Under the pieces are notes generated by a model, which did no database searches, was not told the origin of the DNA, and saw only the letters and a program-made list of their open reading frames with translations. A program made the position numbers and the translations under genes. From Prochlorococcus sp. AG-409-L21 (lineage in GTDB: Bacteria > Cyanobacteriota > Cyanobacteriia > PCC-6307 > Cyanobiaceae), in the NCBI GenBank assembly GCA_003215475.1, contig QCKH01000002.1:1-64000 (forward strand): 64,000 nt of DNA, written 5' to 3'. Below are positions 1-64,000 of the stretch, in pieces. Position 1 is the stretch's first letter, and each line of letters starts with the position of its first letter.

Positions 1-1193
1 ATCTTCACCGCCAAGCAATTAGGTTATTGCTAAGAAAAGGTTTGGCCTATAGATGTTATACAACCGAAGAAGAACTTCAAGAAATGAGAGAAAGTCAAAC
101 CAATTTGGGTGAAGCTCCTCGTTATGACAATCGGCATAGAAATCTAACTAAAGAGCAAGAAGAAAAATTCATCCAAGAAGGAAGGACTGCTGTTATAAGG
201 TTTCGAATTGATGAAAATGATTCTGTTCATTGGCAAGACATGGTTAGGGGGCCAATGAAATGGAGGTGTAAAGACCTTGGGGGTGACATGGTTATATCTA
301 GACGAGCTTCTTCAGATAAAATCGGAGACCCCTTATATAACTTGGTGGTTGTCATTGATGATGCACAAATGAATATTACTCATGTAATTAGAGGAGAAGA
401 CCATATAGCTAACACAGCCAAGCAAATACTCTTATATAAAGCACTTGAGCTAAAGCTGCCAGTTTTTTCTCATACACCATTAATTCTTAATGAAGAAGGG
501 AAAAAACTGTCAAAACGAGATGGCGTTACCTCAATCAAAGACTTTAAGGAAATGGGTTTTACGGCAAACGCAATGACTAACTATATGACCCTTCTAGGTT
601 GGTCTCCTCCCGAGGGAATGGGAGAAAGATTTACTTTAAAAGAGTCATCATCTGTTTTTAGCTTTGATCGAGTTAATAAAGCAGGGGCAAAATTTGACTG
701 GGAAAAACTAAAATGGCTCAATGCACAGGAAATACACAATTGGTCAGCCGAACAACTGTTTGAAGCTTTAAATCCTCTCTGGTGCAAGGAAGGATGGAAA
801 GTGCCCAAAAAAAATTGGGGTATAAAACTATCAGAACTAATAGGTCCTTCTATTACGCTCCTTACTGATGGGATTGAAGAAAGTCGAATCTTTTTTGAAG
901 AACCTTCGCTTAAGGATGATGGTATTAAGCAATTAGAAATAGAAGGAGCCAAAAACGCTTTAAGAATGTTAGTTAGTGAGTTAGAGCAATCTCCTTGGGA
1001 TGGAATAGATAATCAAGTGGCCCTGGAATTAATTGGAAATTGTTCAAAAGCTTTAGGATTAAAAAAAGGATTAATAATGAAAAGTCTCAGAGCTGCTTTA
1101 CTTGGGAGTATTAATGGTCCAGACCTTATTGGCTCATGGAGTCTTCTTGCAATGACTGGTAATGATAGGGATAGAATTCTTAAATGCTTATAA
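1..1193 (+). CDS. gltX: Glutamyl-tRNA synthetase, 5'-truncated by window edge
   Basis: This class I aminoacyl-tRNA synthetase charges tRNA-Glu with glutamate; in cyanobacteria it also feeds tetrapyrrole synthesis through Glu-tRNA. The reading frame is open from base 3, so the gene begins upstream and the N-terminal HIGH-type motif is missing from view. The visible part starts in the Rossmann domain ([15 protein letters not shown]), contains the Zn-loop-like stretch CYTTEEEL, the conserved [11 protein letters not shown] segment and the second ATP-binding signature KKLSKRDG at about 500-530. It ends with the anticodon-binding helical region. The convergent antiporter gene follows after 10 nt. 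Identity is secure; only the true start is unknown. Confidence 0.95.
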
Positions 1194-1203
1194 AAAAATC
1201 AAT

Positions 1204-2400
1204 CTATTCCTCTGCAAGTAATCCTAATTTCTTTGCCAATGGCTTAGCTGTTAATCCCTGTATACCTACAGTCATCAAAATAGTCAAAAAGACCAATCCT
1301 TGAAGGCGGCCAGCTCCTAAAACTCCTGCTTGTTCTAAGCGAATAGAAAAAAGTGAAGCGACTGCAGCAGTCACAATCCCTCTGGGAGCAAGCCATCCTA
1401 AAAACAAGCGTTGTTTAATATCTAGAGGGAGTCCTGTAGTTGCAAGGCTGACTGACAAAGGTCTCACTACCAACATTAAAACTAATACACAACTAACACC
1501 TCCCCAACCAAGAGGGTTTAATTCTCCCCATGAAACGTCGGCAGCAAGAAGAGGGAAAAGCATTGTGATAGCTAATTGAGCCAATTCTCTAATTAATTCA
1601 TCTAATTGATCAACTTCAATAGAAGGACTTCTACCAACAATGAACCCTGCAGCAACTGAAGCAGGCAATCCTGATTCTGGCAAAATCCACTCGCAAATCC
1701 CATACAACAAAAATAAAACTCCGAGAGTCACTTGAAGCCTTAGACCAATTGCTGAATCAGTTTTGATTCGCTTAAGACCCTCCGCAAGGATCCATCCAGC
1801 CAAAGCACCCATTAAAACTCCACCACCTAACCTTGATAACAAGCCAAATAAAAGTTCTTTCCAGCCATGAAGATCTCCAACCAATAATTCAAGGAGCAAT
1901 AATGCTAATACTGCGCCTATTGGTTCTAAAACTAATCCTTCTGCCTCCAGCACATCTCCAAGAGGAGAAGCTAATCGAATCTGTTGGACAAGAGGAGTAA
2001 CTACAGTAGGTCCAGTAGCTAAAACAATTGCGCTATATACAGCGGCTACATTCCAAGCTAAACCCGCTAGCAGATGAGCCGTGATCCATACAGCTGCGAA
2101 AGAAACAAACAGCCTAATTACCGAAATACGTAAAACAGTTACTTTTATTGTGTCCCCGGGCAAACGAAGATTTAAACCACCATCAAATAAAACAAGACTT
2201 ACAAGTAAACCAACAATAATTTCTAAGCCTTGTCCTAAGTCAAGAGGTTCAACAAGACCTAGACCTGATCTTCCTATTAAGAGCCCTGAGAGAAGCAACA
2301 GAACGACTCCTGGGAAGCCAGTCAAAGCTGATAAAAGTCTTGCACCAGCTCCAGCAAAGACAGTTACCCCCCATAGCAATCCCAGCCTCTCAGGAGTCAT
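1204..2400 (-). CDS. Cation:proton antiporter (CPA1/NhaP-like)
   Basis: A 398-residue polytopic membrane protein with about 12 hydrophobic segments and almost no soluble part, typical of monovalent cation/proton antiporters. The unwound-helix region reads VLATGPTVVTPLV, a GPTVV variant seen in a cyanobacterial and bacterial subgroup, and a later helix has FDGGLNLRL near residue 75. It should exchange Na+ or K+ for H+ across the plasma or thylakoid membrane, but the ion is not predictable from sequence. It lies tail to tail with gltX. No cytoplasmic RCK/TrkA domain follows, so the protein is shorter than NhaP2-type members. Confidence 0.8.
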   Translation of the reverse strand: MTPERLGLLWGVTVFAGAGARLLSALTGFPGVVLLLLSGLLIGRSGLGLVEPLDLGQGLEIIVGLLVSLVLFDGGLNLRLPGDTIKVTVLRISVIRLFVSFAAVWITAHLLAGLAWNVAAVYSAIVLATGPTVVTPLVQQIRLASPLGDVLEAEGLVLEPIGAVLALLLLELLVGDLHGWKELLFGLLSRLGGGVLMGALAGWILAEGLKRIKTDSAIGLRLQVTLGVLFLLYGICEWILPESGLPASVAAGFIVGRSPSIEVDQLDELIRELAQLAITMLFPLLAADVSWGELNPLGWGGVSCVLVLMLVVRPLSVSLATTGLPLDIKQRLFLGWLAPRGIVTAAVASLFSIRLEQAGVLGAGRLQGLVFLTILMTVGIQGLTAKPLAKKLGLLAEE

Positions 2401-2649
2401 AGAAAAGAATTATACGGACCAAAAGAGTCGCTCCTAAAAATGATTTTTTTAAAAAGAGAGGTCATCTTAATGACTAAATCTTTTAAAAAACTTGTACTTC
2501 AGTGTTTTTGTGAATACCTTCAAATATAGTTTTTAGCCTAAATAAGGCAAATATTCCATAGGAGATAGTGGAAAAAAAATATTAGGGTTGCAATAAAAAA
2601 AATAAAATCTTTTTTGAGCTTGATTTAAGATCTCACTCTAATTATTTGA

Positions 2650-2829
2650 TCACCATAATTTATTTATCAAAACTAAAGAAATTATTCCTATGATCAGTCC
2701 TATAGTAGCCATTCTACCATTCCATATTTCTGCTTGAGGCGTAAAACCTCTCTTCCATGAATTCAATTCTTGCTTGCTTACAGAAGCTTTAGAATCATCC
2801 TTATCCTTGTTTGTCGGATTAGAGCTCAT
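2650..2829 (-). CDS. hli: High-light-inducible (Hli/Scp) chlorophyll-binding protein
   Basis: A 59-residue one-helix member of the extended light-harvesting (chlorophyll a/b-binding) superfamily. A charged N-terminus leads into GFTPQAEIWNGRMATIG, which carries the E-x-x-N-G-R chlorophyll-ligating motif (E34, N37, R39), then one transmembrane helix (about residues 40-56). Family members bind chlorophyll and carotenoid in the thylakoid and protect photosystems or chlorophyll-synthesis intermediates during stress. It lies 42 nt upstream of tsaD in the sense of neither gene's product, on the same strand and downstream of it in transcription. Marine picocyanobacteria carry many dispersed hli copies, so the number cannot be assigned. 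Confidence 0.9.
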   Translation of the reverse strand: MSSNPTNKDKDDSKASVSKQELNSWKRGFTPQAEIWNGRMATIGLIIGIISLVLINKLW

Positions 2830-2871
2830 CAGTTAAGGTCCTTTGACAGAAGAAAAATTAAGAATTTAGTT

Positions 2872-3948
2872 TTAGAATGGAGGTGATGCAGTCTGATACA
2901 AAAGATCAGATTGATCTAATTGAAACCTTGCAGAAACACCAAGATCTATTGAACTAGGAGTCGTGCCAGATACTAGTCGCACTAAAGCAGCTGTGCCTAT
3001 CATTGCAGCATTATCAGTGCAAAAGGCCTTTGGAGCCAAATAAATATTAATTGATTTCTTAGAAGCTTCTTGAAGCATCATTTCCCTTAATCGATTATTA
3101 GCTGCAACGCCTCCAACCATAACTAAAGAGTTAATTCCATTATCCACAGAACATTGAATACTTCTTTCAACTAAAACTTCAGCAACCACTTGCTCAAAAC
3201 TTGCAGCAATATTTGCTATAGGGATTAAATCTCCCAATGATTTGATAGTTTCTACTTGACGTAATACAGCAGTCTTTAAACCACTAAAAGAAAAGTCATA
3301 TAAATAAAAACCTCCTCCAGGCTTAGAGACTTTTCCCTTAGGGAAAGAAAAACTTTTGGGATCACCATTAATTGCAATTTTCTCTATAGCAGGTCCCCCT
3401 GGATAAGGAAGCCCCAAGAGACGAGCAACCTTGTCAAAAGCCTCTCCAGCAGCATCATCATGGCTTCTCCCAACTCTTCTATATTGCAAATTCCTCTGAA
3501 CATGAATTATTTCTGTATGTCCACCACTCACTAATAAAACCAAATAAGGCGGAATTGGAGGATTTTCTAAAAGCAAAGCAGATGAAAGATGCCCTTCCAA
3601 ATGATGAATTCCTAAAAAAGGCAAGTTATGGAGACGAGACAATGTCCTTGCTGTTACTGATCCAATTAATAAAGATCCAGTCAATCCAGGTGCAACTGTT
3701 GAAGCAATTGCATCAATTTTCGAGAAATTTTTACCTGACTTTTGAAATACTTCATCGATAAGAAAAGGCATTGTTTCCAAATGTCTTCTTGAAGCTATTT
3801 CAGGAACAACACCCCCCCACTTGGCGTGTTCATTGGCTTGAGAAGCTATACAATTTGCCAAAACTTGAAAGGATTCAGCTTCAAATTGGACGATAGCCGC
3901 GGCAGTCTCGTCACAACTTGTTTCGAGGGCGAGTACTGTATGCATCAT
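2872..3948 (-). CDS. tsaD: tRNA N6-adenosine threonylcarbamoyltransferase TsaD
   Basis: TsaD (formerly Gcp/YgjD) transfers the threonylcarbamoyl group to A37 of ANN-decoding tRNAs together with TsaB and TsaE. The 358-residue protein has the ASKHA fold signatures: [14 protein letters not shown] at the N-terminus, the metal-binding HHLEGH motif near residue 118, and LVSGGHTEI followed by the [10 protein letters not shown] nucleotide-binding stretch in the second half. The first two codons are both Met, so the start may be one codon later. It is divergent from psaF with about 75 nt between them, so that space must hold both promoters. Confidence 0.96.
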
Positions 3949-3979
3949 TTAGGCGTATCTCATTTAACTTAGTAGTAGT

Positions 3980-4017
3980 GAATCCTGTTCTATTTAAGAC
4001 AGGTTAAATACGGATTC
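3980..4017. promoter_or_regulatory. Nested inverted repeats just upstream of psaF
   Basis: GAATCC at 3980-3985 is the reverse complement of GGATTC at 4012-4017, and inside it CCTGT at 3984-3988 pairs with ACAGG at 3999-4003. The element ends 6 nt before the psaF start codon, so it sits in the promoter or 5' leader. It could be a leader hairpin near the ribosome site or a binding site for a light-responsive regulator. The arms are short and function is not shown. Confidence 0.35.
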
Positions 4018-4023
4018 GAACAA

Positions 4024-4575
4024 ATGCGTCGTCTCTTCTCAATTCTTCTATCAGCTTTCCTTCTGTTAGGTTTAGCTCCAATAGCAAATGCAGCTGGAGA
4101 AGCTTTAAATCCAGACAGAGCTAGCACTGAATTTACCGCCTCAGCTCTAACATCTTGTTCTGAAAATGCACGATTCCAAGAGCGGGCAAGTGCTGCATCT
4201 ACACCAAAAGATGTAGCAAGGTTTGAACGCTATAGCAAAGCATCATGTGGAGACGATGGGTTACCCCATCTAATTATAGGGGCAACAATTGAACCTTTTG
4301 GAGCCCTAGCCAATAGGCATCATGAAGGGGATATTTTAATTCCTGGTCATATATTCATTTATATAGCAGGCATTATCGGATGGTCTGGTAGGGAATATCT
4401 AAGAGCATCTAAGAAACTAAAAAACCCTGCTGAAAACGAAATATTCATTGATTTTGAGCTAGCTAGAGCATGCTTAATCAAAGGGGCAGCATGGCCTATT
4501 GAGGCAAATAAGCAAGGTAGAAGTGGAGACCTACGAGAAAAGGATGAAAACATTACCTTGAATGGACCTCGCTAA
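4024..4575 (+). CDS. psaF: Photosystem I reaction center subunit III PsaF
   Basis: PsaF is a lumen-exposed photosystem I subunit with one main transmembrane segment. The 183-residue precursor opens with a cleavable signal peptide (hydrophobic core LFSILLSAFLLLGLAPI, predicted cleavage after ANA). The mature part begins with the usual LNPDRASTEFTASALTSCSENARFQERA block, split here only for description. Later come CGDDGLPHLI and the membrane stretch ending IFIYIAGIIGWSGREYL. Two cysteines (residues 44 and 75 by rough count) match the conserved lumenal pair. psaJ follows after 57 nt, the standard cyanobacterial arrangement. Confidence 0.97.
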   Translation: MRRLFSILLSAFLLLGLAPIANAAGEALNPDRASTEFTASALTSCSENARFQERASAASTPKDVARFERYSKASCGDDGLPHLIIGATIEPFGALANRHHEGDILIPGHIFIYIAGIIGWSGREYLRASKKLKNPAENEIFIDFELARACLIKGAAWPIEANKQGRSGDLREKDENITLNGPR

Positions 4576-4632
4576 AAATTCTCCTGATACTCCTTTAATT
4601 CATTACATCTAAAACTTCATTCTAAAATACTA

Positions 4633-4767
4633 ATGTTTAAAATCTTCTCAACAAAATGGTTTAAATCAGCTCCTGTGGTTGCAACTATTTGGATAGTTCT
4701 TACAGCAGGAATTCTAGTTGAATGGAATCGTTTTGTTCCAGACCTGCTATTCCATCCTGGCTTATAG
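4633..4767 (+). CDS. psaJ: Photosystem I subunit IX PsaJ
   Basis: A 44-residue single-helix thylakoid protein reading [14 protein letters not shown], then the helix [19 protein letters not shown], then [11 protein letters not shown]. Length, the [11 protein letters not shown] core and the position right after psaF identify PsaJ, which packs against PsaF at the edge of photosystem I. Its stop lies 7 nt from the end of convergent gmk. I saw no strong terminator between the two genes. Confidence 0.97.
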
Positions 4768-4774
4768 TTTTAAT

Positions 4775-5329
4775 TTAAATTTTCATTAGGTTCTTTATTT
4801 CTAATAAAGCAGTATCTATATCATCATTAATTACAATTGCATCAAATTCATTTTGAGCCTTCAGCTCTTCTTTTGCTCTAATTAGCCTTTGATTAATAGC
4901 ATCTGCAGAGTCTGTACCTCTATCTCTAATCCTTTTCTCAAGCTCATCAAAATTTGGTGGTGCTATAAAAATCTGAAATGCTTTTTTCATAGTTTTTCTA
5001 ACCTGCCTAGCTCCATCCAATTCAATTTCAAGTAATACTTTTTTCCCTAAAGCGAGTTGCTCTTGAACTGAATCTTTAGGAGTTCCATAAAAATTGCCTG
5101 CAAATTGAGCCCATTCAAGAAATCCCTCATTTAATACAAGCAGATTGAATTCTTCTTTATTTAGAAAAAAGTAATCTTTACCATTTACTTCACCTTCTCT
5201 GGGAGAGCGAGTAGTTGCAGAAATGGAAAGCCATATATTTTCATTTAAGGTAAGCAACTTCTTCACCAAAGTGCCCTTACCTACTCCACTTGGCCCTGTA
5301 ATAACTATCAAATCATTCTTTTTAGTCAT
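4775..5329 (-). CDS. gmk: Guanylate kinase
   Basis: Converts GMP to GDP with ATP in purine nucleotide synthesis. The 184-residue protein has the P-loop [14 protein letters not shown] at the start, the GMP-binding stretch [19 protein letters not shown], the GxxYGT segment (FAGNFYGTP) and the lid region RIRDRGTDS. Length is normal for bacterial Gmk (about 185-205). It is divergent from rqcH with only 21 nt to the annotated GTG of that gene, which argues that rqcH may start further in. Confidence 0.96.
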
Positions 5330-5350
5330 AGCATTGGTTGAAGCTTAACT

Positions 5351-7111
5351 GTGGAGCAAAAGAAAATAGCTGTGACAAATGCCCAAGACAATCATATGAG
5401 CTATTCATCTCTTCAAATGATGGATATAACCAGTCTGAAAGCTGTGCTTGCAGATTTAAGAGAAAAAATAGTTCCGAGTCGTTTCGAAAAAGTACAACAG
5501 TCAAATCCTCATACGCTCCAGATGGCTTTTCGCACCTTAGAGAATTTAACTTGGGTAGAAATTAATTGGCATGCTGATTCACCAAGAATAGTAGAAATAA
5601 ATGCTCCACCCCAAATCGATGGAGAAAGCACTCTAAGCAAACAAATAAAATTTGGGACCAAAGGGATGGCCTTAATAGAATTAAAGCAACCTGGATTTGA
5701 TCGAGTAATAGAATTCTGTCTAGCTTTTCGCCCAAAAGGAGATGTTCAAAAGTCTATTATTTTGGAAATTATGGGCAGGCACAGCAATATTTTGTTGTTA
5801 AACCAAAATAGGCAAGTTATAGCACTTGGGAAACAAATACGAGATTATCAGTCTCGATTAAGACCAATCAGTACAGGTGATAACTATATTTCACCTCCTC
5901 CCTTAAAAGGGAGGAGGCCAAGCCTAAATGAATCATTTCAAGACTGGAGGAGAGAACTGTCTATAGTTAATACTTCACTTAAGAACGCATTAACTAGTAC
6001 TTATCAAGGCATTAGTCCATCATTATTACTTCAACTAGCCAATGATAATAAAGAGTCTGCCTTGAAGCTTATCAACCTTAATGTTAAAGAATTATCTGAA
6101 AAAGATTGGATTGAAATATATTCAAGATGGAAGAAATGGATAAAAACACTAGAAGAAGAAACGTTTTGTCTTTGCTTCAAAGGACCGACCCCCTATCGAG
6201 TATGGAAACCAAGTTCTTCATCATCTGAGAAAGAACGATCACCTGGGCTACTTCTAGGAAAGTATTACAAAGATTTTCTAGAGAAAAGGATTCTCTCAAC
6301 GACAGTTATACAATTTTTAAAAGAATTAAATAACAGAAAGGAGTCAGAGAAAAAAGCCTTAATAAAACAAGAAGTATTATATGCAAAAACTACTAATGCA
6401 TTGTCCTTAAAAGAAAAGGCTGACAGGATTCTCTGCATAAAAGAGCCTAGCAAACAAAAGGTTTTGGAAGCTCAAAGACTTTATCAAAAATCAAAAAAAA
6501 TCAAGAGGTCAAAAAATATTCTATTAGAAAGAATTAATCTTCATAAGGAAAAAATAAAGTATATCAACGAAACAGAGTTATTCCTTGAATATATTACAAA
6601 TAATACTGATGATAACAGAATCAAAAAGATTGAAAATATTTGCAACCTTAAAGAGGATATAGCAGAATACCTTTGTTTAAAAAAACCACAAAAAAATATC
6701 ATTCGTAATAGTAAAAACAATAAAATTGGGATACTTATATTGAACAGCCCAAGTGGTTTAGAAATACAAATAGGAAAGAACCATAATCAAAATGATCTAA
6801 TTAGTCTAAAAAAAGCTCGCAAAGGTGACATTTGGTTTCATGCTCAAGAGTGCCCAGGGAGCCATGTGGTCATCAAAGGTTCGCATGGGAACCTTGAAAA
6901 TACTGATATACAAGTAGGTGCTGATTTAGCATCTTTCTTCAGCAGAGCAAAGCGTAACAAAACAGTCGCAGTAATGATGGTAGAGACTAATCAACTTAAA
7001 AAGCCCAAAGGATCTCCTCCAGGGATGGTCAGTCCAAGAGATTTCAAAGTAATATGGGGCAACCCATCTAATGGGGAAAAGTATTTCGACCAATCAACTA
7101 AAAAAGACTAG
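5351..7111 (+). CDS. rqcH: RqcH/NEMF-family ribosome quality control factor (NFACT protein)
   Basis: A 586-residue NFACT protein of the RqcH/FbpA/NEMF family. Family members bind obstructed large ribosomal subunits and recruit tRNA-Ala to add alanine tails to stalled chains. An N-terminal NFACT-N domain (LADLREKIVPSRFEKVQQ onward) leads into a lysine- and glutamate-rich coiled-coil middle (about residues 330-440). The C-terminal NFACT-R (DUF814) domain follows, with DIWFHAQECPGSHVVIKG. The GTG at 5351 has no clear ribosome site; ATG at 5396 or the ATG-ATG at 5417/5420 fit the family N-terminus better, so the first 15-23 residues are doubtful. A 24-nt palindrome lies in its linker. Confidence 0.87.
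   Translation: MEQKKIAVTNAQDNHMSYSSLQMMDITSLKAVLADLREKIVPSRFEKVQQSNPHTLQMAFRTLENLTWVEINWHADSPRIVEINAPPQIDGESTLSKQIKFGTKGMALIELKQPGFDRVIEFCLAFRPKGDVQKSIILEIMGRHSNILLLNQNRQVIALGKQIRDYQSRLRPISTGDNYISPPPLKGRRPSLNESFQDWRRELSIVNTSLKNALTSTYQGISPSLLLQLANDNKESALKLINLNVKELSEKDWIEIYSRWKKWIKTLEEETFCLCFKGPTPYRVWKPSSSSSEKERSPGLLLGKYYKDFLEKRILSTTVIQFLKELNNRKESEKKALIKQEVLYAKTTNALSLKEKADRILCIKEPSKQKVLEAQRLYQKSKKIKRSKNILLERINLHKEKIKYINETELFLEYITNNTDDNRIKKIENICNLKEDIAEYLCLKKPQKNIIRNSKNNKIGILILNSPSGLEIQIGKNHNQNDLISLKKARKGDIWFHAQECPGSHVVIKGSHGNLENTDIQVGADLASFFSRAKRNKTVAVMMVETNQLKKPKGSPPGMVSPRDFKVIWGNPSNGEKYFDQSTKKD
5894..5917. repeat. Perfect 11-bp inverted repeat with 2-nt centre, inside rqcH
   Basis: CCTCCTCCCTT at 5894-5904 is followed by AA and then its exact reverse complement at 5907-5917. 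It encodes a P-P-P-L-K-G-R-R run in a linker between folded parts of RqcH. The transcript could form a very stable G+C-rich hairpin, which is unusual in this A+T-rich sequence. It contains a perfect anti-Shine-Dalgarno-like GGGAGGAGG. Confidence 0.85.
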
Positions 7112-7157
7112 AATGGCCTATTATCTTTAGCTAAGCAGATTAGTTAAGTACTTTTAA

Positions 7158-7445
7158 ATGTTTGAATTTCTTCTTGGGTCTCATGAATTTCTAGGGAATC
7201 ATTCCTTCGCTGAGTTCCTAGTTGGTTATATATTTGGTGCGGCCTTGATAGTAGGAGCCCCAACAGTCTTTCTGCTATTAGTTTTCATTAGCGCACTAAT
7301 GAAAACTAATGGAAAGATGGGAGGTTATAAGGAATACAAAGAATACGGAAAATCATCTTTAAACGACTGTCCTCCATTCATACTTCCTGACCCAACCAGT
7401 CCAGAATACAGTCAAAATAATTCGAAGAAAAGTAGATTTGCCTGA
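7158..7445 (+). CDS. Unknown small membrane protein (95 aa)
   Basis: I do not recognise this protein. It has a short N-terminal region (MFEFLLGSHEFLGNHSFAEF), one hydrophobic segment at about residues 22-48 that starts LVGYIFGAALIVGAP, and a polar tail with tyrosine-rich YKEYKEYGKSS and a proline-rich DCPPFILPDPTSPEY. It begins 46 nt after rqcH on the same strand and 160 nt before tatC. The hydrophobic core, good start and neighbours (tatC, petC) make it a likely real thylakoid or plasma-membrane protein, perhaps accessory to photosynthesis, but no function can be assigned. A long perfect inverted repeat falls at the end of the membrane segment. Confidence 0.65.
   Translation: MFEFLLGSHEFLGNHSFAEFLVGYIFGAALIVGAPTVFLLLVFISALMKTNGKMGGYKEYKEYGKSSLNDCPPFILPDPTSPEYSQNNSKKSRFA
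7277..7310. repeat. Perfect 15-bp inverted repeat with 4-nt loop, inside the small membrane protein gene
   Basis: The arms 7277-7291 and 7296-7310 are exact reverse complements and are separated only by CGCA. The repeat covers the codons for the end of the membrane helix and the start of the polar tail (about residues 40-51). A 15-bp perfect stem with a 4-base loop is far above what is expected by chance in coding sequence of this size. It is not followed by a T-run and the reading frame continues through it, so it is not a simple terminator. Confidence 0.9.
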
Positions 7446-7605
7446 AAATATAGCTAAAATATTAAAAGCCTAAAAGAAATAAATATTTAATAGGGCTATT
7501 AATTTTTTATCTAATTTATCTTTAGAATTAATATAATTAAAATGAATTATCAACCAATTAACATGAATAAAAATTGTTTTTCCTTGTCTGATTAGCTCCC
7601 TAAAA

Positions 7606-8358
7606 ATGCCCCAAGAGCTTGATCAGGACAAACATATGTCCTTTGTTGATCACCTAGAAGAACTTCGTCATAGAGTATTCAAAAGTTTTTTGGCTATTTT
7701 TCTTGGAGCTCTTATATGTCTTGCATTTGTGAAGCCATTAGTTAAAACTTTGGAAGCTCCTGCAAGCTCTATTCGTTTTCTGCAACTTGCTCCAGGTGAG
7801 TTCCTCTTTGTATCAATTAAAGTCGCGGGATACTCAGGTCTAATTATTGCGCTGCCTTATATAGTATTTCAAATAATCCTGTTTATTTTACCTGGTCTTA
7901 CTCAAAGAGAAAAAAAACTTATAGCGCCTGCTGTCGCAGGCTCAGTGGTTCTATTTTTAACAGGTTTGTTTTTTGCATGGTGGGCTTTAGTTCCTGCAGC
8001 ATTAAATTTCCTGTTGAATTACGGGGCGGATGTAGTAGAGCCCCTTTGGTCAATTGAAAAATACCTAGATTTCGTTTTACTTTTAATGCTTGGGACAGGG
8101 TTGTCTTTCCAAATACCCATCCTTCAATTAATTTTAGGAATATTAGGACTTGTAAAATGGAAGCAAATGCTTAGTACCTGGCGATGGGTACTAATGTTAT
8201 CTGCTATTGCTGGAGCAGTTATTACTCCGTCAACTGATCCAATCACAATGCTTCTTCTAGGAAGTTCAATATCACTCTTATTTCTTCTTGGAATTCTACT
8301 GGTTGCAATTGCTGATCAATTTAAATCACAAATTCCTCCAACGAATCATCCCCCTTAA
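7606..8358 (+). CDS. tatC: Sec-independent protein translocase TatC
   Basis: The multispanning receptor of the twin-arginine translocase, which moves folded proteins across thylakoid and plasma membranes. The 250-residue protein starts with the diagnostic MSFVDHLEELRHRVFKS region, followed by six hydrophobic segments. Further hallmarks are PGLTQREKKLI in the loop and FQIPILQLILG in the later helices. The Tat system is needed for the Rieske protein PetC encoded just downstream, whose N-terminus has a twin-arginine (RRQF), so the proximity makes functional sense. Its last 38 nt overlap the antisense DUF3067 gene. Confidence 0.97.
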   Translation: MPQELDQDKHMSFVDHLEELRHRVFKSFLAIFLGALICLAFVKPLVKTLEAPASSIRFLQLAPGEFLFVSIKVAGYSGLIIALPYIVFQIILFILPGLTQREKKLIAPAVAGSVVLFLTGLFFAWWALVPAALNFLLNYGADVVEPLWSIEKYLDFVLLLMLGTGLSFQIPILQLILGILGLVKWKQMLSTWRWVLMLSAIAGAVITPSTDPITMLLLGSSISLLFLLGILLVAIADQFKSQIPPTNHPP

Positions 8359-8668
8359 GAGGTAAACTAAGCGCCCTACCTAATCTAGGTTTACCTTTAA
8401 CTTGCAATAACCAAGCCCTAACTTCTCCTGACATACCTATTCTATTAATAACTTCTAAAACCTTTGAAAGATTTTCACAATAATCCTTTTCAGTTATATC
8501 AAAGGATTGCTGTTCTAAAAATCCCCACATTATTTGTAAATAAATTTTTTTGCCTTTGACTACAAGTCTTAACTCATAAGACACTCCCCAACGTTTGCGA
8601 AGAAATCGTATTACTTCATCAACATCTAAGGGATTAATAGATTGACTTTTAGAAATGGAGTTCAACAC
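8321..8668 (-). CDS. DUF3067 family protein
   Basis: A 115-residue soluble protein matching the cyanobacterial/plastid DUF3067 family by recall. The signatures are VIRFLRKRWGVSYELRL, YLQIMWGFLEQQSF, VRAWLLQVKGKPRLGRA and the terminal LSLPLKGDDSLEEFVI. The family is largely restricted to oxygenic phototrophs and its members often sit beside petC. The molecular role is, to my knowledge, not established. The gene overlaps the 3' end of tatC on the opposite strand by 38 nt and is divergent from petC. The overlap covers its conserved last residues, so both frames appear to be real. Confidence 0.82.
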   Translation of the reverse strand: MLNSISKSQSINPLDVDEVIRFLRKRWGVSYELRLVVKGKKIYLQIMWGFLEQQSFDITEKDYCENLSKVLEVINRIGMSGEVRAWLLQVKGKPRLGRALSLPLKGDDSLEEFVI

Positions 8669-8727
8669 AAAATCAACTAAATCATATTAAATCCCTCCTT
8701 TTTGAAGCAGTGAGGGACCTTTACAGG

Positions 8728-8748
8728 TCATAATGGTTACAATTATGA
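8728..8748. promoter_or_regulatory. Hairpin/promoter-like element upstream of petC
   Basis: TCATAAT at 8728-8734 and ATTATGA at 8742-8748 form a perfect 7-bp inverted repeat with a 7-nt loop, 18 nt before the petC start. A smaller repeat (GACCT...AGGTC) lies immediately upstream at about 8717-8729. CATAAT also resembles a -10 box. This is probably promoter and leader sequence of the petC-petA transcript, but protein binding or RNA folding cannot be told apart from sequence alone. Confidence 0.35.
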
Positions 8749-8766
8749 GCTGTGTGAACATCTGGC

Positions 8767-9303
8767 ATGACACAAATGAGTCCTAGCGATGTGCCATCAA
8801 TGGGGAGGCGTCAATTCATGAACCTTCTTACCTTTGGGACAGCTACTGGAGTTGCATTAGGAGCTCTATACCCTGTAGCAAATTTCTTCATGCCTTTAAG
8901 GTCTGGGGGTGGCACAGGGGGAACAACTGCTAAAGATGAGCTTGGCAATTCCGTAACAGCAAGCGGGTGGCTATCAACTCATCCTTCTGGAGACAGAAGT
9001 CTTGTGCAAGGCCTGAAAGGAGACCCTACTTATCTGATAGTTGATGGAGACGACGCTATTGGAAATTTCGGAATTAACGCAATATGTACACATTTAGGAT
9101 GTGTTGTCCCTTGGAATAGCGGGGAAAACAAATATATTTGCCCATGTCATGGAAGCCAATATGACGCAAATGGGAAAGTTGTTAGAGGTCCTGCCCCACT
9201 CTCATTAGCATTAACTCATATTGAAGTTGAGGATGACAGCGTATTTGTTAGTCAATGGACTGAAACAGATTTCCGAACAGGTGACAAGCCTTGGTGGACA
9301 TAA
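8767..9303 (+). CDS. petC: Cytochrome b6f Rieske iron-sulfur protein PetC
   Basis: The Rieske subunit of the cytochrome b6f complex, which carries electrons from plastoquinol to cytochrome f. The 178-residue protein has an N-terminal twin-arginine motif ([10 protein letters not shown]) and a single membrane anchor (about residues 17-42). A glycine-rich hinge ([10 protein letters not shown]) leads to the lumenal domain with the two [2Fe-2S]-ligand motifs CTHLGC and CPCHGSQY. All four ligands (two Cys, two His) are present. petA follows after 46 nt, the usual petCA operon. Confidence 0.98.
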
Positions 9304-9349
9304 CTAAATTATCAATTATTTCTTTTTTAATACTCAATTAAATCAAATC

Positions 9350-10282
9350 ATGCGCAACATACTTAATTTTTTCCTGGCCTCCATTCTCATTGGACTTTCT
9401 ATTCTAATTTCACCCTCTTCAAGTTGGGCATATCCATTTTGGGCCCAACAAAATTATGAAAATCCTAGAGAAGCTACAGGCAAGTTAGTTTGCGCTAATT
9501 GTCATCTAGCAAAGATGACTACTCAGGTAGAGGTTCCTCAATCAGTCGGAGCAGATACAGTTTTCAAAGCTGCCGTAAAAATTCCCTATAAAGCAGGTAC
9601 TGAAGAAATCGGAGCAGATGGAAGCAAAGTACCACTTCAAGTAGGTGCAATAGTTATGCTTCCTGATGGTTTCAAACTTGCTCCTCAAGATCGCTGGAAT
9701 GAAAATATCAAAGAAGAAACTCAAGGGGTTTATTTTACTCAATATAGTGAAGACAAAGAAAACATTATTCTTGTAGGCCCATTACCTGGTGATCAAAACA
9801 AAGAGATAGTATTTCCTATTCTTTCGCCTGATCCTGCAACTAATAAGAATATTCGTTTTGGTAAATATTCAATTAATGTTGGGGGAAATAGAGGTAGGGG
9901 ACAGGTATATCCAACTGGAGAAAAAAGTAATAACTCTATTTTCACTTCTACTCAAGCAGGAGTAATTACAAATATTCTTCCTGGAGAAAATGGGGCTACT
10001 GATATTACTATTCAAGCTGAAGATGGAAAGACTATTACTGAAACTGTTCCAGCAGGGCCAATTCTTCTAGTTAAAGAAGGAGACATGCTGGAAGCAGGTG
10101 CTCCCTTGACCAGCGACCCTAATGTTGGTGGTTTTGGACAGATTGATACTGAAATTGTTCTCCAAAGTCCTGCAAGAGTAATAGGACTGATTATCTTCTT
10201 TGCAGGTGTTGCGTTAACTCAAATCCTACTGGTACTAAAGAAAAAGCAAGTGGAAAAAGTTCAAGCTGCAGAGGGGCTTTAA
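9350..10282 (+). CDS. petA: Cytochrome f (apocytochrome f) PetA
   Basis: The c-type cytochrome subunit of the b6f complex, which passes electrons to plastocyanin or cytochrome c6. The 310-residue precursor has a signal peptide ending ...SSSWA, after which the mature protein begins [18 protein letters not shown]; its N-terminal Tyr is the axial heme ligand in this family. CANCH is the covalent heme-attachment motif. A large beta-rich lumenal domain follows, then a C-terminal membrane anchor ([20 protein letters not shown]) and a short basic stromal tail. Length and motif order are standard. Confidence 0.98.
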
Positions 10283-10302
10283 GGTCAAAGTCTAATTGTT
10301 TG

Positions 10303-11214
10303 ATGGAAGCTGTTCTTGTAACACTTAGGTCTCCAGGAGCTGAATTAATCAGACTTGGGCCTTTGGTATTTCGCTGGTATGGAATACTTATAGCAATCGC
10401 AATAGTGATTGGGTTAAATCTCTCGAATCAACTTGCATACTTTAGAAATCTAAATAAGAACTTTATAAATGACTTAATGCCTGTGCTATTAATTAGCTCA
10501 ATAGCTGGGGCTAGAATATACTACGTTGCATTTGAGTGGAGAAATTATAGTGGAATTAACTTTTGGAGCTCAATAAATATTTTAGGGTTAGTAATTCCCA
10601 TCCCAACATTTATTGAAATCTGGAGAGGAGGCATTGCTATCCATGGAGCATTGCTTTTAGGAACAATTTCAGTGATATTTTTTTGTAAATTGAAAAAAGA
10701 AAATTTATGGGACGTCCTAGATGTTCTTTTACCATCTGTTGCTCTTGGCCAGGCAATAGGACGTTGGGGTAATTTCTTTAATAACGAAGCTTTTGGTTTA
10801 CCTACCAATGTTCCATGGAAACTATTTATCCCGTTTTCTTCAAGGCCAGAAATCTTTTCTGATCAAAGATTTTTTCACCCTACATTCCTTTATGAGTCAA
10901 TTTGGAATTTAGGTGTCTTTCTAATTCTAATTTCACTCTTCAGATTGAATGTCCATGGTTTTCTTAAGCTTCCTTCTGGAGCACTTAGCTGTATATATTT
11001 AATTACTTACAGTTTAGGTAGGATTTGGATTGAATCTTTAAGAACTGATCCGCTTTGTCTGGCTTCTCTTCCTCCTTTGTGTGAAGGAGGATTCCGAGTT
11101 GCACAACTAGTAAGCATTTTGATGGTTTCCTTTGGCTCTTTTGGCCTTTGGTGGATTTATCAAACTAAAAGAAAAATGCCAAGTTTTGGCATACTTAGTA
11201 AAAGGGGAAAATGA
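10303..11214 (+). CDS. lgt: Prolipoprotein diacylglyceryl transferase
   Basis: Lgt attaches diacylglycerol from phosphatidylglycerol to the lipobox cysteine of prolipoproteins at the plasma membrane. The 303-residue polytopic protein has the early [12 protein letters not shown] segment, [12 protein letters not shown] (conserved H-G) and the signature [17 protein letters not shown], with the catalytic-region R and N residues. I chose ATG at 10303 over the adjacent upstream TTG. It is 20 nt downstream of petA and overlaps cobM by 4 nt (ATGA), so all three are probably co-transcribed. Confidence 0.95.
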
Positions 11215-11963
11215 ATCCAATTTCAATCGTAGGTGCAGGGCCGGGAGCTAAAGATCTACTAACCTTAAGAGCATTAAATAGACTTACTAATGCTGAGGTT
11301 CTTATTTGGACAGATTCCTTAATATCCCCAGAAATTGTAGAACTTACCACTCAAAAATGTGAGAAATTTAAAACAAGCTCATTAACTCTTGAAGAAATTC
11401 TTGATTTAATTATTTCCAAAGCAAAAGAAGGTAAAAGAATTGTTAGGTTGCATGATGGAGACCCATGTCTCTATGGCGCAATTTCTGAACAAATATGTGG
11501 CCTAGCAGAATCAGGGTTGGAAGTTGAAGTAATCCCAGGGATAAGCGCCTATCAAGCAACGGCTTCAGAACTTCAGAAAGAGCTCACCATCCCAGGCCTA
11601 GTTCAAACAATTGTACTAAGCAGAGCTAGTGGCAGAACTGGTATTCCAGAATCAGAGAATATTGAGAATCTTGCTAAAATAGGAGCTTCTTTGTGCCTTT
11701 ATCTCAGTGCCAGACATATAAAAGATGTACAAGAGAAGTTATTAAGATATTATCCCAATGATACTCCTGTGGCTATTGGTCACAGAGTGACTTGGGAAGA
11801 CCAATGGTTAAAGATTGTACCTTTAAAAGATATGGCTTCTACCTCAAAAGAAAAAGGTCTTTTCAGGACTACACTTTATATAATAAGCCCAGCTTTAAAC
11901 TCAAATAATCAAAGATCAAAACTTTACAACCCAGAACATAAGCATTTGTTTAGAAGTAGTTAA
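11211..11963 (+). CDS. cobM: Precorrin-4 C11-methyltransferase CobM
   Basis: A SAM-dependent corrin-ring methyltransferase of the CobM/CbiF type acting in adenosylcobamide synthesis. The 250-residue protein begins [18 protein letters not shown], the family's SAM-binding opening, then has VIWTDSL-like and [16 protein letters not shown] motifs and the [18 protein letters not shown] block, all typical of tetrapyrrole methylases. It overlaps lgt by 4 nt. Together with the CobT-like gene at 30.8-32.0 kb it shows a corrinoid pathway is present; marine picocyanobacteria are known to make pseudocobalamin. Confidence 0.93.
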
Positions 11964-11977
11964 TTATCATGAATACT

Positions 11978-13699
11978 TTATTTAAAGAATTTGTTAATTA
12001 TTTGAACATCTTTATGTCCGAGTGAATCTATTAAAACTGTTAATTTAACTCCTGTTAGAGCCTCAACTATAGGAATACAATTGCGTAAACTCCAACATTC
12101 AAGTCCCAAGTTCTGATTTGGATCTTCGGGAATTAGATAAATAGTAAGCTCTGAAGGTGTAGAAAGAAATCTTAAAGAAGCTATTACTGGACTAGGTCTT
12201 CTATGTAATGCTGCCGACATTCTTAAAAGCAAAGACATTTCTGAGACTATTCGTCGATGTACTTTGCTTTCAAAAATAGACCAAGCATCATGTCTCTTTT
12301 TAGGAAGACTTTTCCGATGGTATCTAGCTATAGAGGCAATCATTAAATGCTCTGCATGGGAATATCCCAACAACTCTCCATGTTTAATCAAATACCAAGA
12401 ATGCTTGTGGTATGAAGCTAAATTTATATGTTGCCCACAAGAATGAAGCATAGCCGCCGCCCAAAGCAAGTCTCGTCCAGATCCTTTGTCATTATGCAAA
12501 GCACCATAAGTATTGTCGTAAATAGCAAGTGCAGTACTAGCTACTCGCTCGGAATGTTGCCTATTTACAGAAAACCTTTCAACCTGATGAATTACTGTCC
12601 TTTTACGAATACTTCCTTGAAAACTAAATCGATCCTTTAACAACCCTTTACTAATCATCCAATTAACTACCATTCCTTCTCGCAGTGCCCTTTCACTAAG
12701 AACAACATCTTCTACCTGCAACATTTGCATTGCCATCTGCATAATCAAAGCACCTGGAACAATAATTTCCGATCGACGATCACTTAATGAAGGTAATTTT
12801 CTCCTCTCATTAGGTGAAAGCTTTAACAATTTCTCAATTAATTTATTAAGTCTTTGTTTCCCAAATTTATATCCATGTTTTTTTAAAAATAAATCTTGCT
12901 CTTCTAATGCTGCTAGAGCACCTACTGCCAGTGCAGTCCCACTAGTAGCAACTAATTTAACTTTCTCTCCAGGCTTAACGCGAGAGGAAACCTTCTTAAT
13001 AGCTGGTTCCAAAGAACCCTGTATAAAAACCCTTAAGAAGTCAACCCTTTCTTCTGACATTGGTTCATCCCTAATAAAATCTCTCTGTAGACTTACTGCA
13101 CCAATTTTTGTACTAGTTAAAGCTCTTGCATCTTTCCCATCAGCAAGTATCAATTCTGTAGAGCCACCTCCTATATCTAATAAAAAGTGTGGACTATTTT
13201 GAAAGTTCATTCCAGAAAGAACACCTAAATAAATAAGTCGTGCTTCCTCTGGGCCACTAATCAATTCAACTGCAAGCCCTAACTCTGTTCTAATCTGAAT
13301 CAAAAAATCACGGCCATTTGGAGCTTCTCGAACTGCACTTGTTGCTGCTAAAAGAATTTCATCAACTTTATAACTTAATGCTAATTCTTTGAATCTCTTA
13401 AGAGTTTCAATAACCTTGTTCTTCGAAAACTCTGTCAAATCTCCAGTATGTTCATCTCTATCTCCTAATCTGGTAGAAGATTTTTCTGCCAAATCAATAC
13501 TAAAAGTATTCAGAGTAGGGTCTACAGATGCAATAACCAAATGAGTTGAGTTGGTGCCTATATCAACAGCAGCTACTCGACAGATCTTTTTATTATTTCT
13601 AAATCGAGAGTCTTTACTACGATATCCTTCTTCATCATCAGATGAGAGTGATTCAAAACCTGGAATGCCAAAAGTACTCTTTGACACAACAAGTCTCAA
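11978..13699 (-). CDS. ppx: Ppx/GppA family exopolyphosphatase with C-terminal HD-like domain
   Basis: Degrades polyphosphate or (p)ppGpp-type pentaphosphate. The 573-residue protein has an ASKHA ATPase-like half starting VAAVDIGTNSTHLVIASVD and containing LLAATSAVREAPNGRDFL, LLDIGGGSTELIL and TKIGAVSLQRDF. A C-terminal HD-type helical domain contains LLWAAAMLHSCGQHI and YSHAEHLMIASIARYHRK. About 40 residues precede the first conserved strand, and the only start giving this frame is a TTG at 13699; a later start would cut into the fold. It is divergent from ubiA with 63 nt between them. Confidence 0.92.
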   Translation of the reverse strand: MRLVVSKSTFGIPGFESLSSDDEEGYRSKDSRFRNNKKICRVAAVDIGTNSTHLVIASVDPTLNTFSIDLAEKSSTRLGDRDEHTGDLTEFSKNKVIETLKRFKELALSYKVDEILLAATSAVREAPNGRDFLIQIRTELGLAVELISGPEEARLIYLGVLSGMNFQNSPHFLLDIGGGSTELILADGKDARALTSTKIGAVSLQRDFIRDEPMSEERVDFLRVFIQGSLEPAIKKVSSRVKPGEKVKLVATSGTALAVGALAALEEQDLFLKKHGYKFGKQRLNKLIEKLLKLSPNERRKLPSLSDRRSEIIVPGALIMQMAMQMLQVEDVVLSERALREGMVVNWMISKGLLKDRFSFQGSIRKRTVIHQVERFSVNRQHSERVASTALAIYDNTYGALHNDKGSGRDLLWAAAMLHSCGQHINLASYHKHSWYLIKHGELLGYSHAEHLMIASIARYHRKSLPKKRHDAWSIFESKVHRRIVSEMSLLLRMSAALHRRPSPVIASLRFLSTPSELTIYLIPEDPNQNLGLECWSLRNCIPIVEALTGVKLTVLIDSLGHKDVQIINKFFK

Positions 13700-13762
13700 A
13701 GTTTCAACAGAAATCTAGCAGCAAATGACTAACCTTTCTAAAACAACCTAAAAGTATCAAAT

Positions 13763-14644
13763 TTGCTTTCTAAAAAAACCATTCAAAACTTTTTCAAATT
13801 ACTCCGGTGGAACAAACCTAGTGGGAGACTAATTTTATTAATTCCTGCAGGATGGTCATTGTGGCTTACTCCATCAGCCCCTCCCAATAACAATCTCATC
13901 GTTTTAATACTAATTGGAGGCCTCCTAGTTAGTGGTTCAGGATGTATTGCAAACGATCTTTGGGATAGAAGAATTGATTCGCAGGTCAAACGAACTAAAA
14001 ACAGGCCAATAGCTAATGGAGATATCAATATTCCAACTGCTTTGGTTCTACTTGCAATACTTCTTTTTCTAAGTTTAAAAGTAATCTTCCTGCTACCAAT
14101 TTCAAGCCAAAGTATTTGTTTAAAACTTGCATCAATTGCTTTAGTGCCAATTTTGATCTATCCATCCTCCAAAAGATGGTTGAAATATCCACAAGCACTT
14201 CTTGCTATTTGCTGGGGATTTGCAGTGTTGATACCCTGGGCTGCAAGCGAAGCCTCTTTAAATGCTGATTTTTCATTAATAACATGCTGGCTAGCGACCA
14301 TGGTATGGACTTTCGGTTTCGATACTGTGTATGCAATGGCAGATAAACCTGATGATAAGAAGTTAAATCTAAACAGCAGCGCCATAGCGCTTGGCTCTAA
14401 TGCTTATCGGCTTGTATCCATTTGTTATTTGCTAACATCCATTCTTATAGCTTCAAGTGCATACATTAAAGGTGTAGGAATAATATTTTGGCCTATTTGG
14501 CTTCTTGCAAGTATAGGAATGCAGCAAGAAGTAATCTCTTTGAAAAAACACAAAACCAAATCGAATCGATTTAGCAGGCATTTTCTTTACCAGGTATTTT
14601 TAGGAGGACTGATTTTATTGGGATTGATACTGGGAAATCTATAA
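13763..14644 (+). CDS. ubiA: 4-hydroxybenzoate polyprenyltransferase (UbiA family)
   Basis: An intramembrane prenyltransferase that in cyanobacteria is thought to attach the solanesyl chain to 4-hydroxybenzoate for plastoquinone synthesis. The 293-residue protein has the first Asp-rich motif as NDLWDRRID with the following RPIANGDI, the second as DTVYAMADKPDDKKL, and about eight hydrophobic helices. The LLRWNKPSGRLILLIPAGWSL opening is characteristic, with an unusual TTG start at 13763. The LD-carboxypeptidase gene begins 2 nt after its stop. Confidence 0.93.
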   Translation: MLSKKTIQNFFKLLRWNKPSGRLILLIPAGWSLWLTPSAPPNNNLIVLILIGGLLVSGSGCIANDLWDRRIDSQVKRTKNRPIANGDINIPTALVLLAILLFLSLKVIFLLPISSQSICLKLASIALVPILIYPSSKRWLKYPQALLAICWGFAVLIPWAASEASLNADFSLITCWLATMVWTFGFDTVYAMADKPDDKKLNLNSSAIALGSNAYRLVSICYLLTSILIASSAYIKGVGIIFWPIWLLASIGMQQEVISLKKHKTKSNRFSRHFLYQVFLGGLILLGLILGNL

Positions 14645-14646
14645 AA

Positions 14647-15549
14647 ATGCCTCTTATTAAATCTGAAACTATTACTACACGACTTAAAAGAGGAGATGAA
14701 GTACTAACGATCGCCGTAAGTTCACCAGTCAATAATGAGCATGCTGTAATTGAAGGATTGAAAATCTTTGAAGAATGGGGATTAATTTGTCAGAATAAAG
14801 TTATAGAAGGTAGGCATTGGGGATATTTTTCAGGCGAAGACACACTCAGATATAAAGAGCTTCACCAAGCAAAGACATCTAATTTAATAGCATTTGCGAA
14901 AGGAGGATGGGGGTCTGCTCGATTACTAGAGCGCCATCAGCCATGGAAAAAGGGTTGGCTCCTAGGGTATTCCGATTTATCATCTCTTCTCCTCGCCAGA
15001 TTATCCGCAGGGTATGATGGGGGGATACATGGTCCTCTTGTTAGCTCTCTTTCAAAAGAACCAGAGTGGAGCAAGGCAAGGTTAAAATCTCTTTTATTTA
15101 AAAAAGAGGTGCCTGATCTATACGGAGAGTCCTGGTCGGGAGGGATTGGACAAGGTCCACTCATAGCAACAAATTTAACCGTAGCTTCACATCTACTAGG
15201 CAGTCATCATATGCCTAGTCTTAAAGGTGCAATTTTAGTTCTCGAAGATATAGGAGAAGCTCCCTATCGAATAGATCGAATGTTAACGCAATGGAGACTA
15301 AATGGCCTGCTTCAGAAGCTCTCAGGGCTTGCTTTTGGGAGCTTTGTGAACTGTGAGAGTGACCTAGAAAATAACGACAATCAAATATTTACTCTCAACG
15401 AAATCTTAAAAGAACGCTGTTCTGATTTGAGTTGCCCTGTAATAGCGGGTTTACCTGTAGGGCATTGCCGTGGGAATGCAGCTTTACCTTTGGGATGGTT
15501 AGCCACACTAGATGGCGACAAAGGAGTTCTCAGCCTTCAGTCCTCGTAG
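14647..15549 (+). CDS. ldcA: LD-carboxypeptidase (peptidase family S66)
   Basis: A cytoplasmic muropeptide carboxypeptidase that removes the terminal D-Ala from recycled tetrapeptides. The 300-residue protein has [10 protein letters not shown] near residue 86, the nucleophile motif [18 protein letters not shown], and the C-terminal-domain block [16 protein letters not shown] that carries the catalytic Glu. The late GLPVGHC segment carries the likely catalytic His. Its start abuts ubiA. Its 3' end overlaps the antisense ispD by 20 nt. Substrate assignment is by family. Confidence 0.88.
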
Positions 15550-16210
15550 CAATCAAAGCACTAGCAATCACAAGATCAAATGGGGTAGTAACTTTAATAT
15601 TTGAAGGAGGCGATTCTAAAATTTTTACAGGCCATCCTAGTTTTTCAAAAAGTGATGAATCGTCTGTAACACTCCAATTGTTTTCAATCCCTTTTTGATG
15701 CCCCTCCTTTAATTTATCCACCAAGAAAGCCTGAGGAGTTTGCGCACCCCATAATTCAGATCTTTTAGGAGTACTTGTAATAAATCCGTCTAAAGATACT
15801 TTTTTAATCGTATCTGTTACAGGTGTAGCAGCCACGACAGAAAATCCTTGCTGTACAAGCTCAGAGCATTTATCAATTAAATGAGGTTCTACTAAACATC
15901 GAGCACCATCATGAATAAGTACATACTTAGCATCAAGAGGTAAACCAGCTAATCCTAATTGAACAGATTCTTGACGAGAGCTTCCACCATTAATCCAATG
16001 AGCTTTCAATGAGATTTTTTTTGCAATAGAGAGAATGGGTTCTTTATCTGAAGGCTGACCAACAATCCCAACCCAGTCGATGGAATTAGCAGCTTTAACT
16101 GAAAGGAGAGTCCATTCCAGAATTGAACGCCCTGCAACTTTAAGTAGCAACTTGTTGCAATTAGCACCCATACGTTTACCACTACCTGCCGCTGCAATTA
16201 ATAAATGCAA
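15530..16210 (-). CDS. ispD: 2-C-methyl-D-erythritol 4-phosphate cytidylyltransferase
   Basis: Third enzyme of the MEP isoprenoid pathway, making CDP-methylerythritol. The 226-residue protein opens [21 protein letters not shown], of which GSGKRMG with the following K is the nucleotide-binding loop. Further motifs are [34 protein letters not shown], the AQTPQAF motif and [14 protein letters not shown]. All blocks are in order and at normal spacing. Isoprenoids from this pathway supply the phytyl, solanesyl and carotenoid chains used by genes elsewhere in the window. It converges on the LD-carboxypeptidase with a 20-nt overlap. Confidence 0.95.
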
Positions 16211-16329
16211 AACCTCCTCCTTTTAAGAAAGGACTTTAAAAAACCTTTCAACTTAATCAACACTGATCTAATTTATTAGGTTGAGTACAAACTACTTTGA
16301 TCTTTTTAATCAAAGAAACAAAACATCGC

Positions 16330-17082
16330 ATGACTTCTTCACTTCTTCTTAAAGGCCAAACAGCAATTATCACTGGAGCCAGCCGTGGTATCGGCAAAGC
16401 AATTGCCTTAAAACTTGCGCATGAGGGAGCCGAAGTGGTTGTTAATTATTCACATTCTCAACAAAAAGCAGAAGAAGTGGTTTCATTAATTAAAAAAAGG
16501 GGTGGGAATGCATATTCACTTCAAGCAGATGTAGCAAATGAAGAGTCTGTAAACAATCTAATGAGCAATGTTTTAGAAAAAAGCGGTCAAATCGATATTT
16601 TAATCAATAATGCTGGCATTACTAAAGATGGCTTATTGATGAGAATGAAGTCCGAAGACTGGCAAGCAGTTATAAATATAAATTTAACGGGGGTATTCCT
16701 TTGCACCAAAGCAGTATCAAGAACAATGCTAAAGCGAAAAAAGGGGCGAATAGTAAATATTACCTCTGTTGTTGGTCTTATGGGTAACGCAGGACAATCG
16801 AATTATGCTTCAGCAAAAGCAGGAGTAATTGGACTTACAAAAAGTACTGCTAAAGAATTTGCAAGTAGAGGGATAACAGTTAATGCAGTTGCTCCTGGCT
16901 TTATAGAAACTGATATGACCAAAGATTTAGATGCAGAACCTATACTTGCAGCTATCCCCTTAGGAAGTTTTGGTCATCCTGATCACATAGCAGGAACTGT
17001 TTGTTTTCTTGCTGCAGACCCAGCAGCTTCATATATAACTGGACAAGTTTTACAAGTTGATGGAGGAATGGTGATGAGCTGA
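16330..17082 (+). CDS. fabG: 3-oxoacyl-[acyl-carrier-protein] reductase
   Basis: NADPH-dependent short-chain dehydrogenase of type II fatty acid synthesis. The 250-residue protein has the Rossmann motif TGASRGIGKAIA, NNAGITKDGLLMRMK, the catalytic Ser block (NITSVVGLMGNAGQ) and YASAKAG with the catalytic Tyr and Lys. The ending GQVLQVDGGMVM is typical of FabG. I chose the ATG at 16330 over an upstream non-ATG start at 16297, because MTSSLLLKGQTAIITGAS fits the family N-terminus and the extra residues do not. Confidence 0.95.
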   Translation: MTSSLLLKGQTAIITGASRGIGKAIALKLAHEGAEVVVNYSHSQQKAEEVVSLIKKRGGNAYSLQADVANEESVNNLMSNVLEKSGQIDILINNAGITKDGLLMRMKSEDWQAVININLTGVFLCTKAVSRTMLKRKKGRIVNITSVVGLMGNAGQSNYASAKAGVIGLTKSTAKEFASRGITVNAVAPGFIETDMTKDLDAEPILAAIPLGSFGHPDHIAGTVCFLAADPAASYITGQVLQVDGGMVMS

Positions 17083-17120
17083 TACGCACTTTAGACCAAT
17101 ACTAAAAGCTAGTGACAGCA

Positions 17121-17216
17121 ATGTTCTTTGGCGGAAAACTTTGGCTTAATCTTGATACTGTTGAACAAATAGAAAATGGTACGAATAACAGCCAATTATC
17201 TATTGCAAATAATTAG
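17121..17216 (+). CDS. Possible 31-aa small peptide
   Basis: An ATG-initiated frame after fabG encodes MFFGGKLWLNLDTVEQIENG plus eleven further residues. It starts with a hydrophobic aromatic patch and is otherwise polar. It has no recognised family and no strong ribosome site. It could be a real small protein, part of the fabG 3' end, or chance. Confidence 0.25.
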   Translation: MFFGGKLWLNLDTVEQIENGTNNSQLSIANN

Positions 17217-17345
17217 GTCTTGAAAGTTAGTTGCCCATTGTATTAACTCACGAGTTGGCAGGAATATTTTGATCTCTGGAACATCTATGAAATAAAAAGA
17301 TAAAGGAGAAATGGTTCATGAACGCAAGCTTTTAAGCTTTTTAAT

Positions 17346-17555
17346 TCATTCAATCGGCTGACCCAATTCATCACGCAATTTCCTTATGCGCTGGAGCAAA
17401 CGCAATCTTCTACTCCTTGCAGTGGCTGTTAAAAACAAGCGTAAGGGAAAATATATCAAGGTCATAGTTCCGGCCAGACCAGCCATCAACACGAAAAACA
17501 GAGATCCTGAATCATTCATACTTGAAACCATAATTGGCCAAGGGGCATTAAGCAT
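17346..17555 (-). CDS. Small conserved-type membrane protein (69 aa)
   Basis: A short protein with one hydrophobic segment (SLFFVLMAGLAGTMTLIYF) followed by a strongly basic, arginine-rich helix (ARSRRLRLLQRIRKLRDELG). The layout suggests a membrane anchor with a cytosolic positively charged helix. A start at the internal Met 13 (MNDSGSLFF) is also plausible and would resemble what I recall of picocyanobacterial relatives upstream of groEL. No function is known to me. It is divergent from groEL, 100 nt away. Confidence 0.6.
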   Translation of the reverse strand: MLNAPWPIMVSSMNDSGSLFFVLMAGLAGTMTLIYFPLRLFLTATARSRRLRLLQRIRKLRDELGQPIE

Positions 17556-17597
17556 TATTTAAATCAAAAAGTCAAAGGATTCGGCTTTCCCCACTTA

Positions 17598-19347
<1,750 letters not shown>

Positions 19348-19559
19348 ACGAAAGGATAGATATCCTGAAAAGATTATCGAGTCAATCAAATAAAAGGTCC
19401 AATTAGAACATTTAGATTTCAAGAACCATATCTGGACTAATTAAAGAGTCTCTCAAAGAACTTGGAAAGTAAGCTTATTCAATAAGCTGCAGATTTCAAC
19501 TGAAAGTAGTAATGCTAAAAAGTATTGCCTTTCACTTATATCAATATTAAAACAAGCTC
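19348..19559. other. Spacer between groEL and the acidic protein gene, with one small palindrome
   Basis: A convergent 212-nt spacer without a convincing gene. AGCTTATT at 19472-19479 and AATAAGCT at 19481-19488 form a perfect 8-bp inverted repeat around one base. It lacks a T-run, so it is at best a weak terminator. Confidence 0.5.
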
Positions 19560-20051
19560 TTAGGAAGCCTTCCTTGTAGAATCATCAATTGAAGGGAGCC
19601 AACGTCTTAAATGTTTAACAGATGGAGTCGGTGGGGGTGGAGCGATAGCAACCGGAAATGCACATGAGGATGATTCTTCCTCTTCCTTAGAATCAGAAGC
19701 TGATGATTCCATCACCTCATCTTCAAAAGTCGTTTCCTCTTCTGAATCAAAAGACAAATTATCTTCTATTAAAGATTCTGGAAAATTTTGAGTAAATAAA
19801 TTCTCTTGTTCTATTGAGGAGAATTCCTCTAGTTTTGGGGGGATTTGTATGTATTCTTCAGGAATAGAAGAAATTGAATCTAAATTATTTTTCTGAGATT
19901 CTTGAAGAGTTTCAATTCCATAACGATGAACCCATTGGGACTCTAAAAAAAGGATCTGATCGTTAGCACCAATTTCTTTTGCTTCAGAAATCAGTTTCAG
20001 AAGCTGAGTTTTTCTCAAAGGAATAAATTCATTTAGCATTGGCGAAATCAA
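19560..20051 (-). CDS. Unknown acidic protein (163 aa) at the end of the cta/ABC operon
   Basis: I do not recognise a domain. The N-terminal 60 residues look folded and helical (LRKTQLLKLISEAKEIGAND, then LESQWVHRYGIETL). A long acidic, Ser/Glu-rich low-complexity stretch (about residues 65-130, including SSASDSKEEEESSS) follows. It ends with a proline-rich patch and KHLRRWLPSID. It starts 3 nt after the ABC permease and is surely in that operon. The start may be Met 5 (MLNEFIPL). The acidic middle suggests a disordered protein-interaction region. Confidence 0.65.
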   Translation of the reverse strand: MISPMLNEFIPLRKTQLLKLISEAKEIGANDQILFLESQWVHRYGIETLQESQKNNLDSISSIPEEYIQIPPKLEEFSSIEQENLFTQNFPESLIEDNLSFDSEEETTFEDEVMESSASDSKEEEESSSCAFPVAIAPPPPTPSVKHLRRWLPSIDDSTRKAS

Positions 20052-20054
20052 GAA

Positions 20055-20909
20055 TTAAATAAGTTTGCGATTAAGGAGTGGTCTAATAACCAAGAATAGA
20101 GCAATTGTTAGAACCATCAAGAGCAATAAGCACCCATATCCTGTAATGTCTCCATAAGGAGCATGAATAAGAACACTTCCCAAACCCGAAGAACTGCTAT
20201 AAGCAGATCGAATAGGTTCTATAGCAAAGGTAAGAGGATTAATTGCTGCTAGCCACCCCAACCAAGAAGGCATGAAAGAAATTGGAACTAAAGCAGTACT
20301 TGCGAAAAGCAGCGGAAGGTTCGCAACAAAGATGATCGCAATTAATTCAATATGACCTGGCAAAAGGAAAGCCAGTCCTAGACTTAAAGCTGTAACGCCA
20401 AAAACCAATATCAAGAGAGTAAGTAAAACTATAAAAATTCCACCAACCCCAGGGAAGCCATAACCCAGCAGGGAGCCAGCCCCCATAATCGCAAAACTTT
20501 GCAAAATACTAATCGATGCTATATAAATTACAGATGAAATCACAATTGAGTTTCTACTATGCAATGGTGCAACCAATAATCGATTTAAGAATCCAAACTC
20601 GCGATCAAACATTACTGGCAACCCTGCATTAAGAGCACCACTAAATGCAGTGAAAACTATAATTCCCGAGCCAAGAAATCTTCCATAATCCATTCCCCCA
20701 GGAAGAAAGTCAATTGGAGCATTTTCAAATAAAGCTCCAAACAAAACAAGCCATATCAATGGCTGAATAATCCCTGCAATCAAAGTGGAAGGCCTTCGTA
20801 TTAGTTGCAAAAAAAGCCTTTTTGTTAGTGCAATAATTTCTTGAGAAATTTGCCACAATTCTGAAGTCTGATATTTTGGACTTGCTTTTGGTAAAAGACT
20901 TGTTTTCAT
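20055..20909 (-). CDS. ABC-2 type transporter permease (DrrB-like)
   Basis: A 284-residue membrane subunit with six hydrophobic segments and an N-terminal cytosolic region. The ABC-2 signature near LSLGLAFLLPGHIELIAII and the preceding RPSTLIAGIIQPLIWLVLFG match DrrB/NodJ-type exporters. It is encoded 60 nt downstream of its ATPase partner. The substrate is unknown; position behind ctaA-ctaB suggests a link to heme, oxidase or membrane assembly, but this is inference from context only. Confidence 0.88.
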   Translation of the reverse strand: MKTSLLPKASPKYQTSELWQISQEIIALTKRLFLQLIRRPSTLIAGIIQPLIWLVLFGALFENAPIDFLPGGMDYGRFLGSGIIVFTAFSGALNAGLPVMFDREFGFLNRLLVAPLHSRNSIVISSVIYIASISILQSFAIMGAGSLLGYGFPGVGGIFIVLLTLLILVFGVTALSLGLAFLLPGHIELIAIIFVANLPLLFASTALVPISFMPSWLGWLAAINPLTFAIEPIRSAYSSSSGLGSVLIHAPYGDITGYGCLLLLMVLTIALFLVIRPLLNRKLI

Positions 20910-20969
20910 TGATTCGAAAATGAGAAAGAGTTTCTAAAAATTTTTGTGGAAAGTAATTAAATAAAGGTT

Positions 20970-21983
20970 TTATCGCATAGCTTGTTTTGCCTCTTTTTTT
21001 AAATCTCTTTGAGTAACAACTTCGAGTTCAGCATCCATAAGTGTTTTACCCGTTGCCTGCAAATAAACATCATCCAAACTAGGACGACTTTCAGAAAGAG
21101 AAAAAATCTCAAATCCTTCCTCAGTTAGTTGTCTTCTTAAACTTGACAACCCGTCAGTATTATCAACGAAAAAATTAACTGAGAAGCCCTGTGCTTTATT
21201 AACTACTGGATTATTTAAACCTTTGACTTCTTTTATCAACTCTAGAACTTTTTGACCTTCAATTTGATTACTAAACTCTCTTACTTTAAGAGTAACTCTA
21301 TTTTTGCCTAATTGCTTCTTTAATTGAGATGGAGATCCTTGTGCAATTACATTCCCAGAATCAATAATTGCCATTTTATCGGACAACTCATCAACCTCCT
21401 CAAGATAATGGCTACTTAAAAGAATTGTTGTCCCCTGACCATGCAGTTCTCTTAATAATGACCAAATTGTAGAACGACTTTCAATGTCTAAACCAGATGT
21501 TGGTTCATCCAAAATCAATAATTTAGGCTCGTGTAACAACCCTGTAGCAAGATCTAAACGTCTTTTCATGCCACCTGAGTAAGAGCCTGATCGTCTATCG
21601 ATCCAACTATGCATATCTAATCGATCAATTAAATCATCTATTTTCTTATTTCGAAAAGATCTCTTCAAATGATAGAGATCACCATGCAGTTGAAGTAACT
21701 CTCTACCTGTAAGGATCTTATCTAATGCTACCTCTTGAGCAACATAACCAATTTTCTGTCTAATATTTCTTGGATTCTTTAGGGCATTTTCACCATCAAT
21801 AAGAACCTCTCCGGAGTCGGGCTCAAGCAAAGTACAAAGTATTTTTAGTGTAGTGCTTTTCCCTGAGCCATTAGGACCAAGAAGACCAAAAAAAGAACCT
21901 TGAGGAATTGTCAGAGTTAATTTCCTGAGAGCCTTTACAACTCCATACGACTTCTCTAGATCCTGTAGTTCAATCAATGACAT
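20970..21983 (-). CDS. ABC transporter ATP-binding protein (DrrA-like)
   Basis: ATPase subunit of a two-component exporter. The 337-residue protein has Walker A GPNGSGKSTTLK, the Q-loop YVAQEVAL, the signature SYSGGMKRRLDLA and Walker B LLILDEPTSGLD, and a His-loop with LLSSHYLEEV. A C-terminal extension of about 100 residues (ending SLDDVYLQATGKTL) is the DrrA-type accessory domain. The permease follows. It starts 87 nt downstream of ctaB, so it may be read from the ctaA promoter. Confidence 0.92.
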   Translation of the reverse strand: MSLIELQDLEKSYGVVKALRKLTLTIPQGSFFGLLGPNGSGKSTTLKILCTLLEPDSGEVLIDGENALKNPRNIRQKIGYVAQEVALDKILTGRELLQLHGDLYHLKRSFRNKKIDDLIDRLDMHSWIDRRSGSYSGGMKRRLDLATGLLHEPKLLILDEPTSGLDIESRSTIWSLLRELHGQGTTILLSSHYLEEVDELSDKMAIIDSGNVIAQGSPSQLKKQLGKNRVTLKVREFSNQIEGQKVLELIKEVKGLNNPVVNKAQGFSVNFFVDNTDGLSSLRRQLTEEGFEIFSLSESRPSLDDVYLQATGKTLMDAELEVVTQRDLKKEAKQAMR

Positions 21984-22069
21984 TGAAAGGGATCAGTTAA
22001 GTAATTACTAGAAATCTAGGGAGTAAATTCAAATAAAGTTAATTTCGATTGCTATTAATAATATTTTCT

Positions 22070-23071
22070 TTAAGTAATTGACAAACCACTAACAATATTC
22101 GTTAGCAGGTACATAGCTTGATTATGAAACTGATCAGCTAATGAGACCCGACTAATAACGAGCAAAAGACAAATACCAAACATGTATAAAATTGACCAGC
22201 GAAAAAGTCCCTTTGCACGTGTCAGATCTTCTGGATCAGCAGCGAGCCTTTTAACCATTTGAATCAAACGAACATTAAATGGGGCTAAGAGAATTCCATA
22301 TAATAACCCTCCCTCAGGTAATGCAAAAACACCTAGGCAACTTAAGAAAACTGTTGCCCAACCATAAAAAGAAATTGCCTTAGCTGTAAACACTTCACCT
22401 TTAACTACAGGTAGCATAGGTATTCCTACAGATTTATAGTCATCTTTCAGGAGAATTGCCAAAGCCCAAAAGTGTGCAGGTGTCCAAACCATTACCAATG
22501 AAAACAACCACCATCCACTAAGTCCTACATGTCCTGTTGCAGCTGCTGCTCCTACTAAAGGTGGGATTGCTCCAGCAACTCCTCCTATAACTATATTTTT
22601 AGATGTTCTTGGCTTTAGAAATACTGTATAGAGAAGTACATAGCTACATAAACCAAGCAACGAAAGTCCTGCCGCTAAACAATTAACACCACTAACCAAA
22701 AGAGTGGCAGCAGCCAACGTACAAGAAATCGCACCAGCAAAGACAGCTGACGGAGATAATTGGCCAGAAGGTAATGCTCTCGAACTGGTCCTTTGCATTC
22801 GACCATCTAAATCCTGTTCCCAAAGGCAATTCAAGGCTCCAGCAGCAGCAGCAGCAAGTGCACCGCCTCCAAGTGTGCATGCAAGCCTAGGAGAAGGTAA
22901 TGGCCATCCTTCACTTAATGCCATACCTCCTAGCGTTGTAGCGAGAAGCAAAGGAATCAATCTAGGCTTTGCTACCTCCAACCAAGGTGGTAGCTTTATT
23001 TTTTTTCTAGAAGGTACTACTTGATCACGAGTAGTAACACTTGAGAGCATTTGAGGGTTTGAACTAACCAT
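22070..23071 (-). CDS. ctaB: Protoheme IX farnesyltransferase (heme O synthase)
   Basis: Converts heme b to heme O by adding a farnesyl chain, the first step to heme A for the aa3 oxidase. The 333-residue UbiA-superfamily membrane protein has [44 protein letters not shown] (first Asp-rich motif, described in two pieces: [12 protein letters not shown] and [10 protein letters not shown]) and [25 protein letters not shown] further on. I chose ATG at 23071 because GGAGG sits about 7 nt upstream. It overlaps the end of ctaA by 8 nt. Confidence 0.94.
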
Positions 23072-23993
23072 GACATACCTCCAAAGAATGGTCTCCAAAA
23101 CCCTCTAATTTGGTTGAATTTAAAGAGTTCTCCTTTCGACAGTAAAGAGCTGATAAAGAAGCAACTAATAAAGATGCGATCAGTTGATGAAGAATTCTTA
23201 GAAAAGGTTCATTTAAATTTAAATGCACAGACAAAATACCAATAGTAATTTGCAAACCTATTAAAGATAAAACAAACAAAAAATAAGGCCATTGAGTACG
23301 AAACCACCCTCCCGAAAGAAAAGCTGTGATTACAAATAAAAGAGAAGTTAAAACGACAGGTAATGCTGAGATTCTATGAAGATCTAACAAGTGACAACCT
23401 ATTCCATGATTAATACACCTCTGCACTGACCATGTAGTTGCCATTCGACTTCCAATCAAACTTTGAACGATTATTGATAGAAGAGATGCTCCAGATAAAA
23501 ACTTCCACCAAAAAGGAGTCTCTAATCCATTTTGTACAAGTAATCTCTGAACAAACCCACTCATCAAGGCAATCAAAGTCAAACCCAAAAGCAAATGAGA
23601 CATAACTATTGTCGATGGTAGAAGCTCTATAACTGTTAAAGCACCTAAACTTCCTTGCAAAATAACTACTAACAACATGCTTCCAGTTACCCATGGAGTC
23701 CACTTCGGTAAATGAGATTTAAAGACCAAAGAAACAAGCCATTGAAGACAAATTGCTATGCCAACAAAGAAAGCATCTAAACGATGAAACCATTCAAGAA
23801 AGACTTTTAAATTCATTTGCCCCTTAGGGAATAGAGACCCAAAACAAAAGGGCCAATCAGGGCAAGCCAATCCTGCTTCCATAACTCGCGTTGCACCACC
23901 AATTACAAACAGCACAATAAGAGCTACAAGAATATGGGCCGAAAACTTCGCAAGTCGGCTTCTTATTATGTTTGAAGTCGAACTGACAGCCAA
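23064..23993 (-). CDS. ctaA: Heme A synthase CtaA (COX15 family)
   Basis: Oxidises the C8 methyl of heme O to a formyl group, giving heme A. The 309-residue membrane protein has eight hydrophobic segments. Conserved parts include [21 protein letters not shown] at the first loop (the core being [12 protein letters not shown]), [12 protein letters not shown] with a heme-ligand His, [10 protein letters not shown] and [12 protein letters not shown]. It starts the leftward operon ctaA-ctaB-ABC exporter and is divergent from ctaC, with 257 nt between the starts. Confidence 0.94.
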
Positions 23994-24250
23994 TCTGATA
24001 AAAATTATCCTTGTATAGCAAGTTAGCCATTCAGGAAGTTACGGCACGTTATTTCTTATTACTTCAACTAAAATATATTGAAAAATCTCCCATCCCTGAC
24101 ACAAATATCAGTTAAAGGCTCGATACCCATTGAAAAGTCCTACAAAAGGAAGAAATTCTATGGAAATAAACTCAAATGCATTGCTCATTAATGCGAAAAG
24201 AAGTGATTTTATCTAACTTAGATAATAGGTAAATATATGGGTTTTCGTAA
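23994..24250. promoter_or_regulatory. Divergent promoter region between ctaA and ctaC
   Basis: This 257-nt space separates the heme A synthesis operon from the oxidase subunit operon and must carry both promoters. It is A+T-rich; a TAGATAAT-like -10 sequence occurs near 24217-24225 for the rightward genes. I found no clear NtcA palindrome. A short 18-codon ATG frame at about 24160-24216 looks like chance. Confidence 0.45.
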
Positions 24251-25075
24251 TTGCTCTCACCAACCGCTATATATACAATATTGATTAGTGTAGCAATAGT
24301 AATCGGGGGTATTTGGGCTGAAGATCACTTGAAAATTTTACCCGATATAGCTAGTTCAAATGCGCCTATATATGATGAGCTTTTCAATGTTCTTTTTATT
24401 ATCGGGACAATCCTTTTTGTTGGGATGACCGCATTAGTGGTTTATAGCCTTATTAATTTCAGACGCAAGCAAGGTGAAACTGGTGATGGAATAGCTATAG
24501 AAGATAATCTTCCTTTAGAAATATTATGGACTGCTGTACCTGCTGTCGTAGTTTTATTTGTTGGTCTTTATAGCTATGACATCTATGAACGCATGGGTGG
24601 CATGCAATTACAAAGCCATGACAATTCTCATAGTCATCACTTAATGAAATCTGATAAAAGGATCTGGGGCGGAATTGGCTCTGCCTCAAATGAGCAATCC
24701 TCAAATAATCTTCCTGTTATTGATGTTGAATTAACAGCAATGCAATTTGCTTTTCTATTCAATTATCCAAAAGGAGAAATTATTTCAGGAGAACTTCATG
24801 TACCTCTAGGTCATTCTATAAGTATGAAGATGGAATCGAAAGATGTTATTCATGCTTTTTGGGTACCAGAATTCCGGCTTAAGCAAGATGTCATTCCAGG
24901 CCAACCCACAATTTTGAACTTCACACCTACCAAAGCAGGTCGATACCCAATCATATGCGCTGAACTTTGTGGACCATACCATGGGGGAATGCGTTCAACT
25001 GTTGTAGTAGAAGAACCAGATGATTATCAAGCTTGGTTTGAAAAAAATGCTAAAAAGACAGAATTAAAACTATGA
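24251..25075 (+). CDS. ctaC: Cytochrome c oxidase subunit II
   Basis: Accepts electrons from cytochrome c or plastocyanin through its CuA centre. The 274-residue protein has two membrane helices (about residues 5-24 and 45-66) and a cupredoxin domain. It carries DVIHAFWVPEF with the first CuA His and CAELCGPYHGGM with the two Cys, the second His and Met. An insertion with histidine-rich SHSHHLMK lies after the second helix. The start is TTG at 24251; an ATG at 24238 is out of frame. The stop overlaps the ctaD start. Confidence 0.95.
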   Translation: MLSPTAIYTILISVAIVIGGIWAEDHLKILPDIASSNAPIYDELFNVLFIIGTILFVGMTALVVYSLINFRRKQGETGDGIAIEDNLPLEILWTAVPAVVVLFVGLYSYDIYERMGGMQLQSHDNSHSHHLMKSDKRIWGGIGSASNEQSSNNLPVIDVELTAMQFAFLFNYPKGEIISGELHVPLGHSISMKMESKDVIHAFWVPEFRLKQDVIPGQPTILNFTPTKAGRYPIICAELCGPYHGGMRSTVVVEEPDDYQAWFEKNAKKTELKL

Positions 25076-26733
25076 GCATTTCACTCCCACCATCTTTACA
25101 GGAAGATCCCAAAACTCTTCAACCAACTGGTTGGTTGAGATATTTAAGTTTCAGTCTCGACCACAAGGTAATAGGTCTTCAATATTTAATTTGTGGGTTT
25201 CTTTTTTATCTTATTGGTGGTTTGCTCGCAGGTGCAATTCGAATAGAGCTGTCTAGTCCTATTTCTGACTTTTTATCCAGGGATGTATACAACCAAGTCC
25301 TAACACTTCATGGGACCATAATGATATTTCTTTGGATTGTTCCAGTAGTTAATGGTGCATTTGGAAACTATCTAATACCTTTCTATGTAGGTGCACGTGA
25401 TATGGCATTCCCTCGCCTAAATGCAGTTGCATTCTGGTTGATTCCCCCTGCAGGGCTAATGTTAATTACTAGTTATTTTATAAATGGTGCTGCCCAATCT
25501 GGCTGGACAGCATACCCACCTCTAAGCATTACGACTCCTGCAGCTGGTCAAATTGTCTGGATATTAAGTGTCCTTCTTTTAGGAGGGAGTTCTATTTTTG
25601 GTGGTATTAATTTTATAGCAACTATTCTCAAACTTAGAAGACCTGGGCTCAAATTAATGCAGCTTCCTATGTATTGCTGGGCAATGCTAGGCACAAGCAT
25701 TTTAGTCGTTCTCTCAACACCCGTATTAGCTGGTACTCTTATACTTTTAAGTTTTGACATTGTTGCGCATACAGGTTTCTTCAATCCAACTCTTGGGGGC
25801 AATGTCATTGTTTACCAGCATCTTTTCTGGTTTTATTCTCATCCTGCTGTTTATATCATGGTATTACCAGCCTTTGGGTTGGTAAGCGAAATACTACCAG
25901 TTCATGCCCGTAAACCACTTTTTGGCTACACCACAATGGTCTATTCGATCATGGGGATAGTGGTTTTAGGCCTTGTCGTTTGGGCTCATCACATGTTTAC
26001 AAGTGGTACTCCACCATGGATGAGGCTCTTTTTTACTATTGCCACCTCCTTTATTGCTGTCCCAACTGGAATTAAATTCTTTAACTGGGTTGCAACTCTT
26101 TGGGGAGGACGTATTTCTCTCAACAGTGCCATCCTCTTTTCTTGTGGCTTTATTGTAAATTTTGTTTTAGGTGGAATTACCGGAGTAGCTCTTGCTCAAG
26201 TCCCCTTTGATGTACATGTTCACGATACCTACTTTGTAGTCGCTCATTTCCATTACATCGTCTATGGAGGATCGGTTTTTGTGATATTCTCTTCGATCTA
26301 CCACTGGTTCCCGAAATTCACAGGGAAAATGTTAAATGAAAACCTAGGTAAATTTCATTTTGTTCTTACTTTTATTGGTTTTAACCTATGCTTTGCTCCA
26401 CAGCATTGGCTTGGGCTTAATGGAATGCCAAGGCGAGTAGCCGAATACGACCCTCAATTTACACTGGTCAATCAAATCAGCAGTTTTGGGGCACTTCTCA
26501 TGGCGTTAAGTACACTGCCATTCCTTTGGAATATTATTTATAGCAGTTTTAAAGGGAAAGCGTCTGGAGACAATCCATGGCAAGCATTAACAGCAGAATG
26601 GTTAACCAGCTCACCTCCTCCAATAGAAAATTGGATTGGAGAGGCTCCACTAGTAAAGAAGCCCTACGGATATGGACACCAGGAAAAATTACAACCATCT
26701 TCCAAGTCAATCAATGAGGATGAAAATTCATGA
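25072..26733 (+). CDS. ctaD: Cytochrome c oxidase subunit I
   Basis: The catalytic heme a/a3-CuB subunit of the terminal oxidase that reduces oxygen to water. The 553-residue protein has twelve helices, LTLHGTIMIFLW (heme a His), the YSHPAVYIM motif with the CuB His-Tyr region, WAHHMFTSG with two CuB His, and HVHDTYFVVAHFHYI with heme ligands. The YSHPAV form in place of GHPEV marks an A2-type proton-channel arrangement, as known for cyanobacterial aa3 oxidases. It overlaps ctaC and ctaE by 4 nt each. Confidence 0.97.
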   Translation: MSISLPPSLQEDPKTLQPTGWLRYLSFSLDHKVIGLQYLICGFLFYLIGGLLAGAIRIELSSPISDFLSRDVYNQVLTLHGTIMIFLWIVPVVNGAFGNYLIPFYVGARDMAFPRLNAVAFWLIPPAGLMLITSYFINGAAQSGWTAYPPLSITTPAAGQIVWILSVLLLGGSSIFGGINFIATILKLRRPGLKLMQLPMYCWAMLGTSILVVLSTPVLAGTLILLSFDIVAHTGFFNPTLGGNVIVYQHLFWFYSHPAVYIMVLPAFGLVSEILPVHARKPLFGYTTMVYSIMGIVVLGLVVWAHHMFTSGTPPWMRLFFTIATSFIAVPTGIKFFNWVATLWGGRISLNSAILFSCGFIVNFVLGGITGVALAQVPFDVHVHDTYFVVAHFHYIVYGGSVFVIFSSIYHWFPKFTGKMLNENLGKFHFVLTFIGFNLCFAPQHWLGLNGMPRRVAEYDPQFTLVNQISSFGALLMALSTLPFLWNIIYSSFKGKASGDNPWQALTAEWLTSSPPPIENWIGEAPLVKKPYGYGHQEKLQPSSKSINEDENS

Positions 26734-27332
26734 CAACTACTGCCTCTCTAAATCAAGAATCTGAAACCTCCTCGACTAGCGAGCAGGAACATGCCGATCA
26801 CAGATTATTTGGCCTTATCTCTTTCCTTGTTGCTGATGGGATGACATTCGCTGGATTTTTTGCCGCATATTTAACTTTCAAAGCAGTTAATCCTTTAATG
26901 CCTGATGCAATATATGAACTAGAACTGCCTCTCCCTACTTTAAATACTGTCTTACTACTAATTAGCAGTGCGACTTTTCATCGAGCAGGGAAAGCCTTAG
27001 ATGAAAGAAACACAAGGAAATGTCAGACTTGGCTCCTTTTAACAGCTGGCTTAGGGATAGCTTTCCTAGCCAGTCAAATGGTGGAGTATTTTTCTCTTCC
27101 ATTTGGCCTGACCGACAACCTTTATGCAAGTACTTTTTATGCACTGACAGGCTTTCATGGTCTCCATGTAACTTTAGGAGCAATAATGATTTTAATTGTC
27201 TGGTGGCAAACACGTTCTCCAGATGGTCGTATTACGAACTTAAACAAATTCCCCTTTGAAGCAGCAGAAATTTACTGGCATTTTGTAGATGGAATTTGGG
27301 TTGTTTTGTTTATCATCCTTTATTTACTTTAA
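26730..27332 (+). CDS. ctaE: Cytochrome c oxidase subunit III
   Basis: Structural subunit of the aa3-type oxidase. The 200-residue protein has five hydrophobic helices, in line with the short cyanobacterial and bacterial form. It begins with a polar stretch and HRLFGLISFLVADGMTFAGFF, and ends ALTGFHGLHVTLGAIMI and AAEIYWHFVDGIWVVLFIILY, all hallmark regions. It is translationally coupled to ctaD by ATGA overlap. A weak hairpin follows it. Confidence 0.95.
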   Translation: MTTTASLNQESETSSTSEQEHADHRLFGLISFLVADGMTFAGFFAAYLTFKAVNPLMPDAIYELELPLPTLNTVLLLISSATFHRAGKALDERNTRKCQTWLLLTAGLGIAFLASQMVEYFSLPFGLTDNLYASTFYALTGFHGLHVTLGAIMILIVWWQTRSPDGRITNLNKFPFEAAEIYWHFVDGIWVVLFIILYLL

Positions 27333-27338
27333 TTTAAT

Positions 27339-27373
27339 CTTGAATTCTTGATAGTAAAGAAATAAAATTCAAG
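27339..27373 (+). terminator. Weak hairpin after the ctaCDE operon
   Basis: CTTGAATT at 27339-27346 pairs with AATTCAAG at 27366-27373, with a 19-nt loop, right after the ctaE stop. The stem is A+T-rich and only a short T-rich stretch follows, so termination efficiency would be modest. Confidence 0.3.
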
Positions 27374-27434
27374 TAGTTTGTTGCCACAATTCCAGTTATT
27401 CGTCAGAATTACTAGAAATCAATAGAACTATTAA

Positions 27435-27812
27435 ATGCTAGTAGGACAGGAATTGCTCGATAAAGCCAGATCCTTAAGCAAATATTCTGAGGATGAAATC
27501 GCGCGTGGATGCGGCTATGTAGGACCAAGTGGAAGGGTTTTACGTAAAAGCTTCTACAGAGCCTTAGTTCAAGCTAAAGGTTACAAACTTCGTTCCAATG
27601 GCCCTGGCAGACCTGGGAATAGATCTTCAAGAGGACGTCAAGCTGAATTCCGAACCAAAGTGCATGGGAATGGAAATCTATTAATTGGTCATGCTTATAC
27701 CAAAAAGCTTGGACTAGAGCCTGGTCAAGAATTCAAAATAGATATAAGAAAAGATTCTGGGGCTATATCTTTACTTCCCTTAAACGGAAAGAAACTAGAG
27801 CTAAAGAATTAA
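27435..27812 (+). CDS. Cyanobacterial AbrB-like transcription regulator (cyAbrB)
   Basis: A 125-residue member of the cyanobacteria-specific AbrB clade, in which the DNA-binding AbrB domain is C-terminal. The N-terminal part has YSEDEIARGCGYVGPSGRVL, a basic linker (GPGRPGNRSSRGRQAEF) follows, and the AbrB part reads RTKVHGNGNLLIGHAYTKK then LGLEPGQEFKIDI. Relatives regulate carbon/nitrogen balance, photosynthesis genes and hydrogenase and bind DNA rather promiscuously. It stands alone between ctaE and convergent ribE. Confidence 0.92.
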   Translation: MLVGQELLDKARSLSKYSEDEIARGCGYVGPSGRVLRKSFYRALVQAKGYKLRSNGPGRPGNRSSRGRQAEFRTKVHGNGNLLIGHAYTKKLGLEPGQEFKIDIRKDSGAISLLPLNGKKLELKN

Positions 27813-27856
27813 GAGTTATTTTCAAGCAAATCATGATCATTGAAAAATTCAAAAGT

Positions 27857-28516
27857 TCATAGAAATCCATTTTTGGTGAGCCAGTCCTTTGAAATGTTCA
27901 GATTATTTTCTAATTTATTTTTATGACTATTTTCTGTAATAAGAAGACTTTCAACATATTTAGCCAAAAGATCTGCTTCTAAATTTACAGTCTCCCCCTG
28001 TGTTAAATATTGCAACGAGGTATTAGTCCAGGTATGAGAAATAATTGCTATTGAAAAAATATTACCTTCTTCTTTAATTTCAGAAATAGTAAGACTTATT
28101 CCATTTACAGCGATACTTGCTTTATCACAAGAGTACTTTGCAAAAGAGCTATCTTCCCATCTGATTTCTAAGTTCCAAGAATTTGCCAAAGGTGTAATTG
28201 ATATTACTTTTCCTAATCCATCAACATGACCACTTACTAAATGTCCACCTAAACGATCAGAAAGTCGAAGGGCTGGCTCTAAGTTAACAAAGGCTCTTCT
28301 AGAGGCCTTTTCTCCTAAACCAGTTCTCTTCAAAGTCTCTTCACTTACATCAGCTACAAAAGTTCTATTCCCTAGAGACGCTACAGTTAAGCAAACACCG
28401 TCAACAGATATGCTTTCACCAATAGTTAAAGGAAAGAAGGAAGAGGGTACATCTATTGATACTCCTGAGCCATGATGACTAATAGTTCCTATTGCCTGAA
28501 CAAGACCTGTAAACAT
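27857..28516 (-). CDS. ribE: Riboflavin synthase alpha chain
   Basis: Dismutates two 6,7-dimethyl-8-ribityllumazine molecules into riboflavin. The 219-residue protein starts MFTGLVQAIGTI and shows the two tandem lumazine-binding barrels. The first has GESISVDGVCLTVA and the second has CDKASIAVNGISLTIS. The inter-barrel GGHLVSGHVDGLGKV is diagnostic. The C-terminal tail after VESLLI is poorly conserved. No FMN riboswitch was seen upstream. It converges on cyAbrB. Confidence 0.95.
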   Translation of the reverse strand: MFTGLVQAIGTISHHGSGVSIDVPSSFFPLTIGESISVDGVCLTVASLGNRTFVADVSEETLKRTGLGEKASRRAFVNLEPALRLSDRLGGHLVSGHVDGLGKVISITPLANSWNLEIRWEDSSFAKYSCDKASIAVNGISLTISEIKEEGNIFSIAIISHTWTNTSLQYLTQGETVNLEADLLAKYVESLLITENSHKNKLENNLNISKDWLTKNGFL

Positions 28517-28641
28517 TTAAATACACCTAAAAGAAAATCTTTAGTCATTAACAATAAGAAAATATTAAGGTGAAAAAGTTCAAATGAAAATCCTATTATT
28601 CCGGTTGATAGATCGTTCAGTATAAATCTCTTCTATACGCA

Positions 28642-29778
28642 ATGAATCCACAACGCAATTCATTTGGAATAGGACCAAAGGTAAGTCTCTTCACCCTGGG
28701 AACAATGAGAGCAAACGAGTCTATAGAGCAGATGTATTCAGTTGTAAAAGAAGCTTGCTTAGCTGGAATCAATCATGTTGAAACAGCCCCTGCTTATGGC
28801 CTTGCAGAAAGTCTCTTAGGAGAAGCAATAACTATGCTTGATTCAGAAGGAATTAGTCCTTTTGATAAATGGGTAATAACTAGCAAGATTCTTCCAGGAG
28901 TTTCAAGCAAAAACGGAAAAAGACAGCTTCTAGCAATGTTGAAAAGATTAAGAGTTTCAAAGATCCACAACCTTGCGATTCATGGTCTTAACATACCCGA
29001 GCATTTATCCTGGGCACTCAATGGCGAAGGGTCTGAATTGCTGAAATGGGCAAAGAGTCAAGGTCTTATTGGTCAAATAGGATTTAGCTCTCATGGCTCA
29101 TTTTCATTAATCGAGGAAGCAATTGATAGTAAAAAGTTTGACTTCTGTAGCCTTCACCTACATTTATTAGACCAAACAAGAATGCCGCTTGCAAAAATAG
29201 CTTTAAAAGCAGGTATGGGTGTAATGGCTATCTCACCTGCAGACAAAGGAGGCCATTTACATACACCGAGTCAGACTCTTATTAAAGTTTGCTCGCCAAT
29301 TGAGCCATTAGAACTTGCCTATAGATTTCTACTATCTCAAGGAATAAGTACTCTTACATTGGGTGCTTATAGGCCTGAAGACTTGTCTCTTGCTAGAAGA
29401 CTCGTTAATGAAAACAAATCCCTAAGCCAAGCAGAGCAAACTGCTATTAACCGTGTCACCAAAAGTCTTAAAGATAGGTTAAGAGAAACATTTTGTGGAC
29501 AATGTACAAAATGTTTACCTTGTCCTAAAGCAGTACCAATACCAACAATATTACGCCTACGAAATCTGGCTATTGGACTTGATTTGAAAACCTTCTCAAA
29601 AGAAAGATATAATCTAATTGGGAAAGCCGGACATTGGTGGGAAAAGAATGATGCTAGAGCTTGTGAAAATTGTGGTGAGTGTCTCCCTAAATGTCCTAAT
29701 AAGTTAAATATTCCTAAACTTCTTGAAGAGACACATATTCAATTAGTAGACAATCCAAGACGAAGGCTATGGGGATGA
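28642..29778 (+). CDS. Aldo/keto reductase with C-terminal ferredoxin-like domain
   Basis: A 378-residue protein made of an aldo/keto reductase barrel (about residues 1-270) and a C-terminal cysteine region. Barrel features include LFTLGTMRANESIEQM, the [18 protein letters not shown] region with the catalytic Asp replaced-type variants to be checked, and IGQIGFSSHGS. The tail has C-x2-C-x2-C-x2-CP near residue 285 (CGQCTKCLPCP) and CENCGECLPKCP near residue 341, enough for one or two [4Fe-4S] clusters. Members are common in cyanobacteria with no fixed substrate. Its end overlaps the convergent lipoprotein gene by 12 nt. Confidence 0.88.
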   Translation: MNPQRNSFGIGPKVSLFTLGTMRANESIEQMYSVVKEACLAGINHVETAPAYGLAESLLGEAITMLDSEGISPFDKWVITSKILPGVSSKNGKRQLLAMLKRLRVSKIHNLAIHGLNIPEHLSWALNGEGSELLKWAKSQGLIGQIGFSSHGSFSLIEEAIDSKKFDFCSLHLHLLDQTRMPLAKIALKAGMGVMAISPADKGGHLHTPSQTLIKVCSPIEPLELAYRFLLSQGISTLTLGAYRPEDLSLARRLVNENKSLSQAEQTAINRVTKSLKDRLRETFCGQCTKCLPCPKAVPIPTILRLRNLAIGLDLKTFSKERYNLIGKAGHWWEKNDARACENCGECLPKCPNKLNIPKLLEETHIQLVDNPRRRLWG

Positions 29779-30768
29779 ATCAAGCCATTGCTGCTCAAGA
29801 GACTTTTCTTCCAAAAGTGTTAAAGGTGGAAGCGACCAAGATCTCTCCCATAACGACTCAGACTTATAAATTAATTTGTAATCATCAGGCAACAAATCAA
29901 TAGCTTTAATCAATTCTGAATCAAGGACAGGAGGGATCACTCCCCTAACAAGAAGCTTAACTAACAATGGCAACTCCCATGTTTGCTTGATCCATGATGA
30001 TGGGAAAAGCTCAACAGAGAAATTAGGCCTTAACAAGAGTGTCCAATTTAAAGGGCAGCCGTCTCTAGGCAAGGCAATACTTAATCTAGGATCTTGTCTA
30101 ATAGCATTTAAGCAAGATTGAAGTGGCAAAACAGCCACCTTTGCTTTACCTGAAAGCAACCAATTTAATCCATTCTTATCGTCATAACTCCTAGCTTGCG
30201 ATCTGAGTAGACGTAATGAATCATTATGCCTCATACGTTTAGCTAAAGCCATAACAAGGCGAGGACTAGTTGGTAGGATTACTTTCTTTCTAAGTCTAGA
30301 ATCCAGAAGAACTTCCCAGGATTCCCTTGCTTTAGGTAAGAAGCTTTCTCCCCCACGAAAAATCAATACCCAAGGACTAACTAATACCGGGTAAAGCTTT
30401 TCTGAAAAATCAGATCCAAAGCTATTTAGGAAGTTAATTGCTTGACCGTTAAGATTTTCATACAGCTCTTTTTCTCCTATAGCTTGGAAAGATTCAAATG
30501 GACAGTCTTTTAGCCATCCATCCCCAATAGCGATTAAATCGACTTTTTTCTGTAATTGCGATTGATATAGGTTGATGCCTGGGTGAACATCTAAAAACTC
30601 AAAGCTCCAGGGTTTAGTGAGAGCCTGTAAAGCCTCAATAGGCAGTATTCCTCTAGGTAAACTAAGTGTAGGTCTAGGCTTAGTAAATGAACAACCAGCC
30701 AAACTAAAGACTCCGCCCAAGATGCCTAGACGAATGAAATCTCTTCTTCCAAGAGTCAAATCTATCAT
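29767..30768 (-). CDS. Putative solute-binding-type lipoprotein with twin-arginine signal
   Basis: A 333-residue exported protein. The N-terminus has a twin-arginine motif (GRRDFIRLG) and a lipobox ending at Cys 26 (SLAGC), so it is probably Tat-exported and lipidated, using the TatC and Lgt encoded in this window. The rest resembles bilobal extracellular solute-binding proteins of the PotD/iron type (for example VLVSPWVLIFRGG), but the match is weak. No permease or ATPase accompanies it. It ends the leftward topA-to-cobT run, 31 nt after the CobT-like gene. Confidence 0.65.
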   Translation of the reverse strand: MIDLTLGRRDFIRLGILGGVFSLAGCSFTKPRPTLSLPRGILPIEALQALTKPWSFEFLDVHPGINLYQSQLQKKVDLIAIGDGWLKDCPFESFQAIGEKELYENLNGQAINFLNSFGSDFSEKLYPVLVSPWVLIFRGGESFLPKARESWEVLLDSRLRKKVILPTSPRLVMALAKRMRHNDSLRLLRSQARSYDDKNGLNWLLSGKAKVAVLPLQSCLNAIRQDPRLSIALPRDGCPLNWTLLLRPNFSVELFPSSWIKQTWELPLLVKLLVRGVIPPVLDSELIKAIDLLPDDYKLIYKSESLWERSWSLPPLTLLEEKSLEQQWLDSSP

Positions 30769-30799
30769 TTTATAGACCCTAACTCTTCTAATACCATAG

Positions 30800-32005
30800 C
30801 TAAAAGCCCTTCATCAATTGATCAACTGCGAGTTCGCATTCTTCTAGTAATCTCTTACAGCTTATTCCATTGTTCTGCGCTAACAAGGTGAAGGCTCCTG
30901 CACCCACGCCTTCCTTAATAAAGCCAAGTTCATAATCTCGTAAAACTTGTTTGGAACTTTCTAAAAAATGCAATCCAGCAGATAATCCTAAAAGAGGTAC
31001 ATCGAAACGATATTCTATTTTTCTTAACAAGTTGGGGAAGGCAGCCTGGTTAGCAGATGGAACGATCAACTCATCTGCTAACCAGGCTGTTGTTCCAATT
31101 GAGACATCTTTCACAAAATCCTCCCTCCAAGAAGAATCAATAAAAGAAAGAGCTATAGCTAAAACTGCTGCCATCTGACTACCTCCTCCTAGCAGGACAG
31201 GTTGTTTTGCTTGCCTTGCTCCTATCAAAAGTCCAACAGCAAATGGTTGAAATGGATCACCAATAGCAGCCAATAAGTCTTTTGGATTTGGATCATCTCC
31301 TAAACGTCCAGCTTTTAAACCCTTGGCAACTAAGTTTTTTTTTAACAATGTAGGAGGAGTTTGATTACTACTGCTAATCAAGTCCCCCACTTGAAGTCCT
31401 AATCCTGTTAATGCTGCAAGTGCGGTAGTCGTTCCACCAGGGACACACTCCGCTAATAGCAATGGTTTACCGAAATTTTTCCCCATTGCGACTCCATTTT
31501 CCCAAAGCCTTTCTACCCGATTTCTGTCCATAGCTTTCCCAGTAGTCAAGCATTCCGAAGGTCCAAGAGAAGGAGACTCAGCCATTAAGCAAGGGAAAGA
31601 AGGAGGCTGAAACAAACCAGCAGCAGCAACTAATGACTTAACCCCAATTAAACGCGAAGCTACATAACTAATTAGAGCCGGAGAGACTCCACCAGGCAAT
31701 TTAGGCAACGGCCATCGTCTTCTAATTGATGGACCTTTTAAGAGTAATTCTGCATCTGCCACAGCAGTATAGCGACGCGACTCCTTCGTAGACCCGGCAG
31801 CAGAAACCCCTTCTATCTCTGCAGTCTTGGAGCCTCCCAAAACCAAAAGACTAGTTATATCACCAATGGAAGTGCTCCAAGTATCCCTCCAACGGTTCAA
31901 AGTTAAAGTTGACGCTCCGGAGCCAAATCCCCTGCACTTTTCAGGAAGTAGCCGAGAAAATCTTCTTTCATCTATGGAGTTAAAGTTCGTCAAACCGGAT
32001 CCCAC
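30800..32005 (-). CDS. cobT: CobT-like nicotinate-nucleotide phosphoribosyltransferase (cyanobacterial/archaeal type)
   Basis: Probably activates the lower-ligand base of cobamides as its alpha-riboside phosphate. The 401-residue protein belongs to the divergent CobT family of cyanobacteria and archaea rather than the enteric one. Its signatures are [55 protein letters not shown] and [10 protein letters not shown]. In marine picocyanobacteria the lower ligand is thought to be adenine, giving pseudocobalamin. It overlaps the upstream DUF2232 gene by 16 nt. A striking perfect inverted repeat lies in its coding sequence at 31042-31089. Confidence 0.85.
31042..31089. repeat. Perfect 18-bp inverted repeat with 12-nt spacer, inside the CobT-like gene
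   Basis: The arms 31042-31059 and 31072-31089 are exact reverse complements, about half G+C, and separated by 12 nt. The two arms encode unrelated peptides on the gene's own strand (SANQAA and AWLADE regions), so the symmetry is at DNA or RNA level, not protein level. No T-run follows and translation continues. The conserved TAWLADE-like segment suggests the arm near 31089 is the older copy. Confidence 0.95.
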
Positions 32006-32679
32006 AAAATCAAAGATTTCAATATGGAAGGTGGCATTGGAATCGACGCTTTAAGCTTTGGAAAAACCCAAAAAGCAACAGCATGCAAAGTAAGAACGAA
32101 AATCAATTCTTGAAAAACGACTAAGCACAAGGCAACTATTTGCACATAAAACAAGTCTGGGACAAAAGCAAGGTTGAATATATCGACAACTCTTTCAAGT
32201 AAAAGTGCCCCTGCTCGAGTAATAACAACCCAAAGGTTCTCCCCAACGAGAAAAGAAAGTAAAAAAACCCTAACAAGAAATCCTAGTGTCCCAATAAGGA
32301 CTCCGCCAGCCCAGCTTAGCCACCAATTAATCCCTTTAGACCACCCCCAACCAAGCCAAAGAGAAAGTAACCCATACGGGAATAAAACCAAAGGGCCTCT
32401 AATAGGACCCATAAGTGCTATTAACAGCATTACCAAAAGACAAACACCTTCAACGCCAGCAGACCTACCCCTGCGAACTTGTAGAAGAGCTAAAGGAAGT
32501 GGTAAAGCAAGTCGAAAGAAGGCTCCTCCAACTGGGAAATAGTAAAGGGCAATCCAAATCAATGCAGAAGCAGCTGTAAGATAAGAAGTTTCGACTAATC
32601 GAATTGCTTGTCGTCTTGAGAGAGGAGTACGAGAAATATAATATTTATCTTTAGATATAGGTTGTTTGAATTTTCTCAA
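31990..32679 (-). CDS. DUF2232 family membrane protein
   Basis: A 229-residue polytopic membrane protein with about six to seven hydrophobic segments, matching the DUF2232 (YybS-like) family by overall pattern. Features are [20 protein letters not shown] at the start, [19 protein letters not shown], a membrane core rich in W/G/L, and a late [20 protein letters not shown] helix. The fold recalls small ECF-type S-components, but substrate is unknown. It overlaps the CobT-like gene by 16 nt and begins 5 nt after the lipoprotein gene, so the run is one transcription unit. Being next to a cobamide gene, a corrinoid-related role is possible but unproven. Confidence 0.75.
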
Positions 32680-32684
32680 GATGC

Positions 32685-33167
32685 CTACCTCAAAGATGAG
32701 CCATTATCTTTTGATTTCTTTTCTAATCGTTCTATTGTTTCAATCTCAAAAACAATGCCAGCATTTCTTAAAGCATTTGTAATCACTTCTGCAGGAGCAG
32801 AAGGATTTGCTCTTGGAATCTTAATTATAACTCTATAAGGTTTAGGAGTAAAAGATAAATTTTTCTTTGAGACAAGTTTTGATTGACTTTTTATTTCCTT
32901 GCGACGAAAGTTTTTACTTTCATTTACATTAGTAGAGATATCCTTCTTTATTAGTTTGCTATTTTGGTTAATTGAATTAGACAATTCATTCTTATATTTT
33001 TCAAGCTCTATAGAAGACTCACTAGATTCAAGAGGCGATTCAAAACTATTAGCGAGCCTTTCCCCAATCTTAGATCCTGAACATGATTGGAGAGCAAGAA
33101 ATAATCCTAGGGAAAAAGATAGTTTCAATCCATTTGTTCTAATTGAAATTAATTTCAAAATATTCAT
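32685..33167 (-). CDS. Picocyanobacterial lipoprotein of unknown function
   Basis: A 160-residue probable lipoprotein: basic start, hydrophobic core (LSFSLGLFLALQSC) and lipobox Cys near residue 29. The middle is a Ser/Lys/Asn-rich low-complexity region. The C-terminal 50 residues look ordered and conserved (PYRVIIKIPRANPSAPAEVI and GIVFEIETIERLE) and may be the functional part. The start overlaps the topA stop by one base (TAATG), and DUF2232 follows after 5 nt. No known domain. Confidence 0.7.
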   Translation of the reverse strand: MNILKLISIRTNGLKLSFSLGLFLALQSCSGSKIGERLANSFESPLESSESSIELEKYKNELSNSINQNSKLIKKDISTNVNESKNFRRKEIKSQSKLVSKKNLSFTPKPYRVIIKIPRANPSAPAEVITNALRNAGIVFEIETIERLEKKSKDNGSSLR

Positions 33168-35833
33168 TACGAATCATTTGCTTTGGGTGCTCGTGCAGAA
33201 CTTGCTCTCGAACGTCCTAACTTCGTTGTGGTAGTCGAAGTTGATTTAGTTGACTTCTTGTTGAGTTTTTTCTTACCTTTCGAAGGCTTTTTGTTTGACT
33301 TCTTAGCTTCTAACAATTGAACCGCCTCCTCAATTGTTACCTGATCAGCTTCTTTCCCTTTAGGTAGAGAGGCATTTATTTTTCCTTGCTTAACGTAAAG
33401 ACCGTACGGGCCATTATAAACATGAATGTTCTCTTTATCACCTTTAGGAGCTCCTAAGTCTCTAAGGGCCATTCTTCCACCCCTACCTAACTTCGGTATA
33501 GATAAAAGTTCAAGAGCTCTTTGTAGCTTTATCTCATAAACATCATCTTCTTTTTTTAAAGAGCGGTTGTCGGGCTTTTCACCATTACCTTTATCCCAAA
33601 CAACATAAGGACCAAACTGTCCGGTTCTTGCTTCTACTATCCCACCGTCTGGGTGCTCCCCTAAAAGACGAGGTAGCCTCAAAAGTTTTACTGCATCATC
33701 TAACGATAGATCTTCTGTTTTTATTCCCTTAGGCAAAGACGCACGTCTTGGTTTATCTTTTTTATCAACCGCCTCCCCAAGTTGAACAAAGGGGCCCCAT
33801 GGACCAAAGCGAAGATAAACTTTTTGACCAGTTTCGGGATGCTCTCCTAAATCAGAAGGTCCATTAAGTATTTGTTTTACTTTCTCGTTATCAAGATCAC
33901 CTGGGGTTATATCCATTGGCAAATTTCCCTTTGCATCAACTTCCTCGCCATTTTCATCAACTCTTTTGCCCTCCAACCAAGGTCCATTTGATCCAATGCG
34001 AACTGTGCAAGAAATACCCTCAAGATCAACTTTGCGATAAGCCTTTCCATCAATATCCCCTTCTCTCATGTCAACTTGTGCAGCCAATCCATCGTTGCCT
34101 TTATAGAAAGATTCTAGATAAGGCAACCATTTGACCGAACCAGCAGAAATCTCATCTAAAGAAGATTCCATTCTTGCTGTAAAAGTAGTATCTACTAAGT
34201 CTGGGAAATGCTCTTCTAATAGAGAAGTTACCGCAAATGCTGTAAAAGTAGGTGCCAGAGAATTAGCATTTAAAGATGCATAACCTCGATCAACAATTGT
34301 CCCGATAATACTTGCATAAGTAGAGGGTCTTCCTATCCCTTCTTTTTCTAAGGTTTTAACTAAAGAAGCTTCACTGTACCTTGCAGGAGGCTTTGTTTCA
34401 TGGCCAATCGCATCAACATCATTTGGCACAAGCTCATCACCTACAGAGAGAACTGGTAAAACAACCTCTTGTCCTTCCAAAGCCGCTTCCGGATCATCAC
34501 TCCCCTCAACATAAGCTCTGAAAAATCCTGGGAAGTCAATATTCTTACCGGTCGCTCTGAACATAGAGTCTTGAGCACATATATCAACAGAAAGCATTGT
34601 CAACCGTGCTTCAGCCATTTGACTCGCGACTGTACGTTTCCAGATCAATTCATATAAAGCCAAGTCACGGCCATCTAACCCTGACTCGTTTGGAGTCCTA
34701 AAAGTTTCTCCTGCAGGCCTAATTGCTTCATGCGCCTCTTGTGCATTTCTAGTAGTTGAACTGAACTTTCTTGGAGATTCGCTTAAATATTCCTTTCCAT
34801 ATTTTAATTCAACGCATTTTCTGGCAGCAGTAATTGCTTGTTGAGATAAATTTACTGAATCTGTTCTCATATAAGTAATAAAGCCTCGCTCATATAAACC
34901 TTGAGCACATCGCATGGTTTCTCTAGCAGAAAGTCTAAGCTTGCGATTAGCTTCTTGTTGAAGAGTACTTGTGATAAAAGGAGGGACAGGTTTTCTTACT
35001 GTTGGTTTTTTTTCTACTGAATTTACTATCCATTTTTGATTTAATAATGAATCTGCAAGCTCATTAGCATCTTTTTCATTTAACAACTTAGCTTGATTGG
35101 CTTTTTTTAATTTCCCTGTTTTCTCATCAAAATCACTCCCTTTTGCAATTTTCTGACCATCAATTGTGATTAGACGGGCTTCAATAGGAGTTTGATCCTT
35201 TTTAAGCGTAGTTTTTAAATCCCAGTAACTGGCACTTTGAAAAGCTCTTCTCTCTCTTTCACGTTTTACCAAAAGCCTTACTGATACAGATTGAACTCGA
35301 CCTGCTGATAGCCCCCAGGCTACTTTCTTCCACAAAAGCGGTGACAATGTATAACCAACCAACCTATCAAGAATCCTTCTTGTTTCTTGAGCATGGACCA
35401 ACTCCATATCTAAATCTCTAGGATTTTGAAGAGCTTTTGAAATTGCTTGTTTCGTAATTTCATGAAAAACCATCCTTTTAGTTGGTACTTTTGGCTTCAA
35501 AAGCTCTAGTAAATGCCAACTAATACTTTCTCCTTCTCGATCTTCATCAGTTGCCAGAAGCAGTTCTTTTGCATCCTTCAAAGCTGACTTCAATTCACGA
35601 ACAACCTTTTTCTTATCTTTAGGAACAACATATAAAGGGTCAAAATCTTCAGCTATGTTCACACCAATGCGTGACCATTTTTCTTTCTTCATAGCTGCTG
35701 GGATCTCACCAGCTCCTTTAGGAAGATCTCTTACATGACCCATTGAAGCAATTACTTGAAAACCCTTGGGCAAGAAGCTTTTTATAGTTCTTGCCTTTGT
35801 GGGACTCTCAACGATAACCAATGTGTGCGCCAC
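33167..35833 (-). CDS. topA: DNA topoisomerase I
   Basis: Type IA topoisomerase that relaxes negative supercoils. The 888-residue protein opens with the Toprim domain (LVIVESPTKARTIKSFLP, then LATDEDREGESISWHL with the acidic triad). The catalytic Tyr lies in ERGFITYMRTDSVNLS. Three to four C-terminal topo repeats follow (GEHPETGQKVYLRFGPWGPF and similar). A basic tail rich in Lys, Ser and Thr replaces the Zn-ribbon Cys4 modules of enteric TopA, as in other cyanobacteria. It heads the leftward operon and is divergent from ndhB, 124 nt away. Confidence 0.96.
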   Translation of the reverse strand: MAHTLVIVESPTKARTIKSFLPKGFQVIASMGHVRDLPKGAGEIPAAMKKEKWSRIGVNIAEDFDPLYVVPKDKKKVVRELKSALKDAKELLLATDEDREGESISWHLLELLKPKVPTKRMVFHEITKQAISKALQNPRDLDMELVHAQETRRILDRLVGYTLSPLLWKKVAWGLSAGRVQSVSVRLLVKRERERRAFQSASYWDLKTTLKKDQTPIEARLITIDGQKIAKGSDFDEKTGKLKKANQAKLLNEKDANELADSLLNQKWIVNSVEKKPTVRKPVPPFITSTLQQEANRKLRLSARETMRCAQGLYERGFITYMRTDSVNLSQQAITAARKCVELKYGKEYLSESPRKFSSTTRNAQEAHEAIRPAGETFRTPNESGLDGRDLALYELIWKRTVASQMAEARLTMLSVDICAQDSMFRATGKNIDFPGFFRAYVEGSDDPEAALEGQEVVLPVLSVGDELVPNDVDAIGHETKPPARYSEASLVKTLEKEGIGRPSTYASIIGTIVDRGYASLNANSLAPTFTAFAVTSLLEEHFPDLVDTTFTARMESSLDEISAGSVKWLPYLESFYKGNDGLAAQVDMREGDIDGKAYRKVDLEGISCTVRIGSNGPWLEGKRVDENGEEVDAKGNLPMDITPGDLDNEKVKQILNGPSDLGEHPETGQKVYLRFGPWGPFVQLGEAVDKKDKPRRASLPKGIKTEDLSLDDAVKLLRLPRLLGEHPDGGIVEARTGQFGPYVVWDKGNGEKPDNRSLKKEDDVYEIKLQRALELLSIPKLGRGGRMALRDLGAPKGDKENIHVYNGPYGLYVKQGKINASLPKGKEADQVTIEEAVQLLEAKKSNKKPSKGKKKLNKKSTKSTSTTTTKLGRSRASSARAPKANDS

Positions 35834-35957
35834 AGGCGGACAAATAACTGTTATTCATCTTTATCGCATCAACCACCAAAATGCATAGACCATAGTCATA
35901 ACTAAGGCATAATTCATAACATCGCTAGAGTTTAAAAACCTGGTCTTTTTTGCAAAA

Positions 35958-37535
35958 ATGATGGTTGAGATTGGTTCACTTCTTGCAAACACCCAAGCAA
36001 TGGCAGCACCTGAAGAATTATTAAATCTGTCTCTTAATGCAAAAGCTGTCCTTCCTGAAGGCTTTGTGCTTTTAGCCTTAATTGGTACTTTGCTTGTTGA
36101 CCTTGCTGGAGAAGAGACTGCAGCCAAATGGTCACCTCCTCTCTGTTATGTAGGGCTAGGGACTGCTTTAATTATTCTTGCTTATCAATGGAATGGGCCT
36201 GCAGAATCTTCATTCCTTGGTGCATTTGTTGCTGATAATTTTTCAATTGCCTTTCGAGGAGTTATTGCACTCTCAACGCTTTTCTCTCTTCTTATAAGTT
36301 GGAGGTATGCAAAGCAAAGTGGAAGTCCAATAGGCGAATATGCTGCCATCCTTCTTGCAGCAACCTTAGGAGCAATGCTTTTATGTGGATCTACAGACTT
36401 AATAAGTGTTTTCATTTCCCTTGAGACCTTATCAGTTGCAAGTTACTTACTTTCTGGTTATCTAAAGCGCGATGCAAGAAGTTCTGAGGCAGCTTTAAAA
36501 TATCTACTTGTTGGGTCGGCTGCAGCTGCAGTATTTCTATACGGAGCCTCATTACTTTATGGCTTAAGTGGGTCAACGAGTTTAGAAAGCATCGGAATAT
36601 CGATACAAAATAGTCCCACTCCATTAGCAGCGTTAGCCCTTGTTTTTATTCTTGCTACGGTTGCCTTCAAAATCGCAGCAGTACCTTTCCATCAATGGAC
36701 TCCTGATGTCTACGAAGGTTCTCCTACTCCTGTAGTTGCATTTCTATCAGTTGGATCAAAAGCTGCAGGGTTTGCATTAGCAGTAAGGCTTCTTGTTGGT
36801 TGTTTCAGCGCATTCGATATTCAATGGAAACTACTTTTTACCGTCTTAGCAGTTCTTAGCATGACCTTAGGAAATGTTGTTGCTCTTGCTCAAACATCTA
36901 TGAAAAGGATGCTTGCATATAGCTCTATTGGCCAGGCAGGATTCGTCATGATAGGCCTAGTTTGCGGCACGGAAGAAGGCTATGCAGCAATGATTCTCTA
37001 CATGGCCGCATACTTATTTATGAATCTAGGAGCATTTGCATGCATTATTCTTTTTACTCTTAGGACAGGTAGTGACAGAATTATTGATTACGCAGGGTTA
37101 TACCAGAAAGATCCTTTAATTACACTTGGACTAAGTCTCTGTCTGCTTTCTTTAGGAGGAATTCCTCCTATGCTTGGTTTCTTTGGGAAAATATACCTGT
37201 TCTTTGCAGGATGGGCAGATGGGCAATACTTGTTAGTAATAATTGGTCTTATAACCTCAGTGGTATCAATTTATTACTACATTTCAGTAATTAAAATGAT
37301 GGTAGTTAAAGAGCCAAAGGAAGCCTCAGAACTTGTAATGGCTTATCCATTAATCAAGTGGGATGCAATGGGAATGCCTACATTAAGATTTGCCTTATTG
37401 ACCTGTGTATTAGCAACTGCAATTGGTGGTGTCCTATCCAATCCTCTGTTCAAATTGGCAAATAGTGCCGTAGCAGGGACACCTCTGCTACAACAAGCCT
37501 TAGCAATTGCTTCTGAACAAAGCGCAATCGGCTAG
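35958..37535 (+). CDS. ndhB: NAD(P)H-quinone oxidoreductase subunit 2 (NdhB)
   Basis: Antiporter-like membrane subunit of the cyanobacterial NDH-1 complex, which works in cyclic electron flow, respiration and CO2 uptake. The 525-residue protein has about 14 hydrophobic helices with the key lysine-containing segments [21 protein letters not shown] and [18 protein letters not shown], and [21 protein letters not shown] (each quoted in part as the conserved cores [18 protein letters not shown] and MKRMLAYSS). The first two codons are Met-Met, so the start may be 3 nt later. The ABC ATPase gene starts 2 nt after its stop. Confidence 0.96.
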
Positions 37536-37537
37536 TC

Positions 37538-38221
37538 ATGCTTAATGAAGTTGTGGCAAAACTTACCAACATAAGCAAGCATTATGGTGAAGGAGAATTA
37601 GTTGTAAAAGCTCTAGACAAACTTAATCTTGACGTTCATAAAGGAGACTACTTGGCAGTAATGGGAGCCAGTGGTTCAGGAAAGAGTACTGCTATGAACA
37701 TTTTAGGTTGCCTGGATAGACCAACATTTGGTCAATATTTACTTAATGGAAATGCTGTTGAAGATCTTAGTGACGATGAACTAGCAGATCTTCGCAATCA
37801 AGAACTAGGCTTTGTTTTTCAACAATTTCATTTACTACAAGACGCATCAGCATTAGAAAATGTAATGCTTCCAATGCTTTATGCCTGTATTACTCCATCT
37901 GAAAGGAAAAAGTTAGCTGAGACAGCCCTAGAGAGAGTTGGATTAACTGACAGAATGAACAATCGGCCAAATCAACTTTCAGGAGGTCAACAACAACGTG
38001 TTGCGATAGCACGGGCCATTATCAATAAACCTTCGCTTCTGCTTGCAGATGAACCAACAGGAGCACTTGACTCCAGCACAACTGAGGATGTGCTGAACTT
38101 ATTTGATGATTTACATAAGCAAGGAATTACTTTAGTGCTGGTAACACATGAGGACGAAGTAGCATTAAGAGCAAAGAAAAAAGCTCTATTCAAAGATGGG
38201 AGAATCATTAAAATTTCTTAA
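37538..38221 (+). CDS. ABC transporter ATPase, LolD/MacB/DevA type
   Basis: A 227-residue ATPase with Walker A GASGSGKSTAMN, the family-typical LGCLDRPTFGQYLL region, a Q-loop in FVFQQFHLLQDA, signature LSGGQQQRVAIARA and Walker B LLLADEPTGALD. This class partners with FtsX-like permeases that export lipoproteins or macrolides, or with DevBC-type export. No permease gene is adjacent. It sits 2 nt after ndhB and may be co-transcribed with it, but a functional tie to NDH-1 is not implied. Confidence 0.9.
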   Translation: MLNEVVAKLTNISKHYGEGELVVKALDKLNLDVHKGDYLAVMGASGSGKSTAMNILGCLDRPTFGQYLLNGNAVEDLSDDELADLRNQELGFVFQQFHLLQDASALENVMLPMLYACITPSERKKLAETALERVGLTDRMNNRPNQLSGGQQQRVAIARAIINKPSLLLADEPTGALDSSTTEDVLNLFDDLHKQGITLVLVTHEDEVALRAKKKALFKDGRIIKIS

Positions 38222-38243
38222 TCTCATAAAGAAACTATTTTGG

Positions 38244-39002
38244 TTACCAACGGGTCCATTTTTCCTTTCTTAGCCCCCTGCTGACTACAAGCTGACCATC
38301 ACAATCCAATCCATCAATATTCCACATTTCATCTGAATTAGGTTTCTTAGTTTTTCTTGACCACAGAAATCTCTCAGCGTCAAAGCAAAGGGCCTCAGGG
38401 TTATTTATAAGTAATGTTGCTTTCTCAATAGCCACAAGGACCTCTAAAGACCATTTATTAATTGAAATATTCTTTTCGTTCGAAGCGTCTAACAAAGATA
38501 TTCCTTCAGAAGGAACACGGTTAGATACGTTTAAACCAATTCCCACGCAAATGAGGGTAGGTTTTTCGCCTCTATAAACAACACGAGGTAATAATCCAGC
38601 TATTTTTCGATGCTCTACCAATAAATCATTAGGCCACTTAATTTTTACTGGGATGAGGTCCTTTTCCAACCGTTCTGCCAATGCAAAAGCAATTGCAAGA
38701 CCAAACAAACCAGCTGATTGCTTTGATAATTCACAAGGTATTGCAGCACTAAGCCAAACCCCCCCTAGAGGAGCTTCCCAAATACGACCTCTCTGTCCTT
38801 TTCCATGAGATTGTCTTCCAGCTAAAAAAGCTCTTGGGTTGTTTTGCAATATAGGTTTACTCTTAAGCCATCTGAGAAGTTCTGTTTCAGTGCTACCGCA
38901 AACAGGTTTCCATCTCAACTGCCAACTTCTTGTTAATAAACCTGTTCTCTTGATTTGATGGTTGATTGGAGCTGCTCCAGTCCATGAAGGAAAATACCCC
39001 AT
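38244..39002 (-). CDS. birA: Biotin--[acetyl-CoA-carboxylase] ligase BirA
   Basis: Attaches biotin to the BCCP subunit of acetyl-CoA carboxylase. The 252-residue protein has SHGKGQRGRIWEAPLGGVW (the biotinyl-AMP loop, GRGxRGR-type with a variant first part), IKWPNDLLVEHRKIAGLL and a small C-terminal domain. It lacks the N-terminal DNA-binding domain, so it is the non-regulatory type. It converges with the ABC ATPase gene over 22 nt. Confidence 0.9.
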   Translation of the reverse strand: MGYFPSWTGAAPINHQIKRTGLLTRSWQLRWKPVCGSTETELLRWLKSKPILQNNPRAFLAGRQSHGKGQRGRIWEAPLGGVWLSAAIPCELSKQSAGLFGLAIAFALAERLEKDLIPVKIKWPNDLLVEHRKIAGLLPRVVYRGEKPTLICVGIGLNVSNRVPSEGISLLDASNEKNISINKWSLEVLVAIEKATLLINNPEALCFDAERFLWSRKTKKPNSDEMWNIDGLDCDGQLVVSRGLRKEKWTRW

Positions 39003-39198
39003 TGAAGAAAACCTATTTTAAACTTTCACAATTAGACGTCTATTAAGAATATCTTTTTTTGGATAAAGACTCAAAAGAAAAGATACTATTAACAAAAAAT
39101 TATTCCAAAACTCTAAATACTGAACTATAAGAACATAAGACTAGTTACGAGATTAAAATACAACTCTCTTTTTATGAACTTGGGCTTAGAGTAAACAA

Positions 39199-39714
39199 AT
39201 GAATTCAGATATCTTTAAAAATAAATACAAGAATTTATCGAATCTCCAAAATGAAGAGGCTTCTAAAAAACCGTCACCTATATCAAAATGTCTTAACCAT
39301 ATAAAAGTTGATTGGCAAAAAAACAAGAATGTTGCCTCTTTATGGCAAGACTGGCCTAAGGTTGCGGGTGAAAAGCTTGCCTCTAATTGCACTCCTTTAA
39401 CTTTTCAAGCAGGCGTATTAACTATTGGGGCATCTCATCCTCAATGGCTACAAGCCATCATGTTCAACCGAAATCAACTTCTGGCAGCACTTAGAGCAGA
39501 AGGGCACGATATTAAAGACTTAAGAATCAAGCAATACTATCCTCAAAAAAAACAATCAAAAGAGGGTGAGAAAAAGATTTGGAGCTTACATCCAAGTCGA
39601 TGTGATGTTCATGGGAAAAAGATCTGCCCAATCTGTAAAATTTCTTCCCCTGCAGGCGAAATTTCTTTGTGGAAAAAATGTGGGCTTTGCAGAAGAAAAG
39701 ATCTATCCATTTAA
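39199..39714 (+). CDS. DciA-like (DUF721) protein with C-terminal zinc-ribbon-like motif
   Basis: A 171-residue protein whose middle (about residues 35-112) matches the DUF721/DciA family, with LWQDWPKVAGEKLA, GVLTIGASHPQWLQAI and LRAEGHDIKDLRI. DciA proteins load or assist the replicative DnaB helicase in bacteria lacking DnaC/DnaI. The C-terminal tail has C135-x2-H138, C143-x2-C146 and C161-x2-C164, enough for a zinc ribbon, which is not part of the core family. It begins in a 195-nt spacer after birA and converges on menG. Confidence 0.8.
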   Translation: MNSDIFKNKYKNLSNLQNEEASKKPSPISKCLNHIKVDWQKNKNVASLWQDWPKVAGEKLASNCTPLTFQAGVLTIGASHPQWLQAIMFNRNQLLAALRAEGHDIKDLRIKQYYPQKKQSKEGEKKIWSLHPSRCDVHGKKICPICKISSPAGEISLWKKCGLCRRKDLSI

Positions 39715-39732
39715 ATTGCAAAGGGCACAAAG

Positions 39733-40434
39733 TCATGCTTTAAGCAATAGTGCTCCCATAAGACCGCCAGCTAAAACCTTATACTCAACCTTCTTAAACC
39801 CTATTTCCTTAGCCATTTTCTCTTGCAATAATCCAGAAGGAAACCTTTTCAAACTCCTTTCCAAATAAGCATATTCTTCTTTAAGACCAATTAATGAAGC
39901 AATAGGAACCACAATTTTGCGCAAATAAAATTTCTGAAAAAAGGATATTATCGAGTTTTCAACAACATGATTGAAATCTAAAACACCTGCTTTTGCTCCA
40001 GGTTTTAAAAGACGGTAGATTTCTTTTAGCCCAGCTTCTGGATCTTCAAGATTACGTAAGCCATAAGCCATTACTACTCCATCAAAAGATACAGAAGGCA
40101 ATCCTGTTTTCAAAGCGTCCGCTTGGACCCATGAAACTATTCGAGAAGAGTCTGACAGAGATCGTTTTTTTGCTAATAGTATTTGAGAATATGAAAAATC
40201 AACGCCAAGAACACTTCCAAAAGGATTAACTGATTTTGCTAAAAGGATTGACAGATCTCCAGTGCCACAACAAAGATCTAACCATTTTTCTCCTGAAGAG
40301 GGTTCAAGCCAGCTCAATAATTTCCTCTTCCAAAGCCTATGCAAACCAAAGCTAAAGAGATCATTCAAGAAATCATACTTGTGAGCAATCGAATCAAACA
40401 ATGCTTGAATTGCTTTAGGATCTCTAGGCTGCAC
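39733..40434 (-). CDS. menG: Demethylphylloquinone/quinone methyltransferase (UbiE/MenG)
   Basis: A SAM-dependent methyltransferase of 233 residues, the final methylation of phylloquinone (photosystem I cofactor) in cyanobacteria. It has the N-terminal AIQALFDSIAHKYDFLNDLF with the UbiE-family Y-D-x-x-N motif, LDLCCGTGDLSILLA for SAM binding, GVDFSYSQI and VVMAYGLRNLEDPEAGLKEI. Conserved order and spacing are good. It is transcribed towards the DciA-like gene and lies 63 nt downstream of hisF. Confidence 0.92.
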   Translation of the reverse strand: MQPRDPKAIQALFDSIAHKYDFLNDLFSFGLHRLWKRKLLSWLEPSSGEKWLDLCCGTGDLSILLAKSVNPFGSVLGVDFSYSQILLAKKRSLSDSSRIVSWVQADALKTGLPSVSFDGVVMAYGLRNLEDPEAGLKEIYRLLKPGAKAGVLDFNHVVENSIISFFQKFYLRKIVVPIASLIGLKEEYAYLERSLKRFPSGLLQEKMAKEIGFKKVEYKVLAGGLMGALLLKA

Positions 40435-40497
40435 TTACAAAAATTTCATTAGAAATAAGAAGAATTATTTTACTGATATATTGCTTTCCAAAATAAT

Positions 40498-41271
40498 TTA
40501 ATAATTAATTGGCCTAATCAGCAATTTTTTTTGCAAAAGATAGTCTTTGATTTCGTCAATACTTAAGTCATTATCATGGAGTAAAGATGCTAAAAGCGCA
40601 GCTGAAGCTTTGCCATATTCAAAGGCTTCAAAGACATCATTTAAAGAGCCAGCGCCTCCAGAAGCAATTACTGGTATCGACAAGGCTTCTGAAACAGATC
40701 TGGTTAATTCCAAGTCATATCCCTTTTGGGTCCCATCACCATCCATTGAAGTTAAAAGGATTTCTCCTGCACCCAATTCAGCAACTCTTTTTGCCCAAGA
40801 CAAAACATCTATATATGTGTTTTTCCTACCTCCATTCACAAAAACATCCCATCCAGAAGGGTCTCCCAGTCTACGTTTAGCATCTATTGCGACAACAATA
40901 CACTGACGACCAAATTGACTGGCTCCCCTAGAAACTAAATCAGGATTTTTCACAGCCGAGGAATTCAAACTTATTTTATCTGCCCCAGCTCGCAATAATT
41001 CTGTTATCCCTTCTATAGAACTTATCCCACCACCAACTGTAAATGGAATAGTTACAGATTCGGCAGTCCTTCGAACCATATCCAACAAAGTTTCTCGTCC
41101 TTCATGTGTTGCTGCTATATCTAAAAAAACCAATTCATCAGCACCTTCTTCACTGTATCTACAAGCTAGTTCTACAGGATCTCCAGCATCGCGAAGGCCA
41201 ACAAAATTAACTCCTTTTACAACTCTTCCATTTGCAACATCAAGACAAGGAATTAAACGAAGCGCAACCAT
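40498..41271 (-). CDS. hisF: Imidazole glycerol phosphate synthase subunit HisF
   Basis: The cyclase subunit joining ammonia from HisH to PRFAR in histidine synthesis. The 257-residue TIM barrel has [20 protein letters not shown] with the catalytic Asp, [10 protein letters not shown] with the second catalytic Asp, FTVGGGISS and [12 protein letters not shown] phosphate-binding loops. Length is normal for HisF. No other his genes are near, the usual scattering in cyanobacteria. It is divergent from petP with 64 nt between them. Confidence 0.96.
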
Positions 41272-41335
41272 AAAATTTAATTTAATGTACAGCGACTGTT
41301 AAGGTTGCAAACTAACCACTAACTGTTTGCATATT

Positions 41336-41560
41336 ATGCCCCAGTCAGAAAACCTTACAAGAATAGGTTCAACAGTCAAAATCAGCTTGGACAAAGTTCG
41401 AGATCGGATATCAGGTGCTTTAATAAAAAAAATATCCTCTAATCCACGAGCAACTGTGATGGACTACAAAATGACTGATGGTGGTGGAGTTGGAGTTGTG
41501 GTAAAACTTGTTGATGGAACAAAAAACTGGTTCTTTGACAATGAAATCGGACGAGGATAA
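41336..41560 (+). CDS. petP: DUF2862 protein, probable cytochrome b6f subunit PetP
   Basis: A 74-residue SH3-like small protein with IGSTVKISLDKVRDRISG, then YKMTDGGGVGVVVKL and TKNWFFDNEIGRG. These match the cyanobacterial DUF2862 family, whose Synechocystis member was found as the b6f-associated PetP, implicated in linear electron transport. I chose ATG at 41336 over an upstream TTG. It is 11 nt upstream of chlG on the same strand, so it may be co-transcribed with chlorophyll synthesis. Confidence 0.72.
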   Translation: MPQSENLTRIGSTVKISLDKVRDRISGALIKKISSNPRATVMDYKMTDGGGVGVVVKLVDGTKNWFFDNEIGRG

Positions 41561-41571
41561 GGAGAAAGACA

Positions 41572-42522
41572 GTGAGTGATACCCGACAGCTCCTTGGAAT
41601 CAAAGGAGGATCAGAAACAAAGAATATCTGGAAACTGCGTCTTCAGTTAATGAAGCCGATCACTTGGATCCCTTTATTGTGGGGGGTCATTTGCGGTGCA
41701 GCTGCTAGTGGAAACTTTAGTTGGACCATAAGCAATTTCCTTGCATCGCTAGCATGCATGATCATGAGTGGTCCCCTCTTGACAGGATATACACAAACTA
41801 TTAATGACTACTATGACAGGGACATTGATGCTATCAATGAACCTAGTCGCCCTATACCTTCAGGTGCCATATCGCTAATTCAAGTGAAATTACAAATATG
41901 GGTTTTACTATTGTTAGGGTTAGGTTTTGCTTATGGCCTTGATGTTTGGGCAGGCCACTCGACTCCAGCAGTATTTTTCCTTGCGCTAGGAGGTTCTTTC
42001 GTAAGCTACATTTATTCTGCTCCACCATTAAAACTCAAACAAAATGGATGGCTAGGTAACTATGCCCTTGGGGCCAGTTATATTGCACTCCCTTGGTGGG
42101 CAGGACAAGCACTTTTTGGACAACTTACATGGATAACAGCTTTGTTAACTCTTGCCTATAGCTTGGCAGGATTAGGTATAGCGGTCATTAATGACTTTAA
42201 GAGTGTTGAAGGGGACAAAGAACTAGGACTAAAATCTTTACCAGTTGCTTTTGGTATAAAAAATGCAAGTTTAATTAGTGCAGGAATGATTGATATTTTT
42301 CAATTGGCTATGGTGGTGGTATTGATAACTATTGGACAACATCTAGCTTCTGTTTTACTTGTTTTACTAATAATTCCACAAATTACCTTTCAAGATATTT
42401 GGTTACTGAGAAATCCTCTAAAGTTTGACGTAAAATATCAAGCTAGTGCACAGCCATTTTTAATATTGGGCATGTTAGTCACCGCATTAGCAATCGGTCA
42501 TAGTTCCCTAATTAATCTTTAG
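41572..42522 (+). CDS. chlG: Chlorophyll synthase ChlG
   Basis: Esterifies chlorophyllide with phytyl or geranylgeranyl diphosphate, the last step of chlorophyll synthesis. The 316-residue UbiA-superfamily membrane protein has LQLMKPITWIPLLWGVICGA, the first Asp-rich motif NDYYDRDIDAINEPSRPIPS and the second VINDFKSVEGDKELGLKSLP. The start is GTG at 41572 with AGGAG about 8 nt upstream. The PBP gene starts at the last base of its stop, a 1-nt overlap. It follows petP closely. Confidence 0.96.
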   Translation: MSDTRQLLGIKGGSETKNIWKLRLQLMKPITWIPLLWGVICGAAASGNFSWTISNFLASLACMIMSGPLLTGYTQTINDYYDRDIDAINEPSRPIPSGAISLIQVKLQIWVLLLLGLGFAYGLDVWAGHSTPAVFFLALGGSFVSYIYSAPPLKLKQNGWLGNYALGASYIALPWWAGQALFGQLTWITALLTLAYSLAGLGIAVINDFKSVEGDKELGLKSLPVAFGIKNASLISAGMIDIFQLAMVVVLITIGQHLASVLLVLLIIPQITFQDIWLLRNPLKFDVKYQASAQPFLILGMLVTALAIGHSSLINL

Positions 42523-44339
42523 TGCAGCAAAAAGTTAAAGCTTGTTTATTAATAGCAACAAGTTCAATGGCGATAGGTTCGTTAATAGCAATCTCAGAGA
42601 TACTTTTAAGTAAATCCATAGATTCTTGGTTACCACCAGCCAGCAAAGTCGATGTATTTAGCCGTCCAGGAACCATTGAATTTTTTACATCAAATGGGGA
42701 AGCAATTCAAAAATTAGGTCCAGTTACTCGTGAAAAAATCAGCTCAGGCACAATGCCAGAAATTGTTAAAAAAGCATTTATTGCTGCAGAAGATAGACGC
42801 TTCTATAACCACAAGGGGGTAGATTTCTGGAGTATCATTAGAGCTATCACTAAAAACATTAGAGAGAGGTCAGTAGTCGAAGGTGGAAGCACTATTACAC
42901 AACAATTAGCTCGAATAATTTTCCTAAGTCAAGATAGAACTTTGCAGCGAAAGCTTAAAGAAATTGCTCTCGCTTTTAAATTAGAGAGACAACTAGGTAA
43001 AGAATATATTCTTGAAAAATATTTAAATAATGTCTACCTAGGCTCAAATGCATATGGGATCTCAGACGCAGCATGGGTCTATTTTACAAAGACACCTAAT
43101 CAGCTAACACTAGCAGAAGCATCTCTAATTGCCGGTTTAGCACCTGCTCCTTCATTGTATTCCCCATTAGTTAATAGTGATTTAGCTCTAGAGCGTAGAT
43201 CAATTGTTCTTCAAAAAATGAGGATTGAAAATTATATCTCTGACTTAGAGCTTTTAACGGCCTTAAATAGTCCTCTAAATCTTAAACCGGGCATACCTAA
43301 ATATCTAATGAGCAAAGCTCCTTTTTTTACTACCTACCTTGAACAAGAATTGCCAAAGATCTTGTCACAAGAACAGCTCGAAATTGGAGGCTTAAAAATT
43401 ATAAGTAGCCTCATACTTGACTGGCAAATTAAAGCAAAAGGAATTCTAGCTAAAGTCCCACCAGATCTTGAAGGTGCGATTGTTTCGATCGAACCTAATA
43501 CCGGACTAATTAGAGTCCTCGTTGGCGGAAAAGATTACAAGCGGAATCAATTTAATAGAGCGACTCAAGCTCTAAGATCTCCTGGGTCAACCTTTAAAGT
43601 CTTTCCATATGCAACTGCAATTATTGAGGGTTACAAACCAGAAGACATGCTTTTTGATACCCCAAGATGCTGGTACGGATATTGTCCTAAAAATTTTGGT
43701 AACAAATATTTTGGAGAAGTTTCATTAACCGATGCTTTTAGCAACTCTTTAAATACTATTGCTGTAGATCTCCTAGAAAAAGTAGGCTTTCGAAAGGTTA
43801 TCTCAATAGCCAACAAACTAGGTATCGGGAATGAACGAATACTCGGCCATTATTATCCCTTAGCAATAGGAGCATATGAAGAAACTGTTCTGAACATGAC
43901 TGGAGCTTATGCTGGTATTGCTAACAGAGGTGTATATATAAAACCCTCACCCATTGAAGAAATAAGAGGACCTGAGAATCAAATTATCTGGAGTCAAAAA
44001 ACGCATGGAATGCAAGGAGCAAGAGCTATATCTAGTGAAGTTGCTGACACAATGAATTGGATGTTAAGGAAAGTTGTTTTAGAAGGCTCGGGGACGGCTG
44101 CTGAATTGAAAAATCGCCAAGTTATCGGGAAAACAGGCACATCAGAGGGTAATAGGGACCTTTGGTTTATAGGTTCTATTCCACAACTCACAACAAGTGT
44201 TTGGTTTGGAAAGGACAACAATGAAAAGACCCAAGGGAGCAGTGGAGATGCAGCGTCTGCCTGGAAAACATTCATGCAACAAATAGAAAAGGATTTCGAG
44301 ATTCTAGAATTTCCCTCAAGGACAAAAATAGAAAATTAA
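42522..44339 (+). CDS. Class A penicillin-binding protein (transglycosylase/transpeptidase)
   Basis: A 605-residue bifunctional peptidoglycan synthase. One N-terminal membrane helix (about residues 7-25) precedes the GT51 transglycosylase domain (AAEDRRFYNHKGVDFW with the catalytic Glu, EGGSTITQQLARI and KYLNNVYLGSNAYG). The penicillin-binding domain has SxxK in PGSTFKVF, a SNS motif in DAFSNSLNT and KTG in IGKTGTSEGNRD. It is shorter than enteric PBP1a and lacks extra C-terminal modules. The start is GTG overlapping chlG by 1 nt. Confidence 0.94.
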   Translation: MQQKVKACLLIATSSMAIGSLIAISEILLSKSIDSWLPPASKVDVFSRPGTIEFFTSNGEAIQKLGPVTREKISSGTMPEIVKKAFIAAEDRRFYNHKGVDFWSIIRAITKNIRERSVVEGGSTITQQLARIIFLSQDRTLQRKLKEIALAFKLERQLGKEYILEKYLNNVYLGSNAYGISDAAWVYFTKTPNQLTLAEASLIAGLAPAPSLYSPLVNSDLALERRSIVLQKMRIENYISDLELLTALNSPLNLKPGIPKYLMSKAPFFTTYLEQELPKILSQEQLEIGGLKIISSLILDWQIKAKGILAKVPPDLEGAIVSIEPNTGLIRVLVGGKDYKRNQFNRATQALRSPGSTFKVFPYATAIIEGYKPEDMLFDTPRCWYGYCPKNFGNKYFGEVSLTDAFSNSLNTIAVDLLEKVGFRKVISIANKLGIGNERILGHYYPLAIGAYEETVLNMTGAYAGIANRGVYIKPSPIEEIRGPENQIIWSQKTHGMQGARAISSEVADTMNWMLRKVVLEGSGTAAELKNRQVIGKTGTSEGNRDLWFIGSIPQLTTSVWFGKDNNEKTQGSSGDAASAWKTFMQQIEKDFEILEFPSRTKIEN

Positions 44340-44380
44340 TTGGTAATTGCTCTGGAATCTCGTCGAGATAATATCGCTGA

Positions 44381-45682
44381 CTAAACCGAATCAATAATTG
44401 CAGCATAAAAACCATCTCCTCCTTCCTTGTCTCCAGGCCAAATTTGTTTTTGCTCCTTAAGGGCTAATTGATGATGAGACAAAAGAAAGTTTTCTATTTG
44501 CTTTGCATTCTCATCAGGGTGAATTGAACAAGTGGAGTAAACTATCCTACCCCCAACTTTTAACAATGGGACCAAGGCTTTCAACAACTGTGCTTGCAAA
44601 AGAACTAATTCTTTTATCTTGTTAGGCGACATTCTCCATCGACAATCTGGATTTCTTGCCAAAGTTCCTAATCCAGAACAAGGTGCATCTAACAAAATCC
44701 TATGAAAATATCCTTTCCATTGTGGCATCTGATCTAACAGGGTAGTTGAATCAGCAAGCAGATATTTTATACAATGGAAGCCAAGACGATCTGCATTAAG
44801 AGCTGTTCTCTTGAGGCGTTTCGCAGATCGATCTACCGCCCAAATTTCACCAATATCATTCATTAATTCTGCAAGGTGAGTTGTTTTCCCGCCTGGAGCT
44901 GCACAAGCATCAAGCACATTTTCTCCTGGCTTTGCCTCAACTAGAGGTACAACCCACTGAGCAGAACGATCTTGAACAGACCACTCACCTTCCTTATAAC
45001 CCGGCCATTGGCGCAAGTCTCCTGAACCAGATATTACATTGATTCCGCTAGAGTATCCCTCTATACATCTACTCTGAATTCCAAAATCTTGTAACTTCTT
45101 TTGGAGCTTGTGAATACTGGATCGCTTGCAATTAACTCTTAAATCAATGGAAGGGGCTTGATTAAAAGCTTTAGCAATAATTTCAGCACTTTGTTCTCCC
45201 TTCCATCTAATTAAATCTTTGGCTAGCCAAAATGGAATAGAATATGTCTGTGCAAATGACTCTAGTTTGTTTGTCAAGGCAGGTAGTTCTTCCCTTGATT
45301 CACGTGCTGTAACAGCTTTTCTTAAAACCGCATTAACTACTGGAGCAAGATGTCTTAATCGATGGCTCTTTGCAATCTCTACACTTGTATTGACTGCAGC
45401 TGATACAGGGATTCGGTCCATATAAAATATCTGATAAAGACCTATATGCAACAACCAACGAAGTAAAGGAGGCTGCTTCGATGATGGGATCTTTGCCAAG
45501 CGATCAACCCAAGCATCTAATAACTTTCGTTGTCTAACTGCTCCACATGCCAATTCAATTGCAAGTGCCTTATCATTACCAGCAAGATCATATTTTCTAA
45601 AAACACGTTCTATCGCTACATCAGAATATGCACCTCCACCTATAGCTTGGAGGATTTCCCAAGCTGCAATTCTGGATAACAA
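44381..45682 (-). CDS. rsmB: 16S rRNA m5C967 methyltransferase RsmB/Sun
   Basis: Methylates cytosine 967 of 16S rRNA. The 433-residue protein has an N-terminal NusB-like RNA-binding domain (AWEILQAIGGGAYSDVAIERV) and a SAM domain. Signatures in the SAM domain are LDACAAPGGKTTHLAELM, DAPCSGLGTLARNPDCRW with the releasing Cys, and STCSIHPDENAKQI with the nucleophilic Cys. It starts at a TTG at 45682, chosen because the NusB domain begins there. It converges on the PBP gene. Confidence 0.93.
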   Translation of the reverse strand: MLSRIAAWEILQAIGGGAYSDVAIERVFRKYDLAGNDKALAIELACGAVRQRKLLDAWVDRLAKIPSSKQPPLLRWLLHIGLYQIFYMDRIPVSAAVNTSVEIAKSHRLRHLAPVVNAVLRKAVTARESREELPALTNKLESFAQTYSIPFWLAKDLIRWKGEQSAEIIAKAFNQAPSIDLRVNCKRSSIHKLQKKLQDFGIQSRCIEGYSSGINVISGSGDLRQWPGYKEGEWSVQDRSAQWVVPLVEAKPGENVLDACAAPGGKTTHLAELMNDIGEIWAVDRSAKRLKRTALNADRLGFHCIKYLLADSTTLLDQMPQWKGYFHRILLDAPCSGLGTLARNPDCRWRMSPNKIKELVLLQAQLLKALVPLLKVGGRIVYSTCSIHPDENAKQIENFLLSHHQLALKEQKQIWPGDKEGGDGFYAAIIDSV

Positions 45683-45858
45683 TCCTTTTATTAATCCATT
45701 ATTTGAAATAACTATGTTTCTCCTTTATGAAATTCATTTGTACCAAGCAGAATAGCTTACCTACAGCAATATTATCCAAACAGTTCCCAATCCAATTAAA
45801 CCCTATCCTAAGAAAAGTCTCATTGAAGAATCCTTTTTCTAAATAATTCTCACTTCCC

Positions 45859-46548
45859 ATGACTCTTTTGCCACGTCGTTTCGAAAAAATCAAATCAGTT
45901 CTTAAACGTCGAATGTTCAATCTCACTATCCTTACTGAAGAAGTTGAAAAACCCCACAATCTCTCTGCTATTCTTCGAACATGTGATGCAATTGGAATAA
46001 TTGAAGCGCATGCGATTTTCAAACAAGGTAAAACACCAACTTTTAATAGTACAGCTCAAGGTAGTCAAAAATGGGTAAAGCTTAAGGAGCATAAAAGCGT
46101 TGAAGTCGCCATAGAATCTTTAAAGGCAATGGGATTCAAAATATATGGTACCAACATAAATCAGGATGCTAAAGATTATCGTCTCTTTGATTACAAAGGA
46201 GCCACAGCATTTGTATTAGGCGCCGAAAAATGGGGCCTTAGCGACTCCGCATCTACATTAGTAGATGAATCAATCTATATACCTATGCGTGGAATGGTTC
46301 AATCTCTAAATGTATCTGTTGCTTCAGCCACACTTCTATTCGAAGCATTACGTCAGCGTGAAGAATCAGGAGTATTACCTAACTCAGGTGAAGGCTTAAA
46401 TGAAAAACTTTATAAGCAAACCTTATTTGAGTGGTCTTATCCTGAGGTGGCACTTTGGTGTAGAGAACAAGGTCGCGAGTATCCTAAATTAGGTATCAAC
46501 GGAGAAATCCTAGAGCAACTCCCTAGGACGGTAAAATTACATCATTAG
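45859..46548 (+). CDS. trmH: tRNA (guanosine-18-2'-O-)-methyltransferase TrmH
   Basis: A SPOUT-class methyltransferase that 2'-O-methylates G18 in tRNA. The 229-residue protein has LTILTEEVEKPHNLSAILRT (family opening), then LGAEKWGLSD, and YIPMRGMVQSLNVSVASATL with the knot motif. A C-terminal extension with EWSYPEVALWCREQGREYPK is typical of TrmH rather than the shorter SpoU proteins. It is divergent from rsmB, with 176 nt between starts, and converges on the permease gene. Confidence 0.93.
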   Translation: MTLLPRRFEKIKSVLKRRMFNLTILTEEVEKPHNLSAILRTCDAIGIIEAHAIFKQGKTPTFNSTAQGSQKWVKLKEHKSVEVAIESLKAMGFKIYGTNINQDAKDYRLFDYKGATAFVLGAEKWGLSDSASTLVDESIYIPMRGMVQSLNVSVASATLLFEALRQREESGVLPNSGEGLNEKLYKQTLFEWSYPEVALWCREQGREYPKLGINGEILEQLPRTVKLHH

Positions 46549-46586
46549 AAGGTATTGAATTTGGTGAAAACAAACAGAAGAAATTT

Positions 46587-47453
46587 TCACCCTTTAAGTT
46601 CATTCCCTCCAAAAAAATCTTCTAACGCTTCTCCAATTAGTGACAAAGAAAGAACTAAACCAAACATTGCAATACCAGGGTAAAGAGCAGTCCACCAAAT
46701 ACCTACAGGCACTGCATCTAAAGCCATATTTAAATCACTACCCCATTCTGGAATAGTTTCAGGTAGTCCAAGCCCAAGGAATCCAAGTCCCCCTAAGACG
46801 AGTACTGCATCAGCAGCATTTAATGTTAAAAGGACAGGAACTGAAGTAATTACATTTTGGAACAAATATTTTCTCATAATCCATAGAGGACCAGCACCTA
46901 TTGCCCTAGCAGCTTCAATATAAAGCTCAGTTTTAACTTGCTCAGTTTGATTCCTAACAACACGAAAATATTGTGGGATATATACGATGCATAGCGCAAT
47001 TGCTGCATTTATAATTCCCCGTCCTAAGAGAAATGCAATCACAACCGAAAGCAATAACACCGGAACTGTGTATAACGTTTCCATTATTAGGACTATTACT
47101 CTATCGAGGAGGCCACCAACATAACCACTCAAAATTCCTATAGGCACACCAATTAAGACAGCTAAACTAACTGCCATAAAAACCACTTGTAAAGCCACAC
47201 TGCTCCCTTGCAAAGTTCTTACACAAACATCCCTTCCTAGTCGATCGGTTCCACACCAATGCCCCCAAGAAGGAGGTGCATACATTGGACTATCTAAACC
47301 TAATTGCCCATCAGGGAAAAAACCTAACTTGATAAAAGTTGGAGTAAAGCAAGCAGCAAGTAAATAAATAACTAACAAAAGTATTCCCCAAGCTGCCATT
47401 TTCCGTGAGAGTTTTGATTTACCTCTTATTCTTAGAGCAGAAAGATACCTCAA
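46587..47453 (-). CDS. Orphan OppC/DppC-type ABC permease
   Basis: A 288-residue inner-membrane subunit of the dipeptide/oligopeptide/nickel class. It has an N-terminal helix, GTDRLGRDVCVRTLQGSSVA, the cytoplasmic EAA loop (EAARAIGAGPLWIMRKYLFQN core) and a C-terminal WGSDLNMALDAVPVG block typical of DppC. The start is TTG at 47453. No DppB, ATPase or binding protein is adjacent, so it must pair with subunits encoded elsewhere or be a relic. It lies 102 nt downstream of lepA on the same strand. Confidence 0.88.
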   Translation of the reverse strand: MRYLSALRIRGKSKLSRKMAAWGILLLVIYLLAACFTPTFIKLGFFPDGQLGLDSPMYAPPSWGHWCGTDRLGRDVCVRTLQGSSVALQVVFMAVSLAVLIGVPIGILSGYVGGLLDRVIVLIMETLYTVPVLLLSVVIAFLLGRGIINAAIALCIVYIPQYFRVVRNQTEQVKTELYIEAARAIGAGPLWIMRKYLFQNVITSVPVLLTLNAADAVLVLGGLGFLGLGLPETIPEWGSDLNMALDAVPVGIWWTALYPGIAMFGLVLSLSLIGEALEDFFGGNELKG

Positions 47454-47555
47454 ATCAAAAACTCAACTATTTGAACCATAATAAAAGTTAGAATTTTCAA
47501 TTGCAAAGCCCTTACCTAAATCTTAAAATAATATTCTTATAAAGTTCAATCTTAA

Positions 47556-49364
47556 TCATTGGTTTAATTTCAGTACTGCCATAAAAGCTTCTTGAGGCAC
47601 GTCTACTTTCCCCATGGACTTCATCCGTTTCTTACCTTTTGCTTGTTTCTTAAGCAACTTCTTCTTTCTTGAGATATCCCCTCCATAGCACTTTGCTAAA
47701 ACATCTTTTCTAAGTGCACTGATGCTTTCACTTGCAATGACTCGACTACCTATAGATGCCTGCAAAGGAATCTTAAACTGTTGTTTAGGAATTAGTTCTT
47801 TTAGCTTCTCTACCAACCCCTTACCTACTCCATAAGCTTTCTCTCGATGAACAATTGTTGTAAGAGGATCCGCTCTCTCGGCATTAATCAACACATCTAA
47901 GCGAACTAAATCATTCTTACGGTAACCAATTACATGGTATTCCATCGAGGCATATCCCTTTGTTCTACTCTTCATCTGATCAAAGAAATCTGTAACGACT
48001 TCGGCTAATGGAATCTCATATATAAGAGTAACCCTATCAGTAGTTATAAATTTCATATCTACAAACTCACCTCGACGATCTTGGCAGAGTCCCATTAGCG
48101 TCCCGTTATAATCATTGGGAGCATAAATCTCAATACGAACATATGGCTCTTCTATTGACTCTCGCTTTTGAGGATCAGGTAAGGTGGCCGGATTATCAAC
48201 CAAAAGGACTTCTCCATCTAACATATTTACTTGGTATATCACTGATGGTGCAGTAACAATTAAATCAAGATCATATTCACGCTCCAACCTTTCTTGAACG
48301 ATCTCCATATGAAGCAAACCTAAGAATCCACATCTAAAACCAAAGCCCATTGCACTGCTAGTTTCAGGCTCATACTTCAACGCAGCATCTGAAAGTTGCA
48401 ATTTATCCAACGCCTCTCTCAAATCAGGATATTGATCTGCATCAGTAGGGAATAGGCCACAAAACACCATTGGATTTGCCTCTGTATACCCAGGTAAAGG
48501 TTCAAGAGCAGAGTCATTAGCCAATGTAATAGTGTCTCCAACTCGAGCATCTGCAACTGCTTTGATTGAGGCAGCCAAATATCCAACCTCTCCAGCATGT
48601 AAGCCCTCAACTTGACTCTGGTCTGGTGACATAATCCCAATTTCATCTAACTCATAACTCTTGCTACTAGCCATTAATAAGATCTTATCTCTAGCAGAGA
48701 GACTTCCTGTAATAACTCGAAAATAAACGATTACTCCTCTATAAGGGTCATAATATGAATCAAAAATCAAAGCTTTAGTAGGCTCATCCACAAAGTCTTT
48801 AGGAGCAGGGATTCTATCAACTACAGCCTCCAAAATCTCAGTAATGCCTACTCCCGTTTTTGCAGAACAAGAAATTGCATTAGATGTATCTAAACCAATA
48901 ATAGATTCAATCTCTTTCTTAATTCTTACGGGATCCGATCCAGGTAAGTCAACCTTATTTAAAACTGGGATTATTTCGAGGTCATTATCAAGCGCTAAAT
49001 ATACATTTGCGAGAGTTTGCGCTTCTACACCTTGACTCGCATCAACCACCAATAAAGCCCCTTCACACGCTTGTAAAGATCGACTTACTTCATAAGAAAA
49101 ATCAACATGACCTGGAGTATCAATCAAATTAAGTACATACATCTCGCCATCACTAGCGTAATAATTCATTCTTGCTGCTTGTAATTTTATCGTGATGCCT
49201 CGTTCTCTCTCTAAATCCATATTGTCCAAAAACTGATCTTGCATCTCACGAGAAGAGACTGTACCTGTTTCCTGCAAAAGCCTATCTGCCAAAGTCGATT
49301 TACCATGATCAATATGAGCAATTATGCAGAAGTTCCTTAAACGAGAAACAGGTACATCAGTCAT
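47556..49364 (-). CDS. lepA: Elongation factor 4 (LepA)
   Basis: A translational GTPase that acts on stalled or mistranslocated ribosomes. The 602-residue protein has G1 [15 protein letters not shown]2 [15 protein letters not shown]3 DTPGHVDF, G4 NKVDL and G5 CSAKTGVG. Domain II and the EF-G-like domains III and V follow, with the LepA-specific C-terminal region ([19 protein letters not shown]). Length matches the family. It is preceded by mqo on the same strand, 82 nt away. Confidence 0.97.
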
Positions 49365-49446
49365 GTTCGTTCATCTCATTAGATTGATTTCGTTGAAATT
49401 CGAAAGTAGAAAAAACATTCTATTTAAGAAAGGATCATTAAACCCC

Positions 49447-50937
49447 TTATTTTAATCCAAGCAGATAATCACTACGATTTCGAAGTTTTTCAAACAAAGA
49501 TTTGTCAGCATTAATATCTTTCCCAAAACTTGGCAACAGTTTTTTCATTCTCTCTTGCCAGTGATGAGTCTGCATTTTCTTTCTCCAACAACGTTCTAAA
49601 ACCTCCAACATAATTGATACTGCTGTGCTAGCTCCTGGAGATGCTCCAAGCAAAGCAGCTAAAGAACCATCAGCAGACGTAACTACTTCTGTTCCCAATT
49701 TCAGGACTCCTCCTTGCGATCCCTGTTTAATTATCTGTACTCTCTGTCCCGCAACTGATAATGTCCAATTTTCTGGTTTAGCCTCTGGGAAAAAAGACTT
49801 TAAAGAATTAACACGATCAATATGGTTAAGCTGAACTTGTCTAAAAAGATATTTAATTAAATCATAATTTTTGAACCCTGTTTGAATCATTGGGACAAGA
49901 TTGGAAAGTTGAATGGACCTGAATAAATCTAGATTGGAACCATTCTTCAAAAATCTAGTATTAAAACCTGCAAATGGACCAAATAGCAATGATCGCTGTC
50001 CTTTTATCCATCTTGTATCCAAATGCGGAACTGACATTGGGGGAGCACCTGTAGCACTTTTACCATAAACTTTCGCATTATGTCTTTCAGCTAAATCCGG
50101 ATCATTACAAACCAACCATTGTCCACTAACAGGGAATCCTCCATATACTTTACCTTCCGCGATTCCAGATTTCTGTAACAAAGGCAAAGAACCTCCTCCA
50201 GCTCCTATAAAAACGAATGGGGTTTGAATAGAAAAGCTACCTGTCTTGTTAACCAACGAGATTTCCCATGGTTCGTTACCTGACCTATGTATATCAATTA
50301 CATTAGTAGATAGTAATAACTCTACAGCTCCATCCTTTTTCAATATATCTAAATAAGAGGAGGTAAGTGCTCCAAAATCAATATCTGTACCTCGATGCAT
50401 TCTAGTAGCAGCTACTTTCTGGGTAACATCTCTATTCAGCATTACCAATGGAATCCATTCTTCCAACTCTTTAGAGTCTTCACTCCATTGCATATCTACA
50501 AAAGGTTGATGATGAGTAAGCTCTCTGTAACGTTGTCGTAAAAAAGAAATGTCCTCTTGATTCGACACGAAACTTATATGAGGTACCCAATGAAGAAAAT
50601 TCTCTGGTGATAGTTTGCCCATTTCGGTCATTGAGGCCCAAAATTCCAGACTGCTTTCAAAAAAAGAGTTAATAAGTAATGCTTTCTTTATGTTTAAACT
50701 TCCATCGGCCTGACGAGGTGTGTAATTAAACTCACAATTAGCAGCATGTCCAGTCCCTGCATTATTCAACGCAGAGCTGCTTTCTAAAGCTGGAGCATCT
50801 AACTTTTCAACGATAAGAATTCTCAGCTCAGGTTCTAACTCATGAAGCAAAACAGCCAAAGTTGTGCTCATTATCCCAGCACCAATTAAAACTGCATCAA
50901 ATCGAGCTTCTGAACCTAGAGCGTTAGAAAAAATCAA
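49447..50937 (-). CDS. mqo: Malate:quinone oxidoreductase
   Basis: A membrane-associated FAD enzyme oxidising malate to oxaloacetate and reducing the quinone pool. The 496-residue protein has the dinucleotide-binding [16 protein letters not shown], the family block [33 protein letters not shown] and a C-terminal [17 protein letters not shown] segment. Length agrees with the family (about 490-500). It links the TCA-type reactions to the plastoquinone pool served by ndhB and ctaC-E. It is divergent from nfu over 68 nt. Confidence 0.95.
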
Positions 50938-51005
50938 AATCTATATGTTTCCTAATTAGGGCATTATTGAGTAGGCTAAACCTAATTAAACACTATAAAA
51001 GTATT

Positions 51006-51251
51006 ATGGAAAATCAAACTATGGCACTTACACAAGAAAACGTTGAAACAGTTCTAGATGAATTAAGACCATTCTTAATGGCTGATGGGGGGAATGTAGA
51101 AATAGTGGAAATTGATGGCCCAGTAGTAAAAGTAAGATTACAAGGGGCATGTGGTAGCTGCCCCAGCAGCACTATGACACTTAAAATGGGAATTGAAAGG
51201 AAGCTTCGAGAAATGATTCCAGAAGTGAGTGAAGTGATTCAAGTCCTTTAA
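51006..51251 (+). CDS. nfu: NifU-like Fe-S scaffold/carrier protein (Nfu)
   Basis: An 81-residue single-domain Nfu protein which carries a [4Fe-4S] cluster to target proteins such as photosystem I. It has the N-terminal [20 protein letters not shown] and the cluster motif GACGSCPSS with the C-x2-C pair, and the C-terminal VIQVL end. I chose ATG at 51006 because the upstream start adds thirteen residues not expected in the family. It is divergent from mqo. Confidence 0.95.
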
Positions 51252-51264
51252 ATATAAAGAAGTC

Positions 51265-51528
51265 TCAATTTTGATAATTATTATTTTCTTTCCTAAGTGC
51301 TGATTCGAGATCTAAACAATCTAAAGGTAGCCCTCTATAAATAGCAATGAAAAAGGGTGTGAAAATACCTGCAGTAAAAATCAATCTATAAACATCAGAC
51401 TGCCCTGACTTTGCGAGAAAAGTAAATAAATAGACACAAAAGAGATATAAGTGAAAATACAAAAATCTGCTTGGGTTAACCCCCATCCATCTAATTGCTG
51501 ATCCGAGGAAGAATAAAAGTGTTTTCAT
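51265..51528 (-). CDS. Unknown small membrane protein (87 aa)
   Basis: Not recognised. It has two hydrophobic segments (about residues 22-39, FLYFHLYLFCVYLFTFLA, and 47-65, VYRLIFTAGIFTPFFIAIY) and a charged C-terminal tail (LESALRKENNNYQN). It converges on nfu over 13 nt and has a potentially structured 5' leader upstream. Its ATG start and membrane pattern make it a fair candidate, but no family is assigned. Confidence 0.5.
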   Translation of the reverse strand: MKTLLFFLGSAIRWMGVNPSRFLYFHLYLFCVYLFTFLAKSGQSDVYRLIFTAGIFTPFFIAIYRGLPLDCLDLESALRKENNNYQN

Positions 51529-51545
51529 CTTCTAATCATTTTGCT

Positions 51546-51605
51546 AAGAGGGCTTAAAGAAGAATGCTTAATCAAGCAGCCTTCCAAAGGCTAAGTAACC
51601 CTCTT
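51546..51605. promoter_or_regulatory. Branched inverted-repeat element upstream of the 87-aa membrane protein gene
   Basis: AAGAGGG at 51546-51552 pairs with CCCTCTT at 51599-51605 and encloses a second stem, AGCCTT (51578-51583) with AAGGCT (51587-51592), loop of three. GCTT at 51552-51555 and AAGC at 51574-51577 suggest another helix, so a three-way-junction-like fold is possible. It starts 18 nt upstream of the start of the leftward gene, so it may be its leader or belong to an unannotated RNA. No T-run follows on either side. Confidence 0.35.
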
Positions 51606-51718
51606 CACCTTACTCAAAAGCCAAAGCCAAATGTTTAAAAGATTAACGAAATCTTGATTTTGACTTTCTTTGTATCAATACGAACGTCAAGGAGGAGTCA
51701 AATACCTCAAAATAATAA

Positions 51719-51734
51719 TGTAGCAATAGCTACA
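51719..51734. promoter_or_regulatory. Perfect NtcA-type palindrome (TGTA-N8-TACA)
   Basis: TGTA at 51719-51722 and TACA at 51731-51734 flank exactly 8 nt, matching the NtcA consensus GTA-N8-TAC plus one extra symmetrical base on each side. A TAATAA/TAATGT -10-like sequence at 51713-51721 overlaps the left arm, so binding there would block the promoter rather than activate it. It lies immediately before the candidate riboswitch. This matches how NtcA is known to repress glutamine-synthetase inactivating factor genes in other cyanobacteria. Confidence 0.7.
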
Positions 51735-51737
51735 AAA

Positions 51738-51800
51738 CGTTCACCCTGTTAATCTCAGGGCGCAGTTCCAACCAGGCCATGGAACGGGGACCTGGCGACC
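51738..51800 (+). promoter_or_regulatory. Candidate glutamine-II (downstream-peptide) riboswitch
   Basis: It starts CGTTCACCC, recalled as the 5' signature of the glnA/downstream-peptide glutamine riboswitch family. The first stem is CCCTG (51744-51748) with CAGGG (51756-51760). The second stem is GTTCCA (51765-51770) with TGGAAC (51780-51785). Its loop CCAGG (51772-51776) is exactly complementary to CCTGG (51791-51795), giving a pseudoknot. A short GACC/GGxGTC hairpin (about 51797-51810) could mask the GGAG ribosome site at 51805-51808. The small-protein gene starts 16 nt past the core. The class is known in marine picocyanobacteria upstream of small proteins. Confidence 0.78.
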
Positions 51801-51815
51801 TATCGGAGTCTGCAA

Positions 51816-51983
51816 ATGGCTACACTTACTTACCGCGGAAAAGCCTACATCCAACATAAGGAACCGTCTCAAAAGCAATTCGTTGAATTGACTTATAGGC
51901 GGAATATCTATACAAATAGAAAACAAGAGGTTTCAGCTAATCATCCTCTTTTAACCTACCGTGGTATTTCTTATCAGAAGTGA
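51816..51983 (+). CDS. pirA: DUF4278 small protein, PirA-like regulator candidate
   Basis: A 55-residue basic protein with the DUF4278 hallmark twice: TLTYRGKAYIQ near the start and LLTYRGISYQK at the end, with a central LTYRRNIY repeat. PirA of Synechocystis, a small DUF4278 protein as I recall, binds PII and controls flux into arginine/ornithine synthesis, and glutamine riboswitches precede its homologues in marine picocyanobacteria. Here GGAG precedes ATG by 7 nt, the riboswitch lies upstream and a strong terminator follows 22 nt after the stop, so it is monocistronic. The PII link is inferred from family and context, not shown here. Confidence 0.75.
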   Translation: MATLTYRGKAYIQHKEPSQKQFVELTYRRNIYTNRKQEVSANHPLLTYRGISYQK

Positions 51984-52005
51984 TTTAACTTTAATTTAAA
52001 TACAC

Positions 52006-52056
52006 AAATATAAAAATAGGAGGCTGTGCTAAACACAGCCTCCTATTTTTATATTT
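52006..52056. terminator. Strong bidirectional intrinsic terminator, 23-bp perfect stem
   Basis: The arms 52006-52028 and 52034-52056 are exact reverse complements with a 5-nt loop (CTAAA). The G+C-rich upper stem (GGAGGCTGTG side) is flanked by an A-run on the left and T-rich TATTTTTATATTT on the right, so it can end transcription in either direction. It isolates the small-protein gene from the gene at 52124. Confidence 0.92.
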
Positions 52057-52123
52057 AAACACTGATTTTAAAAGCCTTTAATGAAAAAGGACTTATGATT
52101 TTTTAATATAAGGTACCAATTTA

Positions 52124-52348
52124 ATGGTTGAGCTAACATTGACAGTACTTCTCAACTTTGTCGGAGATAACTTCTGTAAATACCGTTCTGAAGGAACTGA
52201 TACTTATAAATCAGTTTTATTAGCTTATAGTGATGCCAGTGAAAAGTATGGTGTTAAAAAAGTCAAAAAAGTAATCAAAAATGCTCAAGGTTTAAACTTC
52301 ACAGCAGTAGGTATTGCACTTTTAAAATGTCCTCAACACCTAAAGTGA
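52124..52348 (+). CDS. Unknown small protein (74 aa)
   Basis: Not recognised. It is mixed, with a hydrophobic start (MVELTLTVLLNFVGDNF), a central Lys-rich stretch (KYGVKKVKKVIKNAQG) and FTAVGIALLKCP at the end. Two cysteines (residues 18 and 69) are widely spaced. It lies between the terminator and the aminotransferase-like gene, 85 nt upstream of it on the same strand. No family or function assigned. Confidence 0.45.
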   Translation: MVELTLTVLLNFVGDNFCKYRSEGTDTYKSVLLAYSDASEKYGVKKVKKVIKNAQGLNFTAVGIALLKCPQHLK

Positions 52349-52433
52349 AATTCATTCATATAAACTTAGAATTATAATTTTTCTACTTACAATGAACAAA
52401 TATAGGTATCCACTTTAAATAGATTTTCTTTAA

Positions 52434-53651
52434 ATGAGCTGCCTTAGATCAGAACTCTCTGCCTTAAAAAATAAGCATTACTTTAACTATGGTGGTCAAG
52501 GTCCTTTGCCTGAATCTTCACTAGAAGCAATTCTAAAAAGTTGGCAACAGATACAAGAATTGGGTCCCTTTACAAATGATGTCTGGCCTTATATTGCTGA
52601 TGAGATTAATAAAACTAAGAATCTAATTGCAAACTTCTGTGGTGTAACAACCAGTCGAGTAGCTCTAACTGAAAATGTAACTAGTGGGTGTATTTTGGCT
52701 TTGTGGGGACTCTCTTTTTCAAAAGGAGAAAGAATTGTAATAAGTAATTGTGAGCATCCTGGTGTGGTCGCAGCATGCAAAGAACTTGCTCGAAGGAAAG
52801 CACTTGAAATAGATATTTTAGATGTTCAAAGTCTACGAAAAGGAGTTATGAAAGAAAGTATAACTAATGATCTTATAATTAAACGCTTGCAAGGTATTTT
52901 AACAGCGAAAACCAAACTGGTTGTGATCTCTCACCTCCTTTGGAACACAGGAGAGATAATGCCAATTGAGTTAATAGCTGAGATGCTTCACTTATACCCA
53001 AGCAACCCATTTTTATTAGTTGATGCAGCCCAAAGTTTCTGTCAAATCCCAATAAAACAAGCTGCATCAACAGCAGATATCTATGCTTTTACAGGTCATA
53101 AGTGGGCTTTTGGTCCAGAAGGGTTAGGGGCAGTCATTCTCTCAAGAAGGGTTTTAGAATCAGCTAATCCAACATTGGTGGGATGGAAAAGTATTTCACA
53201 TGAAGGAAGTATTTATAAAGATAGTCCTAACCCTTTTCATGTTGATGCAAGAAAGTTTGAAATTGCCACCTCTTGTACGCCCTTACTTGCAGGACTGAGA
53301 AATTCAATTGAGCTCTTGGAGACAGAAGGTACTGATATAGAAAGGATTGAAAAGATTAAACTCCTTAGTAAAAAATTATGGGTTGAGCTCAAAAATACTG
53401 AGGGGATAGAGACGGTCCTTGAAGGTCCTCCACCTGCAGGGATTGTAAGCTTTTCAATGAATTCCGTAATTTCGCCTAAAAAGATTGTCAAAACACTTGG
53501 GAAGCAATCCCTTTGGATAAGAGTTTTAGAAGATCCTATTTGGCTACGTGCATGTGTTCATATTCCTACTAATAAAAAAGAAATAAATAAACTAATTTCT
53601 GTACTAAGAGAGATTGCCTTAAAAGGTAAAGGGTTAGACTCAACTGTTTAA
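52434..53651 (+). CDS. Class V aminotransferase, cysteine desulfurase-like
   Basis: A 405-residue PLP enzyme of the NifS/IscS/Csd superfamily. It opens [20 protein letters not shown], a variant of the usual N-terminus, has [14 protein letters not shown] with the conserved His, [12 protein letters not shown], and the Schiff-base Lys in [16 protein letters not shown]. Substrate may be cysteine (desulfurase), selenocysteine or another amino acid; the C-terminal catalytic-Cys loop is not obvious, so strict desulfurase activity is uncertain. Its 3' end overlaps murE by 12 nt on the opposite strand. Confidence 0.85.
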
Positions 53652-55151
53652 CTTTAGATTTAAAGCTGTTTTTGCTATTTCTCTATCATCAAATTGTATT
53701 GTTTCCATCCCAATGATTTGATAGTCTTCATGTCCTTTACCAGCAATTAAAACCATATCCCCTGGAACGCTCATCAATATAGCCTTTTGGATTGCGATAG
53801 CTCTGTCGACTTCAACAAATGTCTCCATATTTGTAGGTATTCCAGAAAGTATATCTTTAAGGATAAGATGTGGGTCTTCAGTTCGGGGGTTGTCGGACGT
53901 AAGGATTACTCGATCCGCCAACTCTGATGCAATAGCACCCATCTCTGGTCTCTTTTTGCGATCTCTATCACCACCACAACCAAATACACACAAGAGAGTC
54001 CCCGATACATAGGTTCGCAGAGTTTTCAGCGCATTTTTCAGGCCATCGGGAGTATGTGCATAATCAACCACTACTTCGGGCAAATGACCTTCAACCTTAA
54101 TTTTCTCCATTCGACCTGGAACTCCAGGGAAAGAGTTTATTGAAGACAATAATTCTTCTAAAGGCAAGCCTTGTTGAAGCAATGCACCAACAGCCTGCAG
54201 CAAATTCATCAAATTAAATCTCCCTATTAAGGGAGAACAAAATGCTCCATTCCCTAAAGGACTATGCAAAATACCCTCCATGCCTTTAGAAGTCCTTTTT
54301 AAATGCGTTAAGAATAATTCTGGGCTTAAAGACTCAATTAAGCTTTCATCTAAAGAAGAGCGCCAACATGTTTTTTGTAAATATTTAGATAAGCGCAACC
54401 CCCATGGATCATCGATATTTATCACAGAACATATCTTATCCCTATATAAATAAGGGGTTTTAAACAACAAGGACTTGGCTTCAAAATACGCCTCCATTGA
54501 ATTGTGGTAATCCAGATGTTCATGAGTAAGGTTTGTAAATATCGCTCCCGAAAAATGACAACCTGCGACTCTCCTTTGCGTAAGGGCATGGGAGCTAACT
54601 TCCATAACTCCAAAATTAGCCCCTGAATTCACTGCTTTAGCAAGTTTGCGCTGAAGCTCATCACCAAAAGCGGTTGTATGAGTTGCTACTTCAGAATATT
54701 GAGGCCAACGGTTATATAAAGTGCCAAACAAAGCAGATTCCCGTCCACAGTGTGAGCTGAGGTGTTCAATTAGATGTGATGTTGTGGTTTTACCGTTCGT
54801 TCCTGTAACACCTATTAAATCCATCTTGAAAGAAGGTTTATCCCACAAAACAGAAGCCAACTCACCCATCCAATATGCAACAGGGTCAGGGACAACAATA
54901 ACCAAATCTTTTTCCCCAGGTGGATCGAGTTCTGCTGCTGCAGAACCAATTACGGCGGCAACTGCTCCATCTGAAATAGCCTGACGCCAAAAACAACCTC
55001 CATCAATTTTCTCTCCAGGTAAACCAAAAAATAATTCTCCCTTATTAATGCGGCGTGAATCATGAGTGAAATTTTCTATGAGCAAATTTTTAAATTGCTC
55101 AGAAAGTTCTATACCTACTTGTTTAAAAAGCGAATGAAGCGGAAAAGTCAT
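53640..55151 (-). CDS. murE: UDP-MurNAc-L-Ala-D-Glu:meso-diaminopimelate ligase MurE
   Basis: Adds meso-diaminopimelate to the peptidoglycan precursor. The 503-residue protein has the [20 protein letters not shown]-terminal UDP-substrate domain, the P-loop [22 protein letters not shown] and the DNPRTEDP motif that marks the DAP-specific ligase. The C-terminal domain has GKGHEDYQ. It lies 24 nt downstream of the glutaredoxin-like gene and converges on the class V aminotransferase. Confidence 0.96.
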
Positions 55152-55175
55152 AGCAACAAAATCAAATAAATATTG

Positions 55176-55487
55176 TTATGCTCTTTGAATTTTTCCTTGA
55201 ATTGCTTTTTGAAGCCACTTTAAAAGGCCTTCTTCAGAAAGTCTTGGAGAAACTCTTGGTAACTCTACTTTCCTTAATGGGTTTTCTAATTCAATAAACA
55301 AAACAGGAACTTCTAAGTCATAATTCACTCTTTCAGAAGTAGAAACATCTTCTCCATCAATATCTATAACTAGAAGTTTTAATGAAGGGTCTATAACCTC
55401 CAAAGGAATTTCTTTTAGACGTTCTTCTAACCCTTTGCATAAACAACAGCCTTGCCTGGTTAGAAGGATTAATGATGATACTGTCAT
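55176..55487 (-). CDS. Glutaredoxin-like (DUF836) protein
   Basis: A 103-residue thioredoxin-fold protein of the DUF836 type. The redox motif is LLTRQGCCLCKGLEERL, giving C-x2-C in the form C-C-L-C. It is followed by VLVIDIDG-like strands and the VPVLFIEL cis-proline loop. The family is widespread in cyanobacteria and its partners are not firmly known. It overlaps yidD by one base and precedes murE by 24 nt. Confidence 0.8.
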   Translation of the reverse strand: MTVSSLILLTRQGCCLCKGLEERLKEIPLEVIDPSLKLLVIDIDGEDVSTSERVNYDLEVPVLFIELENPLRKVELPRVSPRLSEEGLLKWLQKAIQGKIQRA

Positions 55488-55723
55488 TAATCTGGAACTG
55501 GATCACAACCACAAGGTGTAAAGGGATGGCAACGTAAAAGTCTTTTAAAAGTCAACCATCCTCCTTTCCAAGGGCCATGCTTTGAAATAGCTTCCAATCC
55601 ATATTGACTGCAAGTAGGAATAAAGCGACACCTAGGGCCATACATCGGTGAAATCCATTTCCTATAAAAATGAATTAAACCTAAAAACAACTTGGAAATA
55701 AATTTATTTAAATTTTTGATCAT
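55487..55723 (-). CDS. yidD: Membrane protein insertion efficiency factor YidD
   Basis: A 78-residue small amphipathic protein that assists insertion of membrane proteins by YidC. It has the family signature [20 protein letters not shown] followed by [20 protein letters not shown] and [14 protein letters not shown], with the conserved cysteine clusters. It shares one base with the glutaredoxin-like gene and is the first gene of the leftward yidD-Grx-murE run. It is divergent from rpsD. Confidence 0.94.
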
Positions 55724-55826
55724 GCTTCAAGATAGAATATTTAGCTGTTGAGAAAGTAGAAAATGTTTGATCCCAAGTTCAAGCATTACTAGCCTCTCAT
55801 CAAAGCCCTCTATCATTATTTTACCT

Positions 55827-56435
55827 ATGTCTAGATACCGTGGGCCTCGACTGAGGATCACGCGTCGCTTGGGAGATCTTCCAGGTCTCACTAGGAAAGC
55901 CGCTAAGCGGTCAAATCCTCCTGGTCAGCATGGCAATGCCCGTCGCAAGCGTTCTGAATACGCGATTCGCTTAGAAGAGAAACAAAAGCTGAGATTTAAT
56001 TACGGGATTTCAGAACGTCAGCTTGTTCGCTACGTAAAAAAAGCACGTGCTATGGAAGGTTCTACAGGTACAAACCTTTTAAAGCTTTTAGAGAGCAGAC
56101 TTGATAATGTGTGCTTCCGTCTTGGTTTTGGACCAACGATCCCAGGCTCACGCCAGCTAGTTAATCATGGGCATGTAACTGTTAATGGAAAGACACTAGA
56201 CATTGCAAGTTATCAATGCAAAGCAGGCGATGAGATTTCCATTAGAGAGCGAAAAGCCAGCAAAAAACTTGCTGAAGGTAACTTGGAATTTCCAGGGCTG
56301 GCAAATGTACCACCTCATTTAGAGCTGGAAAAGTCAAAAATGAAAGCAAAAGTGATTGGGAAATGTGACAGAGAATGGGTTGCAATCGAAATAAATGAAC
56401 TCTTAGTTGTGGAATACTATTCTCGCAAGGTTTAA
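55827..56435 (+). CDS. rpsD: 30S ribosomal protein S4
   Basis: Primary 16S rRNA-binding protein of the small subunit, needed for early assembly. The 202-residue protein has [20 protein letters not shown], the [16 protein letters not shown] block and an S4 RNA-binding domain ([19 protein letters not shown] core). It ends [13 protein letters not shown] chose the ATG at 55827; the upstream start at 55767 adds 20 residues not seen in S4. It stands apart from other ribosomal genes, as usual in cyanobacteria, and is followed by a hairpin-rich spacer. Confidence 0.97.
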
Positions 56436-56526
56436 GGCATATATGCCTCTGAGGGATCAAATACCTCAGAATCTATTTCGAATGACATGAACAAAATCCC
56501 TTATCTCCCAAGGTTTTTGTTCATGT
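56436..56526 (+). ncRNA. Hairpin-rich spacer after rpsD (candidate ncRNA or 3' UTR)
   Basis: Three perfect inverted repeats follow the rpsD stop in a row. GGCATATATGCC (56436-56447) is palindromic. TCTGAGG (56448-56454) pairs with CCTCAGA (56464-56470), loop of 9. ACATGAACAAAA (56485-56496) pairs with TTTTGTTCATGT (56515-56526), with a CCTT/AAGG inner pairing in the loop. It could be an rpsD 3' UTR with a terminator-like last stem, or a small RNA. No known picocyanobacterial Yfr signature was recognised. Confidence 0.4.
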
Positions 56527-56674
56527 AACTACTCATAATTGTTCAGGTTTTTTCTCAAGAACCTAAGGGATCTATTCATTGATGTATAGGCTCACTAAAA
56601 ACATTCAAGGATTTTTCATGGAGCTTTTTTCTGACGAGCTGTTACTTTAAGTAATCATATATAAAAAAATCACT

Positions 56675-56974
56675 GTGGTTACGGACAAGGCCCTGCTCAA
56701 AGAAGTAACAAAAGAACTTTGGCAATCAGTAAAGAAACTACGTCCAGACCTTGGCCCAGATCCAAGGATGCAGCTTGTACTGAAAGCCCTTATCACAATT
56801 GGGGACCTTCCAAATCATATTGAAGCAGCAATGGTTGTTGCTTCATGTTTAGAGATGGAAGCAGAATCAGAATCCTCAGACAAAAAAGAAAGTAGTGAAG
56901 AGACTAATAGTTCAGGAACAGAAACCTCCTCAGAAGGCAGGAGAACTGTACGCAGAAGGTCTGCGGCCAAGTGA
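56675..56974 (+). CDS. Unknown protein with acidic Ser/Glu tail (99 aa)
   Basis: Not recognised. The first 60 residues look helical and folded (LLKEVTKELWQSVKKLRPDL and MQLVLKALITIGDLPNHIEA). The tail is low complexity with Glu, Ser and Thr, then ends in a basic patch (GRRTVRRRSAAK). The start is GTG at 56675. It follows the rpsD spacer. It may be a small nucleic-acid- or protein-binding factor, by composition only. Confidence 0.55.
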   Translation: MVTDKALLKEVTKELWQSVKKLRPDLGPDPRMQLVLKALITIGDLPNHIEAAMVVASCLEMEAESESSDKKESSEETNSSGTETSSEGRRTVRRRSAAK

Positions 56975-57086
56975 TATAGCCTGGCTCTAATGAGAAAAGT
57001 ATTTTCTCTTCAGAATTAGAAGCTCAAATAAAAGTTAAGTTTAAAAGTTGATAGCTTTAATTAATAGCCTTTCATTTAAGACAAAG

Positions 57087-57263
57087 CTAAGCAATATCAA
57101 TATTTTCATCTTTATTAAGAGACAGATCACAAGCTAATTCACATTCAGTTAATTCTTTATTTGTTAATCTTTCTAGAATTCTTGCCTTATCAATAGATGA
57201 TAACTCTCCATCTGAAGTCCATTTCAGGGTTGTTTTCCTCTGTCTAGTCAGATTTTTTTTCAT
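57087..57263 (-). CDS. Small protein with C-x3-C motif (58 aa)
   Basis: A frame of 58 codons, ATG at 57263. A basic N-terminus (MKKNLTRQRKTTLKW) leads to a helical stretch SIDKARILERLTNKELTE and then CELACDLSL with a C-x3-C pair (Cys 41 and 45). It starts 3 nt after the stop of the gene at 57267-57416, so the two are almost certainly one operon. No family known. Confidence 0.5.
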   Translation of the reverse strand: MKKNLTRQRKTTLKWTSDGELSSIDKARILERLTNKELTECELACDLSLNKDENIDIA

Positions 57264-57266
57264 TAT

Positions 57267-57416
57267 TCATTCCTCACTTTTTAAATGAACTTCTATGCAT
57301 CGTGTAATACACTCTGCTCCTTTGCTGTCTAGGCTGCACTCAGTAATACACTCAAAATAAGAATCAATAGCATCCGTCTCAGGACTCTGCAAAAAATCAG
57401 TCTTCTTTACAGGCAT
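57267..57416 (-). CDS. Small twin C-x3-C protein (49 aa)
   Basis: A 49-residue frame from ATG at 57416. It has DAIDSYFECITECSLD and GAECITRCIEVH, that is C-x3-C at 23/27 and again at 36/40, eight residues apart. The repeated ECIT-x-C core suggests internal duplication and a helical hairpin stapled by disulfides or binding a metal. The arrangement recalls twin C-x3-C proteins of the small Tim type, though no homology is claimed. The partner gene follows after 3 nt. Confidence 0.55.
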   Translation of the reverse strand: MPVKKTDFLQSPETDAIDSYFECITECSLDSKGAECITRCIEVHLKSEE

Positions 57417-57649
57417 GATCTTTAAGCCTTTAAAATGGTAGATATTTTTAGCACGAATCTGCTCAATTCAATCAAAATCATGAACGAACATAAAGTACCT
57501 AAGTAATAATCACTAATGGTGTCAAGACGCTCTTGGTTGACAAAGCAAGAGCACTAAAGACTAATTAAAAGAAGTTTTTTGAGAGAAATAAAATATTAAC
57601 AAGACATTGAAGAGCAATCTATCAAAATAAGATAACGACCAACGATGTT

Positions 57650-58438
57650 TTGTCCAATCAACTTGTAGAAACTGTAAATGAGCTTAAACTTCTTGGATGG
57701 TCTGAAGAAGGGGCTAAGACTTATGCGGAATTACTAGATGGTGATAGATTCAGATTCTTTTCTTCTAATGCATACAACCTAGCAATTTTCTTAATAATAT
57801 TTCTTCTTTTTATTCTAATATATTCTTCAACCAGATGGCATTTAAAAAGATCAATAAAGTCTTACGAAATAGCAAAAGAAACTAAAGATTCTCAAATATT
57901 GTTAAATGATAGCAAGCAAATTGAATTAAATCACTTAAATACGAAAAGCAATGAGATTCTTCTGCAAAAGAAAAAAAAGAAAACAGAATTAGATGAGAGT
58001 TTGAAAAGATATTTTAGAAACAACTCTATAGATCTAGAAAAGATCGCAGATAGCATAATAGCAATAGGAACTTTTTCCTACCAAATAATAAAGCTATCTA
58101 TAAAAGCATCGTCTATGGGTAAGGGTGAAAAGTCAGTAAAGAAAATGGATGAAAAGGATATTCTTAAAAGCAGATTAACCAAAATGAATAGTGTCGAGTT
58201 AAGGTCTTATTTGAAAAGTGTAAATATTATTCCAAGCTTGTCAAGAGAGCAGTTGATTGATTTAATTGCATCAAACCCTAGTATAATTAAAAAGATTCAG
58301 TCTAAAGAAAGACAGGCTATCTTGATGAAAAAAACAAACACTGAGCTAAGGTCACTCCTTTCAAATGTTGAAAATGTCTCTAGACTAAAGAAAGTGGAGC
58401 TTGTAGATAAAATATTAGATTTAGAAAGTAGTGTCTAA
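57650..58438 (+). CDS. Membrane-anchored protein with two SAP/HeH-like motifs (262 aa)
   Basis: Not recognised as a whole. A short N-terminal part (residues 1-40) includes VNELKLLGWSEEGAKTYAEL, a single membrane helix follows (about 43-60), and a long Lys/Glu-rich coiled coil runs over 65-120. The C-terminus has two similar helix-extended-helix units: MNSVELRSYLKSVNI with SREQLIDLIASN (about 172-208), and TNTELRSLLSN with LKKVELVDKILDLE (about 224-258). These resemble SAP/Rho-N-type nucleic-acid-binding modules. The start is TTG at 57650; an ATG at 57645 is out of frame. Confidence 0.6.
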   Translation: MSNQLVETVNELKLLGWSEEGAKTYAELLDGDRFRFFSSNAYNLAIFLIIFLLFILIYSSTRWHLKRSIKSYEIAKETKDSQILLNDSKQIELNHLNTKSNEILLQKKKKKTELDESLKRYFRNNSIDLEKIADSIIAIGTFSYQIIKLSIKASSMGKGEKSVKKMDEKDILKSRLTKMNSVELRSYLKSVNIIPSLSREQLIDLIASNPSIIKKIQSKERQAILMKKTNTELRSLLSNVENVSRLKKVELVDKILDLESSV

Positions 58439-58635
58439 ATAAATTTAGCTGAAAATCTACGCTATAATTTCAAGGTTTAAAAGTATTCTCTTCTTTTTTA
58501 AATAAGTTTTATTATTAGCATTTTATAGGGAAAGAACTTACATAAAAGTCAAATAGATTGCAATGATCTAGTTTTCTTTAAAAAATGCTTTTTAATACAA
58601 TTATTACCTAGAATGTAAAACTGCTCTCGAATCAA

Positions 58636-59805
58636 TTGGCATCTACAAACCCAGAAAAGAGTTATACCCCTGGCTTAAATACTCGGGTAATCCATCATGG
58701 TGAAAGCTTTGCCAAGGATACAGGCACAGTTATGCCGCCTATTTTCCCAAGTTCAACATTCAGGCATGGCAATCCTGATGGTTTTGATTACACACGCTCA
58801 GGGAATCCAAATTTTCGAATATTAGAGTCTGTTTTATCTTCCCTTGAAGGCTGCAAGTATTCAACTGTTTTCAACTCTGGTGTTAGCGCTATTACTGCCA
58901 TAGCAAGCTCTCTTAAAACAGGAGACCTAATCTTATGCGAAGAGAATCTTTATGGTTGCACAATAAGGTTATTCGAAAAGGTTTTCCAAAAATTTGGTCT
59001 TCAAACTAAATGGGTCGATTTTTCAGATAGGTCTTCTATTAGTGAAATAAATCGTTTAAAGCCATCAATGATATGGATAGAAAGCCCTACGAATCCTCTG
59101 TTAAAAGTTATAGATTTAAAACCAGTTTGTAGTGTTGCCAACGAAAATCAAATTCCAGTAATAGTGGATAATACTTTCGCAACTGCATTATTGCAAAAGC
59201 CTCTGGAATTAGGAGCAACTATTTCACTTACCAGTACTACTAAATACATTAATGGCCATTCGGATGCTTTAGGGGGTGCCGTATGTACTAAAAGTCTCGC
59301 CTGGCATGAGCGAATGAAATTTGCACAAAAAGCTCTTGGACTCCAACCTTCTCCGTTCGATTGTTGGCTGATTACAAGAGGAATCAAAACTCTTCCTCTG
59401 AGGTTTCAAAGACAAATTGAAAACTCAATAGCTATAGCTGATGAGCTGGCAAAGCATCCATCTGTGAAATGGGTTAAATATCCTTTCCGTTTAGATCATC
59501 CTCAAAATGAAATTGCTAAAAAACAAATGCTTGCAGGGGGAGCAATAGTAACTCTTAGCCTAAAAGCAAACCAAGAAGACACATATTCTTTTTGTAAAAG
59601 CCTTCAATATTTCACCATGGCTGAAAGTCTTGGCGGAGTTGAAAGTCTTGTATGCCATCCTTCAACAATGAGCCACGCTTCTGTAGATTCTCAAACCAAA
59701 TTAAAACTAGGTATTGACGAGTCTTTAATTCGTTTATCTATAGGTTGTGAGGATTTGATTGATCTGAAAAAAGATCTCTCTCAAGGCTTAAAAAAATTAT
59801 TGTGA
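58636..59805 (+). CDS. metB: Cystathionine gamma-synthase/lyase-type PLP enzyme
   Basis: A 389-residue Cys/Met-metabolism PLP enzyme. It has LNTRVIHHGESFAKDTGTVM and FDYTRSGNPNF at the N-terminus, VDNTFATALLQKPLELGA, and the PLP Lys in STTKYINGHSDALGGAV. The C-terminal RLSIGCEDLIDLKKDL block is typical. It could make or cleave cystathionine, or be an O-acetylhomoserine sulfhydrylase-like enzyme; sequence alone does not settle it. Its stop overlaps the next PLP gene by 4 nt, and cysK follows, so this is a sulfur amino acid operon. The start is TTG. Confidence 0.88.
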   Translation: MASTNPEKSYTPGLNTRVIHHGESFAKDTGTVMPPIFPSSTFRHGNPDGFDYTRSGNPNFRILESVLSSLEGCKYSTVFNSGVSAITAIASSLKTGDLILCEENLYGCTIRLFEKVFQKFGLQTKWVDFSDRSSISEINRLKPSMIWIESPTNPLLKVIDLKPVCSVANENQIPVIVDNTFATALLQKPLELGATISLTSTTKYINGHSDALGGAVCTKSLAWHERMKFAQKALGLQPSPFDCWLITRGIKTLPLRFQRQIENSIAIADELAKHPSVKWVKYPFRLDHPQNEIAKKQMLAGGAIVTLSLKANQEDTYSFCKSLQYFTMAESLGGVESLVCHPSTMSHASVDSQTKLKLGIDESLIRLSIGCEDLIDLKKDLSQGLKKLL

Positions 59806-61274
59806 TTACAAGAGATTTACTAATCGATCCGTTTTGGGAAGCGAAAGACCTTGGACAGCCAATTCCGCAGAGTCCTCACGCTGTATCTGTGGCATTACCT
59901 AGATGGGAAGATGTAATTGCCTATGAAGAAAAAGATCCTAAATGCATTAATTCACTTCAATCTATTTACCCCCGCTTTGGCTTTAATCCCCTGGTTCAAG
60001 AAATAGCACAAAAGAGCCTTCAAATAATTGGTAAGAGCTCAAGCAGTAGTTGGCCATATCCAAATATTCAGACAGCAGAAAAAGCTAAAACGTATTGCGA
60101 TCAAACGAACAAAAAAGCAAAAACATTTATCCAAGAGATCTCTGGTGTTCAATGCTTAATTGTTGATAGTGAAACCACTCGAATAGCAAAAGCATTTTGG
60201 CAACACACAGGTCTAGGGATTTCATCTCGACAAGCAGCAATAGCTCTTAATAAAGAGAAAGCTCCATCATTCAACGCTGGTGAAGGAGCAAGATTATCTA
60301 TTCGAAAAAAACTCGCAGGAATTTATGGATGTGACTCAAGTTTAATTCAACTTCACCCTTCTGGGATGGCTGCTCTCACCACCGCACTTGAAGCGTTAAG
60401 AAAATTTAGACCTAAAAGTACTGCTTTGCAATTGGGATTCCCATATGTAGATGTCTTAAAACTGCCACAGGTAATTTTTGAAGGAAGTGAGCTAATCCTT
60501 AATCCAGAACCTTCAAAGCTTGCAAGCAAACTAGATAGCGTTAAGCCTTCAGCATTAATTGTTGAACTCCCAAGCAACCCAATGCTCCAATGCATTGATT
60601 TGCCTGTCATAGCAAAGATGGCTCATGAACGTGGCATACCAGTTATCGCAGATGACACAATTGGATCAGCCGTCAATATTGACCCAATCCCCTATGCAGA
60701 CTTAATTTTCACTTCTCTAACAAAAAGTTTTTCTGGACGAGGAAATGTTCTTGCAGGCTCTCTAATTATTAGCCCCGAATCTCAATGGAAAGAAATACTC
60801 CAAGAAATAATTCCAATATCATCTGTTACCAATCTATCTGATGCAGATTCTTTAGTTCTTAATGAAGCAAGCCAAGATGTAGAAAGTCGCATAGATCAAT
60901 TAAACAATTCTTGTTTAAAGATCAAGGCTCGTTTAGAAAATCATCCTGATATCGAAAGAGTTTTACATCCAGAGCAATGTTCCAACTTTCAATCACTAAT
61001 GAAACCACATGCAGGCTATGGATGTTTGCTTTCTTTTGAATTAACAGGGGGACTTTCAAAAGCACAAAGGTTCTATAACGCACTAGAAGTATGCAAGGGA
61101 CCTAGTTTGGGAACTATTTTCACCTTGGCATGCCCTTACGTTTTATTAGCTCATTACGAAGAATTGGATTGGGCCAAAAAATGTGGAGTCCCATCAACAT
61201 TAATAAGAGTTTCTGTAGGACTTGAACAAACTGAAGATCTCTGGTATCGATTTCAGAAAGCATTGAACGCATAA
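59802..61274 (+). CDS. Long cystathionine gamma-synthase-like PLP enzyme
   Basis: A 490-residue PLP protein about 100 residues longer than bacterial MetB because of an N-terminal domain (LPRWEDVIAYEEKDPKCI and onward), as in the long fungal-type cystathionine gamma-synthase. The catalytic half has the PLP Lys in FTSLTKSFSGRGNVLAGSL and IRVSVGLEQTEDLWYRF near the end. LPSNPMLQCIDLPVIAKM is another family block. The start overlaps metB by 4 nt (ATTGTGATTAC), so they are coupled. Why two divergent copies are paired is not clear: they may be sequential enzymes of transsulfuration. Confidence 0.82.
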   Translation: MITRDLLIDPFWEAKDLGQPIPQSPHAVSVALPRWEDVIAYEEKDPKCINSLQSIYPRFGFNPLVQEIAQKSLQIIGKSSSSSWPYPNIQTAEKAKTYCDQTNKKAKTFIQEISGVQCLIVDSETTRIAKAFWQHTGLGISSRQAAIALNKEKAPSFNAGEGARLSIRKKLAGIYGCDSSLIQLHPSGMAALTTALEALRKFRPKSTALQLGFPYVDVLKLPQVIFEGSELILNPEPSKLASKLDSVKPSALIVELPSNPMLQCIDLPVIAKMAHERGIPVIADDTIGSAVNIDPIPYADLIFTSLTKSFSGRGNVLAGSLIISPESQWKEILQEIIPISSVTNLSDADSLVLNEASQDVESRIDQLNNSCLKIKARLENHPDIERVLHPEQCSNFQSLMKPHAGYGCLLSFELTGGLSKAQRFYNALEVCKGPSLGTIFTLACPYVLLAHYEELDWAKKCGVPSTLIRVSVGLEQTEDLWYRFQKALNA

Positions 61275-61360
61275 AAAAATTTCAATGGTTTTTAGATCAA
61301 CATCAGAATTGTGCAAGAAACAAAAACCTTAGCTAATTATAAATTGATTGAATAATCTCA

Positions 61361-62347
61361 ATGGCTCCCATATACGAAGACAACAGTCTTGCCATAGGCA
61401 ACACTCCTCTAGTCAAGCTGAATTCTGTCACTAAAGACTGTAAGGCTACAGTTTTGGCAAAAATAGAAGGACGCAATCCTGCCTACAGCGTAAAATGCAG
61501 GATCGGGGCAAATATGATTTGGGATGCTGAAAAAAAAGGTCTTCTAACAAAAAATCAAACAATTGTTGAACCCACTTCAGGTAATACTGGCATTGCGCTC
61601 GCTTTCACGGCAGCAGCTAAGGGTTACAAACTAGTTCTCACAATGCCTGAATCAATGTCTTTAGAAAGACGCAGAATAATGGCAGTACTTGGTGCTGAGC
61701 TAATTCTTACTGAAGCAGCCAAAGGCATGCCTGGTGCTATCGCTAAAGCACAGGAAATCGCTCAAAGAGACCCAAAAAAATACTTCATGCCTGGACAGTT
61801 TGATAACCCAGCTAATCCAGAGATTCATTTCAAAACAACAGGTCCAGAGATTTGGAATGATTGTGATGGAAACGTTGATGTATTTGTAGCTGGCGTAGGA
61901 ACTGGAGGGACTATAAGTGGGGTATCTAAATACTTCAAAGAAGAGAAAAGAAAAAATGTTCTTTCAGTTGCGGTTGAGCCTTCTCATAGCCCAGTTATCA
62001 CCCAAACTCTCAATGGAGAAGAAGTGAAGTCTGGACCTCATAAAATACAAGGAATAGGAGCAGGGTTTATTCCGAAAAATCTGGATCTAGCTTTAGTGGA
62101 TCAAGTTGAGCAAGTAACAAACGAAGAATCCATAAATATGGCATTAAGGCTTGCTAAAGAAGAGGGACTACTTGTTGGCATTTCTTGTGGGGCTGCAGCA
62201 ACTGCCGCTATTCGATTGGCCAAACAAGATAAATTCGCCGGTAAAACAATTGTTGTTGTACTACCTGATCTTGCTGAGCGTTACCTTTCATCAGTTCTGT
62301 TCTCAGAAGTTCCAACGGGGATTATTGAACAACCAAGTAGCAATTAA
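61361..62347 (+). CDS. cysK: Cysteine synthase (O-acetylserine sulfhydrylase)
   Basis: Makes L-cysteine from O-acetylserine and sulfide with PLP. The 328-residue protein has the [10 protein letters not shown] opening, the PLP Lys in [12 protein letters not shown], the substrate loop [10 protein letters not shown] and the phosphate-binding [24 protein letters not shown] lies near the end. It is 86 nt after the long PLP enzyme, on the same strand. Its last 4 nt overlap the end of queA. Confidence 0.96.
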
Positions 62348-63456
62348 AACCTCGCTGAAGTTAATACCGCTTCTGGTGAAATGTACATTGCATCACCATA
62401 AGAAAAAAACCTATATTTAGCTTGTTTTGCTTCTTGATAGAAAGAAAGCAACTCTTTTCTACCAATAAGAGCACTTACAAGAAGCAACAAGGAACTTTTA
62501 GGCAGATGGAAATTTGTCAATAAGCCATCAACTACTCCAAATTTATGTCCAGGTTTTATGACTAAATCAACCGGCCCTTGAAAAGGTTTCAAAGTACCTT
62601 GACCAAAAATAAATGCTGATTCAAGAGATCGAACTGTTGTTGTTCCAATGGCAATAACGCGTCCCCCTCGAGATCGACAATCTTGAATAGCTAATACTAG
62701 TTTCTCCGTAACTTCTACCCACTCCTTATGAAGGCGAAGATTACTCAAATTCTCATCTTCTAATGGCCGAAAGGTTCCCAGGCCCACATGCAGTGTCACC
62801 GTCGCTTGCTCTATCCCTTTCTTTGAAAAGGCCTGTAGCAATTCATCACTCAAATGCAAGCCTGCTGTAGGAGCAGCAACAGCCCCTGGCTTAGATGCAT
62901 ACCTGGTTTGATAACGTTCTATATCATCACAACCATGTCGATGAATATAAGGGGGAAGAGGCATTTCACCATACTTTTCAAGTAACCTCTCTATTTTCTC
63001 ACTGTCGGAAAAACATTCTGGAAACTGAATTATTCTACCTCCAGTTTTAGTATCTGTTTCTAAGACTTCTAAGGGAAGAAGTTCTTGACCCGGAGCTTCT
63101 ACAACCAAATTGTCTCCAGGACGCATTTTTTTTGCGGGTTTCCCAAGACATAACCATCTTCCACAACCTTTAGGTTCTAGCAATAAAAGCTCTGCAAAAG
63201 CTCCGGTTTTCAAACGAACCTTCAATCTGGCTCTTAACACACGCGTATCATTCATTACCAGCAAGTCTCCTTGCTTTAACTCATCCAACAAATCCCAAAC
63301 TCTTAAATGAGAAGATCTTAAGGTTTCCCCAGGTTTCTTAGCTAAAACCATCATTTTGGCATTATGTCTAGGCTCAATTGGCTCTTGAGCTATAAGTTTA
63401 GAGTCCAACTCATAGTCATAAGAACTCAGCCAAAAATCTCTTGGGTCAGCTACCAA
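62344..63456 (-). CDS. queA: S-adenosylmethionine:tRNA ribosyltransferase-isomerase QueA
   Basis: Builds epoxyqueuosine in tRNA by transferring the ribosyl part of SAM. The 370-residue protein has [20 protein letters not shown] at the start, [13 protein letters not shown] and [20 protein letters not shown] (the family signature includes APTAGLH). Near the end are [19 protein letters not shown] and [14 protein letters not shown]. Length is normal (about 345-375). It converges on cysK, sharing the last 4 nt, and starts 60 nt from pdhC. Confidence 0.95.
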
Positions 63457-63516
63457 TTTATTTAGAATGAAAATCTAACCAAAATAATCAGAGTCCCAAA
63501 GAAGCGCAAAAATATT

Positions 63517-64000
63517 TTAATTTGCAAGGGTCTCAGGATTATTCTCAATCAAATTAGAAAGATCTTTTAAGAAAGCTGCCCCGTCGGCACCATAAACAAC
63601 TCTGTGATCAGCGGTAAGGTTAACTTGCATCTGACGCTTAACTGAGATAGATCCATCCTTACTAGCTACTACTGTTGGTCTGGAGGCAGCGACTGCCAAA
63701 ATAGCACCAGTTCCAGGTGGAAGAATCGCATCAAAACGGTCTACTCCATACATGCCCAAATTAGAAAGCGTAAAAGTCCCACTATTGTATTCATTTGGTT
63801 GGAGCTGCTTTGCTCTAGATCTTTTTACCAAATCAGACCATTGCCTAGACAATTCAAACAAATCGGTAATATTTGCATTCTGAAGTACAGGGGTAATCAG
63901 TCCTCCTTCTTCCATTGCAACAGCCACAGCGACATTTATTTGATCTGGATATGACATTCCTTGACTACTAAATGCAACATTAATCTGAGGATGGCGAGCT
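63517..64000 (-). CDS. pdhC: Dihydrolipoamide acetyltransferase (E2), partial at window edge
   Basis: C-terminal catalytic part of a 2-oxo acid dehydrogenase E2, most likely of pyruvate dehydrogenase. The frame is open to the last base, so the lipoyl and peripheral domains and the start are outside. The visible part has ARHPQINVAFSSQG, INVAVAVAMEEGGLITPVL, FTLSNLGMYGVDRFDAILPP and the active-site LTADHRVVYGADGA with the catalytic His in DHRVVYGA. An internal Met at 63957 is not the true start. It lies 60 nt upstream of queA on the same strand. Confidence 0.93.
   Translation of the reverse strand, partial: ARHPQINVAFSSQGMSYPDQINVAVAVAMEEGGLITPVLQNANITDLFELSRQWSDLVKRSRAKQLQPNEYNSGTFTLSNLGMYGVDRFDAILPPGTGAILAVAASRPTVVASKDGSISVKRQMQVNLTADHRVVYGADGAAFLKDLSNLIENNPETLAN

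Follow-up and report, generated by a model that had tools for sequence, protein, structure and literature searches.

A putative NtcA operator at the predicted transcript start of a riboswitch-led gene for a small DUF4278 protein

The riboswitch–DUF4278 locus

The window, by which we mean the whole stretch of 64,000 nt that was analysed, comes from a Prochlorococcus-like marine picocyanobacterium and carries on its plus strand a gene for a small DUF4278 protein, preceded by a Glutamine-II (type 2 glutamine) riboswitch and followed by a probable terminator (Table 1). The riboswitch scores above the gathering threshold of its Rfam covariance model, and begins at the base directly after a perfect palindrome. 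The earlier note had called the gene PirA-like; this is loose, as DUF4278 membership is what is shown for the 55-aa product. The domain has been linked in the literature to the N-terminus of IF17/GifB (PMC6316151), and PirA itself is stated not to occur in marine picocyanobacteria (PMC8092223). Behind the same leader, relatives encode DUF4278 proteins of 33 to 67 aa.

Table 1. Features of the locus, in window coordinates
Feature	Position	Strand	Details
Upstream element TGTATCAATACGAACGTCA, NtcA-like site	51671..51689	+	core GTAN8AAC GTATCAATACGAAC 51672-51685, centre -41.5
Predicted -10 hexamer CAAAAT	51708..51713	+	-12 to -7; position from promoter alignment
Palindrome TGTAGCAATAGCTACA, proposed NtcA operator	51719..51734	.	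core GTAGCAATAGCTAC 51720-51733 = +1 to +14
Predicted transcript start (+1, G)	51720	+	Yfr6 mapped start, ATG at nt 97, -10 profile
Glutamine-II (type 2 glutamine) riboswitch aptamer	51735..51796	+	Rfam RF01704, 70.8 bits (gathering score 33)
GGAG, likely ribosome-binding site	51805..51808	+	read from sequence, 7 nt before ATG
55-aa DUF4278 small protein gene	51816..51983	+	Pfam PF14105, E 1.8e-9
Strong inverted repeat 3' of the gene, probable terminator	52009..52053	.	20-pair stem

Some HL-type genomes (loci L555 and L556) have the layout of the window, in which a divergent small ORF (51265-51528) lies beside the riboswitch-DUF4278 gene; these ORFs begin MKGFLYFLGN... or MKTLLFFLGS.... Elsewhere, low-scoring Glutamine-II riboswitches (L049, L050, L051 and L055) precede a gene for a basic protein of 59 aa (MNTLPLIRSQLQRAKRLHKAQL...) that matches no Pfam family; these have GTATCTGTTGCTAC or GTATCCGTTGCTAC upstream, and L055 has two copies, 54 nt apart. 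Riboswitch matches of identical score within one genome, three in G193 and four in G075, suggest recent duplication of the locus.

Placement of the palindrome and the transcript start

NtcA sites are recognized by a GTA-N8-TAC core, usually as TGTA-N8-TACA, and the window indeed contains the perfect TGTA-N8-TACA that had been proposed as an operator for this regulator. The pattern by itself is not significant: the window has two occurrences of TGTAN8TACA against an expectation of 0.70, and 11 of GTAN8TAC against 6.6. Thus, as a pattern the palindrome is weak and could be due to chance; its position, in contrast, is highly significant, because it adjoins the Glutamine-II riboswitch and because the same placement recurs across homologous loci.

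The latter was established by searching for RF01704 in 300 genomes of the family, of which 203 were positive, in the genus (14 of 14 positive) and in a chosen set of genomes, and by reading the DNA upstream of 161 DUF4278-type riboswitch loci, which amount to 158 non-identical 110-mers. In 141 of these 158, representing 30 genera, a GTAN8TAC is present no more than 34 nt from the CGTTC of the aptamer, and the site proposed for comparison in other strains is therefore conserved. Since the Rfam model begins 3' of the palindrome, the palindrome played no part in the search, and there is no ascertainment effect. A set of 136 loci read earlier gave 127 with an exact GTAN8TAC; the distance from it to CGTTC was 15-24 nt, in most cases 17-21 nt. 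The consensus is tGTAGCAAnnGCTACa, in which the GTA and TAC columns are fixed by their use as the selection criterion; the inner GC..GC is conserved too.

Of the 17 loci that have no GTAN8TAC at this place, 13 are from one genus, g34 (L019, L025, L084, L098, L248, L258, L262, L263, L267, L268 and L270-L272). In several of these, the palindrome is replaced at the same place by other dyads, for example GTTGAGACTCTCAAC or GCATTCATCTGAATGC, or by GTAG-N5-CTAC; the forms seen where GTAN8TAC is lost include GTCGA-N5-TCGAC, GTTGA-N5-TCAAC, GCATTC-N4-GAATGC and AGTAGA-N5-TCTACT. Two short DUF4278 loci, L044 and L155, are likewise devoid of the palindrome; L044 keeps the upstream element and a TATAAT, and its aptamer begins approximately where transcription should start.

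The transcript start can be placed by homology. The start of the Yfr6 RNA of strains MED4 and SS120 was mapped by RACE to a G behind a TATA element, with a 33-aa ORF at nt 97 (PMC1242208); the Yfr6 leader is the Downstream-peptide (Glutamine-II) riboswitch (PMC2864571). Counted from G51720, the first G of the palindrome, the ATG in the window is nt 97; in relatives it is at 93-103, mostly 97-101, and in two HL-type loci with 33-aa ORFs it is again at nt 97. Moreover, in the aligned promoters, numbered relative to the palindrome's first G, the best -10 hexamer begins at -12 in 103 of the 141 loci, A-11 and T-7 being near-invariant (97%) in the best-aligned (-48) group. We infer the transfer from Yfr6 to the window by homology; as the mapped start, the ATG distance and the -10 profile all agree, transcription very likely begins at G51720. 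The core of the palindrome would therefore span +1 to +14, with its centre at +7.5. The earlier note was right to put the presumed transcript start on the palindrome, but not in having the palindrome overlap the -10: the conserved hexamer, CAAAAT, ends six bases before the palindrome core, and the TAATAA/TAATGT (51713-51721) that had been taken for it is not at the conserved position.

DNA operator or RNA hairpin, and the candidate protein

A palindrome that is transcribed from +1 may act in either nucleic acid. It could be mainly an RNA element, a 5'-terminal stem-loop (GUAGC-AAUA-GCUAC) that stabilizes the mRNA or supports the riboswitch, and indeed it folds as a separate hairpin; several of the g34 loci where GTAN8TAC is lost also retain a dyad of another sequence at that place. 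Nonetheless, we consider this improbable. At the paired columns, covariation is no greater than expected for independent positions (0.50 against 0.50 for pair -1/14, and 0.86 against 0.85 for pair 4/9), the flanking and inner pairs being the informative ones since GTA and TAC are fixed by selection, and pair 4/9 is a C-A mismatch in 16 of 115 representatives. The selection acting on the palindrome therefore looks like protein recognition.

A second class of riboswitch genes bears on the same question. These class 2 genes encode proteins of 58-60 aa (48-60 aa overall) that start MNTL or MNVL and are partly assigned to DUF4278 by Pfam (L238, L240-L244, L259-L261, L264, L266 and L283; also L273-L282). 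The same palindrome recurs in them, 34-38 nt ahead of CGTTG and upstream of a candidate -10; in 10 of the 12 loci read, its centre is at about -26.5 to -30.5. As judged from this placement, the class 2 copy would not be transcribed and is not an RNA hairpin. Because of this untranscribed copy and the missing covariation in the pairing columns, we regard the palindrome as a putative DNA operator. The g34 replacements may leave room for a residual RNA role or for another factor. Several g34 members of class 2 (e.g. L273-L282) have the riboswitch and no NtcA palindrome.

A scan had also flagged the palindrome as a terminator on the minus strand. This candidate was rejected: the bases just upstream are T-rich on the plus strand across the loci, and a minus-strand hairpin in the relatives would therefore be followed by A, not T. 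Nor is it a plus-strand terminator, as A comes after it.

Several observations identify NtcA as the likely partner of the operator. NtcA of strain MIT9313 binds the glnA oligonucleotide GTACCTGTTGCTAC in vitro, aided by 2-oxoglutarate (PMC5767323). The reverse complement of this site, GTAGCAACAGGTAC, has the half GTAGCAA in common with the palindrome consensus, such that the half-site of the palindrome, TGTAGCAA, is identical to one half of a proven NtcA target of the clade; the MIT9313-type site is also found at glnA of genus g29. Within the genus, glnA sites are mostly GTACTTATTGATAC, with GTACTCTTTGATAC in the genome under study, and elsewhere they are GTTACCGTTGATAC or GTACCTGTTGCTAC. In the promoters of ntcA genes of the genus, no GTAN8TAC was found near the first ATG scanned, these start codons being unrefined. 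When viral sequences were scanned for the palindrome in combination with CGTTC, the matches were too unspecific to be of use.

A CRP-family protein other than NtcA could be envisaged at the palindrome, since the genomes encode at least one NtcA paralog below the NtcA cut-off, and such a paralog (G000:C10:55209-55658) is the only family member seen in the assembly that contains the window. No ntcA above the cut-off was found in this assembly (best match 70.8 bits); it is 70% complete, and the gene is plausibly missing through incompleteness. Against another protein of the family stand the shared half-site, a palindrome consensus that is the textbook one for NtcA, and the finding that NtcA is the member above the cut-off in 28 of the 30 genomes tested (12 of 14 in the genus and all 16 others); on these grounds, we rate the alternative as very improbable.

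Regulatory reading and comparison with known systems

From the sequence comparisons, we consider it likely that NtcA binds the palindrome as an operator, at +1 to +14 of the DUF4278 transcript, and thereby represses the gene when nitrogen is short. Its centre, at +7.5, lies within the footprint of RNA polymerase, over the start rather than at -41.5, and is comparable with NtcA-repressed sites of Synechocystis 6803: those of gifB (-7.5) and gifA (-30.5) (PMC6316151), and that of pirA (ssr0692; -33.5, with a second site at -48.5), a gene repressed under nitrogen limitation (PMC8092223). The repressor geometry that had been claimed thus stands, as does the accompanying statement that NtcA represses gif genes elsewhere. 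NtcA binding, repression and the physiological logic at this locus are what we infer. When nitrogen is short, NtcA loaded with 2-oxoglutarate would bind +1 to +14 and block the polymerase at the transcript start; with ample nitrogen, it would dissociate, permitting transcription from G51720, and the Glutamine-II riboswitch would admit translation of the mRNA only at high glutamine. The gene would then be on only with low 2-oxoglutarate and high glutamine, and nitrogen shortage would probably silence it at two levels, that of the DNA and that of the RNA. The idea of two parallel brakes, NtcA and a glutamine-ON riboswitch, is therefore coherent. The homologous Yfr6 RNA of MED4 falls on nitrogen depletion (PMC1242208), a fall that might be explained by the riboswitch alone or by RNA decay.

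That the palindrome is a chance occurrence, or an activator site for the DUF4278 gene, is scarcely credible, notwithstanding the 0.7 occurrences of the bare pattern expected per window. Chance does not account for a placement conserved in 141 of 158 loci; activation would require a start about 41 nt downstream (about 51768), inside the aptamer, contradicting the mapped start of Yfr6 (PMC1242208).

The note's contention that the locus is built to repress and not to activate holds for the geometry of the +7.5 palindrome, but it overlooked a second NtcA-like site. The position of the latter, -41.5, is that of class II activators and is normally activating. GTAN8[AT]AC is found at -48/-49 from the palindrome and start in 103 of the 141 loci, and almost nowhere else upstream, which centres the element on -41.5/-42.5; its consensus is TGTATCANNNYGAACNNC. 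The left half, GTATCAATA, is the left half of the reverse complement of the genus-common glnA site, GTACTTATTGATAC. A weak TTG-type -35 (-36 to -31) is seen in loci without the element, among them all those of the HL-type genus g17, and is absent where the element is present; the promoters thus seem to fall into two types, each of which has the +7.5 palindrome. The element is not a general regulon motif: among 12 genomes, 12 of the 14 matches to TGTATCNNNNTGAACNNC are at riboswitch or DUF4278 promoters. The genome under study has two further perfect matches to the element, inside long reading frames and not at such promoters.

Dual control by NtcA, with activation from -41.5, repression from +7.5 and an expression peak at intermediate 2-oxoglutarate, would be a refinement of the repressor reading and not a replacement for it. 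Besides the frequency of the element and the distribution of the TTG-type -35, it is favoured by the NtcA-bound glnA site of MED4, which on the reverse strand is GTATCAAAGGTAAC and so also GTAN8AAC (PMC5767323). Conversely, the element has a strictly conserved, asymmetric right half, YGAAC with a further conserved C three bases beyond it, which differs from a half-site that is simply weak; another regulator could bind there; both NtcA sites of Synechocystis pirA are thought to be repressive (PMC8092223); and the HL-type g17 genomes do without the element. Overall, we hold dual control to be possible but on the unlikely side. It is unlikely, too, that two NtcA sites of opposite sense and the glutamine riboswitch together form a band-pass switch, firing at intermediate 2-oxoglutarate and high glutamine.

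Marine picocyanobacteria are said to have a stripped-down nitrogen regulation, and a start-site NtcA operator in 30 genera suggests tight double control of small DUF4278 proteins, by 2-oxoglutarate and by glutamine. The DUF4278 genes with type 2 glutamine riboswitches are thereby suggested to be an NtcA-repressed set, and the locus to be a compact natural two-input gate; a role of the proteins as possible modulators of glutamine synthetase or PII is worth testing.

NtcA repression of such genes has already been published for gifA/gifB and pirA, and an NtcA motif at PMM1846 has already been noted. What appears to be new is the exact +7.5 placement and how widely it occurs, together with the position of the palindrome in class 2 and the element at -41.5, with the proviso that part of this may have been described earlier (PMC6212724). 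Like the present gene, PMM1846 of MED4 encodes a DUF4278 protein behind a type 2 glutamine riboswitch, and a review notes an NtcA consensus motif in its promoter without giving the geometry (PMC6316151). Yfr6 shares the G start after a TATA element, the ORF at nt 97, the Glutamine-II leader and the lower level on nitrogen depletion; it has been presented as an RNA that may be non-coding or dual, and NtcA is not discussed with it in the accessible parts of the two reports (PMC1242208 and PMC2864571). The pirA gene resembles the locus in encoding a small protein and in having two NtcA motifs, whereas no Glutamine-II riboswitch is reported for it and the product of our locus is a DUF4278 protein. 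There are parallels with gifA and gifB as well, which also encode small proteins of nitrogen excess with NtcA sites over the core promoter, and gifB further shares a glutamine riboswitch and a DUF4278 in the N-terminus of its product (PMC6316151); the class 2 palindrome is centred close to the position in gifA (-30.5). In contrast to the gif genes, the site described here is centred on +7.5, starts at +1 and adjoins a type 2 glutamine riboswitch (type 1 in gifB), and most members of its locus class have a second NtcA-like site at -41.5.
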